A stretch of DNA of 64,000 nt. It comes from Psychrobacter urativorans. GTDB taxonomy: Bacteria > Pseudomonadota > Gammaproteobacteria > Pseudomonadales > Moraxellaceae. Within the stretch, counting starts at the first letter, position 1. Each line of letters opens with the position of its first letter. The stretch is from assembly GCF_001298525.1 (NCBI RefSeq), contig NZ_CP012678.1:1612001-1676000 (forward strand), read 5' to 3'. Shown here in pieces: positions 1-64,000 of this stretch. Both the position numbers and the translations under genes were made by a program. Under the pieces are notes generated by a model. That model saw only the letters and a program-made list of their open reading frames with translations. It was not told the DNA's origin and ran no database searches.

Positions 1-350
1 GTGTCAAACAAATTCTTGCCTTAGAAGATAAGATTGACCAAATTCATCTTGCGGACAAATCACAAGTCTTTAACACCGCGCGTATTGAAGCTTTTGAAGT
101 GGCAAATTTATATGAAGTAGCGAAAGCGACCATGGTATCGGCAGCACATCGTCATGAAAGTCGCGGCGCGCATAGTGTGGCGGACTATGACCGTCCTGAA
201 GATGATGACTACGCACCAAACGGTCGTAACGATCACGACTGGATGAAACATACCTTATGGTATGCTGAAGGTAACAAAATCATCTATAAACCAGTGCGTA
301 AAATTCCACTGACCGTAGATTATGTTGAACCAAAAGTTCGCGTCTACTAA
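1..350 (+). CDS. sdhA: succinate dehydrogenase flavoprotein subunit, C-terminal part (5' truncated by window)
   Basis: The reading frame is open from base 3 to the stop at 348-350, giving the last 115 residues of SdhA. The segment has the helical C-terminal domain (VAKATMVSAAHRHESRGAH) and the family ending with DDWMKHTL-type sequence followed by KPV and a short aromatic tail. SdhA carries covalent FAD and oxidises succinate to fumarate in complex II at the inner membrane face. The FAD and substrate domains lie upstream, outside the window. sdhB follows after 203 bases, a long gap for two subunits of one complex. Identification is supported by the adjacent sdhB and by family resemblance. Confidence 0.95.
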   Translation, partial: VKQILALEDKIDQIHLADKSQVFNTARIEAFEVANLYEVAKATMVSAAHRHESRGAHSVADYDRPEDDDYAPNGRNDHDWMKHTLWYAEGNKIIYKPVRKIPLTVDYVEPKVRVY

Positions 351-462
351 TTCGTGTAATGATTAGCAAAATAAGTAATCGTGTATGTTATAGGCACGAA
401 TATCTTAAACGTGTTATCCCTTATTAATTTATTAAAAAGGTGACCGCTAGCAACAATATTAA

Positions 463-518
463 GTCAGTGCTATCGCGATAAAAAAAATTGCTCTAGTACT
501 GACATAAGAAATTTTTTG
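463..518 (+). other. stem-loop in the sdhA-sdhB spacer
   Basis: Arms 463-472 and 494-503 pair over 10 bp with one G-T wobble. The loop of 21 bases contains the small palindrome TCGCGA. A run of six T begins about 8 bases after the right arm, which is too far for a standard intrinsic terminator. It may be a processing or attenuation element between the two subunit genes. That role is inference. Confidence 0.4.
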
Positions 519-553
519 TCTGCCCGCCATCACCTACGTGTGGAGTTTAGCTT

Positions 554-1264
554 ATGAGCCGTGGTACTCGCACCATCGAAATCTATCGCTACGATCCTGA
601 TCAGGACGCCGCGCCGCGTATGCAAACCTATACGATTGAGCTACTTGACTCAGATCGTATGTTACTTGACGTGTTATTACGCCTAAAAACGCAAGATGAA
701 ACCATTACTTTCCGTCGCTCGTGCCGTGAAGGCATTTGTGGCTCGGATGGTATGAATATCAATGGTAAGAATGGTCTAGCATGTCTTATCAACATGAATA
801 CTTTGCCTGAAAAAGTAACCGTTCGTCCATTACCGGGTTTGCCAGTGGTTCGCGACTTGGTCGTCGATATGAACCAGTTTTACGAGCAATACGAAAAGAT
901 ACATCCGTTCCTAATCAATGACCAGCCAGCGCCACCAACCGAGCGTTTGCAGTCACCTGAGCAACGGGAAAAAATGGATGGTTTGTACGAGTGTATTTTA
1001 TGCGCTTGCTGTTCAACCAGTTGCCCCTCATTTTGGTGGAACCCTGATAAATTCTTAGGGCCTGCCGCTTTATTAAATGCCAACCGTTTTGTTATGGATA
1101 GTCGTGATACGGATACGCGCGCGCGTCTGGCACGTTTAGACGACCCGTTCAGCTTATTCCGCTGTCGTGGCATTATGAACTGTGTCATGGTTTGTCCAAA
1201 AGGTTTGAACCCAACCAAAGCCATTGGCAATCTACGTAACTTGTTGATTGATCAAGCCGGCTAA
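554..1264 (+). CDS. sdhB: succinate dehydrogenase iron-sulfur subunit
   Basis: A 236-residue protein, close to the 238 residues of E. coli SdhB. The N-terminal plant-type ferredoxin domain has Cys57, Cys62, Asp65 and Cys77 for the [2Fe-2S] cluster; the Asp in place of a second-site Cys is normal for enterobacterial-type SdhB. The C-terminal helical domain has Cys147, Cys150, Cys153 and Cys214 for [4Fe-4S] and Cys157, Cys204 and Cys210 for [3Fe-4S]. The protein passes electrons from SdhA-FAD to ubiquinone. The ATG at 554 is preceded by GGAG about 10 bases upstream. A strong terminator follows at 1317-1348, so the sdh transcript probably ends here and suc is transcribed separately. Confidence 0.97.
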   Translation: MSRGTRTIEIYRYDPDQDAAPRMQTYTIELLDSDRMLLDVLLRLKTQDETITFRRSCREGICGSDGMNINGKNGLACLINMNTLPEKVTVRPLPGLPVVRDLVVDMNQFYEQYEKIHPFLINDQPAPPTERLQSPEQREKMDGLYECILCACCSTSCPSFWWNPDKFLGPAALLNANRFVMDSRDTDTRARLARLDDPFSLFRCRGIMNCVMVCPKGLNPTKAIGNLRNLLIDQAG

Positions 1265-1316
1265 ATGCTGGTATTTCTAAACCCTAGTATTTAACGTTAT
1301 ATTGTATAAATAAAAA

Positions 1317-1348
1317 AACACCGTTCGATAATCGAGCGGTGTTTTTTT
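1317..1348 (+). terminator. intrinsic terminator after sdhB
   Basis: Arms 1317-1327 and 1333-1343 form an 11 bp stem with one G-T wobble and a 5-base loop, followed by T7. It lies 50 bases after the sdhB stop. Confidence 0.85.
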
Positions 1349-1362
1349 ATTATCAGCAAGGC

Positions 1363-1410
1363 AGTGGATAACTAAAGTAGTGGGTAACGAAAGCAGCAAA
1401 TAACGAAAGC
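1363..1410. repeat. degenerate 16 bp tandem repeat, three units
   Basis: Units 1363-1378, 1379-1394 and 1395-1410 share the core TAAC(G/T)AAAG(C/T). A weaker fourth unit may follow to 1426. This is one of several short tandem duplications in spacers of this window. Confidence 0.6.
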
Positions 1411-2089
1411 ATTAGATAAATTACCTTTATATAACGGCTAGATAACGGAATGTAAATATAGAATAGTATCGCGTTGATCGCCTGTAAGCATTCACATTTT
1501 TACTTTAAACTACCATTATCATCATGCAATTATATAAAGTGCTTAGAAGTCACAAATAACGCTAATATAATAGTCTTACTCACTAACTTAGAAAGCTGTA
1601 ATAATAAACTACCAAAAAAATATGAATATCTGTAAACTTGTGATAAAAATATTACAATAAAAGTGCTATCATAGCAGCGGTAAAATTTATCTGCTCTTAA
1701 TCAAGACTGATTTTAGTCTGAGGTAAGACTTGTACAGCAGTGGCAGAAGGTACAAACATAGTAAGAATGTTAGCGATAGTGACTATTTATTATATAAATA
1801 CCTAGTATTGAACAAACAAACTATGTCAGGTTATTTATCCATGCTACCCTAGATAGCAATGTATGTTTGGCACAAAAACAGCGTTTATTGGTCAAGGAAA
1901 GACTTTTGCAGCAGGAAATAGCTGATTTATCGGCTAGCTGAACGAAATAACTGATTACTAAGGCTTTTATTGAAAAGTATTAGTGGTTTGGGTTATGGCT
2001 GATGTCAGTATATATAGATTAATTTTGTGGAACGAGGCAGTAAACAAGACCGAACGTTCGCAAATAATGAAGACTGTAACCGGTACTTA

Positions 2090-2145
2090 ATTAATCATTA
2101 CTTAATAGAGTCACTTTATTAATCATTACTTAATAGAGTCACTTT
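2090..2145. repeat. exact 28 bp tandem duplication
   Basis: Bases 2090-2117 are repeated exactly at 2118-2145. The unit is AT-rich and carries TTAATAGAGTCACTTT at its end. It lies about 240 bases before the sucA start, so it could duplicate a regulatory site, or it may be a replication-slippage product. Confidence 0.85.
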
Positions 2146-2385
2146 GCGTTTATCGATTTGATAGTCATAAAGTGGGTCATACTCTAAAATTTTATAAATG
2201 CAAATCTTATAAGATTTAGGTACGGTAGATAAGTGTTACAGTCAACAATAGCCCCTACTAGCAATCGCTTTCCTAGCAAACAGTACTCCATGGTAACCGC
2301 CAATTTGTCTAAGCGCCCAGCATACGACGGATCACACAACAATAAGCACGATTCCATTCATTTATCTATCAAATAGACGATTATT

Positions 2386-5247
2386 ATGAATAGTATAACT
2401 AAAAAATCAGCCGACACCGGACAAACCGAACTCGCTGCTGACAATGCCCATTACATTGAATCCCTCTATGAGCAGTTCCTAAGCGACCCTGATAGTGTCG
2501 ATGCGGATTGGCAAGATTATTTTAAACAATACCAATCTCCTAATGACGCTAAGCATAACGCGATTCAAGACCAGTTTTTACTGCTTGCGCGTAATCAAAC
2601 CGCTAATAAAGGAAAGCCGGTAGCCACTGGTACTGTCGGCTCATCGAACGCTGCCGACCCTAAGCAAATGGGCGTACAACAGCTTATTTCTGCTTATCGT
2701 CGTCGTGGTCATCGCCGCGCGAAGTTGGATCCATTAGAGCTGCATCCACGTGCTGCGGTTGAAGATTTAACGTTAGCCTATCATGGTCTATCGGATGCTG
2801 ATCTTGATACCGTATATTCTACGGGCGATTTAAGTATTGGTAAGTCTGAAGCACCATTACGCGAAATCATCGAGATTATGGAGCGTGTGTATTGCCGTCA
2901 TATCGGTATTGAATACATGCACGTGACTACCAGCACTGAAAAGCGTTGGATGGAAAAATATCTAGAAACCAACCACGGTCATATCATATTCGATAAAGAA
3001 AAGCGTTTGTCTATTCTTGAGCGTTTGACTGCGGCTGAAGGTCTTGAAAAATATTTAGCGCGTAAATATACGGGTGTGAAGCGTTTTGGTCTGGAAGGTG
3101 GCGAAAGCTTTATTCCTGCGATTAACGAAATCATTCAGCGTGCTGGTGGTTATGGTACTAAAGAAGTCGTCATTGGTATGGCGCACCGTGGACGTTTAAA
3201 TCTTTTGGTTAACGTGTTGGGTAAAAACCCCGCTGACTTATTTGATGAGTTTGACGGTAAGGTACAGCCAGAAAAAGGCTCAGGCGACGTTAAATACCAC
3301 AACGGTTATTCTTCTAACGTCATGACCCCAGGTGGCGAAGCACATCTAGCGTTAGGCTTTAACCCTTCGCATCTTGAGATTGTGTCACCAGTCATCCAAG
3401 GTTCAGTACGTGCGCGTCAAGTGCGTCGTGATGATACTACTGGTAACTTAGTACTACCGATTGTTATTCATGGTGATGCGGCATTTGCTGGTCAAGGTGT
3501 GGTACAAGAAACGTTCCAGATGTCACAAACTCGTGCTTATACCACGGGCGGAACAGTACGTATTGTTATCAATAACCAAGTCGGCTTTACTACCAGTCGT
3601 CAAGAAGATGCGCGTTCGACTGAATACTGTACTGATGTGGCGAAAATGGTACATGCGCCTATCCTACACGTAAACGGTGATGATCCTGAGTCTGTCATCT
3701 TTGCCGCGCAGCTTGCGCTTGATTACCGTCATGAATTTGGCAAAGATATCATTATCGATTTGTTCTGTTATCGCCGTAACGGTCATAACGAAGCCGATGA
3801 GCCATCAGCTACCCAACCGCTTATGTATGCGGTCATTAAAAAATTACCAACGACGCGTACACTGTATGCGCAAAAACTGATTGCAGAAGGTGTTATCACT
3901 GCGGCAGATGAAGCAAGATACGAAGATGAATATCGTGAATCATTAGACCGTGGCGAATATGTAGCGAACTCTCTGGTTCTTGAACCGAATACGGAGATGT
4001 TTGTTGATTGGACGCCTTATTTAGGTCACGACTTGGTTGACGAATGGGATACCAGTGTTGATATCGAAAAATTAAAAGCGTATGGTCGTCGTATGGCAGA
4101 AATGCCAGAAGGCTACAAGCTACAGCGTCAGGTTCAAAAAGTTGTTGAACAGCGTTTAGCCATGCAAACTGGTGAAGAGCCATTAAACTGGGGTGCCGCG
4201 GAAACTTTAGCGTACGCTACTTTGGTCGATCATGATGAAGTGTTGGTTCGTATCACTGGTGAAGATGTGGGTCGTGGTACGTTCTCACATCGCCATAGTG
4301 AATTGTTCAATATGGACGATGGCAGCATGTATGTGCCACTTGCTCATATGAGTGAAACGCAAGCGCGCTTTGCCACTTATAACTCGTTATTGTCAGAAGA
4401 AGCGGTACTGGCTTTTGAATATGGTTACGCCACTACCGTTCCAAATGCTTTAGTTATCTGGGAAGCGCAGTTTGGTGACTTCGTCAACGGCGCGCAAGTG
4501 GTTATTGACCAGTTTATTGCCAGTGGCGAGACCAAATGGCAGCGCGTTTGCGGCTTGACCATGTTGTTGCCACACGGTTTTGAAGGTCAAGGTCCTGAGC
4601 ATTCTTCAGCGCGTCTTGAGCGTTTCTTACAGCTGTGTGCAGAAGAGAATATGCAGGTCATTACCCCAACGACCCCAGCACAAATATATCATGCGCTACG
4701 TCGTCAAGCGGTACGCCCAAGCCGTAAGCCAATGATTGTTATGTCACCGAAGAGCCTACTGCGTCATAAGCTTGCGACTTCACAGTTAGAAGAATTGGCT
4801 AACGGTAAGTTTGAGACGGTATTACCAGAAATTGATCAGCAAAATGCCGACAAAGTCACACGCTTAGTGCTATGTGGTGGTAAGGTTTATTATGACTTAC
4901 TAGAACAGCGTCGCGCGTTAGGTCTTGATCATGTGGCAATCGTTCGTATCGAACAGCTCTATCCTTTACCAGAAAAACGTTTGATCGCTGAAATTGAAAA
5001 ATACAGTAATCTAGCTGAAATTGTCTGGACGCAAGAAGAGCCATTGAACCAAGGCGCTTGGTATTATCTAGCACCGCACATGTACCGCATTGTTGTCCCG
5101 CATCCAACCAGAGCAAAAGTAATGGAGCCGGTTGCGCGTCCTGCAAGTGCAGCACCTGCGACAGGTTCTGCAAAAATACATCTTCAGCAGCAGCAAGCAT
5201 TAATTGCTGGTGGACTTGGTATTAGTGTTGATGAATTGGCTAAATAA
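2386..5247 (+). CDS. sucA: 2-oxoglutarate dehydrogenase E1 component
   Basis: A 953-residue thiamine-diphosphate decarboxylase that feeds succinyl groups to SucB (E. coli SucA is 933). Residues about 23-50 (HYIESLYEQFLSDPDSVDADW region) are the N-terminal E2-binding segment typical of OGDH E1. His362-Gly-Asp364 and Asn396-Asn397 match the TPP/Mg binding motif. GMAHRGRLN near residue 263 and the C-terminal transketolase-like domain (GEDVGRGTFSHRH, about 624-636) are also in place. The ATG at 2386 has no strong Shine-Dalgarno sequence, and 1.1 kb of non-coding sequence precedes it. It is the first gene of sucAB-lpd-sucCD. Confidence 0.97.
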   Translation: MNSITKKSADTGQTELAADNAHYIESLYEQFLSDPDSVDADWQDYFKQYQSPNDAKHNAIQDQFLLLARNQTANKGKPVATGTVGSSNAADPKQMGVQQLISAYRRRGHRRAKLDPLELHPRAAVEDLTLAYHGLSDADLDTVYSTGDLSIGKSEAPLREIIEIMERVYCRHIGIEYMHVTTSTEKRWMEKYLETNHGHIIFDKEKRLSILERLTAAEGLEKYLARKYTGVKRFGLEGGESFIPAINEIIQRAGGYGTKEVVIGMAHRGRLNLLVNVLGKNPADLFDEFDGKVQPEKGSGDVKYHNGYSSNVMTPGGEAHLALGFNPSHLEIVSPVIQGSVRARQVRRDDTTGNLVLPIVIHGDAAFAGQGVVQETFQMSQTRAYTTGGTVRIVINNQVGFTTSRQEDARSTEYCTDVAKMVHAPILHVNGDDPESVIFAAQLALDYRHEFGKDIIIDLFCYRRNGHNEADEPSATQPLMYAVIKKLPTTRTLYAQKLIAEGVITAADEARYEDEYRESLDRGEYVANSLVLEPNTEMFVDWTPYLGHDLVDEWDTSVDIEKLKAYGRRMAEMPEGYKLQRQVQKVVEQRLAMQTGEEPLNWGAAETLAYATLVDHDEVLVRITGEDVGRGTFSHRHSELFNMDDGSMYVPLAHMSETQARFATYNSLLSEEAVLAFEYGYATTVPNALVIWEAQFGDFVNGAQVVIDQFIASGETKWQRVCGLTMLLPHGFEGQGPEHSSARLERFLQLCAEENMQVITPTTPAQIYHALRRQAVRPSRKPMIVMSPKSLLRHKLATSQLEELANGKFETVLPEIDQQNADKVTRLVLCGGKVYYDLLEQRRALGLDHVAIVRIEQLYPLPEKRLIAEIEKYSNLAEIVWTQEEPLNQGAWYYLAPHMYRIVVPHPTRAKVMEPVARPASAAPATGSAKIHLQQQQALIAGGLGISVDELAK

Positions 5248-5321
5248 TTTATCTGAACAAGAATCACTAGTACCAAAGCTAGCAAGATAAAAGCGACTAA
5301 CACAAGTTATATCAATCAGGC

Positions 5322-5402
5322 GATGGCAGTCAGGCACTATCAAACTATTCATCAGGTTGTATTATTAATAGTGCAACCTATGATAAATACTGATTGCCCA
5401 TC
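5322..5402 (+). other. long two-part stem-loop in the sucA-sucB spacer
   Basis: The outer arms 5322-5333 and 5390-5402 pair over about 12 bp with one bulge and one wobble. The inner arms 5350-5361 and 5372-5382 pair over about 11 bp with one bulged base. Together they could fold 81 bases of the 201-base spacer. There is no T run after it, so it is not an intrinsic terminator. It may be an mRNA processing or stability element; the role is inferred from structure only. Confidence 0.5.
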
Positions 5403-5448
5403 ACGACTTAATAATAAATAGTAATATCCAAATCTAAGGAGTATATCG

Positions 5449-6672
5449 ATGGCTGAGATTAAAGCCCCCGTTTTTCCAGAATCGGTTGCCGATGGCACAA
5501 TCGTTGAATGGCATGTCACTGAAGGTCAGCAAGTTAACCGTGATGACTTATTGGCTGAAATCGAAACTGATAAAGTGGTATTAGAAGTTGTTGCACCTGA
5601 CAATGGTGTTGTGACTAGAATCGTCAAGCACGTTGATGATATCGTTTTGTCTGATGAGTTGATTGCAGAATTTGAAGCTGGCGCAAGCGCTAGTGCAGCA
5701 CCTGCAGCCGCTCCAGTTGAAGAAAAACAAGCGACTGATGGCGGCGCACCAGTACAAGCAACTGCTAGTACCGGCGGCGTAGAAGCTGATCATAAAGATC
5801 AAAGCCCAGCAGTGCGCAAAGCGGCTAAAGAATCTGGCGTTGATCCTAAAGCCGTTGAAGGTAGTGGTCGCGGCGGTCGTGTTACTAAGAGTGACATGAG
5901 CAGCCCAACCTTAAAAGCTGACAGTAGCATCAAAACTGACAGTGGTCGTCCTGTCGCTGAATCAGTTGGTGAGCGTAGTGAAAGTCGTGTTCCAATGACG
6001 CGTTTACGTAAGACAGTTGCCAATCGTTTACTAGCCGCGTCTCAAGAAACGGCAATGTTAACCACGTTTAACGAAGTCAACATGAAGCCGTTGATGGATA
6101 TGCGTAGTAAGTATAAAGATCAGTTCGAAAAGCGTCATGGTACGCGTTTGGGCTTTATGTCGTTATTCGTAAAAGCTGCAACAGAAGCATTAAAACGTTT
6201 CCCAGCAGTGAACGCATCGTTAGATGGTAATGATATCGTCTATCATGGTTACTATGATATCGGTGTTGCGGTATCTTCTAATCGTGGTCTTGTCGTGCCA
6301 GTATTGCGTGATACTGATCAGATGAGCATGGCTGATGTTGAAGCCAAGATTCGTGAGTTCGGTGGCAAAGCACAAGAAGGTAAACTTGGTCTAGATGATA
6401 TGACTGGCGGTACGTTCACCATTTCAAACGGCGGCGTATTTGGTTCACTCATGTCAACGCCTATTTTGAACCCACCACAAACTGCTATTCTTGGTATGCA
6501 TGCTATTAATGATCGCCCAATGGCGGTTAATGGTGAAGTTAAAATCTTACCAATGATGTATCTTGCCTTGTCTTATGACCACCGTATGATTGATGGTAAA
6601 GAAGCGGTACAATTCTTAGTTACTATTAAAGAGTTGGTTGAAGACCCTACTATGCTACTTTTAGATCTTTAA
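5449..6672 (+). CDS. sucB: dihydrolipoyllysine-residue succinyltransferase (E2 of 2-oxoglutarate dehydrogenase)
   Basis: A 407-residue E2 core protein (E. coli SucB is 405). Residues 1-77 form one lipoyl domain with the lipoylated Lys42 in ETDKVVLE. An Ala-rich linker follows, then the peripheral E1/E3-binding domain at about 118-152 ([15 protein letters not shown], ending GRVTKSDM). The catalytic domain runs from about 180 to the end and contains His378 and Asp382 in DHRMIDG. The ATG at 5449 has AAGGAG at the correct spacing. The protein forms the multimeric core that transfers succinyl from E1 to CoA. A terminator-like hairpin follows at 6679-6713, before lpd. Confidence 0.97.
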
Positions 6673-6678
6673 TTTTTT

Positions 6679-6713
6679 AAGCTTGTATTGGTAATGACCG
6701 ATACAAGCTTTTT
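6679..6713 (+). terminator. terminator-like hairpin between sucB and lpd
   Basis: Arms 6679-6692 and 6697-6710 pair over 14 bp with one G-T wobble and a 4-base loop, then a short T run. It begins 7 bases after the sucB stop. Because lpd, sucC and sucD follow on the same strand, it probably acts as a partial terminator or sets the 3' end of a sucAB transcript. Confidence 0.7.
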
Positions 6714-6938
6714 ATCTTTGTTAACGATAGCTATCTTAGCTATTATTTATATCTTATTGCCGTGCAGGCAATGACCTGAGCTAATCTAGCAGTTATTCAT
6801 CACTATAAATTATCGACAAATAGTCATACCTCAATGAGATAGCGTATTAGCTATGCAGTACTCATACGGTGAGTTTATTTTGTCCTGATTTATTAATGAG
6901 CTGCAGAGTAAACCATAAATAAAACATGGAAGCATATT

Positions 6939-8387
6939 ATGAAAGATAATTATGATTTAGTCGTTATCGGCGGCGGTCCTGGTGGTTATGTAGCTGCTAT
7001 CCGTGCAGCTCAACTAGGTATGAGCGTGGCTTGTATTGAAAAACGTATTTATAAAGGCACGCCTGCACTTGGCGGTACTTGCTTAAACGTTGGTTGTATC
7101 CCATCAAAGGCCTTACTTGATAGTTCGCATCGTTACGAAGCAACTAAGCATGACCTTGCTGAGCATGGTATCAGCACTGGTGATGTTGCTATCGATATCG
7201 AAACCATGATCGGCCGTAAAGAAGCGATTGTTAAGCAATTAACGGGTGGTATTGCCGGTTTATTCCAAGGTAATGGCATTGACTGGCTACAAGGCTGGGG
7301 TACTTTAGTTGACGGTAAAGGTAGTGATAAAAAAGTTAAATTCACAGCTGAAGATGCTGCTGAGTCTACTATTACCGCAAAGAACGTCATCCTTGCCTCA
7401 GGTTCTATTCCTATCGATATTCCAGTTGCTAAGACTGATCATGACCGTATCGTTGACTCAACGGGTGCATTAGATTTCAATGAAGTACCTAAGCGTTTAG
7501 GCGTAATCGGTGCTGGTGTTATCGGTCTTGAGCTAGGCTCTGTATGGCGTCGTTTAGGTTCAGAAGTAGTTGTTTATGAAGCGCTACCTAGCTTCTTAGC
7601 TGCTGCTGATAAAGATATCGCTAAAGAAGCTGCTAAAATGTTCAAAAAGCAAGGTCTTGATATCCGTGTTGATACCAAAGTTATCAAAGCTGAAATCGAT
7701 GGTGATGAAGTTGTGGTCACTAGTGAGAACAAAGGCGAGTCATCAGAGCAGCGTTTTGATAAGCTGATTGTTTGTGTTGGTCGTCGTGCTTATTCTGAAA
7801 AACTACTTGGTGAAGACAGTGGTATTCAATTGACCGAACGTGGTCTTATTGATGTTAACGATCAATGTAAAACCAACCTTGATGGCGTTTATGCTATCGG
7901 CGACTTAGTACGTGGCCCAATGCTTGCGCACAAAGCGTCAGAAGAAGGCATCATGGCCGTTGAGCGCATTCATGGCGAAAAAGCCCAAGTGAACTATGAC
8001 ACTATTATTAATGTCATCTATACGCATCCAGAAATTGCATGGGTAGGTATGACTGAGCAAGAAGCTACTGAGGCCGGTTTTGAAGTTAAAACGGGTTCAT
8101 TCAGCTTAGCAGCTAACGGTCGTGCCTTGGCTCAAAGTGAAGGCGAAGGCTCTATCAAAGTCGTTGCTGATGTTAAGACGGATCGTCTACTAGGTATGCA
8201 TGCTATCGCTGCTGGTGCTGGAGATATTGTCCATCAAGGTATGATTGCGATGGAGTTTGTTTCTAGTATTGAAGATTTGCAACTGATGACTTTTGCGCAT
8301 CCAACGATCTCAGAAGCGGTTCATGAAGCTGCTTTATCAGCTGATGGCCGTCCGATTCACGCCATCCAGCGCAAAAAACGTAAATAA
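6939..8387 (+). CDS. lpd: dihydrolipoyl dehydrogenase (E3)
   Basis: A 482-residue FAD/NAD disulfide oxidoreductase that reoxidises the lipoyl groups of SucB (and perhaps of other 2-oxo acid complexes). The N-terminal FAD motif is [10 protein letters not shown] (residues 11-20). The redox disulfide is Cys48-x4-Cys53 in [13 protein letters not shown]. The NAD motif is [13 protein letters not shown], near residue 192. The C-terminal dimer interface carries the catalytic pair His454 and Glu459 in HPTISE. Its placement between sucB and sucC is common in Pseudomonas-like gammaproteobacteria. The 266-base gap before it contains a terminator-like hairpin, so lpd may also have its own promoter. Confidence 0.97.
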
Positions 8388-8530
8388 ATCAATCACGCTT
8401 TACCCTGATTGTTGCTGTCGTGCTTATTAGTTTATAGGCAGGGCAGTCATAGTCAAAAGCGCGTCAAATTGATGTTGTCGCGTGCTTATTTCCACTTTTT
8501 ATTAATAGTAAAAAATAAAGGATTCAATCA

Positions 8531-9697
8531 ATGAATTTACATGAGTATCAAGCAAAACAGCTGCTAAAAAGCTACGGTTTGCCAATTCAAGAAGGCATCA
8601 TTGCCTATAGTGGCGACGAAGCAGCAGCTGCTTTTGATAAAAACCCAACTGATATCGCTGTGATTAAAGCACAGGTTCATGCTGGTGGTCGCGGTAAAGC
8701 GGGCGGCGTGAAATTGGTTAAAACTCGTGAAGAAGCGAAGCAAGTGGCAGACGAGCTTATCGGTACTAACCTAGTTACCTACCAAACTGACGCTGCTGGT
8801 CAACCAGTGAACTTCGTATTGGTTGCAGAAGATATGTACCCAGTGCAAACTGAGCTATATCTTGGTGCTGTTGTTGATCGCTCTTCACGTCGCGTGACGT
8901 TTATGGCATCAACTGAAGGCGGTGTTGATATTGAAGAAGTTGCTAACAATACGCCAGAAAAAATCTTTAAAACAAGCATTGATCCATTGGTTGGTTTATT
9001 GCCATTCCAAGCGCGTGAAGTGGCGTTTAAATTGGGTCTTGAAGGCAAGCAAATCAATCAATTCGTTAAATTGATGTCTGGTGCTTATCAAGCATTCATC
9101 GAAAACGACATTGATTTACTTGAAATCAACCCATTGGCGGTTCGCGAAAATGGCGAAATCGTTTGTGTTGACGGCAAAATTGGTATCGATTCAAATGCTC
9201 TATATCGTCTGCCTAAAATCGCAGCGTTACAAGACAAGTCACAAGAAAATGAGCGTGAGCTTAAAGCGGCTGAGTTTGACCTAAACTATGTTGCCCTTGA
9301 AGGTAATATCGGTTGTATGGTTAACGGTGCTGGTCTTGCAATGGCAACGATGGACATCATCAAATTGTACGGCGGCAAGCCTGCTAACTTCTTGGACGTT
9401 GGCGGCGGGGCAACTAAAGATCGCGTTGTTGAAGCTTTCAAGATTATCCTTGAAGACAGCAGCGTAGAAGGTGTTTTAATTAACATCTTCGGTGGTATCG
9501 TACGTTGTGACATGATTGCAGAAGCCATTATCGCTGCTATCAAAGAAGTTAACGTAACAGTACCTGTTGTTGTCCGTTTAGAAGGTAACAATGCTGAGCT
9601 TGGCGCAAAAATCTTAGAAGACTCTGGTCTGAAATTGATTTCAGCTCAAGGTTTATCAGATGCTGCTCAAAAAATCGTTGACGCTGTTAAAGCCTAA
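8531..9697 (+). CDS. sucC: succinate-CoA ligase (ADP-forming) beta subunit
   Basis: A 388-residue protein, the same length as E. coli SucC. It starts with the family signature [12 protein letters not shown], has the ATP-grasp fold with [14 protein letters not shown] near residues 54-66, and a C-terminal CoA-ligase domain with GGGATKDRV and FGGIVRCD. With SucD it converts succinyl-CoA, ADP and phosphate to succinate, CoA and ATP. ATG 8531 follows AAAGGA with good spacing. sucD lies 100 bases downstream, and that spacer folds into a long hairpin. Confidence 0.97.
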
Positions 9698-9712
9698 TTG
9701 CCCAAGCGTAAC

Positions 9713-9768
9713 AGGCATCTGCTGTCATTCTTAGTCGTTAACATTTAACGCAGGATGGGCAGATGCCT
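9713..9768 (+). other. nested hairpin filling the sucC-sucD spacer
   Basis: Arms 9713-9722 and 9759-9768 (AGGCATCTGC and its exact complement) enclose a second perfect hairpin, CGTTAA-cat-TTAACG at 9736-9750, with a further 5 bp helix between them. There is no T tract. It probably forms an RNA structure that affects processing or the ratio of the two subunits; this is inference. Confidence 0.65.
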
Positions 9769-9797
9769 ACAAGACAACCGCATACAAGGATAAAGTA

Positions 9798-10673
9798 ATG
9801 AGTGTATTAATTGATAAAGATACCAAAGTATTGGTACAAGGTTTTACTGGTAAAAATGGTACGTTCCATTCAGAACAAGCCATCGAATATGGTACTAAAG
9901 TTGTTGGCGGCGTAACACCTGGTAAAGGCGGTCAAACGCATTTAGGTTTGCCAGTATTCAACACCATGAAAGAAGCAATGGCAGCTACCCAAGCTGACGC
10001 TTCTGTTATCTATGTACCAGCACCATTTGTACTAGATTCTATCGTTGAAGCGATTGACGCTGGTGTGAAGCTGATTGTTGTGATCACTGAAGGCGTACCA
10101 ACGCTTGATATGCTAAAAGCTAAGCGTTATTTAGAAGAAGCAGGCGATGTACGTCTGATTGGTCCTAACTGCCCAGGTGTTATCACTCCAGGTCAGTGCA
10201 AAATCGGCATCATGCCAGGTCATATTCATCAGCCAGGTAAAGTGGGCATCATCTCACGCTCTGGTACTTTGACTTATGAAGCCGTTGCTCAAACCACTAA
10301 GCTTGGTTTTGGTCAATCAACTTGTATCGGTATCGGTGGCGATCCAATCCCTGGTATGAACCAAATTGATGCTTTGAAATTGTTCCAAGAAGATCCACAA
10401 ACTGAAGCTATTATCCTAATCGGTGAGATTGGTGGTACTGCTGAAGAAGAAGCAGCTGCTTACATCAAAGACCATGTAACTAAGCCAGTAGTTGGTTATA
10501 TCGCTGGTGTTACGGCTCCTGAAGGCAAGCGTATGGGTCATGCCGGCGCTATCATCTCTGGTGGTCAAGGTACTGCTGAAGATAAATTTAAAGCGTTCGA
10601 AGCGGCAGGCATTGCTTACACGCGTGACCCATCAAAATTGGGTGAGAAACTAAAAGAAGTAACAGGCTGGTAA
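9798..10673 (+). CDS. sucD: succinate-CoA ligase alpha subunit
   Basis: A 291-residue protein (E. coli 289). It starts with the usual [18 protein letters not shown]. The CoA-binding Rossmann domain is at the N-terminus, and the ligase domain carries the phosphorylated active-site His248 in [10 protein letters not shown]. It pairs with SucC. ATG 9798 is preceded by AAGGATAAAG. A perfect terminator closes the operon at 10735-10767. Confidence 0.97.
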
Positions 10674-10734
10674 GTCATAACAAAGTTAAAAACATAAGTT
10701 CGTTTTTAAGCGCTAAGCTCACTTGATATACACT

Positions 10735-10767
10735 AAAGACACCCCTACAATGGGGTGTCTTTTTTTG
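10735..10767 (+). terminator. intrinsic terminator after sucD
   Basis: Arms 10737-10745 and 10752-10760 form a 9 bp GC-rich stem with a 6-base loop, then T8. It ends the sucABlpdCD cluster. A GTG within it, in frame with galE, is therefore not a plausible start. Confidence 0.9.
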
Positions 10768-10793
10768 TTTTGAAAACGGCTTTGGATGATGAT

Positions 10794-11825
10794 ATGAGAA
10801 ATAAAATATTAGTAACGGGTGGTGCAGGGTATATTGGCTCGCATACCTGTATCGCTCTGCATCAAGCAGGTTACGATATTGTGGTTTATGATAATTTGTC
10901 TAATAGTAGCCGTGAAGCGCTTAACCGTGTCTCTGCACTGATTGACAAGCCCATTGAGTTTATTCAAGGCGATATACGGGATGCTGATTTATTACAAGAA
11001 ATATTCAAAGCTCATCAATTCTTTGGTGTGATTCATTTTGCCGGTTTAAAAGCGGTCGGCGAATCTGTTGCTAAGCCCTTAATGTATTATAGTAATAACG
11101 TTAGCGGTACGATTACCTTACTTGAGGTCATGGCAGCACATAAAGTTAAAAACTTTATTTTTTCCTCGTCGGCAACGGTTTATGGTGATCCTGAAACCTT
11201 GCCGATTGACGAAAGCTTTCCGCGCTCTTGTACCAATCCTTATGGTCAAAGTAAGCTTGCTGTAGAACATATTTTAGAAGACCTAGCTGTATCCGATAAC
11301 CACTGGAATTTAATTACGTTGCGTTACTTTAATCCAGTCGGTGCGCATTCTTCGGGTCAAATCGGTGAAGATCCCAATGATATCCCTAATAATCTGATGC
11401 CTTATATTTCGCAAGTGGCGGTTGGTAAACTGGCGACATTAAGTGTTTTTGGCAATGATTATCCAACAGTGGATGGCACTGGAGTGCGTGACTATATTCA
11501 TGTGACCGATCTTGCAAAAGGGCACGTGGATGCGCTTCGCTATGCCGAACAACAAACTGCCCCTGTCGGTTTTATGCCTATTAATTTAGGTACAGGTAGA
11601 GGCAGCTCGGTATTAGAGTTGGTGACTGCTTTTACAGAAGCCACCGGAAAAAACGTCCCTTATCAGTTCGCCGCTCGCCGTGCGGGTGATATTGCTAGCT
11701 GCTATGCTAGCGCTGATAAAGCAAAAGAATTGTTAGGTTGGCAAGCAAAGTTAGATATTAACGATATGTGCCAAGATACATGGCGCTGGCAAAGTGCAAA
11801 TCCTGATGGTTATAAAGTAACGTAA
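10794..11825 (+). CDS. galE: UDP-glucose 4-epimerase
   Basis: A 343-residue extended short-chain dehydrogenase (E. coli GalE is 338). The NAD-binding motif is GGAGYIGS (residues 9-16). The catalytic set is the Ser in FSSSATVYG (about 124-126) and Tyr150-x3-Lys154 in NPYGQSKLAVE. It interconverts UDP-glucose and UDP-galactose for surface polysaccharide or LOS synthesis. I chose ATG 10794 (MRNKILVTGG): an in-frame GTG at 10755 lies inside the preceding terminator and would add residues unlike the family. No strong ribosome site is seen. It leads the galE-galU-pgi group. Confidence 0.95.
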   Translation: MRNKILVTGGAGYIGSHTCIALHQAGYDIVVYDNLSNSSREALNRVSALIDKPIEFIQGDIRDADLLQEIFKAHQFFGVIHFAGLKAVGESVAKPLMYYSNNVSGTITLLEVMAAHKVKNFIFSSSATVYGDPETLPIDESFPRSCTNPYGQSKLAVEHILEDLAVSDNHWNLITLRYFNPVGAHSSGQIGEDPNDIPNNLMPYISQVAVGKLATLSVFGNDYPTVDGTGVRDYIHVTDLAKGHVDALRYAEQQTAPVGFMPINLGTGRGSSVLELVTAFTEATGKNVPYQFAARRAGDIASCYASADKAKELLGWQAKLDINDMCQDTWRWQSANPDGYKVT

Positions 11826-11913
11826 AAAATATCATGAGTTTATGCCGTTATATTTACTTCATAATATTTTATTATTAAGATTGATTTTATTATTTTAGTG
11901 TAGCCCTACAATT

Positions 11914-12786
11914 ATGAACAAAATTATCCATGCTGTTATTCCTGTTGCGGGCTTTGGTACACGTATGCTGCCATTGTCTAAATCTGTACCTAAAGAGCTA
12001 TTGCCACTAGGTAATCGTCCTGCGATTCATTATGTGGTGCAAGAGGCGATAGCTGCTGGTATTAAGCACATCGTATTGGTCGGACATGCGCAAAAAAGTG
12101 CCATCGAAAACTACTTTGATATCAATGCGGAGCTGGATAATCAGTTGCGTGCTAAAGGTAAGGGTGAGCTAGCAGATAGTCTCAATTGGCTGCCAAAAGA
12201 TGTCACGATATCGATGATACGCCAAGGTAAAGCGCTAGGACTTGGGCATGCCGTATTGGCGGCGCGTCCCATTATTGGTGCACATGATTTTGCCGTGTTG
12301 TTGCCTGATGTAGTACTTGATCCGTTTACGACTGATATGTACACCGATAACTTAGCGTTCATGATTCATGAGTTTGTGACAAAGGGTCATTCACAAATAT
12401 TAGTGGATAAAGTCGCTGATGAAGATGTGTCTAAATACGGCATCGCTAAACTGATTGATACGGTTAGTGTGAACGATAATATAGATGCAAATGCCAGCTT
12501 TAGTGTAGCAGGGTTTGTAGAAAAGCCCAGTCTAGCAGAAGCGCCTTCTCGACTAGCGGTAGTTGGACGCTATGTCTTTGCCAATCAAATATTTGATTAT
12601 TTAGAAAGTACCACGGCATCAGTGGGTGGAGAAATTCAGCTGACCGATGCGATTGATGCCTTAATTAGCCAGTATGGAGTCGATGTGACGACGATGCTTG
12701 GCGACAGTTATGATGCGGGTGATATGCGCTCGTATATGCAGGCATTTATTTATTTTGCTCAACAACAATTAGCGGTTGATGAATAA
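11914..12786 (+). CDS. galU: UTP-glucose-1-phosphate uridylyltransferase
   Basis: A 290-residue nucleotidyltransferase. The N-terminal motif AVIPVAGFGTRMLP (residues 7-20) and KSVPKELLPLGNRPAI are the UTP-binding and active-site loop. GQALGLGHAV-type sequence (RQGKALGLGHAVLAA) and FVEKPS follow in order. It makes UDP-glucose, the substrate of GalE. The stop at 12784-12786 overlaps the start of pgi by 8 bases, implying translational coupling. The cluster galE-galU-pgi-ugd-like-pgm resembles the conserved edge of Acinetobacter capsule loci. Confidence 0.96.
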   Translation: MNKIIHAVIPVAGFGTRMLPLSKSVPKELLPLGNRPAIHYVVQEAIAAGIKHIVLVGHAQKSAIENYFDINAELDNQLRAKGKGELADSLNWLPKDVTISMIRQGKALGLGHAVLAARPIIGAHDFAVLLPDVVLDPFTTDMYTDNLAFMIHEFVTKGHSQILVDKVADEDVSKYGIAKLIDTVSVNDNIDANASFSVAGFVEKPSLAEAPSRLAVVGRYVFANQIFDYLESTTASVGGEIQLTDAIDALISQYGVDVTTMLGDSYDAGDMRSYMQAFIYFAQQQLAVDE

Positions 12787-14440
12787 TACTATGTCCGACA
12801 CCTCATACCATAGTGTACGCGATTCAAAAAACTGGACGCAATTACAACAGCTTGCGGAGCAGCCATGGTCATTAGCTGCCTTATTTGCGCAGGATGAGAC
12901 GCGTACCCAGCGTTTTAGCGCTCAAGAAGGCGCTTTGTATATGGACTATAGCAAGCAATGTATTAATGATACGGTGCGAGCGAGTCTCATAGATTTAGCT
13001 AAAACCTGTCAGTTATCAGCGCGTATTGACGAATTAATGCAGGGCGCAATGGTGAATACCAGCGAAGAGCGTGCTGCGTTACATACAGCGCTACGTTTGC
13101 CAGCCACGGCAACCTTACAAGTGGGTGAGCAAAATGTTGTCGCTGATGTGCATCATAGCCTTATGCAGGTTGAGCGTTTATCCCAGCGTATTCGTCAGGG
13201 GACGTGGCGCGGATTTTCAGGTAAGGCGATTACTGATGTGGTCAATATCGGGGTTGGCGGTTCTGATTTAGGGCCGCTGATGGCAGCGACGGCACTTGAT
13301 GAATGGGCTGATACCGAGATTGTCGTGCATTTTGTTTCTAATATGGATGGCAGCCAGCTTGATAATTTACTGAAGCGCTTAGATGCAGAGACGACGCTGT
13401 TTATTATTTCATCTAAATCTTTTGAGACGGTGGATACTCTCTCTAATGCTAAGACGGCATTATCGTGGTTGCTGGCAACGGCAACATTATACGCTGGTAC
13501 TCAAGAGAGTGTGCTACGCCGACATTTTATTGGTATTTCCGCAAATAGCGAGAAGATGAGCGCGTGGGGTATTCATCCTGAGCATCAGTTGCAGCTTTGG
13601 GATTGGGTCGGTGGGCGTTTTTCATTGTGGTCAGCGATTGGTCTGGCTATTGCAGTTCGTATTGGTATGACGCAATTCCGCGAGCTGTTGGCAGGCGCGC
13701 ACAGTATGGATGTGCACTTTGCCAACGCTGATTTTGCAAATAATTTACCGGTATTATTAGGTTTGCTGGCGGTTTGGAATAGTACCTTTTTACACATTCA
13801 TGCCCATACTGTATTGCCTTATGACGGGCGTTTGGGTTATCTGCCCAGCTATTTGACTCAACTTGAGATGGAAAGTAATGGTAAGTCAGTGACTCATGAT
13901 GGCAAGCAGGTTGATTACGATACTTGTCCTATTTTATGGGGCGAGGTTGGCTCTAACGCCCAACATGCGTTTTATCAACTGCTGCATCAAGGTACTCAGC
14001 ACGTGTCTTGCGATTTTATCGCTTGCGTGCGTCATTATAGTGATGAGGTAAAAAATGCTTCGTTGCAGCATCAACATGAGCTGTCTTTGGCGAATTGTTT
14101 GGCACAAAGTCGCGTTTTAGCGTTTGGTAATGCGGCTATTGCGGATACAGAGGTAGCTTGCGATGCGGATAAATACAAGCACTATCGCGGCAATCAACCC
14201 TCAACCACGCTATTAATTGATGAGCTGACCCCGCATAGCTTAGGGGCGTTAATTGCATTATATGAGCATAAGGTCTACGTGATGGCGAGTATTTGGGATA
14301 TCAATCCCTTTGACCAATGGGGCGTTGAGATGGGTAAGCAGATGGCAGAAACTGTGTATCAGGCGCTGCAACAGGATAGCGCGAGCGCTTTTGATACCTC
14401 TACCAATCAACTGCTTGCGCATATTAGGCAGTGGTCTTAA
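12779..14440 (+). CDS. pgi: glucose-6-phosphate isomerase
   Basis: A 553-residue protein (E. coli Pgi is 549). Motifs in order are GVGGSDLGP, the PROSITE signature around DWVGGRFSLWSAIG, Glu365 in EMESNGK, the active-site His in NAQHAFYQLLHQG and the C-terminal signature FDQWGVEMGK. It interconverts glucose-6-P and fructose-6-P. ATG 12779 overlaps the galU stop and has AGCGG just upstream; ATG 12791 (MSDTSYHS) is an alternative that would lose four residues. The location suggests a role in sugar-nucleotide supply as well as central metabolism. Confidence 0.95.
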   Translation: MNNTMSDTSYHSVRDSKNWTQLQQLAEQPWSLAALFAQDETRTQRFSAQEGALYMDYSKQCINDTVRASLIDLAKTCQLSARIDELMQGAMVNTSEERAALHTALRLPATATLQVGEQNVVADVHHSLMQVERLSQRIRQGTWRGFSGKAITDVVNIGVGGSDLGPLMAATALDEWADTEIVVHFVSNMDGSQLDNLLKRLDAETTLFIISSKSFETVDTLSNAKTALSWLLATATLYAGTQESVLRRHFIGISANSEKMSAWGIHPEHQLQLWDWVGGRFSLWSAIGLAIAVRIGMTQFRELLAGAHSMDVHFANADFANNLPVLLGLLAVWNSTFLHIHAHTVLPYDGRLGYLPSYLTQLEMESNGKSVTHDGKQVDYDTCPILWGEVGSNAQHAFYQLLHQGTQHVSCDFIACVRHYSDEVKNASLQHQHELSLANCLAQSRVLAFGNAAIADTEVACDADKYKHYRGNQPSTTLLIDELTPHSLGALIALYEHKVYVMASIWDINPFDQWGVEMGKQMAETVYQALQQDSASAFDTSTNQLLAHIRQWS

Positions 14441-14536
14441 CGCTTTTACCACGGATAGAGCGCTACATTTTATCTACTAATCGGTCATTTGGCTCATCAG
14501 TCATTTACAATATATTTAAAGTATAAAGGTAGTCCC

Positions 14537-15931
14537 ATGTCCTCTGATTCTATTCTTAGTCTTAAACAGTCTAGTCCTAAACAACTCAGTGCTCAACAGC
14601 CTATGCCGACAACCTCTGATGTGTGTGTCATTATTGGGCACGACATTGAAGCCATTACTAGCGCGGTGGTGCTCGCAAGTTTAGGACATAATGTGCATTT
14701 ATATGCCGACAATGTGCTACTACAACAACAGCTACAGCAGTATGCTTTTGAGCATCATTTGCAGGCGCTGTGGCAGCTATATAGCCAACAACAGCAGATT
14801 ATCATTCAAGCGTTACCCGATAGTGCAGATAAACTTATCGCTATTTGTGAGCCGCTAGAGACGGTGAACGCCGCTGATGGCAGTCAAGTCGCTTTTTATT
14901 GGTTATTTTTAGACAGTATAAAGTCAGTATGGTCAGATAAGCAGTGGATAACGGCATTTAATCATAGTAACCAGCAAAAGCTACCGATTATTATGAGCGG
15001 TATTGGGGCATTAGGGCAGATGTCCTTAGTGGCTGAGCAATTACAGCGTCCTTGGGTTTATTATGTGCCGTTTGTCTTTTTGCAAGATGGCGAAGCTTTT
15101 AGCTCGATGTTGAAACCCTCGCTTTGGCTATTGGGTGAAAAAACACCCGCCAGCAGTCAGCGTCTCACGGCGCTACAGCCGTTAATACAACATGCGCGTG
15201 CGTATCACTGTGCTGATATTGCCACTATTGAGTTTGCGCGCAGTAGCATTATGGCGATGCTAGCCACCCGCGTGAGCCTAATGAATGAAATGTCACGCCT
15301 TGCCGATAGTCATCAGGTAGACATCCAGCAAGTTAGCAGAATTATGGGCTTAGACGAGCGCGTTGGTCGCAGTTACTTGCAGGCAGGCTGGGGATTTGGC
15401 GGCAATACGTTACCTGCTGAATTGGCTAAGCTGCAACAGTCAGGTCTGACCAGCCGTGTCGAGATGCCGATTTTAACAGCCGTCATGCATATTAATGAAG
15501 ATCAAAAAGAGCTGATATTCCGTAAGTTTTGGCAGTATTTTGATGGCTTTATTGACCATAAGACAGTGATGATTTGGGGCGGTAGCTATAAGGCGGGGTC
15601 AGGTCGTACCGCAGGGTCGGCTATTCATCCGCTCTTAAATTTACTCTGGTCGTACAATATCACCACCCTCGTGCATAGTGATAAGGCACAAGCTGAATTG
15701 ACGACGTTATATCCTGAGCAACCTTTATTACAGCTCATTGATGGTCCTTATGAGCGGCTCGATACGGCACAAGCTATTTTTATTATTAGCCGGTCACCAC
15801 AAGATGAGCTGGATATCACGCGCCTTAATCAGCAAGCGATGCCCATATTTGACGCCCAAAATGTTCTGACGCGTCCACAAATTGCGGCGTTAGTAGGTGA
15901 CTATCTCGGTATTGGGCGCAGTAAATCCTAA
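14537..15931 (+). CDS. UDP-glucose/GDP-mannose dehydrogenase-like protein lacking catalytic residues
   Basis: A 464-residue protein with the three-part layout of UDP-glucose dehydrogenases. Its central domain follows the family closely (LATRVSLMNEMSRLAD, then GWGFGGNTLPAEL). Key residues are changed. The nucleophilic Cys of GG(S)CFPKD is Thr291, the following Lys-Asp is Ala-Glu, the conserved catalytic Lys of the KYxxNAFLA helix is Arg235 and its Asn is Met. The N-terminal dinucleotide motif GxGxxG is degenerate (IIGHDIEAI). The oxidation of UDP-glucose to UDP-glucuronate is therefore unlikely. The reading frame is intact, suggesting retained non-catalytic or altered function. ATG 14537 is preceded by AAAGGTAG; an upstream in-frame start at 14489 is less likely. 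Confidence 0.75.
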   Translation: MSSDSILSLKQSSPKQLSAQQPMPTTSDVCVIIGHDIEAITSAVVLASLGHNVHLYADNVLLQQQLQQYAFEHHLQALWQLYSQQQQIIIQALPDSADKLIAICEPLETVNAADGSQVAFYWLFLDSIKSVWSDKQWITAFNHSNQQKLPIIMSGIGALGQMSLVAEQLQRPWVYYVPFVFLQDGEAFSSMLKPSLWLLGEKTPASSQRLTALQPLIQHARAYHCADIATIEFARSSIMAMLATRVSLMNEMSRLADSHQVDIQQVSRIMGLDERVGRSYLQAGWGFGGNTLPAELAKLQQSGLTSRVEMPILTAVMHINEDQKELIFRKFWQYFDGFIDHKTVMIWGGSYKAGSGRTAGSAIHPLLNLLWSYNITTLVHSDKAQAELTTLYPEQPLLQLIDGPYERLDTAQAIFIISRSPQDELDITRLNQQAMPIFDAQNVLTRPQIAALVGDYLGIGRSKS

Positions 15932-15986
15932 CCACTCATATCATAGCCTAGCCAAAATTAAGTGATTAAGCCATTAAGTCATTAAA

Positions 15987-16028
15987 AAGCGTCTGTTAAT
16001 CTATGTATTAACAGACGCTTATTTTTTT
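15987..16028. terminator. bidirectional terminator between the ugd-like gene and pgm
   Basis: Arms 15987-16000 and 16007-16020 are a perfect 14 bp stem with a 6-base loop, flanked by A5 on the left and T7 on the right. It can serve both convergent genes. Confidence 0.9.
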
Positions 16029-16068
16029 GTACAGTCTCAAATATAAGACAAGTTAATCCTATAAAGGA

Positions 16069-17562
16069 TTAAGCAGGTACAGCGCCTTGACCAGCAAGCC
16101 ATTGCTGAATATCTTGCGTTTTCGTCGCGAGTAAATTTTCATCACCGCGCGCTTCAATATTAAGGCGGATTAACGGTTCGGTATTAGAGGCACGTAAATT
16201 AAAGCGCCATTCCCCAAAGTCAAGACTCAGACCGTCGAGTGTTGATTTCGCAGGTTTCTCTCCACTGAATTTTTCTTCAATAGCGCTAATAATCGTCGGT
16301 GCATCGTGTGTCGTTAAGCGAAAATTGAGCTCGCCTGAACTGGGATACGCCTGAATACAGCCTGTGACCAGTTCTGATAAGGTCTTGCCAGTAATGGATA
16401 ATAGCTCAATGGTCAATAGCCACGGAATCATGCCGCTATCACAGTAGCAAAAGTCGCGAAAATAATGATGCGCGGACATCTCGCCACCATATACTGCGCC
16501 TGATTCACGCATCACTTGCTTAATAAACGAGTGCCCCGACTTACTGATGACAGCCTTACCCGCATGGGTTTCTATGACCGCTTCAGTGTTATAAAGTACC
16601 CGTGGATCATAGACGATAGACTCACCGGGGTACTTATTTAAAAAGGCTTGAGCGAGCATCCCCACCACATAACTGCCATCGATGAACTCACCTGATTCAT
16701 CAAATAAAAAGCAGCGGTCAAAATCACCATCAAAAGCAATACCAAGGTCTGCTTTATTTTCAATGACCGTTTGCTGGGTCGCGTCTCTATTGGCAATAAT
16801 CATCGGATTGGGAATACCATTCGGGAAGCTACCATCCGGCTCATGGTGCAGTTTAATCACCTCAATCGGTGCCCCTGCTTGTGCCAGTTTATCAATCAAT
16901 AAATCAACGACGGGTCCTGCGCTACCATTACCTGAATTGATAACCAGTTTTAGTGGTTTTAATTTATCAGTATCCACAAAGCTCATGACGTGATTGATAT
17001 AAGCGCTTTTATCCGTTAATACCTGCAATTTTCCTTTATTCGCGTTTGCAGTAAATTGTCCGGATTCTGCCAATTGTTGAATTTCGGCTAAGCCATCATC
17101 GGCGCTAATGGGCTTTGAGTGCTCTTTGACCAATTTTAAACCATTATAATTAATGGGGTTATGACTTGCTGTGACTTCAATGCCACCCAATGCGTGATAA
17201 TGCGTGGTGGCAAAATAGACCTCTTCAGTACCGGTCATACCCAAGTCAATGACATCAACGCCTGCATCGATAATACCTGCAATAGTCGCTTGTTTTAATT
17301 GCTCACTGGAATGACGAATATCACTACCAATCACGATTGCCGGCTGTAAATTTGTCATGTCTTCATTGGCGTCAGCCGCATGATAGCGCTGAAATAAAAT
17401 CTGCCCAAAAGCACGACCGATGCGGTAGGCAATGTCTTCATTAAGGTTCACGCCAAGCTCGCCACGAATGTCATAGGCTTTAAAAGAGTCAATCGTGATG
17501 GGTGTAAATTCGGTATGAGGCGGTTGATAGCCTGACAAAGTAGCGGTAGTAGACAAGGTCAT
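16069..17562 (-). CDS. phosphomannomutase/phosphoglucomutase (AlgC/CpsG type)
   Basis: A 497-residue alpha-D-phosphohexomutase. It has FKAYDIRGELG near the N-terminus, the phosphoserine loop TASHNPINYNG with Ser133, the metal loop DGDFDRC, the sugar-binding loop GEMSAHHYF and a C-terminal phosphate-binding RASNTEPLIRLN. It interconverts mannose-6-P/mannose-1-P and/or glucose-6-P/glucose-1-P. Together with pgi and galU this gives a path from fructose-6-P to UDP-glucose. About 30 residues precede the usual family start. ATG 17562 has AAAGGAAC upstream on the minus strand. In Acinetobacter capsule loci the equivalent gene is called pgm; algC or manB are also used, so I leave the symbol open. Confidence 0.92.
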   Translation of the reverse strand: MTLSTTATLSGYQPPHTEFTPITIDSFKAYDIRGELGVNLNEDIAYRIGRAFGQILFQRYHAADANEDMTNLQPAIVIGSDIRHSSEQLKQATIAGIIDAGVDVIDLGMTGTEEVYFATTHYHALGGIEVTASHNPINYNGLKLVKEHSKPISADDGLAEIQQLAESGQFTANANKGKLQVLTDKSAYINHVMSFVDTDKLKPLKLVINSGNGSAGPVVDLLIDKLAQAGAPIEVIKLHHEPDGSFPNGIPNPMIIANRDATQQTVIENKADLGIAFDGDFDRCFLFDESGEFIDGSYVVGMLAQAFLNKYPGESIVYDPRVLYNTEAVIETHAGKAVISKSGHSFIKQVMRESGAVYGGEMSAHHYFRDFCYCDSGMIPWLLTIELLSITGKTLSELVTGCIQAYPSSGELNFRLTTHDAPTIISAIEEKFSGEKPAKSTLDGLSLDFGEWRFNLRASNTEPLIRLNIEARGDENLLATKTQDIQQWLAGQGAVPA

Positions 17563-17590
17563 GATGATAAAGTTCCTTTTTTTAAATATA

Positions 17591-17633
17591 AAGTTCTGAA
17601 GTATGAAATTGTTAAGTATGAAGTTCTGAAGTA
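17591..17633. repeat. 13 bp direct repeat pair in the pgm-mazG spacer
   Basis: AAGTTCTGAAGTA occurs at 17591-17603 and again at 17621-17633, with a related AAGTATGAA between them. It is in the 5' leader of the minus-strand mutase gene. Confidence 0.6.
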
Positions 17634-17812
17634 GATAAATGGCTATGAAAATGAACGGCTATAAAATAAAAAGCATAAAAATAAGATGATAAATATTAAA
17701 TGATACACTACCTAACAAAAGAATAGGGCAGTCGCATTTATTATTCAGCCAACCGCATTCAACCAATATCTGTTCTACAAAATAATTATCCAAACTGATA
17801 AGAGTCGCTATT

Positions 17813-18727
17813 ATGAATAACCTCAACAGTATCAATGAGCACCAAAGAGAGATTTTGCCACCGACACCGGTGCAAGGCACACCGAAAGCCACTGGGCAAC
17901 TGGCTGATTTATTAACCTTAATGGCACGCCTACGCGCGGACTGTCCGTGGGATCAAGAACAAAGTAATCATAGCCTCATTCCGTACGCGATTGAGGAGGC
18001 GTATGAGCTTGCTGAGGCGGTGCAGAGCGATGATGATGAGGATATCAAAGGTGAGCTTGGCGATGTATTGTTACAAGTGATTTTTCATTGTCAGCTTTAT
18101 GCGGAGCAAGGGCGTTTCGATATTGCAGATGTCATTACGACCTTACAGCAAAAGTTAGTACGTCGTCACCCGCATGTTTTTGAAGCTGAAAATCTTCAAG
18201 ATGAAGCCGCCGTCAAAGGGCGTTGGGATGAAATTAAAAAGGAAGAAAATAAAGCCCGCGCGCTACGTGGTAAGCCAAAGCGTCGTTTAGACAATACTAA
18301 AGCGGGTAGTGCCTTGATGCAGGCGCAAGAGGTGCAAAAACAAGCCTCAAAATTAGGTTTTGATTGGGACGGTGTCAGTGGGGCGCTCGAAAAATTAGAA
18401 GAAGAAGTAAACGAGCTAAAAGCAGAATTGCTTGATACGTCTGATATTGCTAAATCTAATATTATTAAGTCTAAAGACGAGATAAAAGCCAATATCAATG
18501 ACATTGAAAAAGAGCTGGGCGATTGCTTATTTGCCTTGGTGAATGTCGCACGTAAATTGCATCTCGATGCCGAAGCTGCTGCCTTAACCTGTGTACATAA
18601 ATTTAAGTCACGTTTTGGTTATATCGAGGCGCAGTTAGAAGCGGCTGGCAAGCATATTGAGGACAGCAATATCACTGAAATGGAGGTGTTATGGGAGGCG
18701 GCGAAACAGCATGAACGCGCGCAGTAG
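17813..18727 (+). CDS. mazG: nucleoside triphosphate pyrophosphohydrolase
   Basis: A 304-residue tandem MazG protein (E. coli MazG is 263). The first all-alpha NTP-PPase domain has the metal motif Glu61-Glu62-x2-Glu65 and Glu81-x2-Asp84 (EEAYELAEAV, then GELGDVLLQVIFH). After a KPKRRLDNTK linker the second domain repeats it (LEEEVNELKAEL, EKELGDCLFALVNVARKL). Between the two halves of the second motif an extra hydrophilic loop of about 30 residues, rich in Lys, Asp and Ile, explains the extra length. It hydrolyses NTPs/dNTPs to NMPs, a housecleaning role, and in E. coli lowers ppGpp. The next gene overlaps its end by 17 bases. Confidence 0.93.
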   Translation: MNNLNSINEHQREILPPTPVQGTPKATGQLADLLTLMARLRADCPWDQEQSNHSLIPYAIEEAYELAEAVQSDDDEDIKGELGDVLLQVIFHCQLYAEQGRFDIADVITTLQQKLVRRHPHVFEAENLQDEAAVKGRWDEIKKEENKARALRGKPKRRLDNTKAGSALMQAQEVQKQASKLGFDWDGVSGALEKLEEEVNELKAELLDTSDIAKSNIIKSKDEIKANINDIEKELGDCLFALVNVARKLHLDAEAAALTCVHKFKSRFGYIEAQLEAAGKHIEDSNITEMEVLWEAAKQHERAQ

Positions 18728-19100
18728 GTCTTCGTGCGCTTATGCGTCGATACAGAAAAGAATTTATGTTACCTTTTTATTTATCGTTGTCTTTACGAGT
18801 GCCCTTAATCACGCACAGGCTGAACCGTGTTTTGACAATCCAAAAAGCGCTTATCAGTATTTATTACAACAAGAAAAGCTCACTTACCAAGCCAACACCC
18901 AAATGGGCATCAATATTAATCGGGCAACCGAGAGCGAATTGGTATCGCTACACGGTATTGGCAGCAGTAAAGCGCAAGCGATTATCCTCTATCGTGAAAT
19001 GTTTGGCGATTTTAAAACGGTTGATGACCTGCAAAAAGTGAAAGGCATTGGTCCAAAAACTATCGAGAAAAACCGCGCGCGCTTGCAGATACGGAATTAG
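18711..19100 (+). CDS. secreted helix-hairpin-helix (ComEA-like) protein
   Basis: A 129-residue protein from ATG 18711, whose start lies inside the end of mazG (GGAGGCGG about 12 bases upstream). A hydrophobic segment (VTFLFIVVFTSALNHAQA, about 26-43) looks like a signal peptide with cleavage after AQA. The mature part ends in a DNA-binding tandem HhH domain: NINRATESELVSLHGIGSSKA, then VDDLQKVKGIGPKTIEKN. This is the ComEA fold, which binds incoming DNA in the periplasm of naturally competent bacteria; competence is common in Moraxellaceae. Small HhH proteins of this type also occur without proven competence role, so function is probable, not certain. Confidence 0.85.
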   Translation: MNARSRSSCAYASIQKRIYVTFLFIVVFTSALNHAQAEPCFDNPKSAYQYLLQQEKLTYQANTQMGININRATESELVSLHGIGSSKAQAIILYREMFGDFKTVDDLQKVKGIGPKTIEKNRARLQIRN

Positions 19101-19311
19101 ATAATCCAACTTTATGAACGATTATCTTAAAAGGGAGCGCACAACAGGTGTAATGACAGCAGAAGATAAGGTCAAGATTGACAAAATAGCACGTAACTAA
19201 CTGTCATAACACACCCACCGCGCGCAAAATTTGTTAAACTAGCAGGTATATCCGCCTGATAAACGCTGTGTTCATCAGGGGACGTTGAGAATACCGGCAA
19301 GGAGTAGATGC

Positions 19312-21657
19312 ATGGCCGAGCGCGCCGCCAAGCAGTTAGAACTGAATAAATCTGAGTTACCCAATTCCATTACTGAAGTGATTGCTACCCTGTCCCGAGC
19401 TGGGTTTGACGCCTATATCGTTGGCGGAGGCGTGCGTGACACCTTATTAGGTCTGAAGCCGAAAGACTTTGATGCCGTCACCGATGCCAAGCCACATGAG
19501 ATTAAAGATGTGTTTGGTAAGCGTTGCCGTATTATCGGACGTCGCTTTCAATTGGCGCATGTCTATTCAGGACGCGAATTAATCGAAGTCGCGACCTTTC
19601 GTGGTCCACCGATTAATGATTCGAATACCAATCAAGATGGCATGATTTTGCGCGACAATGTTTGGGGCGATATTCAGCAAGATTTTGCCCGTCGTGATTT
19701 TTCGATTAATGCCTTGTATTATCAACCGCTTAAAGGCGTGGTTCATGATTTTTGCGGTGCACTTAATGATATAGACAATAAAATTATCCGTCTATTAGGT
19801 GATGCGCCTGTACGTATTGAAGAAGATCCGGTGCGTCTATTACGGGCGCTGCGATTTAAAGCCAAATTAGGCTTTGAGTTCGATGATGAGCTGGCGGCAC
19901 AATTTCATCGAGGTAACTGGGCACTGCTTGAGCAAATATCGCCGCATCGCCTATATGATGAAACGCAAAAAATGTTCACCGGTGGTTATCTCGTACCATT
20001 ATTACCATTATTGTTTGAATCAGGCGCGATTGATAGCCTGATTATTTATCCCCCATCTGAGCCCAATGCCTTAGTGCAACAGGTCGCCATCAATACTGAT
20101 AAGCGTATTAATGCCGGTAAAAGTATCAATCCCGCGTTTTTCTATGCTGCATTATTGTGGGAAAATTACCTGCATCAGTTAGAAAAAGCCAAAAAACGTA
20201 ATATGCCGTTTGCGGAAGCGCAGTTGCATGCCGCTGGTAAAGTCATTGACCGTCAGCGTATCAAAACCGCTATTCCTAAATTTGCTGAACAATTTATCCG
20301 TGATATTTGGTTATTACAGCCGAAACTTGCCGCCCCGCGCAGTAAACAAATTGAGCAGCTGGCTGAGCATCCGCGTTTTCGTGCAGGCTTTGACTTTTTA
20401 CTATTACGTGAACAATGTGGCGATGCTGAGCATCCTCTATCAGAGTCTACTAATGGTATGGGCGACTGGTGGCAGACGTATCAGACGCTATCTGAAAGAG
20501 AGCAGCAGCAAGCGATTGAAGATTTTGATGAAAACCTGCGTCGCGGGGCTTATAAGCGTGGGCGCGGACGTAATCGCCAACCATCTGCTGCGCATACAAA
20601 TAGTCAGCCAGTAAACAAACCATCAAATACAGACAATAGCAGTCGCGACCAACATAGCGCAAAACCAGACGTTTTACAGCAAACTGGAAATGCTCAAACT
20701 ACTGTCAATGATGCCTCGAACATACCGTCACGTCGCCGTCGTGCGGCTCAGAAGAGTGAACAGCCAGACGTTACTACTGCAAAAGTACCTAACGGTCGCG
20801 TGCAGAAAAGCTCACAGCAGCTAAAACAAGACAGTCATGAGTTGTCGCAACTGCAACAGCTGTCTTTAGCTAGCAGCACTGGCATATCAAAGAAATATGC
20901 TACTTCTAAGCCTGCGCCACTGTTTGTGATAGAACATGGCAACGTCGTACCGCCGCTACAAAAGCAGCTAACCACAGAGCAAATAGCCCAGTCTGCTACC
21001 AGTAAAGCAGCCGTTCAGAAAGTCGCTCAAGAGCGAGTACCTACTAAGCAGACAGCCCAAGTACAGGATAACAAAGCGGCTGAACAGGTTGACAGTTCAA
21101 ATAAAAAACACGCTGTTACGACTAACGCGCCCAAAATGCAACAACCGTCTGATGCTCAGCAATCATCTGATCCTAATGTCAGTGCAGTAAAGCCAGATGC
21201 AGCTCGTAGCATTGCTCAAACGCCGCAAATGGTGACTATCAATAACGAGCCGATACCGTATAAACGTCGTCGCCGTCAGCCCAGTATTGAGCTAAAAAAT
21301 GTTACGCCAAAAAGTCTTGAGCTGCAAACACCTAGCAAGGCTGAAGCTAGTTTAGCGACTACTCAGTACGAGAAAAAAGCACCTAAACCTGCACAGTCTT
21401 CTCCTGCTCGACCTAAGACGAAAACGACTGCCAAAGTCGATAAAAATGTAGCCAGTGTCAAACCGACTAAAGCGGCGATATCGACAGCAACTGATCAGGT
21501 TGATACAGTAGGTAAAGCTAAAAAAGCCAACGTAAAAAATGATGTCAAAAATCTGGCTAACACCAATAATGTAGCAAGTCCTTACCAAGAGGCTACTAAT
21601 AAAGGTCCGGTGCCAGCAAAACGTCGCCGTCGTCAGCCCAGTACTGACAATGCCTAG
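19312..21657 (+). CDS. pcnB: poly(A) polymerase I with a long basic C-terminal extension
   Basis: A 781-residue protein, far longer than E. coli PcnB (about 465). The N-terminal class II nucleotidyltransferase domain has YIVGGGVRDTLLG and KDFDAVT (metal aspartates), then RRDFSINALYY and EDPVRLLRALRFKAKLGF. PcnB rather than CCA-adding enzyme is favoured by the extended RNA-binding region. From about residue 415 onward the sequence is low-complexity, rich in Gln, Lys, Ala, Ser and Thr, and punctuated by clusters such as SRRRRAAQKS (about 472), YKRRRRQPS (about 651) and AKRRRRQPS (about 770). It adds 3' poly(A) tails that target RNA for decay. ATG 19312 has AAGGAG upstream; an in-frame TTG at 19285 is rejected. 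Confidence 0.93.
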   Translation: MAERAAKQLELNKSELPNSITEVIATLSRAGFDAYIVGGGVRDTLLGLKPKDFDAVTDAKPHEIKDVFGKRCRIIGRRFQLAHVYSGRELIEVATFRGPPINDSNTNQDGMILRDNVWGDIQQDFARRDFSINALYYQPLKGVVHDFCGALNDIDNKIIRLLGDAPVRIEEDPVRLLRALRFKAKLGFEFDDELAAQFHRGNWALLEQISPHRLYDETQKMFTGGYLVPLLPLLFESGAIDSLIIYPPSEPNALVQQVAINTDKRINAGKSINPAFFYAALLWENYLHQLEKAKKRNMPFAEAQLHAAGKVIDRQRIKTAIPKFAEQFIRDIWLLQPKLAAPRSKQIEQLAEHPRFRAGFDFLLLREQCGDAEHPLSESTNGMGDWWQTYQTLSEREQQQAIEDFDENLRRGAYKRGRGRNRQPSAAHTNSQPVNKPSNTDNSSRDQHSAKPDVLQQTGNAQTTVNDASNIPSRRRRAAQKSEQPDVTTAKVPNGRVQKSSQQLKQDSHELSQLQQLSLASSTGISKKYATSKPAPLFVIEHGNVVPPLQKQLTTEQIAQSATSKAAVQKVAQERVPTKQTAQVQDNKAAEQVDSSNKKHAVTTNAPKMQQPSDAQQSSDPNVSAVKPDAARSIAQTPQMVTINNEPIPYKRRRRQPSIELKNVTPKSLELQTPSKAEASLATTQYEKKAPKPAQSSPARPKTKTTAKVDKNVASVKPTKAAISTATDQVDTVGKAKKANVKNDVKNLANTNNVASPYQEATNKGPVPAKRRRRQPSTDNA

Positions 21658-21721
21658 CATTGATAACGGCTAGTATTAATACTCGTAGGGCTGTTTATTA
21701 ATTATTGAGTAACATGTAGCT

Positions 21722-22273
21722 ATGGACGTTTCTTCAAACAGCAGTGCTCAGTCGCATAGTATTGCATCTGATAGTTGGGTGACCTGCTATGTCGGTTTAG
21801 GCAGTAACCTTGCTAATGACTTAGGCTCTCCTGTTGAGCACTTACAGCAAGCGATTGATGGTTTACGGCAGCATCCGCAAGTACGAGAAGTGCGGGTGTC
21901 GTCATTTTACGCATCCGCGCCAATGGGACCACAAGATCAGCCCGATTTTGTTAATGCGGTCGCAGGTTTTGAAACTACACTAACACCACTAGCGCTACTA
22001 AAGACGTGTCAGCAGTTGGAGCAGACAGCAAAACGTGCGCGCTTGCGTCATTGGGGCGAGCGTAGTTTGGATGTAGATATTTTGTTATATGGTCAACAGC
22101 AAATTACCGAGCCACAGTTAATCGTACCGCATGCAGGCATAAGTGAGCGTAATTTTGTCTTAATACCGCTGCGAGAATTAGCGCCAGAGATCATGATTGC
22201 CGGTCAGTCGATAAGCAGCTATCCGCAAAGCAATGATTGGGCAGGGCTGAAGCAGATTGATGGTAGCCACTGA
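21722..22273 (+). CDS. folK: 2-amino-4-hydroxy-6-hydroxymethyldihydropteridine pyrophosphokinase
   Basis: A 183-residue HPPK, slightly longer than E. coli FolK (159) because of about 20 extra N-terminal residues. Family motifs are YVGLGSNL, FYASAPMGPQDQPDFVNAV, RLRHWGERSLDVDILLYG (the metal Asp pair) and VPHAGISERNFVLIPL. It transfers pyrophosphate from ATP to hydroxymethyldihydropterin in folate synthesis. It sits 64 bases after pcnB, as in many gammaproteobacteria (pcnB-folK-panB-panC), and panB follows 53 bases downstream, so the four are probably one operon. Confidence 0.95.
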   Translation: MDVSSNSSAQSHSIASDSWVTCYVGLGSNLANDLGSPVEHLQQAIDGLRQHPQVREVRVSSFYASAPMGPQDQPDFVNAVAGFETTLTPLALLKTCQQLEQTAKRARLRHWGERSLDVDILLYGQQQITEPQLIVPHAGISERNFVLIPLRELAPEIMIAGQSISSYPQSNDWAGLKQIDGSH

Positions 22274-22326
22274 CAGAGTGCTCATGTCGTGGCAGAACGT
22301 TATTGAATAGTAAAATTGAGGGTGAC

Positions 22327-23127
22327 ATGACCACATTAGCGACTTTAAATAAATTCAAAAAAGACGGCGTTAAATTTACTTGTCTCACCTGCTATGACGC
22401 TATGTTTGCACGCATGATGGATAAGGCGCTGATTGATACCATTTTAATTGGTGACAGTTTGGGCATGGTGGTACAAGGTCACACATCAACCTTACCCGTG
22501 ACCGTCAATGATATGGCTTATCATACCGCTAATGTTGCTCGAAGTAATCAGCACGCGTTGATTATCGCTGACTTGCCGTTTATGAGCTATGTGACGTTAC
22601 CTGAGGCAATCGTGAATAGTCGTCAACTGATGCAGGCAGGTGCGCATGTGATTAAGCTTGAAGGCGGCAGTGAGTTATGTGAGTTGGTGACGATACTGGC
22701 ACAAGCCGGAACGCCCACCTGTGTGCATCTCGGCTTAACGCCACAATCCGTCAATGTGTTTGGTGGCTATAAAATACAAGGTCGCGGTGATAGCGCTGCT
22801 GCTAAATTGCTCGCTGATGCGCAAGCGGTCGTTGCCGCAGGTGCTGCTTTACTGGTGTTAGAATGTGTTCCCGCTGAATTAGCCAAAGCCGTAACCGAGA
22901 CGGTAGACGTGCCAGTCATTGGGATTGGTGCAGGTGCGGATACTGACGGTCAAGTATTGGTGATGCATGATATGCTCGGTATGGCTCATGGACGCGTACC
23001 GCGCTTTGTGCATGACTTTTTGACTGACGAGCGTAATACCACGCACAGTATCGAAGGCGCGTTTGCGTTGTATCAGCAGTCGGTACGCGGTGGTAGTTTC
23101 CCCACTGAGCAGCACCAATTTAGCTAG
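22327..23127 (+). CDS. panB: 3-methyl-2-oxobutanoate hydroxymethyltransferase
   Basis: A 266-residue protein (E. coli PanB is 264). It has KFTCLTCYDAMFARMMD, the metal/substrate loop ILIGDSLGMVVQGH, VIKLEGG, HLGLTPQSVNVFGGYK and VIGIGAG in the expected order. It makes ketopantoate from 2-oxoisovalerate and methylene-THF, linking the neighbouring folate gene folK to pantothenate synthesis. ATG 22327 with GAGGGTG upstream fits the family start; an in-frame TTG at 22303 would add eight residues. panC starts 115 bases downstream. Confidence 0.96.
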   Translation: MTTLATLNKFKKDGVKFTCLTCYDAMFARMMDKALIDTILIGDSLGMVVQGHTSTLPVTVNDMAYHTANVARSNQHALIIADLPFMSYVTLPEAIVNSRQLMQAGAHVIKLEGGSELCELVTILAQAGTPTCVHLGLTPQSVNVFGGYKIQGRGDSAAAKLLADAQAVVAAGAALLVLECVPAELAKAVTETVDVPVIGIGAGADTDGQVLVMHDMLGMAHGRVPRFVHDFLTDERNTTHSIEGAFALYQQSVRGGSFPTEQHQFS

Positions 23128-23242
23128 CATCATTGACCATTATAGTCTTAATATACCTATTAAAAGTACTCAGATAAAAGAGTTGTCGGATAGGTTTTAT
23201 CACCGAGTGTTCTCAACAAATCATCGCATAAGAAGAGTCATC

Positions 23243-24130
23243 ATGCCCATTATTCATCGTCATATCGCGACGTTACAAGCCGCGTTGAAGCCTGTTCGCA
23301 ATCAGCAACGCATTGCGTTAGTGCCTACTATGGGTAATTTGCATGACGGGCATTTAGAGCTGGTCAAACTGGCTAAACAACATGCAGATATCGTAGTGGT
23401 CAGTATTTTTGTTAATCCAACCCAGTTTGGGGTCGGCGAAGATTTTGACAGCTATCCGCGGACATTGGATGAAGATGTTGCTAAGTTGGCAAGTGTTGGC
23501 GCTGATTATGTGTTTGCACCCAGCAGCGTCGAGATGTATCCGGTATTGCCACCACCAACCACCATTCGCGCTGGTGCTATCACTACCCAGTTATGCGGTC
23601 AATCGCGCCCCACGCATTTTGATGGTGTTGGCATCGTGGTATCGAAGCTGTTTAATATCGTGCAGCCTGATGTGGCAATCTTTGGGCAAAAAGACTATCA
23701 GCAGTTGGCAATTATCAAACAACTGGTACGCGATTTGAGTTACCCTATTGACATTGTTGCCGCGCCTATCGTTCGCGCTGCTGATGGCTTAGCATTGTCA
23801 TCGCGCAATCAATACTTGAGTGCAGATGAGCGCCAAATTGCCCCAATATTACAGCAAGAATTGCAACGATTAGCGCAGCAGTTAGCAGCAGGTGAACATA
23901 TTGATAAAGGATTTAATACTCTTATAACAGACGCCAGTGAACGTATTACGGTAGCGGGTTTTAAAATTGACTATTTAGAAATAAAAACGGCACAATTAGA
24001 ACCTGTCATTGATCGCTTAGCAAATGATGGCGAGAATAAGAAATATACAGCGCAAGAGCTCATTATTGTTGTCGCTGCTTGGTTAGGGCGCGCGCGATTA
24101 TTAGACAATCAACTTGTGACAGTTTATTAA
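23243..24130 (+). CDS. panC: pantoate-beta-alanine ligase
   Basis: A 295-residue protein (E. coli PanC is 283). ATP-binding HIGH-like motif is PTMGNLHDGHLELV. QPDVAIFGQKDYQQL and the KMSKS-like LSSRNQYLS follow. It joins pantoate and beta-alanine using ATP. The start is ATG 23243 (MPIIHRHIATLQ), preceded by AAGAG; the open frame continues upstream into panB but without a family match. There is a small insertion near residues 255-265 (RLANDGENKKYT). Pantothenate is the CoA precursor, which the CoA-using SucC/D and fatty-acid enzymes in this window depend on. Confidence 0.96.
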   Translation: MPIIHRHIATLQAALKPVRNQQRIALVPTMGNLHDGHLELVKLAKQHADIVVVSIFVNPTQFGVGEDFDSYPRTLDEDVAKLASVGADYVFAPSSVEMYPVLPPPTTIRAGAITTQLCGQSRPTHFDGVGIVVSKLFNIVQPDVAIFGQKDYQQLAIIKQLVRDLSYPIDIVAAPIVRAADGLALSSRNQYLSADERQIAPILQQELQRLAQQLAAGEHIDKGFNTLITDASERITVAGFKIDYLEIKTAQLEPVIDRLANDGENKKYTAQELIIVVAAWLGRARLLDNQLVTVY

Positions 24131-24194
24131 TAGCTGCTTATTAATAAAGACAAATTAGCCATTTGGAATTGCACAGAAACTAGGGTAATAAGTC

Positions 24195-25136
24195 ATGGTA
24201 GTAGCAGATATCAATAAAACGCACACACTAGTAACAGAGAATAGCATCAGTATTTTGGTTGTATCAGGGCGTTCAGGGTCGGGCAAAACCTCAGTCCTAA
24301 ATATTTTAGAAGACTTGGGCTATTACTCTATTGACAATTTACCGTTGTCTTTAGTACCTGAAGCGGTGCACAAACTGGTGAATGAAAGCGGCATACGCCA
24401 TATTGCGTTAGGTGTAGACATCCGCTCGCCGCGTGCAGATTTATCTAATTTTTCAGAGATTCATAATACGCTACAGCAGCTGTATGGTGAGCAAACCGTC
24501 AGAGTTATTTATGTGACGGCGCAAGAGACAACACTGGTGGCGCGATTTAATGCCACCCGCCGTGTGCATCCTCTAATGGCGCAGGATGCGAAGGATTCCT
24601 TACATTCCGCCTATAATTTGCCTGCTGCCATTAAAAAAGAAGCAGAGCTATTAGAACCCATTGCATCTTCTGCCGATATTAAAATTGATACCAGTAATCT
24701 TAATATTCATCAATTGAAAGAGCGTTTGCGTGACCATATTGGTGCTGAGAATAAGGTAATTATTAATCTACTTTCTTTTGGCTTTAAGTATGGTAGTCCC
24801 ATCGATGCTGATTTTATATTTGATGTTCGAATTTTGCCTAATCCGCATTGGAGTCCTGCACTGCGTATAGCGACTGGACTTGATCCTGAAGTTGGCGAGT
24901 TTTTCAGCGATTATCCAGAAGTCGCAGAAATGACAGACGATATCGCCAAATTCTTGCAGCGTTGGCTACCAGATTTTTTACATAACAATCGCCATACGGT
25001 GACGGTGGGTATCGGTTGTACGGGCGGAAAACATCGCTCAGTCTTCATCACTGAACAGCTGCAACGTAGGCTTAGCGCTAGCCTGCCACCCGCGTTAACC
25101 GTGGTTGCCAAGCATCGTGAAAAGCGTCACTGGTAA
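24195..25136 (+). CDS. rapZ: RNase adapter protein / nucleotide-binding protein RapZ
   Basis: A 313-residue protein (E. coli RapZ is 284). Walker A is GRSGSGKT (residues 25-32), followed by LGYYSIDNLPLSL and GVDIRSPRADLS. The C-terminal domain has FGFKYGSP and the signature GIGCTGGKHRSVFITEQL. In E. coli RapZ delivers the sRNA GlmZ to RNase E and senses glucosamine-6-P. The usual neighbours (rpoN, hpf, ptsN) are absent here, and it lies alone after panC. About 20 extra N-terminal residues precede the Walker motif. Confidence 0.93.
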   Translation: MVVADINKTHTLVTENSISILVVSGRSGSGKTSVLNILEDLGYYSIDNLPLSLVPEAVHKLVNESGIRHIALGVDIRSPRADLSNFSEIHNTLQQLYGEQTVRVIYVTAQETTLVARFNATRRVHPLMAQDAKDSLHSAYNLPAAIKKEAELLEPIASSADIKIDTSNLNIHQLKERLRDHIGAENKVIINLLSFGFKYGSPIDADFIFDVRILPNPHWSPALRIATGLDPEVGEFFSDYPEVAEMTDDIAKFLQRWLPDFLHNNRHTVTVGIGCTGGKHRSVFITEQLQRRLSASLPPALTVVAKHREKRHW

Positions 25137-25243
25137 ATAGCGACTACAATGCATCACGCTGCTAAGCCAGCCATGCTAAAAATTTAGTTGCTGATACCAC
25201 TTACCTACCATCACATTTTATTTATTGAATTAGAGAGCTTACC

Positions 25244-25756
25244 ATGATTGACTGGTCAGAACATGACATGCGCGTCTCGCGCACTGAACTTAAAAAAGCC
25301 CATGAGCGCTTACAAACGTTGTCTATACCGCTATCAAACTTATCCAAAAAACAGCTCAAAAAACTGCCTGCCAGTGAGTATTTCATGGCAGAATTAATGG
25401 CGCTGGCTGATATTACCAGTGCAACTGCGCGCATTCGCCAAACCAAACGTGTCGGCAAGCTCATCAGTGAAGAAAATCGCCACGAACTGGTCAAAGCCCT
25501 GTTCGATGCATTTTTCCCAAATGAGCAAATCTCTAAAATTGAAAGCTGGGCTGGGCGCTTAAATATCAATGATGAAGGCACGCTGAAGCAGTTTGTGAAG
25601 CAGTACAAAGCGTCGGAGCGTAATAGTCTATATCAGTTACTGTTATGGATCGAATATGCCAAGCATCTAAAAGATGACGAACTACTGCAAGAATCTCATG
25701 AAGATTTGGTCAGCTATATTCGTGAAGTGACTATTTTGACAGAATTAGAAAAATAG
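25244..25756 (+). CDS. darP: ribosome biogenesis factor DarP (YjgA, DUF615 family)
   Basis: A 170-residue basic helical protein of the UPF0307/YjgA family (E. coli 183). The recognisable parts are SRTELKKAHERLQTLSIPLSNLSKKQL, ITSATARIRQTKRVGKLI and a C-terminal YQLLLWIEYAKHL-type helix. In E. coli DarP binds late 50S intermediates and promotes peptidyl-transferase-centre maturation. ATG 25244 has AGAGAG upstream. A strong terminator lies 74 bases after the stop, shared with convergent dsbA. Confidence 0.88.
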   Translation: MIDWSEHDMRVSRTELKKAHERLQTLSIPLSNLSKKQLKKLPASEYFMAELMALADITSATARIRQTKRVGKLISEENRHELVKALFDAFFPNEQISKIESWAGRLNINDEGTLKQFVKQYKASERNSLYQLLLWIEYAKHLKDDELLQESHEDLVSYIREVTILTELEK

Positions 25757-25829
25757 CCAGTAGTAACTACATTAGTAGCTATTGATACTTAATAAGAGAT
25801 ACTGCTTAGACAGTCAAAATAGTAAATAC

Positions 25830-25862
25830 AAAAAAGCCAATCTTTTATAGATTGGCTTTTTT
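25830..25862. terminator. bidirectional terminator between darP and dsbA
   Basis: Arms 25831-25843 and 25849-25861 pair perfectly over 13 bp, with A and T runs forming the ends of the stem. It can terminate both convergent genes. Confidence 0.9.
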
Positions 25863-25894
25863 AATGAATGTTAATAATCCTTACTACCCGCGAA

Positions 25895-26515
25895 TTATTT
25901 TTTCTCAGCGCGTACTTTATCGACCAAATAATCAACCACTTTGACCACTTGAGGGCCTTCACCCGTTACTACATATTTACCTTGCACTATGACGGCTGGT
26001 ACACCTGAGATCTGGTAACGCTTTGCGCCCGTTTGTGAGCGTCCCACTTTAGTGCTGACGGCAAATGAGTTGTAAAGGCTGTTAAATTTCTTTTGATCAA
26101 CCCCTTTTGAGGCATACCATTTGCTGAGTGATGCTTGGTCAAATAATTCTTTACCGTCTTTATGGATCGTATCAAATAGCGCGTCATGGGTTTTGTTTTC
26201 ATAACCTAGTAGCTGCGCGGCATAAAATCCACGTGCACTGGCTTCCCAAACTGGATTCAATGCGGCTGGCGTCTTAAAGAATGCCACATCTTTATCTTTG
26301 GTTTTTGCCCATTTTTCCATATGTGGATTCAGATTGTAGCAATGCGGGCAGCCATACCAAAAAAACTCACGGACAATGATGGCATTACCGGTGATTTTTT
26401 CTGGATTATCAAGCACACGATAATCTTTTCCAGCGACATAATCAGCCGCCTGTGCGCCCATGTTAGCCAAGCCAATGGCAAATGCTAGACCCGTCAATGC
26501 GATGACACGTTTCAT
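25895..26515 (-). CDS. dsbA: thiol:disulfide interchange protein DsbA
   Basis: A 206-residue periplasmic oxidase. Residues 1-23 are a signal peptide (MKRVIALTGLAFAIGLANMGAQA). The thioredoxin-fold active site is Cys56-Pro-His-Cys59 in WYGCPHCYNLNPH, the same dipeptide as E. coli DsbA. The cis-proline loop is SGVPAVIV. It introduces disulfides into exported proteins, which in this window could include the secreted proteins and DegP-like protease substrates. AAGGAAAA precedes the ATG on the minus strand. It is monocistronic between a terminator and the ubiG promoter region. Confidence 0.95.
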   Translation of the reverse strand: MKRVIALTGLAFAIGLANMGAQAADYVAGKDYRVLDNPEKITGNAIIVREFFWYGCPHCYNLNPHMEKWAKTKDKDVAFFKTPAALNPVWEASARGFYAAQLLGYENKTHDALFDTIHKDGKELFDQASLSKWYASKGVDQKKFNSLYNSFAVSTKVGRSQTGAKRYQISGVPAVIVQGKYVVTGEGPQVVKVVDYLVDKVRAEKK

Positions 26516-26943
26516 GTTTTTTCCTTGAGAAGTAAATGCTTGAGGTTTATACCAATGATTTAGTTAGATATTGTCGGTTGCAAGATATTCATGAGAATGA
26601 ATGATAAAGCGTTCAGCGCGGTTTCGCTAAATTTTGTCTATAATAACGTAAAATGGCGACAATTGTGAACTGCATTCTTAACCAATGGTTGTCAATCTGT
26701 GCGCCACCATTTCAAAAGGTCTTGCCTGCTACCCTCGAAGTTATGACCCGACTCCCTAAAACGGCTTATAACGAATTAGAAACTATCGTATTCAACGATA
26801 TCCTGCTTAATTGGCTATCATGAGCATACACAATCGCTCACGATGTGTTCACGACAAAACGACTGCTCTCATGCTAACATTAAGCCCATGATCGCGCCTA
26901 CTTTAATATAATGCCAATTGTGCTGCCAATAAAGGAAAATGCT
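26516..26943. other. divergent spacer between dsbA and ubiG
   Basis: 428 bases with no credible gene. It contains the inverted repeat ATTCAT-gaga-ATGAAT (26587-26602), a TATAAT at 26639-26644 and another at 26907-26912 just before the ubiG ribosome site. Neither hexamer has a good -35 at standard spacing, so I do not call a promoter. Confidence 0.55.
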
Positions 26944-27774
26944 ATGAGCTCAGCTGTCCCTTCTTCCTCTCATCGTGCCGACAACTCGACAGATAATACG
27001 ATGCATAATGCCACCAACGTTGACTTAAGTGAGGTGGATAAGTTCAATAAATTGGCACATGAATGGTGGGACAATACCGGTGCATTTGCAACCTTGCATC
27101 AAATTAATCCGTTACGCCTGAACTGGATAGAGCAAAACGTCAAGCTCGGCTATCAAGGTTTGGACGCAGATAAAACCGCAGAGATGGGCTTAAAAGGTAA
27201 GAAAATCCTCGATGTCGGCTGCGGTGGTGGTATTTTAGCGGAATCGATGGCGCGTCGTGGTGCGGATGTGACGGGCATTGATTTAGGTACGGAAAATTTA
27301 AAAGCGGCCAGTGTTCACGCAGAACAAAGTGGATTAATGGCTACCTTACGTTATCAGCATATTCCTGTTGAAACCTTTGCAGCCACCCATGCTGGTCAGT
27401 TCGATGTCGTGACTTGTATGGAAATGCTTGAGCATGTGCCAGACCCTGCCGCCATTGTAGATGCTTGTTTTAAGCTGCTTGCGCCCGGTGGTGTTTGCGT
27501 GCTTTCTACCATTAATCGCAGCCCCAAATCTTATCTATTTGCCATTATTGGCGCGGAATATGTGCTGCGCTTGCTCGACCGTGGCACGCATGATTATGCT
27601 AAATTTATCACGCCTGCTGAGCTGGATAAAATGGCAATCAATGCTGGATTTAGCCGCCAAGATATCATTGGGCTACATTATAATCCACTGACTAAACGCT
27701 ACTGGCTGGCACAAAATGTTGATGTCAATTATATGTTAGCCGTTCATAAACCTCAGCTTAAATCATTGGTTTAA
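26944..27774 (+). CDS. ubiG: ubiquinone biosynthesis O-methyltransferase
   Basis: A 276-residue SAM-dependent methyltransferase (E. coli UbiG is 240). SAM motif I is ILDVGCGGG (residues 88-96), followed by VTGIDLG, then VTCMEMLEHVPDP and LSTINRSPKSYLFAIIGAEY, all typical of UbiG. EVDKFNKLAHEWWD at 30-43 is the family N-terminus, so roughly 25 Ser/Asn-rich residues precede it. It methylates both hydroxyls in ubiquinone synthesis, the electron acceptor of the Sdh complex at the start of this window. ATG 26944 follows AAAGGAAA; an upstream in-frame ATG at 26911 is less likely. ubiG-mupP-yciK order matches pseudomonads. Confidence 0.95.
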   Translation: MSSAVPSSSHRADNSTDNTMHNATNVDLSEVDKFNKLAHEWWDNTGAFATLHQINPLRLNWIEQNVKLGYQGLDADKTAEMGLKGKKILDVGCGGGILAESMARRGADVTGIDLGTENLKAASVHAEQSGLMATLRYQHIPVETFAATHAGQFDVVTCMEMLEHVPDPAAIVDACFKLLAPGGVCVLSTINRSPKSYLFAIIGAEYVLRLLDRGTHDYAKFITPAELDKMAINAGFSRQDIIGLHYNPLTKRYWLAQNVDVNYMLAVHKPQLKSLV

Positions 27775-27804
27775 GTTTATTTAATCATCATAAGAGCATC
27801 TTGC

Positions 27805-28515
27805 ATGGCTACGTTTGTAAAAGCAGTTTTATTTGACCTTGATGGCACGCTGATTGATACCGCTGCTGATTTTGTGCGGATTATTGGCAAAATGAGTGCC
27901 GAAAATAATTGGCTAGCACCGGATGAAGTGCATATTCGTGAGCAAGTGTCAGCGGGCGCTTCAGCGATGGTGCAGCTCATGCTGCGTCATAACCAACAGT
28001 TAGCCGTCAGCAATGAGCAGTTACTCAAATTTCGCCAGCAGTTTTTAGATGATTATGCTGCCGATATTTGTGTCGATAGCTGTGTATTTTCTGAGCTTGA
28101 AGAAGTATTGACCACCTTTGAGCGTCAGGGCGTGCCGTGGGGTATTGTGACCAATAAACCGCGTTATTTGGCTGAGCAACTGCTAAAGGTCATGGATTTA
28201 GAGGAACGCTGTGCCGTGTTAGTCTGTCCTGACGATGTCTCGCATGCCAAGCCTGATCCTGAACCGATGTATTTGGCGCTAGAAAAGCTAGGCATTCCGC
28301 GCGGGGCAGCAGGTAGCGTGCTGTATGTTGGCGACCATGTACGCGATATCGACGCTGGCAAAGCGGCGGGGATGCCAACGATTTTAGCGGCTTATGGTTA
28401 CATTCCTCCTGAAGACCAACACCATTTAAAAAAATGGGGCGCAGATTATATTACGGAAACGCCTGAGCATCTTAATAAATTGCTATTGTTTTCCGGTCAA
28501 TTTGAGTATTTATAA
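27805..28515 (+). CDS. mupP: HAD phosphatase, probable N-acetylmuramic acid 6-phosphate phosphatase MupP
   Basis: A 236-residue HAD-superfamily protein. Motif I is LFDLDGTLIDT with nucleophile Asp11 and Asp13. Motif II is around WGIVTNKP, and motifs III/IV are in CPDDVSHAKPDPEP and VGDHVRDIDAGKAAG. By sequence alone it could be phosphoglycolate phosphatase (Gph). The position between ubiG and a yciK-type gene is that of mupP in Pseudomonas, where the enzyme dephosphorylates MurNAc-6-P in the peptidoglycan recycling route that bypasses de novo synthesis. I favour MupP on synteny. Confidence 0.75.
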   Translation: MATFVKAVLFDLDGTLIDTAADFVRIIGKMSAENNWLAPDEVHIREQVSAGASAMVQLMLRHNQQLAVSNEQLLKFRQQFLDDYAADICVDSCVFSELEEVLTTFERQGVPWGIVTNKPRYLAEQLLKVMDLEERCAVLVCPDDVSHAKPDPEPMYLALEKLGIPRGAAGSVLYVGDHVRDIDAGKAAGMPTILAAYGYIPPEDQHHLKKWGADYITETPEHLNKLLLFSGQFEYL

Positions 28516-28684
28516 ATACTGCTGAGCCGTTAATATTTAGCCGTCCATATTTTCCATGATTTTTCACTTTGAACGAGCGATATTCATTTTAAAAACGATT
28601 TTTCTAAATCATAAAATGATGTTGCTCAACAAGATTGTATAAGACGATATTTTATTTATTAAACCATAAGTAGTGAGTAATGCC

Positions 28685-29485
28685 ATGAGCGACAGCACCA
28701 ATCAAACTTCTAAGCCAAATTTAACCCACGCCAATATCCGTGACTTTGTACCGACAGAAAATTGCTTAGACGGCAAAACTATCTTAGTGACGGGTGCAGG
28801 CTCTGGTATCGGACGTGTAGCCGCGCTGACTTATGCGCGTTATGGCGCGACAGTGCTGCTATTGGGGCGTAACAGTAGTAAGCTTGAGGCGGTCTATGAT
28901 GAGATTGAGCGTCTTGGCGGTAAGCAGCCTGCGGTACTGCCGATGGATCTTGAAAAAGCCACGTATGCCGAAATGCAGCAATTAGAAGGACTGATTGATA
29001 AAGAAATCGGGCAGCTTGACGGTATCTTGCATAATGCTGGTTTATTAGGGGTGTTGACACCGCTTGAGATGTACGATGTTGATACTTTTGCTAAAGTGAT
29101 GCAGGTCAACTGTACGGCTACTTTTATGCTCACCCAAGCCTTATTGCCGCTATTAAAAGACGCGCCACATAGTTCTATCGTCTTTACCTCTAGCACAGTA
29201 GGCACGCATCCTCGCGCATTTTGGGGTGCTTACGCCCTCTCAAAACAAGCGGTCGAAGGCATGAGCGATATCTTTACCCAAGAGACGCGCAATACGACCA
29301 ATTTACGTTTTAACTGTATTAACCCGGGTGGTACACGTACCAATATGCGCGCTCATGCGTTCCCAGGCGAAAATCCGATGAGCCTCAAAACACCTGAAGA
29401 CATCATGGCAGGGTATGTGTGTTTAATGAGTGACGCCAGCATTGAGGTGCGCGGACAAGTGGTAGCACTACAACCCAAAGACTAG
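28685..29485 (+). CDS. yciK: short-chain dehydrogenase/reductase, YciK family
   Basis: A 266-residue classical SDR. The NAD(P) motif is TGAGSGIGR (residues 36-44), with NAG in LHNAGLLG, the Ser of SSTVG and Tyr-x3-Lys in YALSKQAVEG. The C-terminus (CINPGGTRTNMRAHAFPGE) is characteristic of the YciK branch. The substrate is unknown. The ubiG-mupP-yciK order is conserved with pseudomonads and supports the name. ATG 28685 was chosen over GTG 28673; the ribosome site is weak for both. Confidence 0.85.
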   Translation: MSDSTNQTSKPNLTHANIRDFVPTENCLDGKTILVTGAGSGIGRVAALTYARYGATVLLLGRNSSKLEAVYDEIERLGGKQPAVLPMDLEKATYAEMQQLEGLIDKEIGQLDGILHNAGLLGVLTPLEMYDVDTFAKVMQVNCTATFMLTQALLPLLKDAPHSSIVFTSSTVGTHPRAFWGAYALSKQAVEGMSDIFTQETRNTTNLRFNCINPGGTRTNMRAHAFPGENPMSLKTPEDIMAGYVCLMSDASIEVRGQVVALQPKD

Positions 29486-29651
29486 CAGCACTCTCTTAAC
29501 ATTAAGCGTCTATTTTCAATATTTGTTAATAGATTTTTAGTTATTGAAATCGCGCTTGTTTAGCCCCATCTATTTGTTCTTAAAGTGGTTTATGCTATTG
29601 AAAATAAACAGTTATTAATAATAAATGATTGATAAATAAAAAGGAAAAATG

Positions 29652-29918
29652 ATGGCGGGTGGATGGTCAAAAGATGGTGCAGAACAGGAGCAAATGGATG
29701 CCACAGTCAATGATGCATTAGAGCGTGCACGGCGTGCGCTACCAAGTGGCGCAAGTGCTGAGTGCTGCGATGAATGTGGTGAGAAGATAGCAGAGGCGCG
29801 GCGCTTAGCATTACCGGGAGTGCAGCATTGTGTACGTTGCCAAACTGAGCTTGAGCAAGAGGCTAAAGCGACTGAGCTGTTCAATCGGCGCGGTAGTAAA
29901 GACAGTCAGTTGCGTTAG
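29652..29918 (+). CDS. ybiI: DksA/TraR-type C4 zinc-finger protein (YbiI family)
   Basis: An 88-residue protein closely following E. coli YbiI from start to end: MAGGW at the N-terminus, a helix, a zinc finger with Cys pairs CDECG and CVRC, and the C-terminal NRRGSKDSQLR. One extra Cys precedes the first pair (ECCDECG). YbiI-type proteins resemble the DksA globular zinc domain but lack its long coiled coil; the function is poorly known. ATG 29652 is preferred to ATG 29649 because AAGG is 7 bases upstream and because the family starts MA-x-GW. A bidirectional terminator separates it from the convergent COG0523 gene. Confidence 0.88.
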   Translation: MAGGWSKDGAEQEQMDATVNDALERARRALPSGASAECCDECGEKIAEARRLALPGVQHCVRCQTELEQEAKATELFNRRGSKDSQLR

Positions 29919-29937
29919 TGAAGCAACGCGTAAAACC

Positions 29938-29978
29938 AAAAAAGGCTCACATTATGATTTAATGTGAGCCTTTTTTTT
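29938..29978. terminator. bidirectional terminator after ybiI
   Basis: Arms 29941-29954 and 29960-29973 form a 14 bp perfect stem with a 5-base loop, A-rich on the left and T8 on the right. Confidence 0.9.
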
Positions 29979-30009
29979 GCATGATTGTATTAGCTTTTTA
30001 ACGCATATT

Positions 30010-31206
30010 CTACAGAATGAGTGCCATCAGTTCGTCATCCCATGTTGCCCAGTTTGCTTGGCTTTCTTGGTGTGGCTCATCATTCTGCATCGTTTTTTCG
30101 CCATTAGCCTCTTTGTCTGCTTCGCTGAGCAGTATAATTTCTAATCGGCTATCAATTTGTGCACCAGTAGTCGTCATCGTTAAGCTATCAGGCGTAAAGT
30201 TCAGTTGTAGCCAGCCATCAGAAGTATGCACGACCCCTTTAATACGTTGCCAATTTGGTAATGCTAATAGCCATTGCTGCAGTGCGTCGGCATCAAATAC
30301 CCAATGTTCGGGAAGCCGCCAACCGCCTAAGGACACGCTGTGCTGAAATATATCTTGCTGCTGATCATGGTAGCGATAGGGCAGTTCGTGATTGATGGCA
30401 ACAGTGGTGCTCGCAGGCGTTGTATGGTGGTCAGTCGTATTGTCAGATGACTTAGCAAATGAGAGTGACGTTGGCGGCTGTAAGCGAATACGAGACTGGT
30501 TGCTATTTTCTGTTTGCTGCTGAATAGTTTGACTGGGTTTGTCAAGTTGCGCGGTTAATTCGGTTATAATACGAGTATCTGCTTCATTATCAGACTGTTT
30601 AGAAGCCGCCAACCAAATAATCTGTGTCTGCGGATTTAAAATAGTAATCCATGCTTGCAAGTCCTGCTGGCAAGTGGCGCTCAGGTGTTCATAGCGATTA
30701 ATCACCACGACATCAGCTGCACAAATATGAGCTTGAAAGCCCTCATGATTGCGATACTTTGCTTGTTGCCATTGACTGCCGCTCAGTACCGCTATGACCG
30801 CTTGCATACGTAAAGCCGTTTGCCAATGTGGCTCGCTAAGTTGCCGTATCAGCTCGCGCGGATGTGCCATTCCTGTCGGCTCAATGATTAGTCGCTGTGG
30901 ACGGTGCTCACTAAGCAAACGGCTAAGGGCGATTTGTAACGGCAGTTGACTGGTACAACAAATGCAGCCACCGCTCACCTCACTAATAGCGATATTGCTT
31001 GGTTCATGATGGTTTGGTTCATGATTGGCGTTTGCCAATAATGCGCCATCAATACCAATGCGTCCAAACTCATTAATCAATAACGCCCAACGTGCGTCAA
31101 CCAGTTTAGTCGTCAGTAATTGGTTGATAACGCTCGTCTTACCCGCGCCCAAAAACCCTGTCACCAAGGTGCAGGGTATGTTTTGGATAATAGGAGATAT
31201 TGTCAT
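30010..31206 (-). CDS. COG0523 (CobW/ZNG1-like) GTPase, putative metal chaperone
   Basis: A 398-residue P-loop GTPase. Walker A is GFLGAGKT (residues 17-24), and the COG0523 hallmark Cys81-x-Cys83-Cys84 is in GGCICCTSQL. EPTGMAHP and a C-terminal CobW_C domain (PEHWVFDADALQQWLL, RIKGVVHTSDGW) follow. A His-rich stretch (NHEPNHHEPSN, 61-71) lies just before the CxCC motif and could bind metal. A Gln/Ser/Thr-rich insert separates the two domains. Members deliver zinc or cobalt to client enzymes. It reads in the same direction as ompR, 55 bases downstream of it. ATG 31206 was chosen over TTG 31215. The metal and client are not known. Confidence 0.88.
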   Translation of the reverse strand: MTISPIIQNIPCTLVTGFLGAGKTSVINQLLTTKLVDARWALLINEFGRIGIDGALLANANHEPNHHEPSNIAISEVSGGCICCTSQLPLQIALSRLLSEHRPQRLIIEPTGMAHPRELIRQLSEPHWQTALRMQAVIAVLSGSQWQQAKYRNHEGFQAHICAADVVVINRYEHLSATCQQDLQAWITILNPQTQIIWLAASKQSDNEADTRIITELTAQLDKPSQTIQQQTENSNQSRIRLQPPTSLSFAKSSDNTTDHHTTPASTTVAINHELPYRYHDQQQDIFQHSVSLGGWRLPEHWVFDADALQQWLLALPNWQRIKGVVHTSDGWLQLNFTPDSLTMTTTGAQIDSRLEIILLSEADKEANGEKTMQNDEPHQESQANWATWDDELMALIL

Positions 31207-31261
31207 AAGAGGCAAAGGTCTTAAGTGTTAATTCTTAAAGCTAAGAAAAACGACATTAGGA

Positions 31262-32020
31262 TTATTCAGTGATCACGGCTGCTTGCTCAGCTTCGTCCGG
31301 TACAAAGACATAACCTACGCCCCAAACCGTTTGAATATAGCGTGCTTGTGACGGATTGGCTTCAATCAGACGACGTAAACGCGATACTTGTACGTCAATT
31401 GAGCGCTCCATTGCACCCCATTCACGACCACGTGCCAAATTCATTAGCTTATCACGGGTTAATGGTTCGCGTGGATGTTGCACCAGTGCTTTCAATACCG
31501 AAAATTCACCCGTTGTCAACGTCACCACACTGCCATCACGTTTTAGCGTACGCGTAGACAAATCAAGCGTCCAAGGACCAAATTCAACCACTTCTAGCTG
31601 ATAGCTTGGCGCACCAGGCAGCTCACGATTTTGACGACGCAGTACCGCTTTAATACGCGCGAGTAGCTCTTTTGGGTTAAATGGCTTAGGTAAGTAGTCA
31701 TCTGCACCGGCTTCAAGACCGGCAATACGGTCAGCGTCGCCACCTTTAGCCGTCAGCATAATAATAGGAATATCACTATTGTCTTCACGCAAGCGCTTAC
31801 AGATACTAATGCCGTCTTCGCCCGGTAGCATCAAATCCAGTACAATTAAGGAAAATAACTCACGCTGTAACAACTTATCCATCTGACTGCCATCATGTGC
31901 GGTACGGACGACAAAACCATCATCTTCTAGGTAGCGTTGCAACAAAGAGCGCAAACGCGCGTCATCATCAACCACTAAAATACGCTGAGTCATGGTGTCG
32001 GAGCTTTTATTGTCAGTCAT
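31262..32020 (-). CDS. ompR: two-component response regulator OmpR
   Basis: A 252-residue OmpR/PhoB-type regulator. The receiver domain has the acidic cluster DDD (18-20), phospho-acceptor Asp62 in LDLMLPGEDG, Thr90 in MLTAK and Lys112 in LPKPFNP. The winged-helix domain (about 145-240) ends SRLRRLIEANPSQARYIQTVWGVGYVFVPD, diagnostic of OmpR itself. The usual partner histidine kinase EnvZ, adjacent in most gammaproteobacteria, is absent; the next gene on this strand is the COG0523 GTPase. AAGGAT precedes ATG 32020; ATG at residue 10 is an alternative start. Confidence 0.92.
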   Translation of the reverse strand: MTDNKSSDTMTQRILVVDDDARLRSLLQRYLEDDGFVVRTAHDGSQMDKLLQRELFSLIVLDLMLPGEDGISICKRLREDNSDIPIIMLTAKGGDADRIAGLEAGADDYLPKPFNPKELLARIKAVLRRQNRELPGAPSYQLEVVEFGPWTLDLSTRTLKRDGSVVTLTTGEFSVLKALVQHPREPLTRDKLMNLARGREWGAMERSIDVQVSRLRRLIEANPSQARYIQTVWGVGYVFVPDEAEQAAVITE

Positions 32021-32363
32021 ACCGATATCCTTAAATGAACATTATTATTGTTAACAAGTATTATTAGTAGGGCATAGTTACGTTATTATCAGATTTTACA
32101 GGTTAGCCACAACTTTTGTGCAACGACTTTTTTGGTTATCATATTTATAGCGTTACCGCTTTAGTGTATAAGATTGTACGGATAATTGCATCACTTGCGC
32201 ACATAAATGCTGTAGGTGTTTGTTTAACAATGCGTCATGAGCGCTGATATAGCAAGATTTGCGCGATAAAAGCGCCGATAATGAACGAAAAGATAAAAAG
32301 GATTTCTATTCATGCAGCTTTTGCTATAATGCAAAACTACATTTCTCAACGATAGATACGGAT
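32021..32363. other. divergent spacer between ompR and tex
   Basis: 343 bases without a supported gene. The tex frame is open through much of it without a family match. It contains a good extended -10 promoter for tex at its right end. Confidence 0.6.
32303..32330 (+). promoter_or_regulatory. putative extended -10 promoter for tex
   Basis: TGCTATAAT at 32322-32330 is a perfect extended -10 (TGN plus TATAAT). The -35 match (TTTCTA, 32303-32308, 16-base spacing) is poor, as allowed for extended -10 promoters. Transcription would start near 32337, giving a short leader before ATG 32364. Confidence 0.55.
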
Positions 32364-34898
32364 ATGAGTAGCACTGATACCCAAACGTCTTCTCAAGCCC
32401 CAACAAAAGTACAGGGCTTGGACGCAACGACACACGCGAATATTCACGACAAACTTGCTCGCGCGCTTGGCATTACGTCTGCTCAAGTCAACGCCTTTGT
32501 CAAACTTTACGATGAGGGTGCTACTGTGCCTTTCATTGCCCGTTATCGTAAAGAAAATACCCAAAATCTTGACGATGCTCAATTGCGTAAACTTGAAAAA
32601 TTGCTCAACTATGAGCGTGATATGGCAACCCGTCGTTTGAAAATTACCGAACTGCTAAGTACGCAAGGTAATTTAACCGACGAACTGCAAGCGCGTATTG
32701 ATAATGCCACCTCTAAGCTTGAGCTAGAGGATATCTACTTGCCATACCGTCCACGTCGCCGTTCACCGGCTGCAAAAGCACGTGCCGCAGGCTTAGATAA
32801 TGCCGCTCAATTGTTATTAACGACTGAAATTACCCCAACTGATGCGTTGGCAGGTTATCAAGCGCCAGCCAGTATCACTGACGATAGCGGTAATGACATT
32901 GAAGTCGATTTCAGTGATATTGAAAAACAACTTGCTGGCGTGCAAGCGATTATCGTTGATGATTGGACACAAGCTTTAGACTTACTAGACAATGTGCGCA
33001 CAAGTTTTGCCAAAACAGCAAATATCGTCACAACAGTTGCGAGTGATGAAAAACGCGAAGTCGGTGAGAAGTTTAAAGATTACTTTGAACATAGCGAAAG
33101 TCTGGCGCGCTTACCGAATCATCGTCTCTTAGCGATGCTTCGTGGTCGCCAAGAAAACGTGTTAGGGTTAAAAATCGAAGGCGAAGATGCGCCCTTTATC
33201 GAAAAAATTGCCAAGCATTTTGATATTGATACCAAAACCCCTGATGCCCGTCGTGAGTTTTTAGCAGAGGCTGCAACCAGTCTTTGGAAAGATAAATGGC
33301 GTCCGCATATCGAGCATCGCTTATTAACGGAAAAACGTCTGACGGCTGAGTCGGATGCGATTGATGTGTTTGCCAATAACTTACAGCATTTGCTTATGTC
33401 AGCGCCTGCGGGTCGTAAAGTTATCTTGGGTGTTGATCCTGGTATTCGTCATGGCGTTAAAATGGCGATTATCGATGCGCAAGGTCATGTTCTTCTTGAT
33501 ACTGCTGACAAGCCCGTTATCGCAACCGTTTATCCGTTTGCCCCTGATAATAAAATGGTTGAAGCCAAAGCGGTTATCGATACTTTACTGAGCACTTATC
33601 ACGTTGATTTGGTTGCTATTGGTAATGGTACGGCGAGTCGCGAAACTGATGCCATGATTAAAGAGATTTTAGCGGCAAATGATGCGTTGACGGCGAAAGT
33701 GGTTATCGTTAATGAAGCTGGCGCGTCTGTTTATTCTGCTAGTGAGCTTGCTAGTGATGAGCTTGGTGATATGGATGTTTCAGTACGCGGTGCGGTTTCT
33801 ATTGCCCGTCGCCTGCAAGATCCGTTATCAGAGTTGGTCAAAGTTGATCCAAAAGCCATTGGCGTGGGTCAATATCAGCATGATGTCAATCAAACCCAGC
33901 TTGCTGATAGCCTTGATAAAGTCACCCAAGACAGCGTAAATGCGGTTGGCGTTGATGTGAATACCGCCAGTCCTGCCATCTTGGCACATATTGCTGGTCT
34001 GAATCGCAATGTCGCTCAGCAAATCGTCACGTATCGTAAAGAGCATGGCGCGTTTGCAAGCCGTGAAGCACTAAAAGACGTACCGCGTTTAGGTGCCAAG
34101 ACTTTTGAGCAAGCAGCAGGATTCTTGCGCATTCATGATGGTAGCAATCCGCTTGATGCCACTGGTGTCCATCCAGAAAGCTATGCATTAGTTGATAGCT
34201 TAATTGCCCAAACGGGTAAAACCTTAAGTGATATTCTGGGTAATGATGGCGTGCTTAATAGCATCGATACCACGACAGTGGCGAATGATGACAATGTCAG
34301 TATTAAAGCCATCATTGATGAGTTGGCAAAACCTGCACGCGATCCACGTCCTGAATTTAAAACCGCCACCTTCCGCGATGATGTGAATAGCATTAAAGAC
34401 TTAAGCGAAGGCATGACTTTAGAAGGTGTTGTGACTAACGTGACCGCCTTTGGTTGTTTTGTCGATGTGGGCGTGCATCAAGATGGCTTGGTACATATCT
34501 CACAGATGGCAAATGACTTTGTCGCTGATCCCATGAATCGTGTGAAACCGGGCGATATTGTCTCTGTTCGCGTGATTAATATTGATGAAAAGCGTGGACG
34601 TATTGGTTTTAGTATGAAGCCAGAAGTTACAAAACCAGTGCGTACAGCGGCTAAAGTGGCTACTGACAATACAACCACTGCTGACGACAAAACTAGCCGT
34701 CCACGTAGCAATCGTCCTGATGCTGATAAACGTCGCGCTACGCCGCGTCCTAAGCGTCAAGATAGAGACGATAAAGCGAGTGCAGGTGCTGCTGACAATC
34801 GTAGTAAAGCCCAGAAGCCAAAAGTAGATGCGCCAATTAAAATGGGTACACTTGGTGCACTTTTAAAAGAAGCGGGCGTGGCTAAAGCTAAGAAATAA
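32364..34898 (+). CDS. tex: Tex family transcription accessory / S1 RNA-binding protein
   Basis: An 844-residue protein (Pseudomonas Tex 785, E. coli YhgF 773). It begins with the Tex N-terminal helical region (VPFIARYRKENTQNLDDAQLR), then a YqgF/RNase H-like domain at about 350-460 (GVDPGIRHGVKMAIID), tandem HhH motifs at about 520-600 (NTASPAILAHIAGLN, VPRLGAKTFEQAAGFLRI) and an S1 domain at about 684-755 (GVVTNVTAFGCFVDVGVHQD). The last 90 residues are a disordered basic tail (RPRSNRPDADKRRATPRPK). Tex binds nucleic acid and affects transcription. The start ATG 32364 follows the extended -10 promoter. Confidence 0.94.
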   Translation: MSSTDTQTSSQAPTKVQGLDATTHANIHDKLARALGITSAQVNAFVKLYDEGATVPFIARYRKENTQNLDDAQLRKLEKLLNYERDMATRRLKITELLSTQGNLTDELQARIDNATSKLELEDIYLPYRPRRRSPAAKARAAGLDNAAQLLLTTEITPTDALAGYQAPASITDDSGNDIEVDFSDIEKQLAGVQAIIVDDWTQALDLLDNVRTSFAKTANIVTTVASDEKREVGEKFKDYFEHSESLARLPNHRLLAMLRGRQENVLGLKIEGEDAPFIEKIAKHFDIDTKTPDARREFLAEAATSLWKDKWRPHIEHRLLTEKRLTAESDAIDVFANNLQHLLMSAPAGRKVILGVDPGIRHGVKMAIIDAQGHVLLDTADKPVIATVYPFAPDNKMVEAKAVIDTLLSTYHVDLVAIGNGTASRETDAMIKEILAANDALTAKVVIVNEAGASVYSASELASDELGDMDVSVRGAVSIARRLQDPLSELVKVDPKAIGVGQYQHDVNQTQLADSLDKVTQDSVNAVGVDVNTASPAILAHIAGLNRNVAQQIVTYRKEHGAFASREALKDVPRLGAKTFEQAAGFLRIHDGSNPLDATGVHPESYALVDSLIAQTGKTLSDILGNDGVLNSIDTTTVANDDNVSIKAIIDELAKPARDPRPEFKTATFRDDVNSIKDLSEGMTLEGVVTNVTAFGCFVDVGVHQDGLVHISQMANDFVADPMNRVKPGDIVSVRVINIDEKRGRIGFSMKPEVTKPVRTAAKVATDNTTTADDKTSRPRSNRPDADKRRATPRPKRQDRDDKASAGAADNRSKAQKPKVDAPIKMGTLGALLKEAGVAKAKK

Positions 34899-34921
34899 GA
34901 CTTTGTGTGATAAGTAGTAAT

Positions 34922-34951
34922 AAAAAGGCAGCCGTTAGGCTGCCTTTTTTG
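34922..34951. terminator. terminator between tex and the small secreted-protein gene
   Basis: GGCAGCC and GGCTGCC arms (34927-34933 and 34938-34944), extended by A5 and T6, with loop GTTA. It can act in both directions. Confidence 0.9.
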
Positions 34952-35045
34952 TTAAATCAAATATGTCGACTTTATTTTTAATAACTATTCTTAATAATCA
35001 TAATTAAAACAATCGTCGCCTTAGTACGGTTATTTAAGTGCTTAC

Positions 35046-35441
35046 TTATAGGTCTTCTTCTGAAACTTCTGCTAGATCTTCTGGCGCATCTAGTACAGGA
35101 TCTTCAGATATTATTTCAGTTGTTTGCAACTCTTTGTCTTGTAAAGCTTCTGCTGGCGCTTTTATCTCAGTAGTCATTGGTTGCTGACCAAGATTGTTAT
35201 TAACGCGTGAACGAGAAACCTTTTTCGTTTCACTAATCTCAACCGCACTTAATTGAGTTGATGCAAGTTTGCCATCGTTATTTTCAATGTCAGTTTGAAT
35301 TGTATTATCAGCAGCTACAGCTTTTGCAGCCACAGTTTTCGCAGTTACAGGCTTAGGTTTAGCAGGTGCAGCCATGGCTACACTTGGAATAGCAAATGCC
35401 GCAGCAATGAGTAGCGATAAAGATAAAGTACGATTTTTCAT
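35046..35441 (-). CDS. small secreted protein of unknown function
   Basis: A 131-residue protein that I do not recognise. Residues 1-24 form a clear signal peptide (MKNRTLSLSLLIAAAFAIPSVAMA, cleavage after AMA). The mature part is low-complexity: an Ala/Lys/Pro/Val segment (25-45), then an acidic Glu/Thr/Ser-rich segment ending EDLAEVSEEDL. There are no cysteines or membrane segments after the signal. AAGGAATC precedes the ATG, and a terminator lies beyond the stop, so it looks like a genuine single gene. It is followed upstream by a long AT-rich spacer. It may be a disordered periplasmic protein. Confidence 0.75.
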   Translation of the reverse strand: MKNRTLSLSLLIAAAFAIPSVAMAAPAKPKPVTAKTVAAKAVAADNTIQTDIENNDGKLASTQLSAVEISETKKVSRSRVNNNLGQQPMTTEIKAPAEALQDKELQTTEIISEDPVLDAPEDLAEVSEEDL

Positions 35442-35921
35442 TAATTGATTCCTTGATTCACAGTGCTTGATTTACAGTTTATGTTTAAAAATTTCTTTAA
35501 TTGGACTAACAGTTAACATTGTATTTTGCAGTTTGCGCAGCTCGAATCTATTTACAATTTCAAATATATGTATTTAGTATTTCTAACACAATACAGATAG
35601 TTAAAATAAAATCACGATAACCACTATTGTGATTGTCATGATTAGTATAAATAAAACGACTTATAAGCCAAACTAAGTGGGTTAAAACTTTGGAACGTAA
35701 GAGTAGCAACTAAAACCTTAATAATTCAGTGGTACATCAATGAATAGTCTAACGGCTTAATGTTTTCATGTGACATTGCGAAACTGCTGTAGTCGTATTG
35801 TTACGTTAATATGAAAATATTACTTCTGATATTGTGCCATTTTGCTATCGCATTGAAAGATGATATATTGACCAATATTGAACTTGTCAGCCTTTTTTAC
35901 TTATTATTGTTAGGGAAATAA

Positions 35922-35993
35922 ATGAGAAGAAAGGTATGCTTAATTTCTAATTTTTTAATAATATCAGCGTTCACTTATCAACTATCTCTGTAA
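35922..35993 (+). CDS. possible 23-residue hydrophobic micro-ORF
   Basis: ATG 35922 is preceded by TAGGGAAA at good spacing. The product starts with MRRK and then is hydrophobic (VCLISNFLIISAF), like a signal peptide or a tiny membrane peptide. It could be a real small gene or the remnant of a lost secreted protein. No family is recognised and no transcript signal is seen. Confidence 0.2.
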   Translation: MRRKVCLISNFLIISAFTYQLSL

Positions 35994-36118
35994 CAATACG
36001 CTAAGAATATCTATTTTTAGAGTGTTAAAAAGTAAGGTTTCAGCAATATAGTTCATAAAATAAATAGATAGTTAGCATTTATTAACATTAGACAGGGATA
36101 AATGATTAAGTTTAGGCG

Positions 36119-36151
36119 ATAAAAAACCGCATCCTGTTGCCAAGATACGGT
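36119..36151 (-). terminator. terminator of the saccharopine-dehydrogenase-like gene
   Basis: Read on the minus strand, an 11 bp stem with two G-U wobbles and a GCAA tetraloop (36129-36151 region) is followed by T6. It lies about 45 bases beyond the stop of the gene at 36198-37544. Confidence 0.75.
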
Positions 36152-36197
36152 CAATAAATTGTTCATCGTTAACGGTGTTTTTATTTAAAGAAAGTAC

Positions 36198-37544
36198 TCA
36201 ATCAACTACTTCAAAGCGCAGACCTGCATGACTCTCTAATCTTGTTAATAGCTTCTCACCCATAGCCGACGCGGGTGTCCAAAAGCCACCTTGAACCTCT
36301 TCTTGAGTGATATCTTGTGCCAAGCATAGCGCTGCTTGTGCCAGCATTTGTGATGTACTGCCATAACCAGGGTCTTTATTGCCAGTCACTTTAGTCACAA
36401 TAGTCTCATTATTTGCCGTACTACCAAAAAAGCGAATATCAAAATAGCCATTGTCTTGGTCAGATTGAGAAGGTCCATCACCGGATTTGGTTAAGACGTG
36501 ATTGGAGAGAAACTCACGGCTGCGCTTAAAGGTCATGGCAGTGGCAAACCCAACTATTCCCACACTCATGCCAACACTCATCAGTTGCCCTTTAACCCCA
36601 TCTTGCATCCACATGGCTTCGTCATATTTAAATGCCCGCCCGTATTCATAACCAAGCAATTGATTGCTACGATGGACGATACGGGTGTTGATACTTGCCA
36701 TCACAAAGGGCGCTAGCCAGCGCTTATGCTCGATATCGTATATTGGTTTGTTCACATTATCTTGACGTGTATCAGGGACGTTTTTATCATCATTGAGTAA
36801 ATAAGGATTCGCCAATTGCTGACGACGCTCTTTATGCTGTCCAACTTCTTCGAAGATAGTCGCCATGGATGCAATCGTACCGCCAGATAGTCCACCTTTT
36901 ACGGCTTTCACGCGCATATGAATGACATCGCATACTTTATCAAACTGTGCTTTGGCTTGTTGTTGGGTGAAGTAAACGCCTAAGTCTGAGGGAATAGAAT
37001 CAAATCCACATGAGTTTACAATACGTGCGCCACTTTTCTGCGCGCTATCTTGATATTTATCCATCATATCTTTAATGAAAATAGCTTCACCGGTCAGGTC
37101 GACATAGTCCGTACCGTTTTTTGCACAGGATTTAATCAGTGGTTCACCGTATTTCAGATACGGACCTACCGTTGAGATAATGACCTTGGTTTGGGTGGTC
37201 ATCTCATCGAGACTGGCATCATCATTACTATTGGCAATAATAATATCGACCTTTACGTTTGAATCTCTATCCGTCTGTGCAGCGTTCAGCTCGGTTTGTA
37301 GTTTTTTTAATTTAGCCTCATCACGACCTGCAATTGCCCAAATAACCTTCTCTTGAGATTTTTTATCTGATAAAAAATTTGCCAGATAATGAGCGGTGAT
37401 TTGCCCAACGAAGCTAGTCGCACCATATAATACCAGTGCATAAGGCCGTTCAGAATTTTTGGTTGATTTTTCTACATTTATCGTAGCGTTCTTTTTCTCT
37501 TTGGCGACGTTCACATCGGTATTATCGATGTCGGTATTATCCAT
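36198..37544 (-). CDS. saccharopine dehydrogenase-like NAD(P)-binding protein
   Basis: A 448-residue protein with an N-terminal Rossmann domain: YALVLYGATSFVGQI (about 32-46), then AGRDEAKL, ISTVGPYLKYGEPL and DYVDLTGE. NSCGFDSIPSDLG follows. This arrangement is that of the saccharopine dehydrogenase / trans-acting enoyl reductase (COG3268) family, not of true lysine-pathway enzymes. The C-terminal part is rich in family-typical GG(L)SGGT and a weak hydrophobic segment (GMSVGIVGFATAMTF). The first 28 residues are polar and include a duplicated DNTD. AAAGGAAG precedes the ATG. The substrate is unknown; lipid modification is possible. Confidence 0.82.
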   Translation of the reverse strand: MDNTDIDNTDVNVAKEKKNATINVEKSTKNSERPYALVLYGATSFVGQITAHYLANFLSDKKSQEKVIWAIAGRDEAKLKKLQTELNAAQTDRDSNVKVDIIIANSNDDASLDEMTTQTKVIISTVGPYLKYGEPLIKSCAKNGTDYVDLTGEAIFIKDMMDKYQDSAQKSGARIVNSCGFDSIPSDLGVYFTQQQAKAQFDKVCDVIHMRVKAVKGGLSGGTIASMATIFEEVGQHKERRQQLANPYLLNDDKNVPDTRQDNVNKPIYDIEHKRWLAPFVMASINTRIVHRSNQLLGYEYGRAFKYDEAMWMQDGVKGQLMSVGMSVGIVGFATAMTFKRSREFLSNHVLTKSGDGPSQSDQDNGYFDIRFFGSTANNETIVTKVTGNKDPGYGSTSQMLAQAALCLAQDITQEEVQGGFWTPASAMGEKLLTRLESHAGLRFEVVD

Positions 37545-37895
37545 AATAGCTTCCTTTAATAGTTATACGCAGAGAAATCAATTATATACATAAGTGAGAA
37601 TTGAAAATTCTTCTCTAACCAAGAACAATTAGATACGCCAACTCAATGACGAAGACAGAATTTATCTGAGCATATACCGCGTTAAAAGCCAAGTAAAATG
37701 CCTTTCTGATGTCAAATTTCCTACATATAACGTAAGAATACTACATAGGTTACACAACATAGCGCGTTCATTACTAAAATGAACGCAGATTGCGTTTAAA
37801 GATTGCTATTCTAATCATACAAGCAATAAGTAGTATCAAACAAAAAAAGCACTAACAAAATAAATATTAATATAAGTTATATGAGGAGAATCATT
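37545..37895. other. divergent spacer between the SDH-like gene and ytjA
   Basis: 351 AT-rich bases with no gene seen. It contains AGAATT-gaa-AATTCT (37597-37611), a short perfect inverted repeat close to the minus-strand gene's likely promoter. The right end carries the GAGGAG ribosome site of the small membrane gene at 37896. Confidence 0.5.
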
Positions 37896-38051
37896 ATGTT
37901 CCGCTGGGCTATCATTTTTGCTGTTATCGCATTGATTGCGAGTTTTCTAGGTTTTGGCGGAGTCGCCGGTCTGTCATCTAACTTAGCCTATATATTCTTA
38001 GTAGTCGCTGTTATCTTATTTATCGTCGCTTTCGTCGGTCGTAAGATGTAG
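37896..38051 (+). CDS. ytjA: small membrane protein YtjA (DUF1328 / UPF0391 family)
   Basis: A 51-residue protein that follows the UPF0391 pattern along its whole length: [22 protein letters not shown], then a second hydrophobic helix ([17 protein letters not shown]) and a terminal RKM. Both helices should span the inner membrane. ATG 37896 follows GAGGAGA. Such proteins are linked to envelope stress or osmotic induction in some bacteria, but the function is unknown. A terminator follows at 38167-38199. Confidence 0.9.
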
Positions 38052-38070
38052 CTGGAACGATGCTAGGTTA

Positions 38071-38118
38071 ATAAGCTTTGACTGGTATAAGTTGATAAGC
38101 TTTGATTACTATAAGTTG
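38071..38118. repeat. 24 bp imperfect tandem duplication after ytjA
   Basis: Units 38071-38094 and 38095-38118 match at 21 of 24 positions (ATAAGCTTTGA...TATAAGTTG). It lies between the ytjA stop and the terminator. Confidence 0.7.
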
Positions 38119-38166
38119 AATTCTATAAATTGACGACTTTAAAAAATCTATAAGCATAAGAATCAT

Positions 38167-38199
38167 AAAAAATGTCCTCAATTGAGGACATTTTTTTGT
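38167..38199. terminator. bidirectional terminator between ytjA and phhB
   Basis: AATGTCCTC and GAGGACATT arms with an AATT loop, extended by A5 and T7. Confidence 0.9.
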
Positions 38200-38241
38200 T
38201 TAGTCGTTTAACAACCTAATAAATGAATGGCGCATCAATCA

Positions 38242-38535
38242 TTATAGATGTTTAGGCTGAACGATATGCTCCATGCGCTTAGCCAAGCGAATGTCATGAC
38301 TGGTGATACCGCCTGTGTCGCCAGTGGTTAGGCGTACTTCTACCACATTATACATATTACGCCATTCAGGATGGTGATCAAGAGATTCCGCATAAAAAGC
38401 CGCCTGATTCATAAAGCTCATCGCTTCAATAAAATCGCTGAAATGATAGGTCTTTACGATGCTATCACCCTCGCGTTCCCAGCCTGCAAGCTCTTCTAGC
38501 TGTAAGTCAACTTGTTGATGAGATAAACTACTCAT
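38242..38535 (-). CDS. phhB: pterin-4a-carbinolamine dehydratase
   Basis: A 97-residue protein of the PCD/DCoH family. It has the conserved [20 protein letters not shown] (active-site His pair) followed by [15 protein letters not shown]. It dehydrates 4a-hydroxytetrahydrobiopterin formed by aromatic amino-acid hydroxylases, although no phenylalanine hydroxylase gene is in the window. ATG 38535 has AAAGGAT at good spacing; longer in-frame starts are unlike the family. In bacteria without such hydroxylases, members may have roles in molybdopterin or folate metabolism. Confidence 0.9.
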
Positions 38536-38846
38536 AGGAATATCCTTTGTTGTTATGTGTATGTTATTCAACTTTCCGGAAATATTTACCTAAAATTGAT
38601 ATTATTATTCATATTTATAATTAATAGTTTATTGATTGTCGGTAGTGATTTGATATTTGCTATAGGGTAAAAAACCCACCTATGCCGCACATATTGCCAT
38701 ATATTTGTTGATAAATATATGAGCAAAAATATGAAGCCAGTAGGCGGGTAAGGATACTTAAGTTTCTAGCGAAAATTAACCATATTATATGTATTAGCTA
38801 TGACGCACTGCTTTTATATAATAGTGGTTTTTTTTACACGCTTGCG
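38536..38846. other. spacer between phhB and the GNAT gene
   Basis: 311 AT-rich bases without a gene. The main feature is the long hairpin at 38668-38750. Confidence 0.6.
38668..38750 (-). terminator. long compound hairpin, probable terminator of the GNAT gene
   Basis: On the minus strand, outer arms 38675-38683 and 38741-38749 pair over 9 bp with one G-U wobble, and an inner perfect 9 bp arm pair (38699-38707 and 38714-38722, CATATATTT and its complement) caps the structure. Further pairing lies between. A T6 run follows at 38669-38674. At about 77 bases it is unusually long for an intrinsic terminator. Confidence 0.65.
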
Positions 38847-39140
38847 CTATACCAAATCTTGATAATCTGGGTGTTTGTTAATATAAGCGGATACAAATGA
38901 ACATTGCGGCACGACCTTTTTATTATGCTCACGCGCATAATCAAGAGCATGCTTGACCAAGTCGGAGCCGACACCGCGACCGCCTAAGGATTGCGGGACA
39001 ATCGTATGGTCATATACTAAGGTATCACCGCGTTCTTTATAGCTGATATAGCCAGTTTGTCCCTCAATAGTGGTTTCAAAGCGATGGGCTGATTGGTTGT
39101 GAGTAATGTGTGGCGCTGGTTTAGAATGTTCGGCACTCAT
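38847..39140 (-). CDS. GNAT-family N-acetyltransferase (YjdJ-like, COG2388)
   Basis: A 97-residue minimal acetyltransferase. The acetyl-CoA loop is VPQSLGGRGVGSDLV, preceded by the beta strand DHTIVP and followed by the conserved VVPQCSFVSAYINKHPDYQDLV. The short YjdJ-like branch has no known substrate; it often carries conserved Cys (here Cys78 region, PQCSF). AAGGAG precedes the ATG. It follows the desaturase gene by 143 bases on the same strand. Confidence 0.85.
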   Translation of the reverse strand: MSAEHSKPAPHITHNQSAHRFETTIEGQTGYISYKERGDTLVYDHTIVPQSLGGRGVGSDLVKHALDYAREHNKKVVPQCSFVSAYINKHPDYQDLV

Positions 39141-39283
39141 TAGAGAACTCCTTTTTTATTATAAAGTGTAATCGTATTTCAATTTAATATTATGGACGGT
39201 TGTCATTTAGTCTACCAGTGTCTGATGGTAAGAGTAGATAGGCTAAATGTTAATACTGAATATTAATACGGTAAACATTCAAT

Positions 39284-40720
39284 TTACCATGCATAGAACC
39301 ATGCTTGGCGGACGACTTGGGGGATAACTTTACTTAAACCCGAACCCTTGACTGCCGTTCTCTGTTGTTTTTTAGCAATATTCTCGGCTTCGGTCACGCC
39401 ATTAGCATCCATTTTTGTTAGCGATTGTTGATAGGATAGCCATTCTTTTTTACTGGGCTTACTAAAATACATAATACGCCCGATTACTTCTTTGAATTGT
39501 TTGCCAAAGTGTCCCGTATTGTAGGTCAAATTATATTTTTGGCATATCGCTTGTACTTGTGGTGCGATACTGGCGTAACGATGCGCGGGCATATCTGGAA
39601 AGATATGATGCTCAATCTGATGTGATAAGTTACCCGTTAAAATATGGAATAATGAGCCGCCTTTGACATTACTGGAGCCAAGAATCTGCCGCACATACCA
39701 ATCGCCTCGACTTTCAATGTCATCAAGATGGGTATAAATATGCGCCTGATCGGTCAGATGCCCACAAAATATAACTGCCCACGTCCATAGGTTGCGCACG
39801 ATATTGGCGGTGATATTGCCGCTCAAAGTGGTTACGGCGCTACGGCGACCCAGTGCCAATCCTGCAACAGCCGGTAGGGCGATATAATCTTTACCGACTT
39901 GCCGTACAATTTTGGCAAATAAATCGCGGGATTTTTGTTGCAATATAGGGTGGATATCAGGGTCATCAGCATATTCATCAACGCTGATTTGGATATCGTG
40001 GAACGCCACTGCCCACTCAAAGCCAAGAGCTAACACCATGGTTTTGAAAGGGTTGTAGCGGTCGCTTGGTGTCCAAGACTGCTCATCAGTCACCCGAATT
40101 AAATGATAGCCCACGTCATGGTCGCGGTTCACGATATTGGTAAAAGTATGATGCAAATAATTATGCGAGTGCTTCCATAATGGTGCGGGGCAGACAATAT
40201 CCCAATCAAAATTTTGGCTATTAAGATGCGGATGTTGCATCCAGTCATATTGCCCATGCATGACGTTATGACCAAGCTCCATATTGTTTAATATTTTGCT
40301 AAAACTCAGCAGTGTTGTCCCAAGCAGCCACGTACCAACTTGGCTGCGTTTTGATGACAGTCGTCCAGCAGTGGCAAGTAAGCCTCGCGCCACCAGCTCA
40401 CTATAGACCACGGTGGCATAAATGCGGTGAATATAGCGGGCATCTTTAGCGTCTAACGAGTCCATCACACTTTTATATAGCGTATCTAGCTCAGCGGCTA
40501 GTGCTTCAGTCTGCTCTTTTGGCAGTGGTGCAGCCGTTAACGTCGGATATTGCGTAGGCACAGAGTGCGTATTTATATATTGGTCTTCAGTATCTTGATT
40601 TTGAGTAGCGGTCTTTTGTACCGATAGCAAACGAGCTTGCGCGATCAACTGCTCATCAGTCAAGGGCGTTAGCATAGGAACAGCAGAGTGGGCGGTAGAT
40701 AATGACGGTAATGCACGCAT
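39284..40720 (-). CDS. membrane fatty-acid desaturase (DesA3-like, acyl-CoA type)
   Basis: A 478-residue di-iron desaturase. Histidine boxes are His151-x3-His155 (GHNVMHGQYDW), His186-x3-His190-His191 (HNYLHHTFTN) and His367/Gln368-x2-His371-His372 in HQIEHHIFPDMP. Hydrophobic helices lie between boxes one/two and three. The third box resembles mycobacterial DesA3 and linoleoyl-CoA desaturases. About 85 polar residues precede the catalytic part. The gene directly upstream on the same strand encodes a flavin/2Fe-2S reductase, the likely electron donor. Unsaturated acyl chains maintain membrane fluidity in cold-adapted bacteria. The position of the introduced double bond cannot be deduced. Confidence 0.9.
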   Translation of the reverse strand: MRALPSLSTAHSAVPMLTPLTDEQLIAQARLLSVQKTATQNQDTEDQYINTHSVPTQYPTLTAAPLPKEQTEALAAELDTLYKSVMDSLDAKDARYIHRIYATVVYSELVARGLLATAGRLSSKRSQVGTWLLGTTLLSFSKILNNMELGHNVMHGQYDWMQHPHLNSQNFDWDIVCPAPLWKHSHNYLHHTFTNIVNRDHDVGYHLIRVTDEQSWTPSDRYNPFKTMVLALGFEWAVAFHDIQISVDEYADDPDIHPILQQKSRDLFAKIVRQVGKDYIALPAVAGLALGRRSAVTTLSGNITANIVRNLWTWAVIFCGHLTDQAHIYTHLDDIESRGDWYVRQILGSSNVKGGSLFHILTGNLSHQIEHHIFPDMPAHRYASIAPQVQAICQKYNLTYNTGHFGKQFKEVIGRIMYFSKPSKKEWLSYQQSLTKMDANGVTEAENIAKKQQRTAVKGSGLSKVIPQVVRQAWFYAW

Positions 40721-40755
40721 AAATAATCCTCAACCGAAATGGCTTATAGTACTTA

Positions 40756-40816
40756 GATTTTTAGAAGCTTGGATTTTTAGAAGCTTTAGTGTCTAGCAGC
40801 TTAGGTGTCTAGCAGC
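40756..40816. repeat. two adjacent 16 bp-period tandem duplications
   Basis: GATTTTTAGAAGCTT occurs at 40756-40770 and 40772-40786. GTGTCTAGCAGC occurs at 40789-40800 and 40805-40816. Both pairs have a 16-base period and lie in the spacer between the desaturase and its reductase. Confidence 0.75.
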
Positions 40817-40930
40817 GTTAGGTTCGGTGTAATCAGTCGTCTAAGGGTTAGCCTGCGCTATGAGTTCACGTTGATCTGTCTTTTCATATGACAAGCTCCA
40901 ATAAGAAAATATTTTTATATCTCAAATTCT

Positions 40931-42148
40931 CTATATATCCAATATCACATCGGTCATCGCCACATGAATGCAGGTTTGGATGGATTCCAGACCATCCGTG
41001 CTCATTTTGCCAGTTTGAATATTTTTGACCACCCCGCTGATTTTATGACAACGGCACATTTGGCAAATCCCTTGTCGGCAACCATAAGGCAGTTTTAACC
41101 CTGCTTGCTCAGCGCCGAGCAGTAAAGTAGTGCTAGTGGTAAATTGGCGTTGGCGCGTGCGTAGCGAGATAGATTTTGGCTCAACTTCTGCTATCTCATT
41201 GCTACTTATAAAGTCAGGTAAAGCCGTGCCAAAGCGTTCTATCATAATATTATCGCGTAACGATGGCGTGTCGGCTGTTTTATTAATTGATAAAGGGTCA
41301 CTGGCTAACTCTATTTCATCCACAACTCGATAGAGTTCGGCTAAAAAGGTTTGTGAGCCGCAAGCAAATATTTGGGTATCAGCGAGTGGCAATTCTAATG
41401 ATAATAAAACTTGTGCGCTTAAATACCGACTGTTCGCCAAATAAGTGCTCGGGTCTTCAGTATGAATAAGATGATAGGTAAAAGTAGCATATTTTTTGGC
41501 GAGGTTAGCCCAATAGGTTGTGAGGAGCGGCATACGATTGTAGTGTAATAAAGTCACGTTCTGCCCACTCTGTAGCGCCTGCATTATCAGCCCTAGCATA
41601 GGCGTAATACCGCTACCACCGGCGATAAATAACAACGAAGATTGCTTGTTAAGCGTTGGGTTTAGCGTCGATAAGTTTGCCTGTTTAGCAGCCTGCGCTA
41701 AAGTGAAATCCCCACTTGGCATACCACTGTTAAATATTGCCCCAAGTGCTGCGTGCTTGGTTAGGTAATCAGAAACCAGACCTTGCGGTTTAATCGCGAT
41801 GGTGACGGTGGGTGATTTTTCAGCGTTATTATCATTATCGGTTTGCTCGTACAAGAGTTGCTCTTTAGCTAGACCCACTAGCGAGTAACGGCGCTGATGA
41901 TGGATACCGTCAATCGGGACGCTGATATTAATATGCTGTCCGCCCGCCCAACCCTGTTGTAAATCAAACACCTGCTTTTTAAAAGCGTGGTTGGTCTCAA
42001 ATTGTAGCGCTATTAAATCTTCGCTGAGCGCAACTCTGCTCATTAAGCGCAGCTTAGGCACCGTTAATGACCAAAATGGATTTAGACGCGCACCGATAAA
42101 ATCAACAAATGCGCTTTGGATAATCTCAGGACGATAACCGTGGGTCAT
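40931..42148 (-). CDS. ferredoxin reductase with C-terminal 2Fe-2S domain, desaturase partner
   Basis: A 405-residue flavodoxin-reductase-type protein. The FAD motif is RRYSL (about 86-90), the NAD motif is FIAGGSGITPMLGL, and the C-terminal plant-type ferredoxin domain has Cys-x4-Cys-x2-Cys in YGCRQGICQMC plus a distal Cys in IQTCIHVA. The order FAD-NAD-2Fe-2S matches Rv3230c of Mycobacterium and Pseudomonas DesC, both encoded next to acyl-CoA desaturases. It probably carries electrons from NAD(P)H to the downstream desaturase. ATG 42148 has AAGGTAG upstream; a GTG two codons earlier is possible. The desaturase gene starts 210 bases downstream. Confidence 0.88.
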   Translation of the reverse strand: MTHGYRPEIIQSAFVDFIGARLNPFWSLTVPKLRLMSRVALSEDLIALQFETNHAFKKQVFDLQQGWAGGQHINISVPIDGIHHQRRYSLVGLAKEQLLYEQTDNDNNAEKSPTVTIAIKPQGLVSDYLTKHAALGAIFNSGMPSGDFTLAQAAKQANLSTLNPTLNKQSSLLFIAGGSGITPMLGLIMQALQSGQNVTLLHYNRMPLLTTYWANLAKKYATFTYHLIHTEDPSTYLANSRYLSAQVLLSLELPLADTQIFACGSQTFLAELYRVVDEIELASDPLSINKTADTPSLRDNIMIERFGTALPDFISSNEIAEVEPKSISLRTRQRQFTTSTTLLLGAEQAGLKLPYGCRQGICQMCRCHKISGVVKNIQTGKMSTDGLESIQTCIHVAMTDVILDI

Positions 42149-42629
42149 GTACACACTACCTTACTTTGAATACTGATTAGATACGGTTTATAACTGCTTT
42201 TATAGCTAACTCTATAACTACTTTGACTTAAATAACCGTTTTAAACGGCAATTTTATTAATAAGCTGCTCTAATATATTGAGAGCTATTCGTTATATATT
42301 AGCGGGTATTGCTTAACTTTGCGAAAGGTTTGCTGCAATTTTTTGTGGCAATTAACCCACTAAAGTCTATCGGCTGTGTGAGTGGTGATTATTAATAATT
42401 ATCAGTAGCGATATTAAATATTGCTTTTATGGCAAGCTTTACGTGAAAAGTGCAATGCTTTTATACAAAAGGTATAAAACGTAATGGAAAAATATCTGTC
42501 AGCTTGCAGGGGTTGCCCGACAATGCGATAATGGCAGACAATTTGTAACCCTGATTTTAAGGTGCAGCACGCTTAGCATTCACGTTAAGTGAGGTGCTGA
42601 CCTTTTCCATGCAGTCTATCGGAGTGTTA
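42149..42629. other. divergent spacer between the reductase gene and ettA
   Basis: 481 bases with no supported gene. A hairpin with arms CAGCAC (42565-42570) and GTGCTG (42594-42599), reinforced by CTTA/TAAG inside, lies in the likely leader of ettA. No T run follows, so it is not a terminator. No TetR-type regulator gene like Pseudomonas desT is present. Confidence 0.5.
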
Positions 42630-44291
42630 ATGGCTCAATATATCTACACGATGAACAACGTGTCAAAACTTGTTCCGCCTAAGCGTGAGATTCTGAAGAA
42701 TATTAATCTATCTTTTTTCCCTGGTGCCAAAATTGGCGTGTTGGGTATTAATGGTTCAGGTAAATCAACCTTGCTCCGTATCATGGCGGGTGTTGACACT
42801 GAATTCAGTGGTGAAGCGCGTGCGCAAGCAGGTACTAAAGTCGGTTATCTACCGCAAGAACCACAGCTTGATGACAGTAAAGACGTGCGTGGCAACGTTG
42901 AAGATGGTATGCGCGAAGCCCTAGATGCGTTATCACGTCTCGATGCGATTTATGCAGAATACGCTGAGCCTGATGCGGACTTTGATAAACTTGCTGAAGA
43001 ACAAGGCAAGATGGAAGACATCATCCAAGCATGGGATGCGCATAACTTAAATAATCAGTTAGAAAAAGCCGCTGATGCGCTACGTCTGCCACCATGGGAT
43101 GCCGATGTCAGTAAGTTATCCGGTGGTGAAAAACGCCGTGTGGCTCTATGTCGTCTGCTATTGTCACGTCCAGATATGTTGTTACTTGACGAACCAACCA
43201 ACCATTTGGACGCTGAGTCCGTGGCATGGTTAGAGCAATTCCTACAAAACTATAGCGGTACTATCGTTGCCATTACCCATGACCGTTATTTCTTGGATAA
43301 TGTCGCCCAATGGATTTTGGAGCTTGACCGTGGTCATGGCTATCCGTATGAAGGCAACTATACTGAGTGGCTCGAGCAAAAGAATACTCGTTTAGAGCAG
43401 CAAAATAAACAAGAAGAATCGTTTGCTAAAGCGCTGAAAAAAGAGCTAGAGTGGATTCGCACCAATAAAAAAGGTCAACAAGCCAAGTCTAAATCTCGCG
43501 TGCAGCGTTTTGAAGAATTGAACTCACAAGAATTCCAAAAACGTAACGAGACCTCTGAGATTTATATTCCGCCCGGTCCACGTTTGGGTAATAAAGTTAT
43601 TGAAATTAATAATATCTCCAAGTCCTTTGGCGACCGTTTATTGTATGAAAACCTGAGCTTTAACGTACCAGCAGGCGCAATCGTTGGTATTATTGGTCCA
43701 AATGGTGCGGGTAAAACCACATTATTTAACATGATTACCGAGCGTGATACGCCAGATACCGGCTCAGTTGACTTGGGTGAAAGCGTTAGCGTGGCTTATG
43801 TTGGTCAGGTTCGTGATAACTTAGACGATAGCAAAACGGTGTGGGAAGAAATTTCTGACGGTCTTGATATCATTACGGTTGGCGACTATACCACGCCAAG
43901 CCGTGCCTATATTGGGCGCTTCAACTTTAAAGGTTCAGACCAACAAAAACACGTTGGTCAATTGTCTGGTGGTGAGCGTAATCGTTTGCAATTGGCAAAA
44001 ACGCTTAAGCAAGGCGCGAACGTATTGCTCCTTGATGAACCCTCAAACGATTTGGATATCGAAACCTTACGTGCGCTAGAAGATGCGATTCAGGTCTTCC
44101 CAGGTACGGTTATGGTCGTGTCGCATGATCGCTGGTTCCTTGACCGTATTGCGACCCATATCTTGGCATTTGAAGATGAAGGTCCAGTTTGGTTTGATGG
44201 TAACTATTCTGAGTTTGAAACCTATCGTAAAAAGACTATGGGTGATGATGCCAGTCCAAAACGTGCGAAGTTTAAGAAAATATCTAACTAG
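42630..44291 (+). CDS. ettA: energy-dependent translational throttle protein EttA (ABC-F)
   Basis: A 553-residue ABC-F ATPase (E. coli EttA is 555). First Walker A is GINGSGKS (39-46), first signature LSGGEKRRVALCRLL, then the P-site tRNA interaction motif linker (helical, Glu/Lys-rich, about 245-310). The second Walker A is GPNGAGKTT (about 354) and the second signature LSGGERNRLQLAK. There are no membrane segments. In E. coli EttA gates the ribosome at low ATP. ATG 42630 follows GGAGTG. A strong terminator lies about 100 bases after the stop. Confidence 0.95.
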   Translation: MAQYIYTMNNVSKLVPPKREILKNINLSFFPGAKIGVLGINGSGKSTLLRIMAGVDTEFSGEARAQAGTKVGYLPQEPQLDDSKDVRGNVEDGMREALDALSRLDAIYAEYAEPDADFDKLAEEQGKMEDIIQAWDAHNLNNQLEKAADALRLPPWDADVSKLSGGEKRRVALCRLLLSRPDMLLLDEPTNHLDAESVAWLEQFLQNYSGTIVAITHDRYFLDNVAQWILELDRGHGYPYEGNYTEWLEQKNTRLEQQNKQEESFAKALKKELEWIRTNKKGQQAKSKSRVQRFEELNSQEFQKRNETSEIYIPPGPRLGNKVIEINNISKSFGDRLLYENLSFNVPAGAIVGIIGPNGAGKTTLFNMITERDTPDTGSVDLGESVSVAYVGQVRDNLDDSKTVWEEISDGLDIITVGDYTTPSRAYIGRFNFKGSDQQKHVGQLSGGERNRLQLAKTLKQGANVLLLDEPSNDLDIETLRALEDAIQVFPGTVMVVSHDRWFLDRIATHILAFEDEGPVWFDGNYSEFETYRKKTMGDDASPKRAKFKKISN

Positions 44292-44293
44292 GT

Positions 44294-44321
44294 TGTGATA
44301 ACTGGACTGTGATAACTGGGC
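44294..44321. repeat. 14 bp tandem duplication after ettA
   Basis: TGTGATAACTGGAC (44294-44307) is followed by TGTGATAACTGGGC (44308-44321), 13 of 14 identical. It starts directly after the ettA stop. Confidence 0.75.
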
Positions 44322-44382
44322 TTAGACAGTTAAATTTAGACAACGGTCTTAATCCTAAAAATTTATTTATCTTGATATCAAT

Positions 44383-44417
44383 AAAAAAGACCGCTAACTA
44401 TTAGCGGTCTTTTTTAT
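44383..44417. terminator. bidirectional terminator between ettA and plsB
   Basis: Arms 44384-44397 and 44401-44414 form a perfect 14 bp stem (GACCGCTAA core) with loop CTA and flanking A and T runs. Confidence 0.9.
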
Positions 44418-44459
44418 TGAGTGTGTTTTATTGAGTCATTTTTATTAGGATACGATTAA

Positions 44460-47204
44460 TTAACGCTTGCGCCCAAATTTACGCTGTTTCTTATTATTAA
44501 TTTCGTTCATGGCATGCGCAATCGCTGCTTCATCCAAGCTTGCCACTTGTTGTAAAATTTGCATCATATCCGGACTGAGTACATATTTAGCATGATGAGC
44601 AATGTTATCAATGCGATTATCAAAGATTAATATGCCAGTTTCCTCATCCTTTTGTAAATAATTCAGGCGGATAAGCGCATTAACAAAGCTCAAAAATAGC
44701 GAACGATCAAAGAAATCAGGAATATCATCGGCATAAAGTACGGATAAACGCTGTCCGAGCAGATGGCATAAATCAACGACTTCCTCTACTGTCAAGTTCC
44801 CTGAGCCTTGCTGGGCAAGGAGCGCAAGCGTCATAAAGTAACGCTCAAGACTTTGTCCCACTGGGGTTGCCAATACCTTAAGCTGCTGATAACAACGGCT
44901 ATTGGCATCAGGCACACTCAATACGCCATGACCCAATTCGATAATCAGACCATGCGAGAGCATATTATCAATTTTTTGATTGAGCGTCTCGGTCAAGCTG
45001 TGGGCTGAATAATGTAAAAACAGCTCACTTTGTAAAAACGGATACATCTGCGCGACGATACCTTCAAGGCGACTGCGTTCAATGCGTCCATTACGTGCCA
45101 CGAGCGCTGCTAAGAAAGAATGCAAAATAAAGACATGCAAGATATTATTGCGGAAATAGCTGAGCAGCGCCGCTTGTTTGCCAGCCACTTGAATGATGTC
45201 GCCTAATATATGCGGTATACGTTCGATAAGTTTGAGCTTGATACCATAATCGATAATATGCTGCGGGCTCATGTCGGTGATGACCGTATCATCTGCATAA
45301 GGCAACTGCCGCGCGATATTCTGATAAAGGGCAATTTGTTCACGGCAAATGTCTTCATCCAGTGCCGCTTTGGGCGCAGATAACAGCACTAAGGATAACA
45401 GCGATACTGGATTGACCACCGCTGCTTTATTAATATTTTGCATGATTTTGATGCCAATATTATCCACCATGGCACTGGCTTTCGCATCGAGTGGCGTATC
45501 GGTACGGTCAGCGGGTAGGCTATCCGCAGGCACATCGAATTTCTGCATAAAGTCGGTTAAATGTAGCGGTGTACCAAAACTGAGATGCACATTACCAAAA
45601 ATCCGCTCAATCTTACGGCTCACTTTCAGCAGACCCATGAGGGATTCTGACTCTTTAGGTTTACCTTTTAGCTCACCAATATAGGTGCCGCCCTCCATAA
45701 TGCGCTCATAACCAATGTAAGTCGGAATAAAAACGACTGGTTTATTGGTCTGGCGCAATTGGCTGTGCACCGTCATGGCGAGCATACCCATCTTCGGTGG
45801 TAAGAGCCGCCCTGAACGTGAGCGTCCGCCTTCAATAAAATATTCAATCGGGGTTTTTCGGGTAATCAGCGTGTGCATATATTCGCGTAAAACCGCAGTA
45901 TAAAGCGCATTACCACGAAAACTACGGCGGATAAAGAATGCCACCGCACCACGTAAAAAAGGTCCTAACACTGGTACGTCTAAGTTATCACCTGCGGCGA
46001 TATAAGGAATACTCAAGCCGCGTTTATAAATAACGTAAGACAATAATAAATAATCAACATGGCTACGATGACAAGGCACATAAATCACCTCATGATCCAC
46101 CGCCAGCTCACGCACGCGCTCAAAATGATGCACATCTACGCCATCATACAGCTGCGTCCATAACCACGTTAAGAACCGATCAAAAATACGAATAATGGGG
46201 TAGGAGTAGTCATTGACCATCTCATTGGCATAGCCTTTTGCTAAGATTCGCGCTTCGCGTACCGTAACGCCCGTTGCCGTGGCTTCTTTATCTATTGCGT
46301 GTTTAATAGCGGGCGAATAAATCAGCTTATCCACTAAGTTACGTCTGTCAGATAAGTCAGGACCAAGCATACTGGCACGTTGCTTATCGAGATAGATATT
46401 GAGCTGTTGCTGTAGCGTGCGTACCAGCTCGCGATTGGCATTAGCAGATGGTACTAAAGCATGAGTGACTGCTTCATGAGTGCTTGTTTCATCATTCAAG
46501 TTAGCACTATCCGTGCTATGCGCAGGCTCTGCGACATCATCATGTAAGCTCTCATAAATAAGGCTGCGCAAATCTTGCGGGGCATGAAACTGTACAAAAG
46601 TATCGCGACCCATCATTCCGATATTAAATAATTGCTTAGTAATGCTCGGGTCTTCCCAACCATCGATCATGAGCAATCTAAATAAAGAATCCTCTTTTTC
46701 AGGTGCGCGCCCCCAAAGAATGGAGACCGGCACCAAGCGAATCTTAAGCGCTGGATTTTGTAACGTCGCGGCAATGAGACGAGACAGACGCGGTGATAAG
46801 TCATCATTTTTAGCTTTTGGATGATGCAAAAAGACAATCGCGGCATTCTCATCGATTTGATGCACGCTGTCCTTTACCCCAACCAAAGCCGGCGGCAGTT
46901 TATATTCTTGCGTTTGCAAATCAATCAAAATACTGTTGGAGCGTGAGTAATCTTGCAGCACATAAAAAGTCAGCGTTTTATCATCGGCAGCAAATTCTGG
47001 TAGCTCGCCTAATAATTTTGGCTTGACCGCCACATCAAGAACTTGCCCTGATAGCTTACGATAGAGCTGATTAATCGGCGCTTTGGTATAGACCGTCGTC
47101 GCTATTTTATCGTTGTCAGAGAGTTGAGCCACATCATGGCTAATCGTGGTATCGCTAATAACAGGCGCTTTAAACATCCGCTTTTTTAAGAACTTCGGTA
47201 TCAT
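44460..47204 (-). CDS. plsB: glycerol-3-phosphate 1-O-acyltransferase PlsB
   Basis: A 914-residue membrane-associated acyltransferase (E. coli PlsB is 807). The acyltransferase block has His379-x4-Asp384 in CHRSHVDYLL, the G3P-binding FFIRRSF and the FIEGGRSRSGR motif. The N-terminal about 250 residues and the C-terminal about 300 are the family extensions; an acidic Ser/Asp-rich loop near residue 235 and a basic C-terminus (KKQRKFGRKR) stand out. It makes lysophosphatidic acid, the first step in phospholipid synthesis, in the same neighbourhood as the desaturase and FadE-like genes. The ATG 47204 lacks a clear ribosome site; a TTG two codons earlier is possible. Confidence 0.94.
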   Translation of the reverse strand: MIPKFLKKRMFKAPVISDTTISHDVAQLSDNDKIATTVYTKAPINQLYRKLSGQVLDVAVKPKLLGELPEFAADDKTLTFYVLQDYSRSNSILIDLQTQEYKLPPALVGVKDSVHQIDENAAIVFLHHPKAKNDDLSPRLSRLIAATLQNPALKIRLVPVSILWGRAPEKEDSLFRLLMIDGWEDPSITKQLFNIGMMGRDTFVQFHAPQDLRSLIYESLHDDVAEPAHSTDSANLNDETSTHEAVTHALVPSANANRELVRTLQQQLNIYLDKQRASMLGPDLSDRRNLVDKLIYSPAIKHAIDKEATATGVTVREARILAKGYANEMVNDYSYPIIRIFDRFLTWLWTQLYDGVDVHHFERVRELAVDHEVIYVPCHRSHVDYLLLSYVIYKRGLSIPYIAAGDNLDVPVLGPFLRGAVAFFIRRSFRGNALYTAVLREYMHTLITRKTPIEYFIEGGRSRSGRLLPPKMGMLAMTVHSQLRQTNKPVVFIPTYIGYERIMEGGTYIGELKGKPKESESLMGLLKVSRKIERIFGNVHLSFGTPLHLTDFMQKFDVPADSLPADRTDTPLDAKASAMVDNIGIKIMQNINKAAVVNPVSLLSLVLLSAPKAALDEDICREQIALYQNIARQLPYADDTVITDMSPQHIIDYGIKLKLIERIPHILGDIIQVAGKQAALLSYFRNNILHVFILHSFLAALVARNGRIERSRLEGIVAQMYPFLQSELFLHYSAHSLTETLNQKIDNMLSHGLIIELGHGVLSVPDANSRCYQQLKVLATPVGQSLERYFMTLALLAQQGSGNLTVEEVVDLCHLLGQRLSVLYADDIPDFFDRSLFLSFVNALIRLNYLQKDEETGILIFDNRIDNIAHHAKYVLSPDMMQILQQVASLDEAAIAHAMNEINNKKQRKFGRKR

Positions 47205-47433
47205 AATCAAACGTCAAATTTTGTAAAATATAATAACCTTATCATGCCATAAAAGTCGCGAAAGCGATATATAGCGTCGGTATCTCAGCTGAATAATATC
47301 GCGCTTTACACGATCACTGGTTTCACTGCCTAAAATTTTTGCGTAAGATAAGTGACTTACATTTTTATCACTCGTTTTTATCATTCGTTTTTCTGACTTG
47401 TTTCTTATAACCCCTTATTGACTGTGAGCCCTT

Positions 47434-47904
47434 ATGACGCCTGCCATTAACCTTGCCAAACAACGCGGTCTTGATTATGAGCTGCATGAATATATCCATG
47501 ATGAGCACGCACCCTCTTATGGACTAGAAGCTGCTGAAAAATTAGGCGTTGAAGCCGCGCGAATATTCAAAACCTTAGTGGTAGCAACGGAATCGGGTAC
47601 GCTTGCGGTGGCGATTGTGCCAGTTGCTACCACTTTAAATGTTAAAAAAATGGCAAAAGCCCTTGCCTGTAAAAAGGTCAAAATGGCAGATCCTAAACAA
47701 GTCGAACGCAGTAGCGGTTACGTACTTGGCGGCGTCAGTCCACTGGGACAAAAAAAGTGCTTAACGACTGTGATTGATTTATCAGCACAAGATAAAGTTA
47801 CCATTTATGTCAGCGCTGGTCGCCGTGGTTTAGAAATTGAACTGTCACCGCAGCAGTTGGCTACTACGCTTAACGCTCGATTTGCGGATATCGCTGACCG
47901 TTAA
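47434..47904 (+). CDS. ybaK: Cys-tRNA(Pro)/Cys-tRNA(Cys) deacylase
   Basis: A 156-residue YbaK-family editing protein. It starts MTPAINLAKQRGLDYELHEY, as in the family, with EAARIFKTLVV, KKMAKALACKKVKMADP and SGYVLGGVSPLGQKK (the GxxSP catalytic region). It hydrolyses mischarged Cys-tRNA(Pro). It is divergent from plsB over a 229-base spacer and is followed after 90 bases by the CHMI-family gene. Confidence 0.93.
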   Translation: MTPAINLAKQRGLDYELHEYIHDEHAPSYGLEAAEKLGVEAARIFKTLVVATESGTLAVAIVPVATTLNVKKMAKALACKKVKMADPKQVERSSGYVLGGVSPLGQKKCLTTVIDLSAQDKVTIYVSAGRRGLEIELSPQQLATTLNARFADIADR

Positions 47905-47994
47905 AAAAGCTTAATGTATAGTCATTATTAATATCTAAATCGTCTCTCATTTAAAAATTCGAATGATCGCTCACTTCTTATAAGGATAGTTTTT

Positions 47995-48369
47995 ATGCCG
48001 CATTTAACCATTCAAGCCACGCCCAATGTCATGATTCCTCATGCCGAATCGCTGCTCAAAACGTTAAATAACGCGCTTTGGGAGACGGGACATTTTAAAC
48101 AAGCGACTGATATTAAGGCGCGTATTTTACCAGTGAATACTTTTTTAGTAGGTGTTGAAGATGATGAGCAAGAACATGGCTTTATTTATGCACATCTGAA
48201 ATTGATGTCAGGACGTGAGGCGAGTGTCCGCGATAGTCTGGCGCAGTTATTGGTCACGACCATAGACGAAAAGTTGGCAGCCGCCCAATCAGGACGCACC
48301 CAATTACAAATATGTGTCGAAGTAGAAGAAATTAGCACTATTTATCAGAAAAAAATACTGGGTCAATAA
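47995..48369 (+). CDS. 5-carboxymethyl-2-hydroxymuconate isomerase-family protein (tautomerase superfamily)
   Basis: A 124-residue protein of the CHMI fold. After Met removal it has the N-terminal Pro (PHLTIQATPNV) that acts as general base in the family. FKQATDIKARI, FIYAHLKLMSGREASVRDSL and QICVEVEEI are typical. In E. coli HpcD acts in homoprotocatechuate degradation, but no other gene of that pathway is here, so the substrate is uncertain. AAGGATAG precedes the ATG. Confidence 0.82.
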   Translation: MPHLTIQATPNVMIPHAESLLKTLNNALWETGHFKQATDIKARILPVNTFLVGVEDDEQEHGFIYAHLKLMSGREASVRDSLAQLLVTTIDEKLAAAQSGRTQLQICVEVEEISTIYQKKILGQ

Positions 48370-48401
48370 TGCTGATTTTCATCGTTTTTTATACCGGAAC
48401 C

Positions 48402-48887
48402 TTACGAACACAGTGATTGACTGGCATATTTAGGTAAAATAATAATCTCGGTGGTGTAGCCCGCAGTTTTGCCCTCGGTTGCCATTAAATTACGTGCCAT
48501 ACGTAGTCGATATTTACCCGAGGCGGGCAGACATCCTTGATAAATAATACCGCCTTTAGTGCCATCTTGGGTGCCATTGGGCATCTGCAACACACCAACG
48601 TTAGCAGTTTCAGTAGTGCCCGCTAGTGGCGTGATATTAATGATGGCATATTGACCTTTTGTGGCGCTAAATTGATACCAACGTTCATTTTGTTTTGGGT
48701 TCAATTTACCGGTAACAGTGGTGCTCACTTGTCCTTTAGCAAAACGAATGGGCGTATCATTGCCACTAGTACTATTGGTGTTAGTTACTGCAGCAGTTGC
48801 GGCTAGGCTCACCATGGTCATACTGAGCACGGATACAATAAATACCGTCGCTGATGATAAAGGCTTCTTAATAGTGATGGGTAACAT
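48402..48887 (-). CDS. secreted protein resembling inhibitor of g-type lysozyme (PliG-like)
   Basis: A 161-residue exported protein. The signal peptide is about residues 1-33 (hydrophobic VFIVSVLSMTMVSLAATAA). The mature domain reads IRFAKGQVSTTVTGKLNPKQNERWYQFSATKGQ, then LPASGKYRLRMARN, the beta-sandwich pattern seen in PliG-type lysozyme inhibitors and related pre-peptidase C-terminal-like domains. Two Cys (YQGCLP and the final LCS) could form a disulfide. AGGAGCGG precedes the ATG. The assignment to PliG is tentative, since the domain type is shared. Confidence 0.6.
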   Translation of the reverse strand: MLPITIKKPLSSATVFIVSVLSMTMVSLAATAAVTNTNSTSGNDTPIRFAKGQVSTTVTGKLNPKQNERWYQFSATKGQYAIINITPLAGTTETANVGVLQMPNGTQDGTKGGIIYQGCLPASGKYRLRMARNLMATEGKTAGYTTEIIILPKYASQSLCS

Positions 48888-49063
48888 AATCCGCTCCTAT
48901 AATGAATGATAATAAATAGTAAAATCACTCTGAGAATATCACAGTCATAGAACGCCAAATATGGTGAATGTAAGGCGATATTGTGTCGTAATACTGTTCA
49001 TGGTTAATAAAAAAAGCTTATACAAAACGGTTAAGCAAAAATGATTATGCAAAAAAGCTAAGC

Positions 49064-49096
49064 AAAAAAAAGCGCCCGTTTAATAGGCGCTTTTTT
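49064..49096. terminator. terminator downstream of the acyl-CoA dehydrogenase gene
   Basis: A GCGCC/GGCGC stem (49072-49076 and 49086-49090) is extended by A7 and T6 with a 9-base loop. It is oriented for the minus-strand dehydrogenase but is symmetric enough to work both ways. Confidence 0.8.
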
Positions 49097-49150
49097 ATCA
49101 CATTTGGCAGGCTAGTGTTATCTCAAGCTCAGCTCAGACTATATTTATTT

Positions 49151-50971
49151 TTAGTCTAAAAAGGCAAAGCTTTCGATTTTCATTGCCGTCATGCTTTCGC
49201 TTGGCGCTACCATACTTTCGGCATGACCTGACGTACGGGTTAATATTTTATCAAAATAGAACTCGGCAGTTTGGATTTTAGCAGTATAGAATTCTTCTGA
49301 TTCAGTACCGCCATTTTTAATTTTTTCATGAGCGACAGCTGCCATACGCGCCCAGTGATAGCCCATCATCACATAGCCTGAATACATTAAGAAGTCGTCG
49401 GACGCTGCTGAGATAATTTCACGGTCTTTACGAGCGATAAGCATCAAGCGTACGGTCAGGGTATTCCACTCGGCACACAGTTTGGTCAATGCCCATACAA
49501 ACTTACGCATGTCTTTATCAAGCGCATATTCGCCACACCATCTCATGATGTTAGAGGTATAGTCGCGGATGATTTTCCCTTTCGACTGTAGCAACACTTT
49601 ACGACCCAGTAAATCTAGGGCTTGGATGCCGGTCGTGCCTTCATACATAGTGGCAATACGGGCATCACGAGCGATGAGCTCCATGCCCCATTCTTTAATA
49701 TAACCATGTCCACCGTAGATTTGTTGCCCGTGTTTGGCGGATTCAATACCCAGCTCAGTTAAGAAACCTTTAATAATTGGGGTATAAAAACCAAGCTTAT
49801 CATCCCATTTTTCAAACTCTGCTTCATCGCCATTGACAACGGCTTGTGACATTTTATCAGCATAACGTGCGGCATGATAAATCATGGAGCGACCACCTTC
49901 AGCAAACGCTTTTTGAGTCAGTAGCATGCGTCGTACATCAGCATGATTAATAATAGCATCTGCTACTTTTTCAGGGTCTTTAACACCGGATAGCGTGCGC
50001 ATAGAGCGACGATCTTTGGCATAGGGCAGTGCGTTTTGGAAGGATAATTCCGTATGCGCCAAGCCTTCGATACCAGTACCGATACGAGCAGTGTTCATAA
50101 AGGTGAACATCGCTTTCAGACCTTTATTCGGCTCGCCAATCAAATGACCGACTGCCTCATCGAAGTTCAGGACACAAGTTGCTGATGAGCTAATGCCCAT
50201 TTTATGTTCAATAGAGCCACAGCTCACGCCATTACGCTCACCAATTTCACTTTCAGCATTGGGCAAGAATTTTGGTACGATAAATAACGAAATACCGCGC
50301 GTGCCTTCAGGGGCGTCCGGTAGGCGAGCCAATACGATATGAATGATATTTTCAGTTAAATCATGTTCACCGCTGGAGATAAAAATCTTAGTGCCCGATA
50401 GCTTATAGCTACCGTCTTCTTGTGGAATGGCTTTTGACTTTACCTGACCCAAATCCGTACCACATTGCGGTTCAGTCAGACACATCGTACCTGCCCATGA
50501 GCCTGCGACCAATTTATGCAAATAGGTTTCTTTTTGCTCATCGTTACCGTACTGCATTAGAGTATTGATACAGCCGGTGGATAGACCAGGGTACATGGAC
50601 CATGGCCAATTGGCAGTGCCGATAATCTCAGATTTAATGAGGTTCAATGACATGGGTAAATTCATACCACCGTATTGTTCTGGATACGAGATACCTTGCC
50701 AGCCCCCTTCTACAAACTGCTGATACGCTTCTTTAAACCCTTTTGGAGTAGTAACCACGCCATTATCAAAATGACAGCCCTCGGCATCGCCCGATTGATA
50801 AATAGGCATCAGCACGTTTTCGGCAAAATCAGCAATACTTTGCAAAATCATATCGACGGTTTCAGGATCAGCGTTTTCGCCATTATCCAAATCTTTATAA
50901 TGCTTCTGAAAATTAAAAACATCATTAATTAAGAACTTAATATCACGTAAAGGAGCTTTGTAAGTTAACAT
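49151..50971 (-). CDS. acyl-CoA dehydrogenase (DmdC-like, with C-terminal extension)
   Basis: A 606-residue flavoprotein starting MLTYKAPLRDIKFLINDVF, the signature N-terminus of the about 600-residue acyl-CoA dehydrogenase branch that includes DmdC (3-methylmercaptopropionyl-CoA dehydrogenase). GTMCLTEPQCGTDLG is the FAD/acyl loop, KMGISSSATCVLNFD follows, and TMYEGTTGIQALDLLG carries the likely catalytic base region. The last 130 residues are the C-terminal domain of this branch. It oxidises acyl-CoA to enoyl-CoA, but the chain specificity is unclear. ATG 50971 has GAGA six bases upstream; ATG 50977 is equally in frame. Confidence 0.9.
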   Translation of the reverse strand: MLTYKAPLRDIKFLINDVFNFQKHYKDLDNGENADPETVDMILQSIADFAENVLMPIYQSGDAEGCHFDNGVVTTPKGFKEAYQQFVEGGWQGISYPEQYGGMNLPMSLNLIKSEIIGTANWPWSMYPGLSTGCINTLMQYGNDEQKETYLHKLVAGSWAGTMCLTEPQCGTDLGQVKSKAIPQEDGSYKLSGTKIFISSGEHDLTENIIHIVLARLPDAPEGTRGISLFIVPKFLPNAESEIGERNGVSCGSIEHKMGISSSATCVLNFDEAVGHLIGEPNKGLKAMFTFMNTARIGTGIEGLAHTELSFQNALPYAKDRRSMRTLSGVKDPEKVADAIINHADVRRMLLTQKAFAEGGRSMIYHAARYADKMSQAVVNGDEAEFEKWDDKLGFYTPIIKGFLTELGIESAKHGQQIYGGHGYIKEWGMELIARDARIATMYEGTTGIQALDLLGRKVLLQSKGKIIRDYTSNIMRWCGEYALDKDMRKFVWALTKLCAEWNTLTVRLMLIARKDREIISAASDDFLMYSGYVMMGYHWARMAAVAHEKIKNGGTESEEFYTAKIQTAEFYFDKILTRTSGHAESMVAPSESMTAMKIESFAFLD

Positions 50972-51366
50972 AGTCATTCTCTTTAATCGGTTGGCTGTCG
51001 TAGAATTAATAAGCCATTATTAGTGTGTTAAAGGTGCGGTTAGTCAGTATGAAAAAGAGCATTTTTTATAAATTTTATGAAGTATTGCTTACTTATTATC
51101 ATAATGGTTAAGCTTTACTTAATATGTATCTGTAATACAGCGTTATTGTCAGTATAAGTCGTCTGTTTAGAGAAATATAGTACGTATAACTAATATTCAT
51201 AGTTTTATTGATAATGTATTACTTTGTATGAATATTATGCTGATTTCATGTAGATAAAGAGTCGCTAGTAAGGCATATATCATGTTGCTTTCTATATTTC
51301 AGAGTCTATTTATAAACTAAAGATAAATAAACTAAAGTCAATAAATTTAAATTGGGATTTTCGTTC
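50972..51366. other. AT-rich divergent spacer between the acyl-CoA dehydrogenase and FUSC-like genes
   Basis: 395 very AT-rich bases with no gene. A 15 bp-period duplication ATAAACTAAAG (51312-51322 and 51327-51337) lies just before the next gene. Promoters must be here for both directions but none stands out. Confidence 0.5.
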
Positions 51367-52479
51367 ATGCATACCTCGCAGTACACGGCAGCGCTGAAAC
51401 GTTTTATCAGTGGTGAGCTAACCCATCTGCTAACGATTAATAAAAGTCGTCGACCATGGCATTTACCGCTGATGGCAGCGATTGCGATTAGTTTCCCCGT
51501 GTTTATTGGTGCTTATTTTGGCGTGTTATCGTCGGGTATTAAGGCGTCTTTGGGTGCCATGGTTATTTTGAATTTACCCTTGGTGGGGACATTGCCTTAT
51601 CGGATTGTGACGCTGCTGGCATGGGGATTTGCCATGTCGTTATGTTTTGCGTTAGGTCTTATCGCACAGCAAGTGCCTATTCTTAGGTTGCCCGTATTTA
51701 CGTTGGTGGCATTTGGGATCGTGGGGTTAGGGCGTTATTATCGCCAGCCGCCACCCGCTGGACTGTTTATCATGATGGCAAGTGCGCTTGCGCTGTTTAT
51801 TCCGCTACCGCTCACGCAACTGTTACCAGCGACAGGCATGGTGATGTTGGGCAGTGGTTTTGCAATAGTGATGGGGTTGCTATATTCGCTATTTTTACTG
51901 ATGACCCGACCTTCGCAGCCTGCGCCCGTTTATAGCTATGAGCCGGATACCATCACTGAAAGTATTATTGTCACGGGTTTTGTCAGCCTGGCGTTATTAC
52001 TGGCGATGACCCTTAAGATGTCTAACCCTTATTGGGCGGCAGTGAGTTGTTTTATTATTATTCAAGGCATTCATTTGCGTACGATATGGATTAAGCAGCT
52101 GCATCGTCTGCTTGGGACGATGCTTGGTATTGGGCTGGCAAGCTGGATGCTGTCGTGGGGGCTGTCCATGTGGGGCGTGGCGATTGCATTGCTGCTTATG
52201 GTGCTGAGCATTGAGTCATTGATTGACCGTCATTATGGCTTGGCGGTGATATTTATTACGCCGCTGACGATATTTATTGCCGAATATGGTAGTGGTTTAC
52301 CGCTCGTGCCGGAGATGTACCCTGAGATTATTCAGGCGCGGCTGTTGGATACCGCGCTCGGCTGTATGATAGGGTTAAGTGGTGGGGTGGTCATGCATTC
52401 CACCACAATACGCACACCGCTACGGCGAGTGGAAAATTGGTTACTGGTACGGTTTGATGGGAATAAAAATGCGAGTTAG
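51367..52479 (+). CDS. FUSC-like (YccS/aromatic acid exporter) integral membrane protein
   Basis: A 370-residue protein with about ten hydrophobic segments in two sets of five (about 35-165 and 200-330), separated by a short soluble loop (MTRPSQPAPVYSYEPDT). The second set has NPYWAAVSCFIIIQG and TMLGIGLASWML, the FUSC_2 pattern of aromatic-acid or fusaric-acid exporters, with RLLDTALGCMIGLSGG near the end. The large cytoplasmic domain of YccS is absent. It may be an inner-membrane efflux component, substrate unknown. ATG 51367 chosen; an in-frame TTG lies five codons earlier. Confidence 0.78.
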   Translation: MHTSQYTAALKRFISGELTHLLTINKSRRPWHLPLMAAIAISFPVFIGAYFGVLSSGIKASLGAMVILNLPLVGTLPYRIVTLLAWGFAMSLCFALGLIAQQVPILRLPVFTLVAFGIVGLGRYYRQPPPAGLFIMMASALALFIPLPLTQLLPATGMVMLGSGFAIVMGLLYSLFLLMTRPSQPAPVYSYEPDTITESIIVTGFVSLALLLAMTLKMSNPYWAAVSCFIIIQGIHLRTIWIKQLHRLLGTMLGIGLASWMLSWGLSMWGVAIALLLMVLSIESLIDRHYGLAVIFITPLTIFIAEYGSGLPLVPEMYPEIIQARLLDTALGCMIGLSGGVVMHSTTIRTPLRRVENWLLVRFDGNKNAS

Positions 52480-52523
52480 GCAATTGGTTAATTAGGCAGT
52501 TAGTTAATTAAGCAATTAAGCAG
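52476..52523. repeat. 16 bp-period tandem repeat, three degenerate units
   Basis: Units 52476-52491, 52492-52507 and 52508-52523 are variants of TTAGGCAATTGGTTAA. The first overlaps the stop codon of the FUSC-like gene. It fills the convergent spacer with aroE; no terminator is visible there. Confidence 0.75.
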
Positions 52524-52531
52524 TTAGGAAC

Positions 52532-53407
52532 TTATCCAGATTGCTTTTTTAATATTGTAGTTGCCTGTGCGACATCAATAACGTGCCCCGTCCAACGCTC
52601 AAAACTCAACGCCGCTTGACCAATCAGCATCCCGTAACCGTCTGAGGTTTGGGCACCACGGGCAGCAAAATGCTGTAAAAATGGCAATTCGCGTCCGTAC
52701 ATCATATCGTAAGCAAAGTGACAATTTAAATCATCCGCTAAAGGTAAAGTCTCGCCACTCAGTCCAATAGAGGTGGCGTTAATAATCACATCAAACTGTC
52801 CAGTTAACTCGGTAGTTGCACAACTTTTAATATCATGCTGATGAATGGTGGCACTTGCCGCGCTTAGCTCAGACACTAAATCAGTCGCCTTACTCATCGT
52901 ACGATTGGCAAGCGTCAACTGCCCAATACCTGCTTCAATCAGTGGTAATATTGCCCCGCGTGCTGCTCCACCTGCGCCAATAATCGCCACGCGTGCGCCC
53001 TCAAGCTGCCAGCCTAAGCTTGTGATGTGATTGACCAAGCCTTGACCATCGGTATTATCACCATACAGCGCGTCTGTTAACGATGCGCCTTGTTGTAATT
53101 TCTCTTTATTTAATAACAGCGTATTGACCGCGCCTGCAACGCTTGCATGCTCAGATATCCCACCACGAGCCAAACACGCCGCATACGCCACTTGTTTAAA
53201 AGGCACGGTCACATTCGCACCCATACCGCCGCCATGAAAAAACGCCTCAACCACCGCAGTAAAGCTCTCAGCATTATTTGGACAATATTGCCGCTCATAA
53301 CGAATATCACATCCCGTTTGGGCGGCAAAAACCTGATGAATCTCAGGTGACTTGCTGTGCGCAATCGGATTGCCAATAACGATAAAATGGTGCGTGCTTT
53401 TATTCAT
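52532..53407 (-). CDS. aroE: shikimate dehydrogenase (NADP+)
   Basis: A 291-residue protein (E. coli AroE 272). The shikimate-binding site is GNPIAHSKSPEIH, the catalytic Lys lies in NVTVPFKQ and the Asp in NTDGQGL. The NADP motif is GAGGAARGAI and NRTMSKA. The C-terminus has DGYGMLIGQAALSFERW. It reduces 3-dehydroshikimate to shikimate for chorismate, the substrate upstream of PabC (54665). ATG 53407 is chosen; TTG six codons earlier is rejected. It is convergent with the FUSC-like gene. Confidence 0.95.
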   Translation of the reverse strand: MNKSTHHFIVIGNPIAHSKSPEIHQVFAAQTGCDIRYERQYCPNNAESFTAVVEAFFHGGGMGANVTVPFKQVAYAACLARGGISEHASVAGAVNTLLLNKEKLQQGASLTDALYGDNTDGQGLVNHITSLGWQLEGARVAIIGAGGAARGAILPLIEAGIGQLTLANRTMSKATDLVSELSAASATIHQHDIKSCATTELTGQFDVIINATSIGLSGETLPLADDLNCHFAYDMMYGRELPFLQHFAARGAQTSDGYGMLIGQAALSFERWTGHVIDVAQATTILKKQSG

Positions 53408-53890
53408 AGCCTGTCTGCTGTCCAAAATAGGTGAAAGGGTAAACCTTATAAAACCGTTATCTCATCAGTTCATACGGCTGAGATAAAATCATCAGCCTTA
53501 TTCATCATAGGGCATCATAGGCGATAACAAGGTTTTTAACAAATTTGTACCCGCTGCGATTGTTACGCGTAACGTAAAAGGTAGTCAATTGCTGGGCAGT
53601 TGGGTAAACTGTATGGCAGAAAGGCTCGATATTGATTCGCTAATTCTTGATATTAAAGATTGGTCTTAAGAAGTGATATTAAGGATTAATATGCAGTCAC
53701 TAGCAACAGAGCATCCATCGCGTCATTACACTTATCACTTTCCCTGATGATTGCTTTTGATTTTTGATGCGTACAGCTACCATAATAATAATGTCTCGTT
53801 AGACCATACTATTTTTCATTATCGGCAGCATTGATGCTGTCTCGTTAATACTATTGAGAGATTAACCCAAAAACTGTGAGTAAATTGTCC
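53408..53890. other. divergent spacer between aroE and the lipoprotein gene
   Basis: 483 bases without a gene. It contains a 12 bp perfect palindrome GTTACGCGTAAC (53562-53573), a possible protein-binding site. No terminator or known RNA is seen. Confidence 0.5.
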
Positions 53891-54583
53891 ATGTGGAAGA
53901 ATATCCTACAGACCTGTGTTATCGGTGTCACACTAGTGGCAGGCGTTTCATTGAGTGCCTGTAACGGCTCAAAACCAGACAGCGTTGAAGAGGTTACCGC
54001 TGATTTGAGTGCTGAAAAAGCCCCTGCCAAACAGTCAGCATCGGCAACATCGACGCCAAATGCAGACTTAGACGGTGCTACCGTTGGGCAAGGCGTGCCG
54101 GTCAGTTATGATGTGTCTGCATGGAGCAAAGGCAGTGTTGAACCGCTGAACTTGGGCGAGATAGATAAAATAAAAGCGACCTTTGGTAAAGTATTAAGCA
54201 CGGATGAGAATAGCCTCGACTATGCCAGTAATCCTGCGACCAAATATCGCTTTATGGCTACCGATGCACCGTATCTTGACCTCATTGACTCGCCCAAATA
54301 TTTAGAAATGGGTTGGTATTTTGCCAATCCAACCGATACCGACAAAGAAAAGGAAATAAGCCGCGCTCATGCCAAAAAAGCCTATAAACTGGCGCGGCAG
54401 CTGATGGGTGATGATGGCGGTAAAGTTATGGCGGATATGCTTGCCGGTCAAATTATCAAAAATAAAACCGTTGGTGGGCAAAAAATAGAATTGGCAAAAT
54501 GTGAATTTTATAGCTGTATGCTGGTGCTCAATAAATCCGTATCAGAGGCAACCGTTGCAGAGCCAGACGTTAATAGCCAATAA
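53891..54583 (+). CDS. putative lipoprotein of unknown function
   Basis: A 230-residue protein from ATG 53891 (an in-frame GTG at 53876 would add five residues). Residues 1-24 are a lipoprotein signal with lipobox LSAC, so Cys24 should be lipidated. A Ala/Ser/Thr-rich linker (about 25-65) is followed by a globular part. I recognise no domain. The only other cysteines are the late Cys pair KCEFYSC, which could form a disulfide through DsbA. It precedes pabC by 81 bases. Confidence 0.75.
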   Translation: MWKNILQTCVIGVTLVAGVSLSACNGSKPDSVEEVTADLSAEKAPAKQSASATSTPNADLDGATVGQGVPVSYDVSAWSKGSVEPLNLGEIDKIKATFGKVLSTDENSLDYASNPATKYRFMATDAPYLDLIDSPKYLEMGWYFANPTDTDKEKEISRAHAKKAYKLARQLMGDDGGKVMADMLAGQIIKNKTVGGQKIELAKCEFYSCMLVLNKSVSEATVAEPDVNSQ

Positions 54584-54599
54584 TCAATAGCCAATAATC
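54572..54599. repeat. exact 14 bp tandem duplication over the lipoprotein stop codon
   Basis: AATAGCCAATAATC occurs at 54572-54585 and 54586-54599. The first copy contains the TAA stop at 54581-54583. Confidence 0.8.
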
Positions 54600-54664
54600 A
54601 ATAAAGAATAGAGCGCCCAATGAGAGTCATACAGTGATGATAACTGAATAATGATAAAGCAGTC

Positions 54665-55594
54665 ATGATAAAGCAGACGAATAGTTGGATATGTTTGCAG
54701 TCGCAAGCTACCGCTAGCTTGGATAAGCCTTTAAACAGCGTCAGCCTTGATAGTCGTGGTCTGGCGTATGGCGATGGGTTTTTTACCACGATGGGCGTCA
54801 TTGATGGTGCGATATTGTGGCAAGACTATCACCGTCAGCGCATCCGCTCTCATGCTACCGCTCTACAGCTTGATATTGATAGTGACGCGCTATGTATAGA
54901 TTTACAAATTCACGCCAAGCAGCTACAACAAGGGGTGCTAAAACTTATCATCACTCGCGCGCCGCAAGCTGTGCGTGGTTATGGCTTTACCCCAAAAGTA
55001 TCAGGTAGTCAGTGTAAAATTTGGCTCAAGGCAATGCCTATGAACATAGCCACTATTGATCAATGGCAGCTACCTAATGGGCATTTAGTACCTATGCAAC
55101 CTGTGATACCTGCTGCGTGTTTGACCGCACAACTTGCTTGCTTTCCACCACCTTTAGCGGGTCTAAAAAGCTTAAACCGTCTCGATAATGTGCTGGCAAG
55201 TGGTGAGCTACAGCGTCTTAATCAGACAGCACCGAATCTTGATAAAAAATTTGGTGAAGGCTTGGTGCGAGATATGACTGGGAGCTGGATTGAGGGCACG
55301 ATGAGCAATATATTTTATCGTCTCAATTCTCAAAAACAAACTTCTGCTACAGCAGAACAATTTGACAATACCCAATGGTTTACGCCACCGCTTGAGCACT
55401 CAGGCGTACGAGGGGTAATGCGTACCGTTATCATGGAAGGGTTTGCAACGTCCACGACACCGATTATGGAACGACCGCTGAGGGACGAGGATTTACCAAA
55501 GTTGTCACAGCTATTTTTTTGTAATGCGCTGCGCGGGATAATGCCAGTAAGTTCGCTAACATTGCTGACGGGTGAAGTAATCAATTTTGCATAA
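54665..55594 (+). CDS. pabC: aminodeoxychorismate lyase
   Basis: A 309-residue fold-type IV PLP enzyme (E. coli PabC 269). DSRGLAYGDGFFTTMGV is the family N-terminal motif, Lys168 in GLKSLNRLDNVLAS is the PLP lysine, GSWIEGTMSNIFY and FFCNALRGIMPV follow. It makes 4-aminobenzoate plus pyruvate for folate, complementing folK. About 40 extra residues come from loops near 225-245. In other gammaproteobacteria mltG follows directly; here a 1.8 kb DpnI-type cassette intervenes. The ribosome site is weak. Confidence 0.94.
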   Translation: MIKQTNSWICLQSQATASLDKPLNSVSLDSRGLAYGDGFFTTMGVIDGAILWQDYHRQRIRSHATALQLDIDSDALCIDLQIHAKQLQQGVLKLIITRAPQAVRGYGFTPKVSGSQCKIWLKAMPMNIATIDQWQLPNGHLVPMQPVIPAACLTAQLACFPPPLAGLKSLNRLDNVLASGELQRLNQTAPNLDKKFGEGLVRDMTGSWIEGTMSNIFYRLNSQKQTSATAEQFDNTQWFTPPLEHSGVRGVMRTVIMEGFATSTTPIMERPLRDEDLPKLSQLFFCNALRGIMPVSSLTLLTGEVINFA

Positions 55595-55599
55595 GCATT

Positions 55600-55788
55600 T
55601 TATTCGACAACTTCAAACTCCGTATTCCGATAATCTTCTGAACCTAAAACAACTTCTTCATTTTGATAAAGTGCTTGAACACGTGATAAAGCACTTTGTT
55701 CATCTTTAGCATTAACCTTAATCACTCTGCTTAAAATTTCCGTTATTTCAACGTTAAAAATTCTTTTAACGGCTACTGCTTTATTCAT
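55600..55788 (-). CDS. dpnD: DpnD/PcfM-family small protein
   Basis: A 62-residue protein that fits the DpnD-PcfM family along its whole length: FNVEITEILSRVIKV, an Ala/Gln helix (NAKDEQSALSRVQALYQ), then EEVVLGSEDYRNTEFEV. In Streptococcus pneumoniae dpnD is the second gene of the DpnI cassette, next to dpnC, which is the DpnI gene. Here the DpnI homologue is 756 bases upstream on the same strand, with an opposite-strand gene in between. Function of DpnD is not established. Its stop lies only 5 bases past the convergent pabC stop. ATG 55788 is chosen over GTG 55797. Confidence 0.78.
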   Translation of the reverse strand: MNKAVAVKRIFNVEITEILSRVIKVNAKDEQSALSRVQALYQNEEVVLGSEDYRNTEFEVVE

Positions 55789-55920
55789 GCTATGCACTCA
55801 CCACTCTTAATCCTATTTATTGGCAATATTATGTCACCTCATTATTGGGGCGACTCAAAAGAAGTGATCGTCTTTTGTTACGCAGGCTTGTGTCATTAAG
55901 CAAATCGATCAATGATGATT

Positions 55921-55948
55921 TTTTAAAGGAGAACGTTTTAAAGGAGAA
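55921..55948 (+). repeat. duplicated 13-base segment carrying two Shine-Dalgarno sequences
   Basis: TTTTAAAGGAGAA occurs at 55921-55933 and 55936-55948. Only the second copy is correctly spaced (8 bases) from ATG 55955 of the 192-residue gene. The duplicate AAAGGAG may be a slippage product or act as a standby site. Confidence 0.75.
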
Positions 55949-55954
55949 ATATCG

Positions 55955-56533
55955 ATGCGCTCAATTTATCGCTTGAGTTATAAAGAAGAACGACTGCCAA
56001 TTCCCATTCGTCGATTATTAATTTTCAATGAAATTTGTCGTATGGCTAGGCTTAAACCCAATAAGATGGTTCATTTATTACCGCATACCAAACAGGCATT
56101 TGGGGTCATGTATTTGCAAGACTGCAAAAAATATATCGCCTACGGTGGTATGTTTGAATATGCGCATGTACGGCGTGATGTGGTTGAGCAAGGCGTGCAC
56201 CGTTTACCGCATTATCAATACGTCATGTGCGCCATTACCATAAAACGGCAAGCTTTTACCAAACCTGTGCGCACGCCCGTCGAGCTGCTGTGGCACTGGC
56301 AAGATTATGTCAAAAACAGACGCTATACCTATTTAGATATTGATGAACAGCCTTTTTTTCCTGTTAATGATGAGCTGGAAATAGAATATCCACCTCACCG
56401 TTATCATGAACGTCTGGTCGCTTGCGAATATCTCCCGCTTTGGGATGAGCAAAAAATATTAGCGACACCAGCTTATAAGGATAACAAAGGGCGGTTGCGA
56501 CCTAAAGGCTATCCTGAAAAACGCTTGATATAA
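55955..56533 (+). CDS. unrecognised 192-residue basic protein inside the DpnI-type cassette
   Basis: A 192-residue protein that I do not recognise. It is rich in Arg, Lys, Tyr and His, with no signal peptide or membrane segment, and looks soluble. Visible stretches include RLPIPIRRLLIFNEICRMARLKP (basic amphipathic), a central AYGGMFEYAHVRRDVVEQG and WHWQDYVKNRRYTYLDIDEQ. A strong AAAGGAG precedes ATG 55955. It runs opposite to dpnD and the DpnI homologue and converges with the latter, leaving 10 bases between stops. Its position suggests either a host gene displaced by insertion or a third, accessory member of the cassette. Confidence 0.7.
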   Translation: MRSIYRLSYKEERLPIPIRRLLIFNEICRMARLKPNKMVHLLPHTKQAFGVMYLQDCKKYIAYGGMFEYAHVRRDVVEQGVHRLPHYQYVMCAITIKRQAFTKPVRTPVELLWHWQDYVKNRRYTYLDIDEQPFFPVNDELEIEYPPHRYHERLVACEYLPLWDEQKILATPAYKDNKGRLRPKGYPEKRLI

Positions 56534-56543
56534 GTCGGAATGG

Positions 56544-57308
56544 TTATCCTATTTTCCGATAATGCCCACGCGCTAAAAACTCAATAATGCCTTTATCGCG
56601 TAGCACTTGTAATTGCTGACGGATTTTATCTTGAATATGATGGTTATCAGGATACTTGCCTTGTAGCTCGTCAACAAAATGATAGACTTGTTTTAACGTA
56701 AACTGCTCATCAAGTCTATCAATGCATTGCCAAATATCTAATGTCCAACCACGCGCCCGCTGCGTTTGTGTGCGTAAAAACAGCGTTTGCTGAAATTGTT
56801 GGCTGACAATATTTTTTGCGATAATTTGCTGATTTTTAACCAAAAACACCTTTCCCGATTCAGGTACTTTGCGCAAATCAATATTACAGCCAACCCAACC
56901 TGCACGCCTTGCCGTCACTGACAACGGCTTACGCTTAATAATCATATCCGGCTTAAAAAAATGCTTGGGAATGATTAAAAAGTTATTGACGCTCAGCTCT
57001 TTTGAATAGGTCAAAAAGAAAAAGCTAGGATTATCCTCACTACTGATACGCTGCATCATGGTGTCATACGCGCCATCATTAATAATATGGCTCAGCGTGC
57101 CTTTTTTACTTTTAAGCTCATATTGCTCAGCACAACTGGGGCAATAAAAATCAGCGACAGGTTGATTATTGGCAAATTCGGACAATGACGGTGTATTGCA
57201 ATTGGGACAATAGCCATTATTTTTGACCCACGCTTCACTGAGCACGCGAATGATTTGTGACGGTGAATGATAGTTCTCTGCCAGTTTTTGGTTAAAATGT
57301 AGATTCAT
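56544..57308 (-). CDS. dpnC: DpnI-type methyl-dependent restriction endonuclease (GmATC)
   Basis: A 254-residue protein equal in length to pneumococcal DpnI and matching it throughout from memory: MNLHFNQKLAENY, zinc cysteines Cys34-x2-Cys37 and Cys56-x2-Cys59, and PD-(D/E)XK residues Asp53, Glu64 and Lys66 (NQPVADFYC, YELKSKKG). INDGAYDTMM, SFFFLTYSK and RRAGWVGCNIDL follow, with Trp138 at the position used by DpnI in catalytic-domain DNA contact. The C-terminal winged helix (about 184-254) ends RQQLQVLRDKGIIEF. DpnI cuts GATC only when adenine is methylated on both strands. No methylase gene is adjacent, as expected for a methyl-dependent enzyme. The start has a poor ribosome site. Confidence 0.93.
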   Translation of the reverse strand: MNLHFNQKLAENYHSPSQIIRVLSEAWVKNNGYCPNCNTPSLSEFANNQPVADFYCPSCAEQYELKSKKGTLSHIINDGAYDTMMQRISSEDNPSFFFLTYSKELSVNNFLIIPKHFFKPDMIIKRKPLSVTARRAGWVGCNIDLRKVPESGKVFLVKNQQIIAKNIVSQQFQQTLFLRTQTQRARGWTLDIWQCIDRLDEQFTLKQVYHFVDELQGKYPDNHHIQDKIRQQLQVLRDKGIIEFLARGHYRKIG

Positions 57309-57403
57309 AAATTAATGCCATTTTATTAACGTCTTATCAAATAATATTGAAAAGCGCACGGTTCAGTGCTAAATTCTAGCAAACTTCTGCCTTCCGAGTA
57401 GCC

Positions 57404-58777
57404 ATGAGCACGCCGACCCCTGAAACACCTTCTAATCAATCGCATGATAATGCTAAAAATGACACTGAACATACGGTTGATGAGCATGCCGCGACACCGC
57501 TAAGCACTGAACCAACAGCAGCTGATGAGGCGCGCGCGGAGCACACTCAGGCAGAGGATGATAGTGCAAACAACATAGAAACGGATAGCATAGAAACAGA
57601 GCACATAGAAACGGACAAGATAGCAGACGAGACAGTGCCCGCGACTGACCTCTCCCTTATCAATGAACAAAGTACCGTGCGCCGCTATAAAACAGACAAT
57701 CCCTCCTTTTTTATGCAGCGTGGCTATCAGATATTATTGGTGCTTGGGCTGATTGCTGCTTTTGTATTGGTGATGATTTATCAGACCTTATTTGGTCGGA
57801 TTACCCAGCCGCAACAGTTGGTCACCATTGAGCATGGCGATACCTATTATGGCTTGCTGCCGAAGTGGCAAAACGTGCCGCTGTTTTCGGCAAGTTTGGC
57901 AAAGCTGTATATCAAGTCGCAAGTCGATGCGCCATTGCATGCCGGTGTCTATCAATTACCGGAAAATCCATCGCTTACCAGCGTGCTAAAAGTACTCGAG
58001 CAAGGCGCAAAAGTAGCCATGGTCAAGGTGCAAGTGATAGAAGGCAAAACCTCAAAGGATTTGTACCAAACCTTACGCGATGCAAAAGGCATCAAAAAAG
58101 AAGTGCTTACCAAAGATGCAGATAATGCCAGTATCGCCCAAGCGTTGGAGCTTGATGGCATACTACCGAATGCGGTAACCAACAGCCAAGATTATATCGT
58201 CAATCATAACTTGGAAGGCTGGTTTGCACCCGATACCTATTATTATGGCGAAGGCGCAACCGATAAGCAGATACTGACTGACTTATATAAGCTGCAACAA
58301 AAAGCTTTGACCAAAGCGTGGGAGAATCGTGCGCCCAATCTGCCGTATAAAACCCCGTATGAGGCGCTAATAATGGCGTCGATTATTGAGAAAGAAACCA
58401 GCGTTGCCGAGGAGCGTCCTTTAGTATCAGCGGTATTTAATAATCGCTTTAAGAAAGGCATGCGCATGCAAACTGACCCGACCATTATCTATGGTATGGG
58501 CAGCGGCTATGAAGGTAATATTCGCCGTAAAGATATCGATGAAAAAACCTCTTATAATACCTATCAAATCGACGGTCTGCCGCCAACACCGATTTCCTTA
58601 CCATCAGCCGCATCGATTGAAGCCACCTTGCATCCGGCAGATAGTGACGTGTTGTATTTTGTAGCAACCGGTAATGGCGGTCATAAATTTACCAATAGCT
58701 TGGCAGGACACAATCAAGCGGTTAAAGACTATCTCAGCGTCATGCGTCAGAAAAAAGCGCAAGCATCTGCGCAATAA
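57404..58777 (+). CDS. mltG: endolytic murein transglycosylase MltG
   Basis: A 457-residue protein (E. coli MltG 340). The first about 100 residues are cytoplasmic, acidic and low-complexity, containing a pentapeptide repeat IETDS-IETEH-IETDK (58-72). One transmembrane helix follows (ILLVLGLIAAFVLVMIYQTL, about 109-128). The periplasmic part has a LysM-like region and the YceG catalytic domain with Glu329 in ASIIEKETS, DPTIIYGMG, NTYQIDGLPPTPI and FVATGNGGHKF. It cuts nascent glycan strands and sets their length. The pabC-mltG-tmk order of other gammaproteobacteria is interrupted only by the DpnI-type cassette. Confidence 0.94.
   Translation: MSTPTPETPSNQSHDNAKNDTEHTVDEHAATPLSTEPTAADEARAEHTQAEDDSANNIETDSIETEHIETDKIADETVPATDLSLINEQSTVRRYKTDNPSFFMQRGYQILLVLGLIAAFVLVMIYQTLFGRITQPQQLVTIEHGDTYYGLLPKWQNVPLFSASLAKLYIKSQVDAPLHAGVYQLPENPSLTSVLKVLEQGAKVAMVKVQVIEGKTSKDLYQTLRDAKGIKKEVLTKDADNASIAQALELDGILPNAVTNSQDYIVNHNLEGWFAPDTYYYGEGATDKQILTDLYKLQQKALTKAWENRAPNLPYKTPYEALIMASIIEKETSVAEERPLVSAVFNNRFKKGMRMQTDPTIIYGMGSGYEGNIRRKDIDEKTSYNTYQIDGLPPTPISLPSAASIEATLHPADSDVLYFVATGNGGHKFTNSLAGHNQAVKDYLSVMRQKKAQASAQ
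57575..57634 (+). repeat. 15 bp in-frame tandem repeat in the mltG N-terminal tail
   Basis: Units 57575-57589, 57590-57604, 57605-57619 and a diverged 57620-57634 all begin ATAG and give the pentads IETDS, IETEH, IETDK and IADET. Number changes would keep the frame. Confidence 0.8.
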
Positions 58778-58865
58778 ACTGTGTTGACCGTAAGCAATTT
58801 CAGCCATAAGTAGTTTGAGCTGTCAGCAATGATAGTCGTACGTATAATTTATATAAGGCAATGTC

Positions 58866-59552
58866 ATGTCAGTATCTTTAAATGCTAAAGCAGACGCAAA
58901 AGCTACCGAAAACGCGCTGCCATTAGGGCGCTTTATTAGCTTTGAGGGCACAGAGGGCGTTGGCAAAACCACGGCGATTGAGACGTTGTGTGCGCGCCTG
59001 CAAGCAAACGGTATTGACTATTTACGTAGCCGCGAGCCGGGCGGTAGTCCCTTTGCGGAGCGTCTACGCACCATATTGCTAGACCCAGCGACCGATATTA
59101 ATGATGATACTGAGCTGTTATTGATGTTTGCCGCGCGTTGTGACCATGTGCAACAGCTGATTATGCCTGCTCTACAACGTGGCACGTGGGTAATATGCGA
59201 CCGTTTTATCGATTCAACTGTGGCGTATCAAGGCTTTGGGCGCGCGCATGGCGATGCGGCAATGTTGGCAAAGATTGAGTCTTTAATTAGCCAATTTATT
59301 CCGCAGTTACCAGATTTGACCTTGTGGCTCGATTTGCCAGTCGATGAGGGCATGGCGCGTGCGGGCAAGCGTAGTGCTGCCGACCGTTTTGAGCAACAAG
59401 CCAGCGAATTTTTTACCCGAGTGCATGAAGGATTTGCCCTACTGGCTACCGAACATTCGGAGCGTATCTGCCGTATTGAGGCGACAGGGAGCGCCGATGA
59501 GGTCAGTGCGCGGATTTGGCAACTGGTGCAAGATAAATTCGATTTAAGCTAA
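58866..59552 (+). CDS. tmk: thymidylate kinase
   Basis: A 228-residue kinase (E. coli 213). The P-loop is GTEGVGKT (28-35), with DRFIDSTVAYQG (DR(Y/F) motif), PDLTLWLDLPVDEGMARAGKR and the LID region. The 20 N-terminal residues before FISFEG are not in the usual family length. It phosphorylates dTMP to dTDP. AAGG is 7 bases before ATG 58866. holB, which normally follows tmk, is not present; a terminator lies next. Confidence 0.95.
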   Translation: MSVSLNAKADAKATENALPLGRFISFEGTEGVGKTTAIETLCARLQANGIDYLRSREPGGSPFAERLRTILLDPATDINDDTELLLMFAARCDHVQQLIMPALQRGTWVICDRFIDSTVAYQGFGRAHGDAAMLAKIESLISQFIPQLPDLTLWLDLPVDEGMARAGKRSAADRFEQQASEFFTRVHEGFALLATEHSERICRIEATGSADEVSARIWQLVQDKFDLS

Positions 59553-59602
59553 TTTAATTTAAGCTCAGCGTGTCTTATCTGTTAAGCAGTACCAATCTCC
59601 AT

Positions 59603-59634
59603 AAAAAACCCCAACGCTAACGCTGGGTTTTTTT
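59603..59634. terminator. terminator after tmk
   Basis: Arms CCCAACG (59610-59616) and CGCTGGG (59621-59627) form a 7 bp stem with one mismatch and loop CTAA, flanked by A6 and T7. Confidence 0.75.
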
Positions 59635-59695
59635 ATTCTCGAGCGTTTCATTCAATTCAGTTTAAAGCAAAGCAACGTAATGCTTAATGAGCGTT

Positions 59696-61888
59696 CTACT
59701 CATCGTTACCTGTATTGCTATCCGTCACACTATCTGCGCTGTTATCCGTGCCATTATTTGAGTCAGGTAAACGATTGCGGTCTAACGCGCCTTTTTTAGG
59801 TTTCGGTGTGTTGTTATTATTTTTCGTATTGCCATTGGCTTTAGTGCTGCTATTTGCAGGGTCTTTTATTGGCATAGCTGCGCTGTCTTTATTTAACAGG
59901 GTATTCTCATTTATCTCACCTTCAGAGTCAGGCTTGCCCGTCATACCACGAGTCATATCACCAGTATTATCAACAATTAGCTCGTTAGCCAGTTCTTCTG
60001 CCAGCTTAATCTCTTTACGCTTTTCTGGCGCTTTAGCCGTCGCGTCAAAATGGGCATCTGCCATTGCGCGCGCTTGTTCTTGTTTGGCGGTCACATCGAC
60101 AGGTTTTGGCTGTATCTCATCATCAACAACGAGAGCCACCAGCTTACGGTCACGCGGTACTGTTCCATCGAATTTATCGGTAATCACGTGCAATTTACCT
60201 TCTTTATCAATGGTATATAGCGGCACGAATTGTTTATTGTCGGCTTTATATTGCTCAAGGCTATAAGAGTCGGTGATATTAGTGATTTTAATGCGGGCTT
60301 TTTTGGATAGCATACTGGCAAGTTTGGTATAAGTGACATCCTTGCCAAACAGCCATTTGGAATGAAAATTGGCTTGTTTATCATTGCGCTCGCTTTTCAC
60401 CTTGTCATCACTAAATTTTAAGCGGTAGATATTTTGTTCGCCAAATTCATGGCGATAATGAATCTCGGACAAGGTATTGAGTTCTTTATCCATACTCAAC
60501 GCAAATAAATGCCCAATGCCAATCAAATCCAAATGATGGTCAGCATGGTCTGAAACCGGATTGCCAAAATAAGTGCGCAAACCGCTCATCCGTGCGCTGG
60601 CAATATTGGTATAGTTATTGTGCGCGACAATCACATCAAAGCCTTGCTCTTTTAAGGAGGTCGCAATCAAAAGCGCCACAGGATTGGAGCCGACAATCAA
60701 AATACCATTGGTCTCAGGCTCACGCACACCCAGCCAGTTACCGACCATTTTTGCGCCCAAACCTTGAATCATGACCGTACCGATAATCACCATAAATACT
60801 AAGGGTACAAGCAGCTCAACGCCTTGCAAATCGTAATCTTGCAAGCGAATGGCAAATAATGAGGAAATAGCCGCCGCGACAATACCACGCGGACCAATCC
60901 AGCTTATCATCAGCTTTTCATTGGTTTTTAGATTTGAGCCGATGGAAGATGTCCAAACGGATAAGGGACGCGCCACAAACATCACGATAGCCAGTAGTAC
61001 CAAGCCGGCAAAACCGACATGGATTAAGCTGGTCAGCTCAACGCGAGCAGCAAGAATGATAAATAATACGGAGACCAATAAAATGGTCAACGATTCATTA
61101 AATTCTAAAATAGTATCGCGCGGGAATTTTGGCCAGTTGGCGAGCGCCACGCCCAGTACGGTCACGGTTAATAGCCCCGATTCGTGCTCTATATGGTTGG
61201 ATATTGAAAATAGTAATAGCACAAAGGCTAAAGTAAAGACATTGCGCAAAAATTCAGGAATCATATGCCGACGCATTAAGAACGCCAGCACCCACGCGCC
61301 TGCCAAACCTAATGCGGTTGCCAGTAGCACAATTTTAGCAAACAGCAACAGACTGCTTGCCTCGCCACCTGAGATGATATATTCATAGACCAATACCACG
61401 GCAATCGCGCCGATGGGATCAATAATAATACCTTCCCATTTTAAGATATTCGAGATGGTCTTATTTGGGCGCACACTACGCAATAATGGCGTAATCACCG
61501 TTGGACCCGTCACACACACCAGCGCCCCAAATAGCAACGCGATAATCGGATCAACATCGAATAATACATACGTTGAAAGGGAGACAATCGCAATGGTAAT
61601 CAGCACCCCAACCGATACCAATAGCTGCACGACCTTACCGTGCTGTTTAATCTCATCAAACTCTAACGTCAGCGAGCCTTCAAATAAAATAATCGCCACG
61701 CCAAGCGAGATAAAGGGAAACATCAGCTCGCCGAGTACCAAGTCGGGGTCAAAATAACCCAAAACAGGTCCAACAATAATACCAATCAATAATAAAAATA
61801 AAATGGACGGTTGCTTTAAATACCAAGCCAACCATTGGGCAGCGATACCAAGCCCAACCACGCCGGATAACAATAGGGCGGTATCCAT
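59696..61888 (-). CDS. CPA1-type cation:proton antiporter with RCK-like domain and disordered tail
   Basis: A 730-residue protein. Residues 1-390 hold about twelve transmembrane helices of the NhaP/Kef-type exchanger fold, with VCVTGPTVITPLL and WEGIIIDPIGAIAVV carrying the conserved transport Asp, and SWIGPRGIVAAAISSLFAIRL near the end. A cytosolic Rossmann-type RCK_N-like domain follows (ILIVGSNPVALLIATSLKEQ, about 398). The last 110 residues are disordered, with Asn/Asp/Ser/Lys-rich runs such as NGNTKNNNNTPKPKK. It likely exchanges Na+ or K+ for H+ and supports pH and osmotic balance. AGGAT is 8 bases before the ATG. Confidence 0.9.
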   Translation of the reverse strand: MDTALLLSGVVGLGIAAQWLAWYLKQPSILFLLLIGIIVGPVLGYFDPDLVLGELMFPFISLGVAIILFEGSLTLEFDEIKQHGKVVQLLVSVGVLITIAIVSLSTYVLFDVDPIIALLFGALVCVTGPTVITPLLRSVRPNKTISNILKWEGIIIDPIGAIAVVLVYEYIISGGEASSLLLFAKIVLLATALGLAGAWVLAFLMRRHMIPEFLRNVFTLAFVLLLFSISNHIEHESGLLTVTVLGVALANWPKFPRDTILEFNESLTILLVSVLFIILAARVELTSLIHVGFAGLVLLAIVMFVARPLSVWTSSIGSNLKTNEKLMISWIGPRGIVAAAISSLFAIRLQDYDLQGVELLVPLVFMVIIGTVMIQGLGAKMVGNWLGVREPETNGILIVGSNPVALLIATSLKEQGFDVIVAHNNYTNIASARMSGLRTYFGNPVSDHADHHLDLIGIGHLFALSMDKELNTLSEIHYRHEFGEQNIYRLKFSDDKVKSERNDKQANFHSKWLFGKDVTYTKLASMLSKKARIKITNITDSYSLEQYKADNKQFVPLYTIDKEGKLHVITDKFDGTVPRDRKLVALVVDDEIQPKPVDVTAKQEQARAMADAHFDATAKAPEKRKEIKLAEELANELIVDNTGDMTRGMTGKPDSEGEINENTLLNKDSAAMPIKDPANSSTKANGNTKNNNNTPKPKKGALDRNRLPDSNNGTDNSADSVTDSNTGNDE

Positions 61889-62303
61889 AACTTAATCCTT
61901 TTTGAAAACTTGACACACTGCCCATATCATTTTGACGGCATAATCATAACAAGAGTAAATGGCAATAAATGACAAACTGCCGCGATAAAATGGCTACAGA
62001 TACTCTCAATGTGGCGCATGAAAACGTTTTTATGGTTAAATAATTCTGTATGAATGCTAGATATGATTTGTTTGGTTATCATATCATGATTTTATTTTGC
62101 TTATCTTAAAGCCAATTTAGGCTTATTGTTATACACATAGCTATAGCAGGCGTTCTATTGCATAATTAAGTACACAGCTGCCAGACCACTAAATGGCGAG
62201 CCATTCATTTGGAATTTAGATTATTTAGCGTTTAGAATGAACCAATAAGTCAGGGTAAACTGACATCAATCTACCTATATTAAGACGGCATAAGGGCGAT
62301 AAT
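61889..62303. other. divergent spacer between the antiporter and the DegP-like protease
   Basis: 415 AT-rich bases with no supported gene. It must contain promoters for both genes; I could not identify a convincing sigma-70 or envelope-stress promoter by eye. Confidence 0.5.
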
Positions 62304-63746
62304 ATGCACAGCAAATTAACCACACAAAAAGTGCAACCTTGGCTACAGCGCAGCGCGTTAGCACTCGTCATCGGCATGACAATGACTACGGGTCTCAGCA
62401 TCGCTCTTGCTCCTAGTGCCCAAGCCGCGGTTACTACCGCTGACTTCTCAGGTTTAGTGCAGCAAGTCACGCCGGGGGTCGCGCGCGTCAATGTCACCAA
62501 AACGGTGAGTGAGGCGGAGCTTGCCAAGGCGCAAACGGCTGAGCTATTACGCCAGTTCTTTGGTGATCGTTTGCGTATCCCTGAACAAGCGGCAACACCT
62601 GCCGTTGAGCATGCTTATGGCACGGCATTTTTTGTCACGAAAGATGGTTATATGCTCACTAATCATCATGTGGTTGAAGGTGCTGATAAAATCACCGTCA
62701 CTTTAAATGACCGCACCGAGCTTGATGTGACCTTAGTAGGTAGCGATGAGCGTTCAGATGTTGCCGTATTAAAGGTAAAGGGTAGTAATTTTCCCGCCTT
62801 ACCCATTGGTAATTCTGATACCTTAAAAGTCGGGGAGCCGGTATTAGCGATTGGCTCGCCATTTGGTTTTGATTACTCGGCATCTGCGGGTATTGTCAGT
62901 GCCAAGTCGCGTAACTTTTCGCGTGAGACCAGCGTGCCCTTTATTCAAACTGACGTGGCGCTGAATCCGGGTAACTCTGGTGGACCCTTATTCAATCAAC
63001 GCGGCGAAGTGATTGGTATTAACTCGCGTATTTTTAGTGGCACGGGTGGTTATATGGGCTTGTCATTCTCCATCCCGATTGATGCGGCAATGGATATTTA
63101 TCAACAGCTTAAAACCAATGGCTCAGTCGCCCGCGCTTATATGGGTATTTATCCGCAAGATATCGACCGTAATTTAGCGGAAGTTTATAAACTATCGCGT
63201 CCTCAAGGTGCGCTGTTGACTCGTGTTGCGCCCAATTCTCCGGCACAAAAAGCAGGTCTAAAGTCTGGTGATATTATTTTGCAATATAATGATGTCAAGA
63301 TTATGGAGGCAGCCGATTTATTGAATTTAATCAATCGTGCACGTCCCAACGATACCTTCCGCGCGCAATTACAGCGTGATGGCAAGCCGTTAGTGGTGAC
63401 CGGTACGCTCAGTCCTGCGCCCAGTGATGTCCCAGCCGAAGGGAGCGATCAGCTCAATAATGACGTACGTTTGGGACTGCGTTTGCGTAACTTGACCCCT
63501 GATGAAAAAGTAGAGCTGGCAACGGATGGCAAGACGGGCGTATTAGTCACTGCAGTCGATCCTACCGGTTTAGCAGCGCGTTCAGGATTACTCGCTGGTG
63601 ACATTATCACAAATTTGCATCAAAAAAAGATTGGCAAAGTGACTGATTTTTCTAGTGCGATAGCCTCGCTACCCAAAAAAGGTGTGGTGACCATTGAAGT
63701 GATGCGTCAAGGTATCCCAGCCATTATTGGCTTGCGGATTGAATAG
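62304..63746 (+). CDS. Do/DegP-family periplasmic serine endoprotease (MucD-like)
   Basis: A 480-residue protein. A long signal peptide (about 1-41, ALVIGMTMTTGLSIALAPSAQA) directs export. The trypsin-like domain has catalytic His122 in TNHHVV, Asp152 in RSDVAVLKV and Ser225 in NPGNSGGPLF. Two PDZ domains follow (about 285-370 and 395-480; the first begins ARAYMGIYPQ, the second has GVLVTAVDPTGLAARSGL). It degrades or refolds misfolded envelope proteins. Pseudomonas mucD usually sits with algU-mucAB; those genes are not here. AAGGGCG precedes ATG 62304. Confidence 0.93.
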   Translation: MHSKLTTQKVQPWLQRSALALVIGMTMTTGLSIALAPSAQAAVTTADFSGLVQQVTPGVARVNVTKTVSEAELAKAQTAELLRQFFGDRLRIPEQAATPAVEHAYGTAFFVTKDGYMLTNHHVVEGADKITVTLNDRTELDVTLVGSDERSDVAVLKVKGSNFPALPIGNSDTLKVGEPVLAIGSPFGFDYSASAGIVSAKSRNFSRETSVPFIQTDVALNPGNSGGPLFNQRGEVIGINSRIFSGTGGYMGLSFSIPIDAAMDIYQQLKTNGSVARAYMGIYPQDIDRNLAEVYKLSRPQGALLTRVAPNSPAQKAGLKSGDIILQYNDVKIMEAADLLNLINRARPNDTFRAQLQRDGKPLVVTGTLSPAPSDVPAEGSDQLNNDVRLGLRLRNLTPDEKVELATDGKTGVLVTAVDPTGLAARSGLLAGDIITNLHQKKIGKVTDFSSAIASLPKKGVVTIEVMRQGIPAIIGLRIE

Positions 63747-64000
63747 TCATGAGCGTTAGTAATAAAGGATATTATGTGGCAAATAACATTGTATAGCTGG
63801 ACGTTTTAATGATTAACTATTGGTGATGGATTTCTAGGAATGATTTCTTAAAAAAGTCTAAAATAGTGCAAAATATTTTTACCGCGACTGAGCAATTGCG
63901 CTACACTAACTTTTAAAATGTATCGACCATAATAATGGCAATTAACAATATGAGCTGACAACAAGTAGCTGCTACATTAATAGATTAATAGCCTATCGTT
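63747..64000. other. downstream spacer at the window end
   Basis: 254 AT-rich bases after the protease gene; no gene, terminator or repeat is evident. Confidence 0.4.

Follow-up and report, generated by a model that had tools for sequence, protein, structure and literature searches.

Complementary DpnI and DpnII restriction cassettes were reportedly described in pneumococcus by Lacks in 1986, and the pneumococcal dpnI locus comprises the gene pair dpnC and dpnD. In the available text of one pneumococcal study, the DpnI and DpnII systems lie at a common chromosomal location, DpnA methylates single-stranded DNA, and dpnC and dpnD appear among the primer names (PMC3573125). Excerpts on Neisseria state that drg replaces dam (PMC516771; PMC4269198), that gonococcal Drg affects viability and biofilm, and that one drg arrangement is reminiscent of minimal mobile elements (PMC4269198), and the accessible part of a further source describes DpnI, DpnII and DpnIII as alternatives at a streptococcal locus (PMC12707154). 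Psychrobacter plasmids are known to bear type II systems, in a source whose accessible part mentions neither DpnI, DpnII nor GATC (PMC10457243), and searches for DpnI or DpnII with Psychrobacter and for DpnI with Moraxellaceae, covering titles, abstract openings and few subscription papers, returned no report of the pabC-mltG locus described here.

The window analysed is a stretch of 64,000 nucleotides of Psychrobacter urativorans (NZ_CP012678.1, positions 1,612,001 to 1,676,000) in which the interval between pabC and mltG, hereafter the slot, has the gene order pabC(+), dpnD(-), X(+), dpnI(-), mltG(+), tmk(+). At 56544..57308 on the minus strand lies a dpnI-like gene for a predicted Gm6ATC-specific endonuclease of 254 amino acids, in which Pfam recognises PF06044 (DpnI) over residues 1-180 at 4.7e-82 and PF17726 (DpnI_C) over residues 185-252 at 1.4e-32. 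The PADLOC model mREase_II matches it at 8.1e-118, and the only solved structures that match are those of DpnI itself (4esj and 4kyw; 4esj at 1.2e-95 over residues 1-253). A first-pass annotation, made from the letters alone, had credited this frame with the zinc cysteines, Asp53, Glu64, Lys66, Trp138 and winged helix of DpnI, and each of these was borne out, the winged helix by the PF17726 match when both DpnI profiles were run: C34, C37, C56 and C59, which we take to be the zinc cysteines, are all found, as are D53, W138 and the presumed active-site residues E64 and K66. According to the accessible text of PMC4117772, Trp138 reads both methyl groups and D53A serves as an active-site control. 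The same annotation had placed a DpnD/PcfM-family protein at 55600..55788 on the minus strand, which holds (PF14207, 6e-13; ATG start at 55788 in a longest open frame of 55600-55797). Sequence thus supports assigning the protein at 56544..57308 to the DpnI type, with a DpnD partner.

The neighbours named in that annotation, a pabC-like gene upstream and mltG-tmk downstream, are also as described. The left flank is a pabC-like aminodeoxychorismate lyase gene (54665..55594, plus strand; Aminotran_4 5.2e-30, with TIGR03461 at 5.6e-44 falling under its curated cut-off) and the right flank is mltG (57404..58777, plus strand; YceG 6e-77, TIGR00247 1.4e-84). Overlooked in that annotation was gene X, which encodes 192 amino acids at 55955..56533 on the plus strand, between the dpnD-like and dpnI-like genes. 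It has no Pfam, PADLOC or NCBIfam match, and 17 homologues, of which the 3 with names are all from Psychrobacter, came from a protein database search limited to relatives that have short exact words in common with it; neither X nor DpnD has convincing relatives among solved structures.

An active DpnI would imply a host without Dam methylation, as the first-pass annotation had pointed out, and results for the two methylase families searched in the host assembly (2.93 Mb, 6 contigs) are consistent with this expectation. The profile search gave no match to PF02086 (MethyltransfD12, D12/Dam-type), and the two PF01555 matches, about 8.1 kb apart on the same 16-kb contig, come from a type III-like pair in which a 520-aa N6_N4_Mtase frame adjoins an 889-aa ResIII protein. 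We take this contig to be one small plasmid, with an apparent size of 8.1 kb, assembled about twice; the pair lies there with replication and mobilisation-like genes (L234, contig C5 of the host, G000). By contrast, the accompanying claim that GATC is frequent in the window is wrong: base composition predicts 241 sites and trinucleotide frequencies 253, whereas 85 are seen, and only one other palindromic tetramer among the 16 is avoided more strongly in the window; GGCC is also strongly avoided (14 seen, 162 expected). Across the flanks of the genus GATC is the lowest of the 16 at 0.43, an avoidance that may record past restriction at GATC. Pooled observed/expected ratios by slot state are 0.41 for DpnI, 0.50 for DpnII, 0.54 for empty and 0.46 for other, and we draw nothing from the differences.

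Within the genus, 84 of 105 genomes, host included, have a PF06044 match, as opposed to 11 of 243 genomes elsewhere in the family. The junction could be mapped in 104 of the 105 (G050 was left out), and in 78 of the 84 positives dpnI or its remains lie between pabC and mltG on the same contig; a contig end interrupts the stretch in G008, G032, G132 and G109, and about 5 kb of other genes separate dpnI from mltG in G023 and G124. All eight zinc, catalytic and methyl-reading residues are kept in every one of the 73 DpnI sequences with more than 200 aligned residues, three of which are truncated (G058, G098, G025), leaving 70 of 84 at full length and 14 truncated, broken or split, with that of G132 running off two contig ends. 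Among the companion genes, dpnD matches occur in 73 of 84 dpnI-positive and gene X matches in 64 of 84, versus one of 21 dpnI-negative genomes for each (G111 in both cases). At 15 of the mapped loci (L181, L158, L163 and 12 more) gene X is duplicated in tandem, the second copy often shorter or broken.

The junction is empty, with no frame of at least 60 aa, in five genomes (G103, G018, G056, G030 and G034), and two others bear different cargo, an RCC1-repeat protein in G013 and dpnD, X and a YjbH-family block in G111, where two small proteins have no family match. The slot state was left unclassified in G133 (contig end) and G050 (no mltG match). In one deep branch a three-gene block encoding proteins of about 1020-1030, 228 and 229-249 aa sits between the slot and mltG (L130, L187, L213), and its large protein is of the YjbH family in L130. 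As for plasmids as a source of dpnI, six plasmid records matched, none from Psychrobacter; the two that cover most of the query are neisserial and chromosome-sized, and phage records gave a single partial match.

Twelve of the 21 dpnI-negative genomes have a DpnII-type cassette at the same slot. Starting from pabC, M2(-) comes first, then a protein(-) of 81-89 aa, a controller(+) of the HTH type, an endonuclease and M1, where M1 is a DpnM-like D12 methylase and M2 a DpnA-like beta-class methylase matching N6_N4_Mtase, and tblastn finds both methylases in all 12; G021 has no pabC match beside the cassette. G110, G127 and G027 carry an M1 of a second kind, placed ahead of its endonuclease, and the closest solved structure to both kinds is DpnM (2dpm; 2.4e-48 for G054 and 3.1e-87 for G127). 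A plasmid relative (L231), compared by eye with E. coli Dam, conserves Lys9, Leu122, Arg124, Pro134 and Tyr138, which presumably read GATC in Dam, and M2 matches adjoin DpnII-family endonuclease matches in 8 plasmid records. Not one of the 104 mapped genomes has dpnI and a DpnII cassette together at the slot. PF02086 matches occur in 22 of 105 genomes, namely the 12 with DpnII at the slot, four with both systems (the double genomes discussed below) and six weaker cases (G100, G048, G015, G026, G131 and G133), five of which are dpnI-positive.

The cassettes differ in their endonucleases. The DpnII Pfam family is recognised in one of the 12, where it is accompanied by a 180-aa protein (G011, 8.7e-92), and the remaining 11 hold other kinds. 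Those of 225-226 aa (G054, G104, G038, G122; MutH 5e-7 in G054, the only one scanned) and 228-232 aa (G010, G021; MutH 2.6e-12 and 1.6e-12) resemble MutH, though far under curated cut-offs, and the kinds in the other five have no known link to GATC: 174-178 aa with a faint PDDEXK_11 match in G029 and G035, and 429-460 aa with DUF6996/6997/7226 in the two scanned of G110, G127 and G027. Various endonucleases thus sit within a fairly constant shell of methylases and controller, as a cassette within a cassette (L123, L125, L128, L129, L131-L134, L136, L138-L140).

The distribution of the two states points to repeated switching. On a quick tree from AroE and Tmk covering 98 of the 105 genomes (six had no flank match and G050 was left out), the 11 testable DpnII genomes need 11 state changes, 9 of them forced by well-supported (starred) branches, and all four slot states together need 16; as shuffled labels need 10.6 changes on average, DpnII is spread like random. 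Both tree genes are linked to the slot and many of the forks have weak support, which leaves the tree open to distortion by recombination or noise. We compared five DpnI/DpnII pairs, and in four of them (G031/G104, G099/G054, G047/G127 and G003/G027) the flanks are 92-98% identical; homology ends 14-45 bases past the pabC match and picks up again 59-81 bases short of the mltG match. The fifth pair, G118/G029, stays homologous through an M2 remnant in G118. Such remnants adjoin pabC, ahead of dpnD and X, in G015, G037, G048, G109 and G118; their matches begin at residue 45 or 58, beyond the DPPY motif, some with further breaks, and in G109 dpnI itself is a fragment. We read the M2 remnants beside dpnI as probable traces of a DpnII cassette that DpnI replaced.

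Both alleles have diverged in step with their surroundings. DpnI distance correlates with flank distance at rho 0.83 (70 sequences in both alignments, without a permutation control), and neither of two outlier filters caught a single pair. The corresponding values are 0.84 for M2 (16 genomes, permutation p 0.0005) and 0.66 for the common kind of M1 (8 genomes, p 0.0095, omitting the second kind in G110, G127 and G027), with 0.83 and 0.82 for pabC and mltG as comparison. Frequent switching, combined with alleles that have both diverged alongside the flanks, suggests that the polymorphism is old and has been passed between closely related genomes; because one genome was sampled per species, polymorphism within species is something we infer.

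A similar meeting of the two systems occurs at valS in a second genus (g50), of which 22 genomes were searched for M1. In G354, G355 and G367, valS is followed by what is left of M1 (ending at residue 95 and starting at 21 or 26), dpnI, dpnD and then an M2 remnant (residues 131-264). M1 adjoins valS in G346 and G357, the latter match with a flagged stop, lies about 1.1 kb from it in G353, and is present in G348, where valS was not in the stretch examined. By DpnD profile scan, dpnD is adjacent at 13 of 26 dpnI loci outside Psychrobacter, and it lies directly downstream of dpnI in Streptococcus anginosus and several Clostridia. In two gonococcal records, NZ_CP119142.1 and NZ_CP119140.1, a DpnI match and an M2-like match are about 200 bases apart, possibly another remnant of the same exchange.

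DpnII-type genes also occur away from the slot. On the Psychrobacter plasmids pYP14d and pA17P1 a DNA adenine methylase adjoins an endonuclease of the DpnII family, and 4 of the 84 dpnI-positive genomes hold both systems (L230-L233): G020, G118 and G023 have a DpnII-family endonuclease paired with a DpnM-like adenine methylase, while in G124 the M1 is of the second kind and is accompanied by its endonuclease. These genes lie on small contigs of 5.8-8.7 kb, that of G020 with 164-base overlapping ends. Were both systems active in one genome, the host should be cut. In all four, dpnI is full length with its key residues kept; we considered inactivation of DpnI and found 0 rare changes in G118 and G020, 4 in G124 and 5 in G023, none at key residues. 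Possible explanations are that dpnI is silent, that DpnD or X controls it, that the methylase has a different specificity or that the assemblies are mixed. Outside the slot, DpnII-type genes occur in 4 of 84 genomes with dpnI and in 1 of 21 lacking it (G038, its methylase split by a transposase-like frame), so they are no rarer in the presence of dpnI; no avoidance is seen there, and exclusion is seen at the single slot only.

Taken together, we consider it probable, at roughly 80%, that the Psychrobacter pabC-mltG junction acts as a switch, a single slot occupied in turn by one or the other of two mirror-image cassettes for restriction at GATC. What can be read directly from the sequences is the homology of the parts, the shared slot, the repeated change of state in the tree of flanking genes, the DpnII remnants and the in-step divergence. 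In the DpnI state of the window, GATC would be unmethylated and the endonuclease would cut incoming Gm6ATC DNA, be it from Dam+ hosts, phages grown on DpnII-state relatives or plasmids with DpnII systems. Relatives in the DpnII state have the DpnM-like and DpnA-like methylases and the controller, together with an endonuclease that would be expected to cut GATC when it is unmethylated. The near-identical flanks would allow the cassettes to be swapped by homologous recombination, plausibly following natural transformation, for which the ComEC-family gene of the host is only permissive since such genes are also common in controls. Phage and DNA coming from one state would be restricted by the other, and this reciprocity would favour the persistence of both; here we infer the GATC specificity, the enzyme activities, the transformation route and the phage selection. 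A more far-reaching version, which we hold tentatively and below even odds, is that the opposite GATC states are an ancient polymorphism that predates species splits, kept by balancing selection and exchanged again and again between near relatives at a single slot, and that DpnD and X act as controls letting DpnI be silenced or tolerate methylation, a control that would explain the genomes holding both systems.

Other explanations have to be weighed against a switch between two GATC cassettes. The junction might be a minimal-mobile-element site for any cargo, at which DpnI and DpnII meet by coincidence and exclude each other because there is a single slot; the different cargo of G013 and G111, the lack of avoidance outside the slot and the likening of a drg arrangement to minimal mobile elements in the accessible part of PMC4269198 all fit this, but the restriction cargo recognised at the slot is always DpnI-type (84) or DpnII-type (12), and in a second genus valS is another locus where the two systems come together; we regard this explanation as unlikely. 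We think it less probable still that DpnI is kept for a role in the host, in gene regulation or fitness, rather than defence. Such a role would suit a gene that is mostly intact and diverges with its flanks, and would recall the effects on viability and biofilm that the available text of PMC4269198 ascribes to gonococcal Drg, yet dpnI is sporadically absent, decayed or replaced by a restriction cassette.

The first-pass annotation leaned towards insertion, noting that the cassette looks inserted and that a DpnI system would be unusual in a Moraxellaceae core locus. Empty junctions exist, and the cassette has a G+C content of 0.394 compared with 0.434 for the window; rarity likewise stands outside Psychrobacter, but not within the genus. 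Comparison of the pabC-mltG junction among relatives, which that annotation had itself suggested, finds dpnI or its remains in 84 of 105 genomes, and this sharing of one slot together with divergence in step with the flanks argues against recent insertion. A recent, lone arrival of a foreign DpnI in the host strain is accordingly refuted within our sample, and we give it hardly any weight.

Exchange of DpnI and DpnII has been a pneumococcal textbook curiosity, echoed most closely by neisserial drg/dam. If the pabC-mltG junction is such a switch, the exchange extends to two genera of Moraxellaceae, where it involves two loci, and runs throughout one of these genera, with sister species in opposite states. 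It would offer many natural replicates for asking whether phages maintain both methylation states in populations, and the Psychrobacter slot would be a place to study dpnD. The reading further predicts poor entry of plasmids from dam+ E. coli into many Psychrobacter strains.

The Psychrobacter locus shares with the pneumococcal one GATC systems of opposite polarity at one location and a DpnII allele with DpnM, DpnA and an endonuclease, but it differs in its position between pabC and mltG in a Gram-negative genus, in an inverted dpnD that gene X separates from dpnI, in the several endonuclease kinds within one methylase shell, and in the divergence of both alleles across a genus. As in the neisserial drg/dam arrangement, so far as the accessible texts describe it, a DpnI-type gene stands where relatives hold an adenine methylase, and the truncated dam beside drg in some strains is comparable to the methylase remnants seen here; drg, however, lies at leuS opposite dam, whereas the Psychrobacter gene is opposed by a DpnII-type set with a DpnA-like methylase. 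Alternative GATC cassettes are likewise common to Psychrobacter and the streptococcal DpnI/DpnII/DpnIII locus as outlined in the available text, although the 5mC-type third allele of streptococci has no counterpart among the recognised Psychrobacter slot cargo, a comparison in which C5 methylases lay outside the search.
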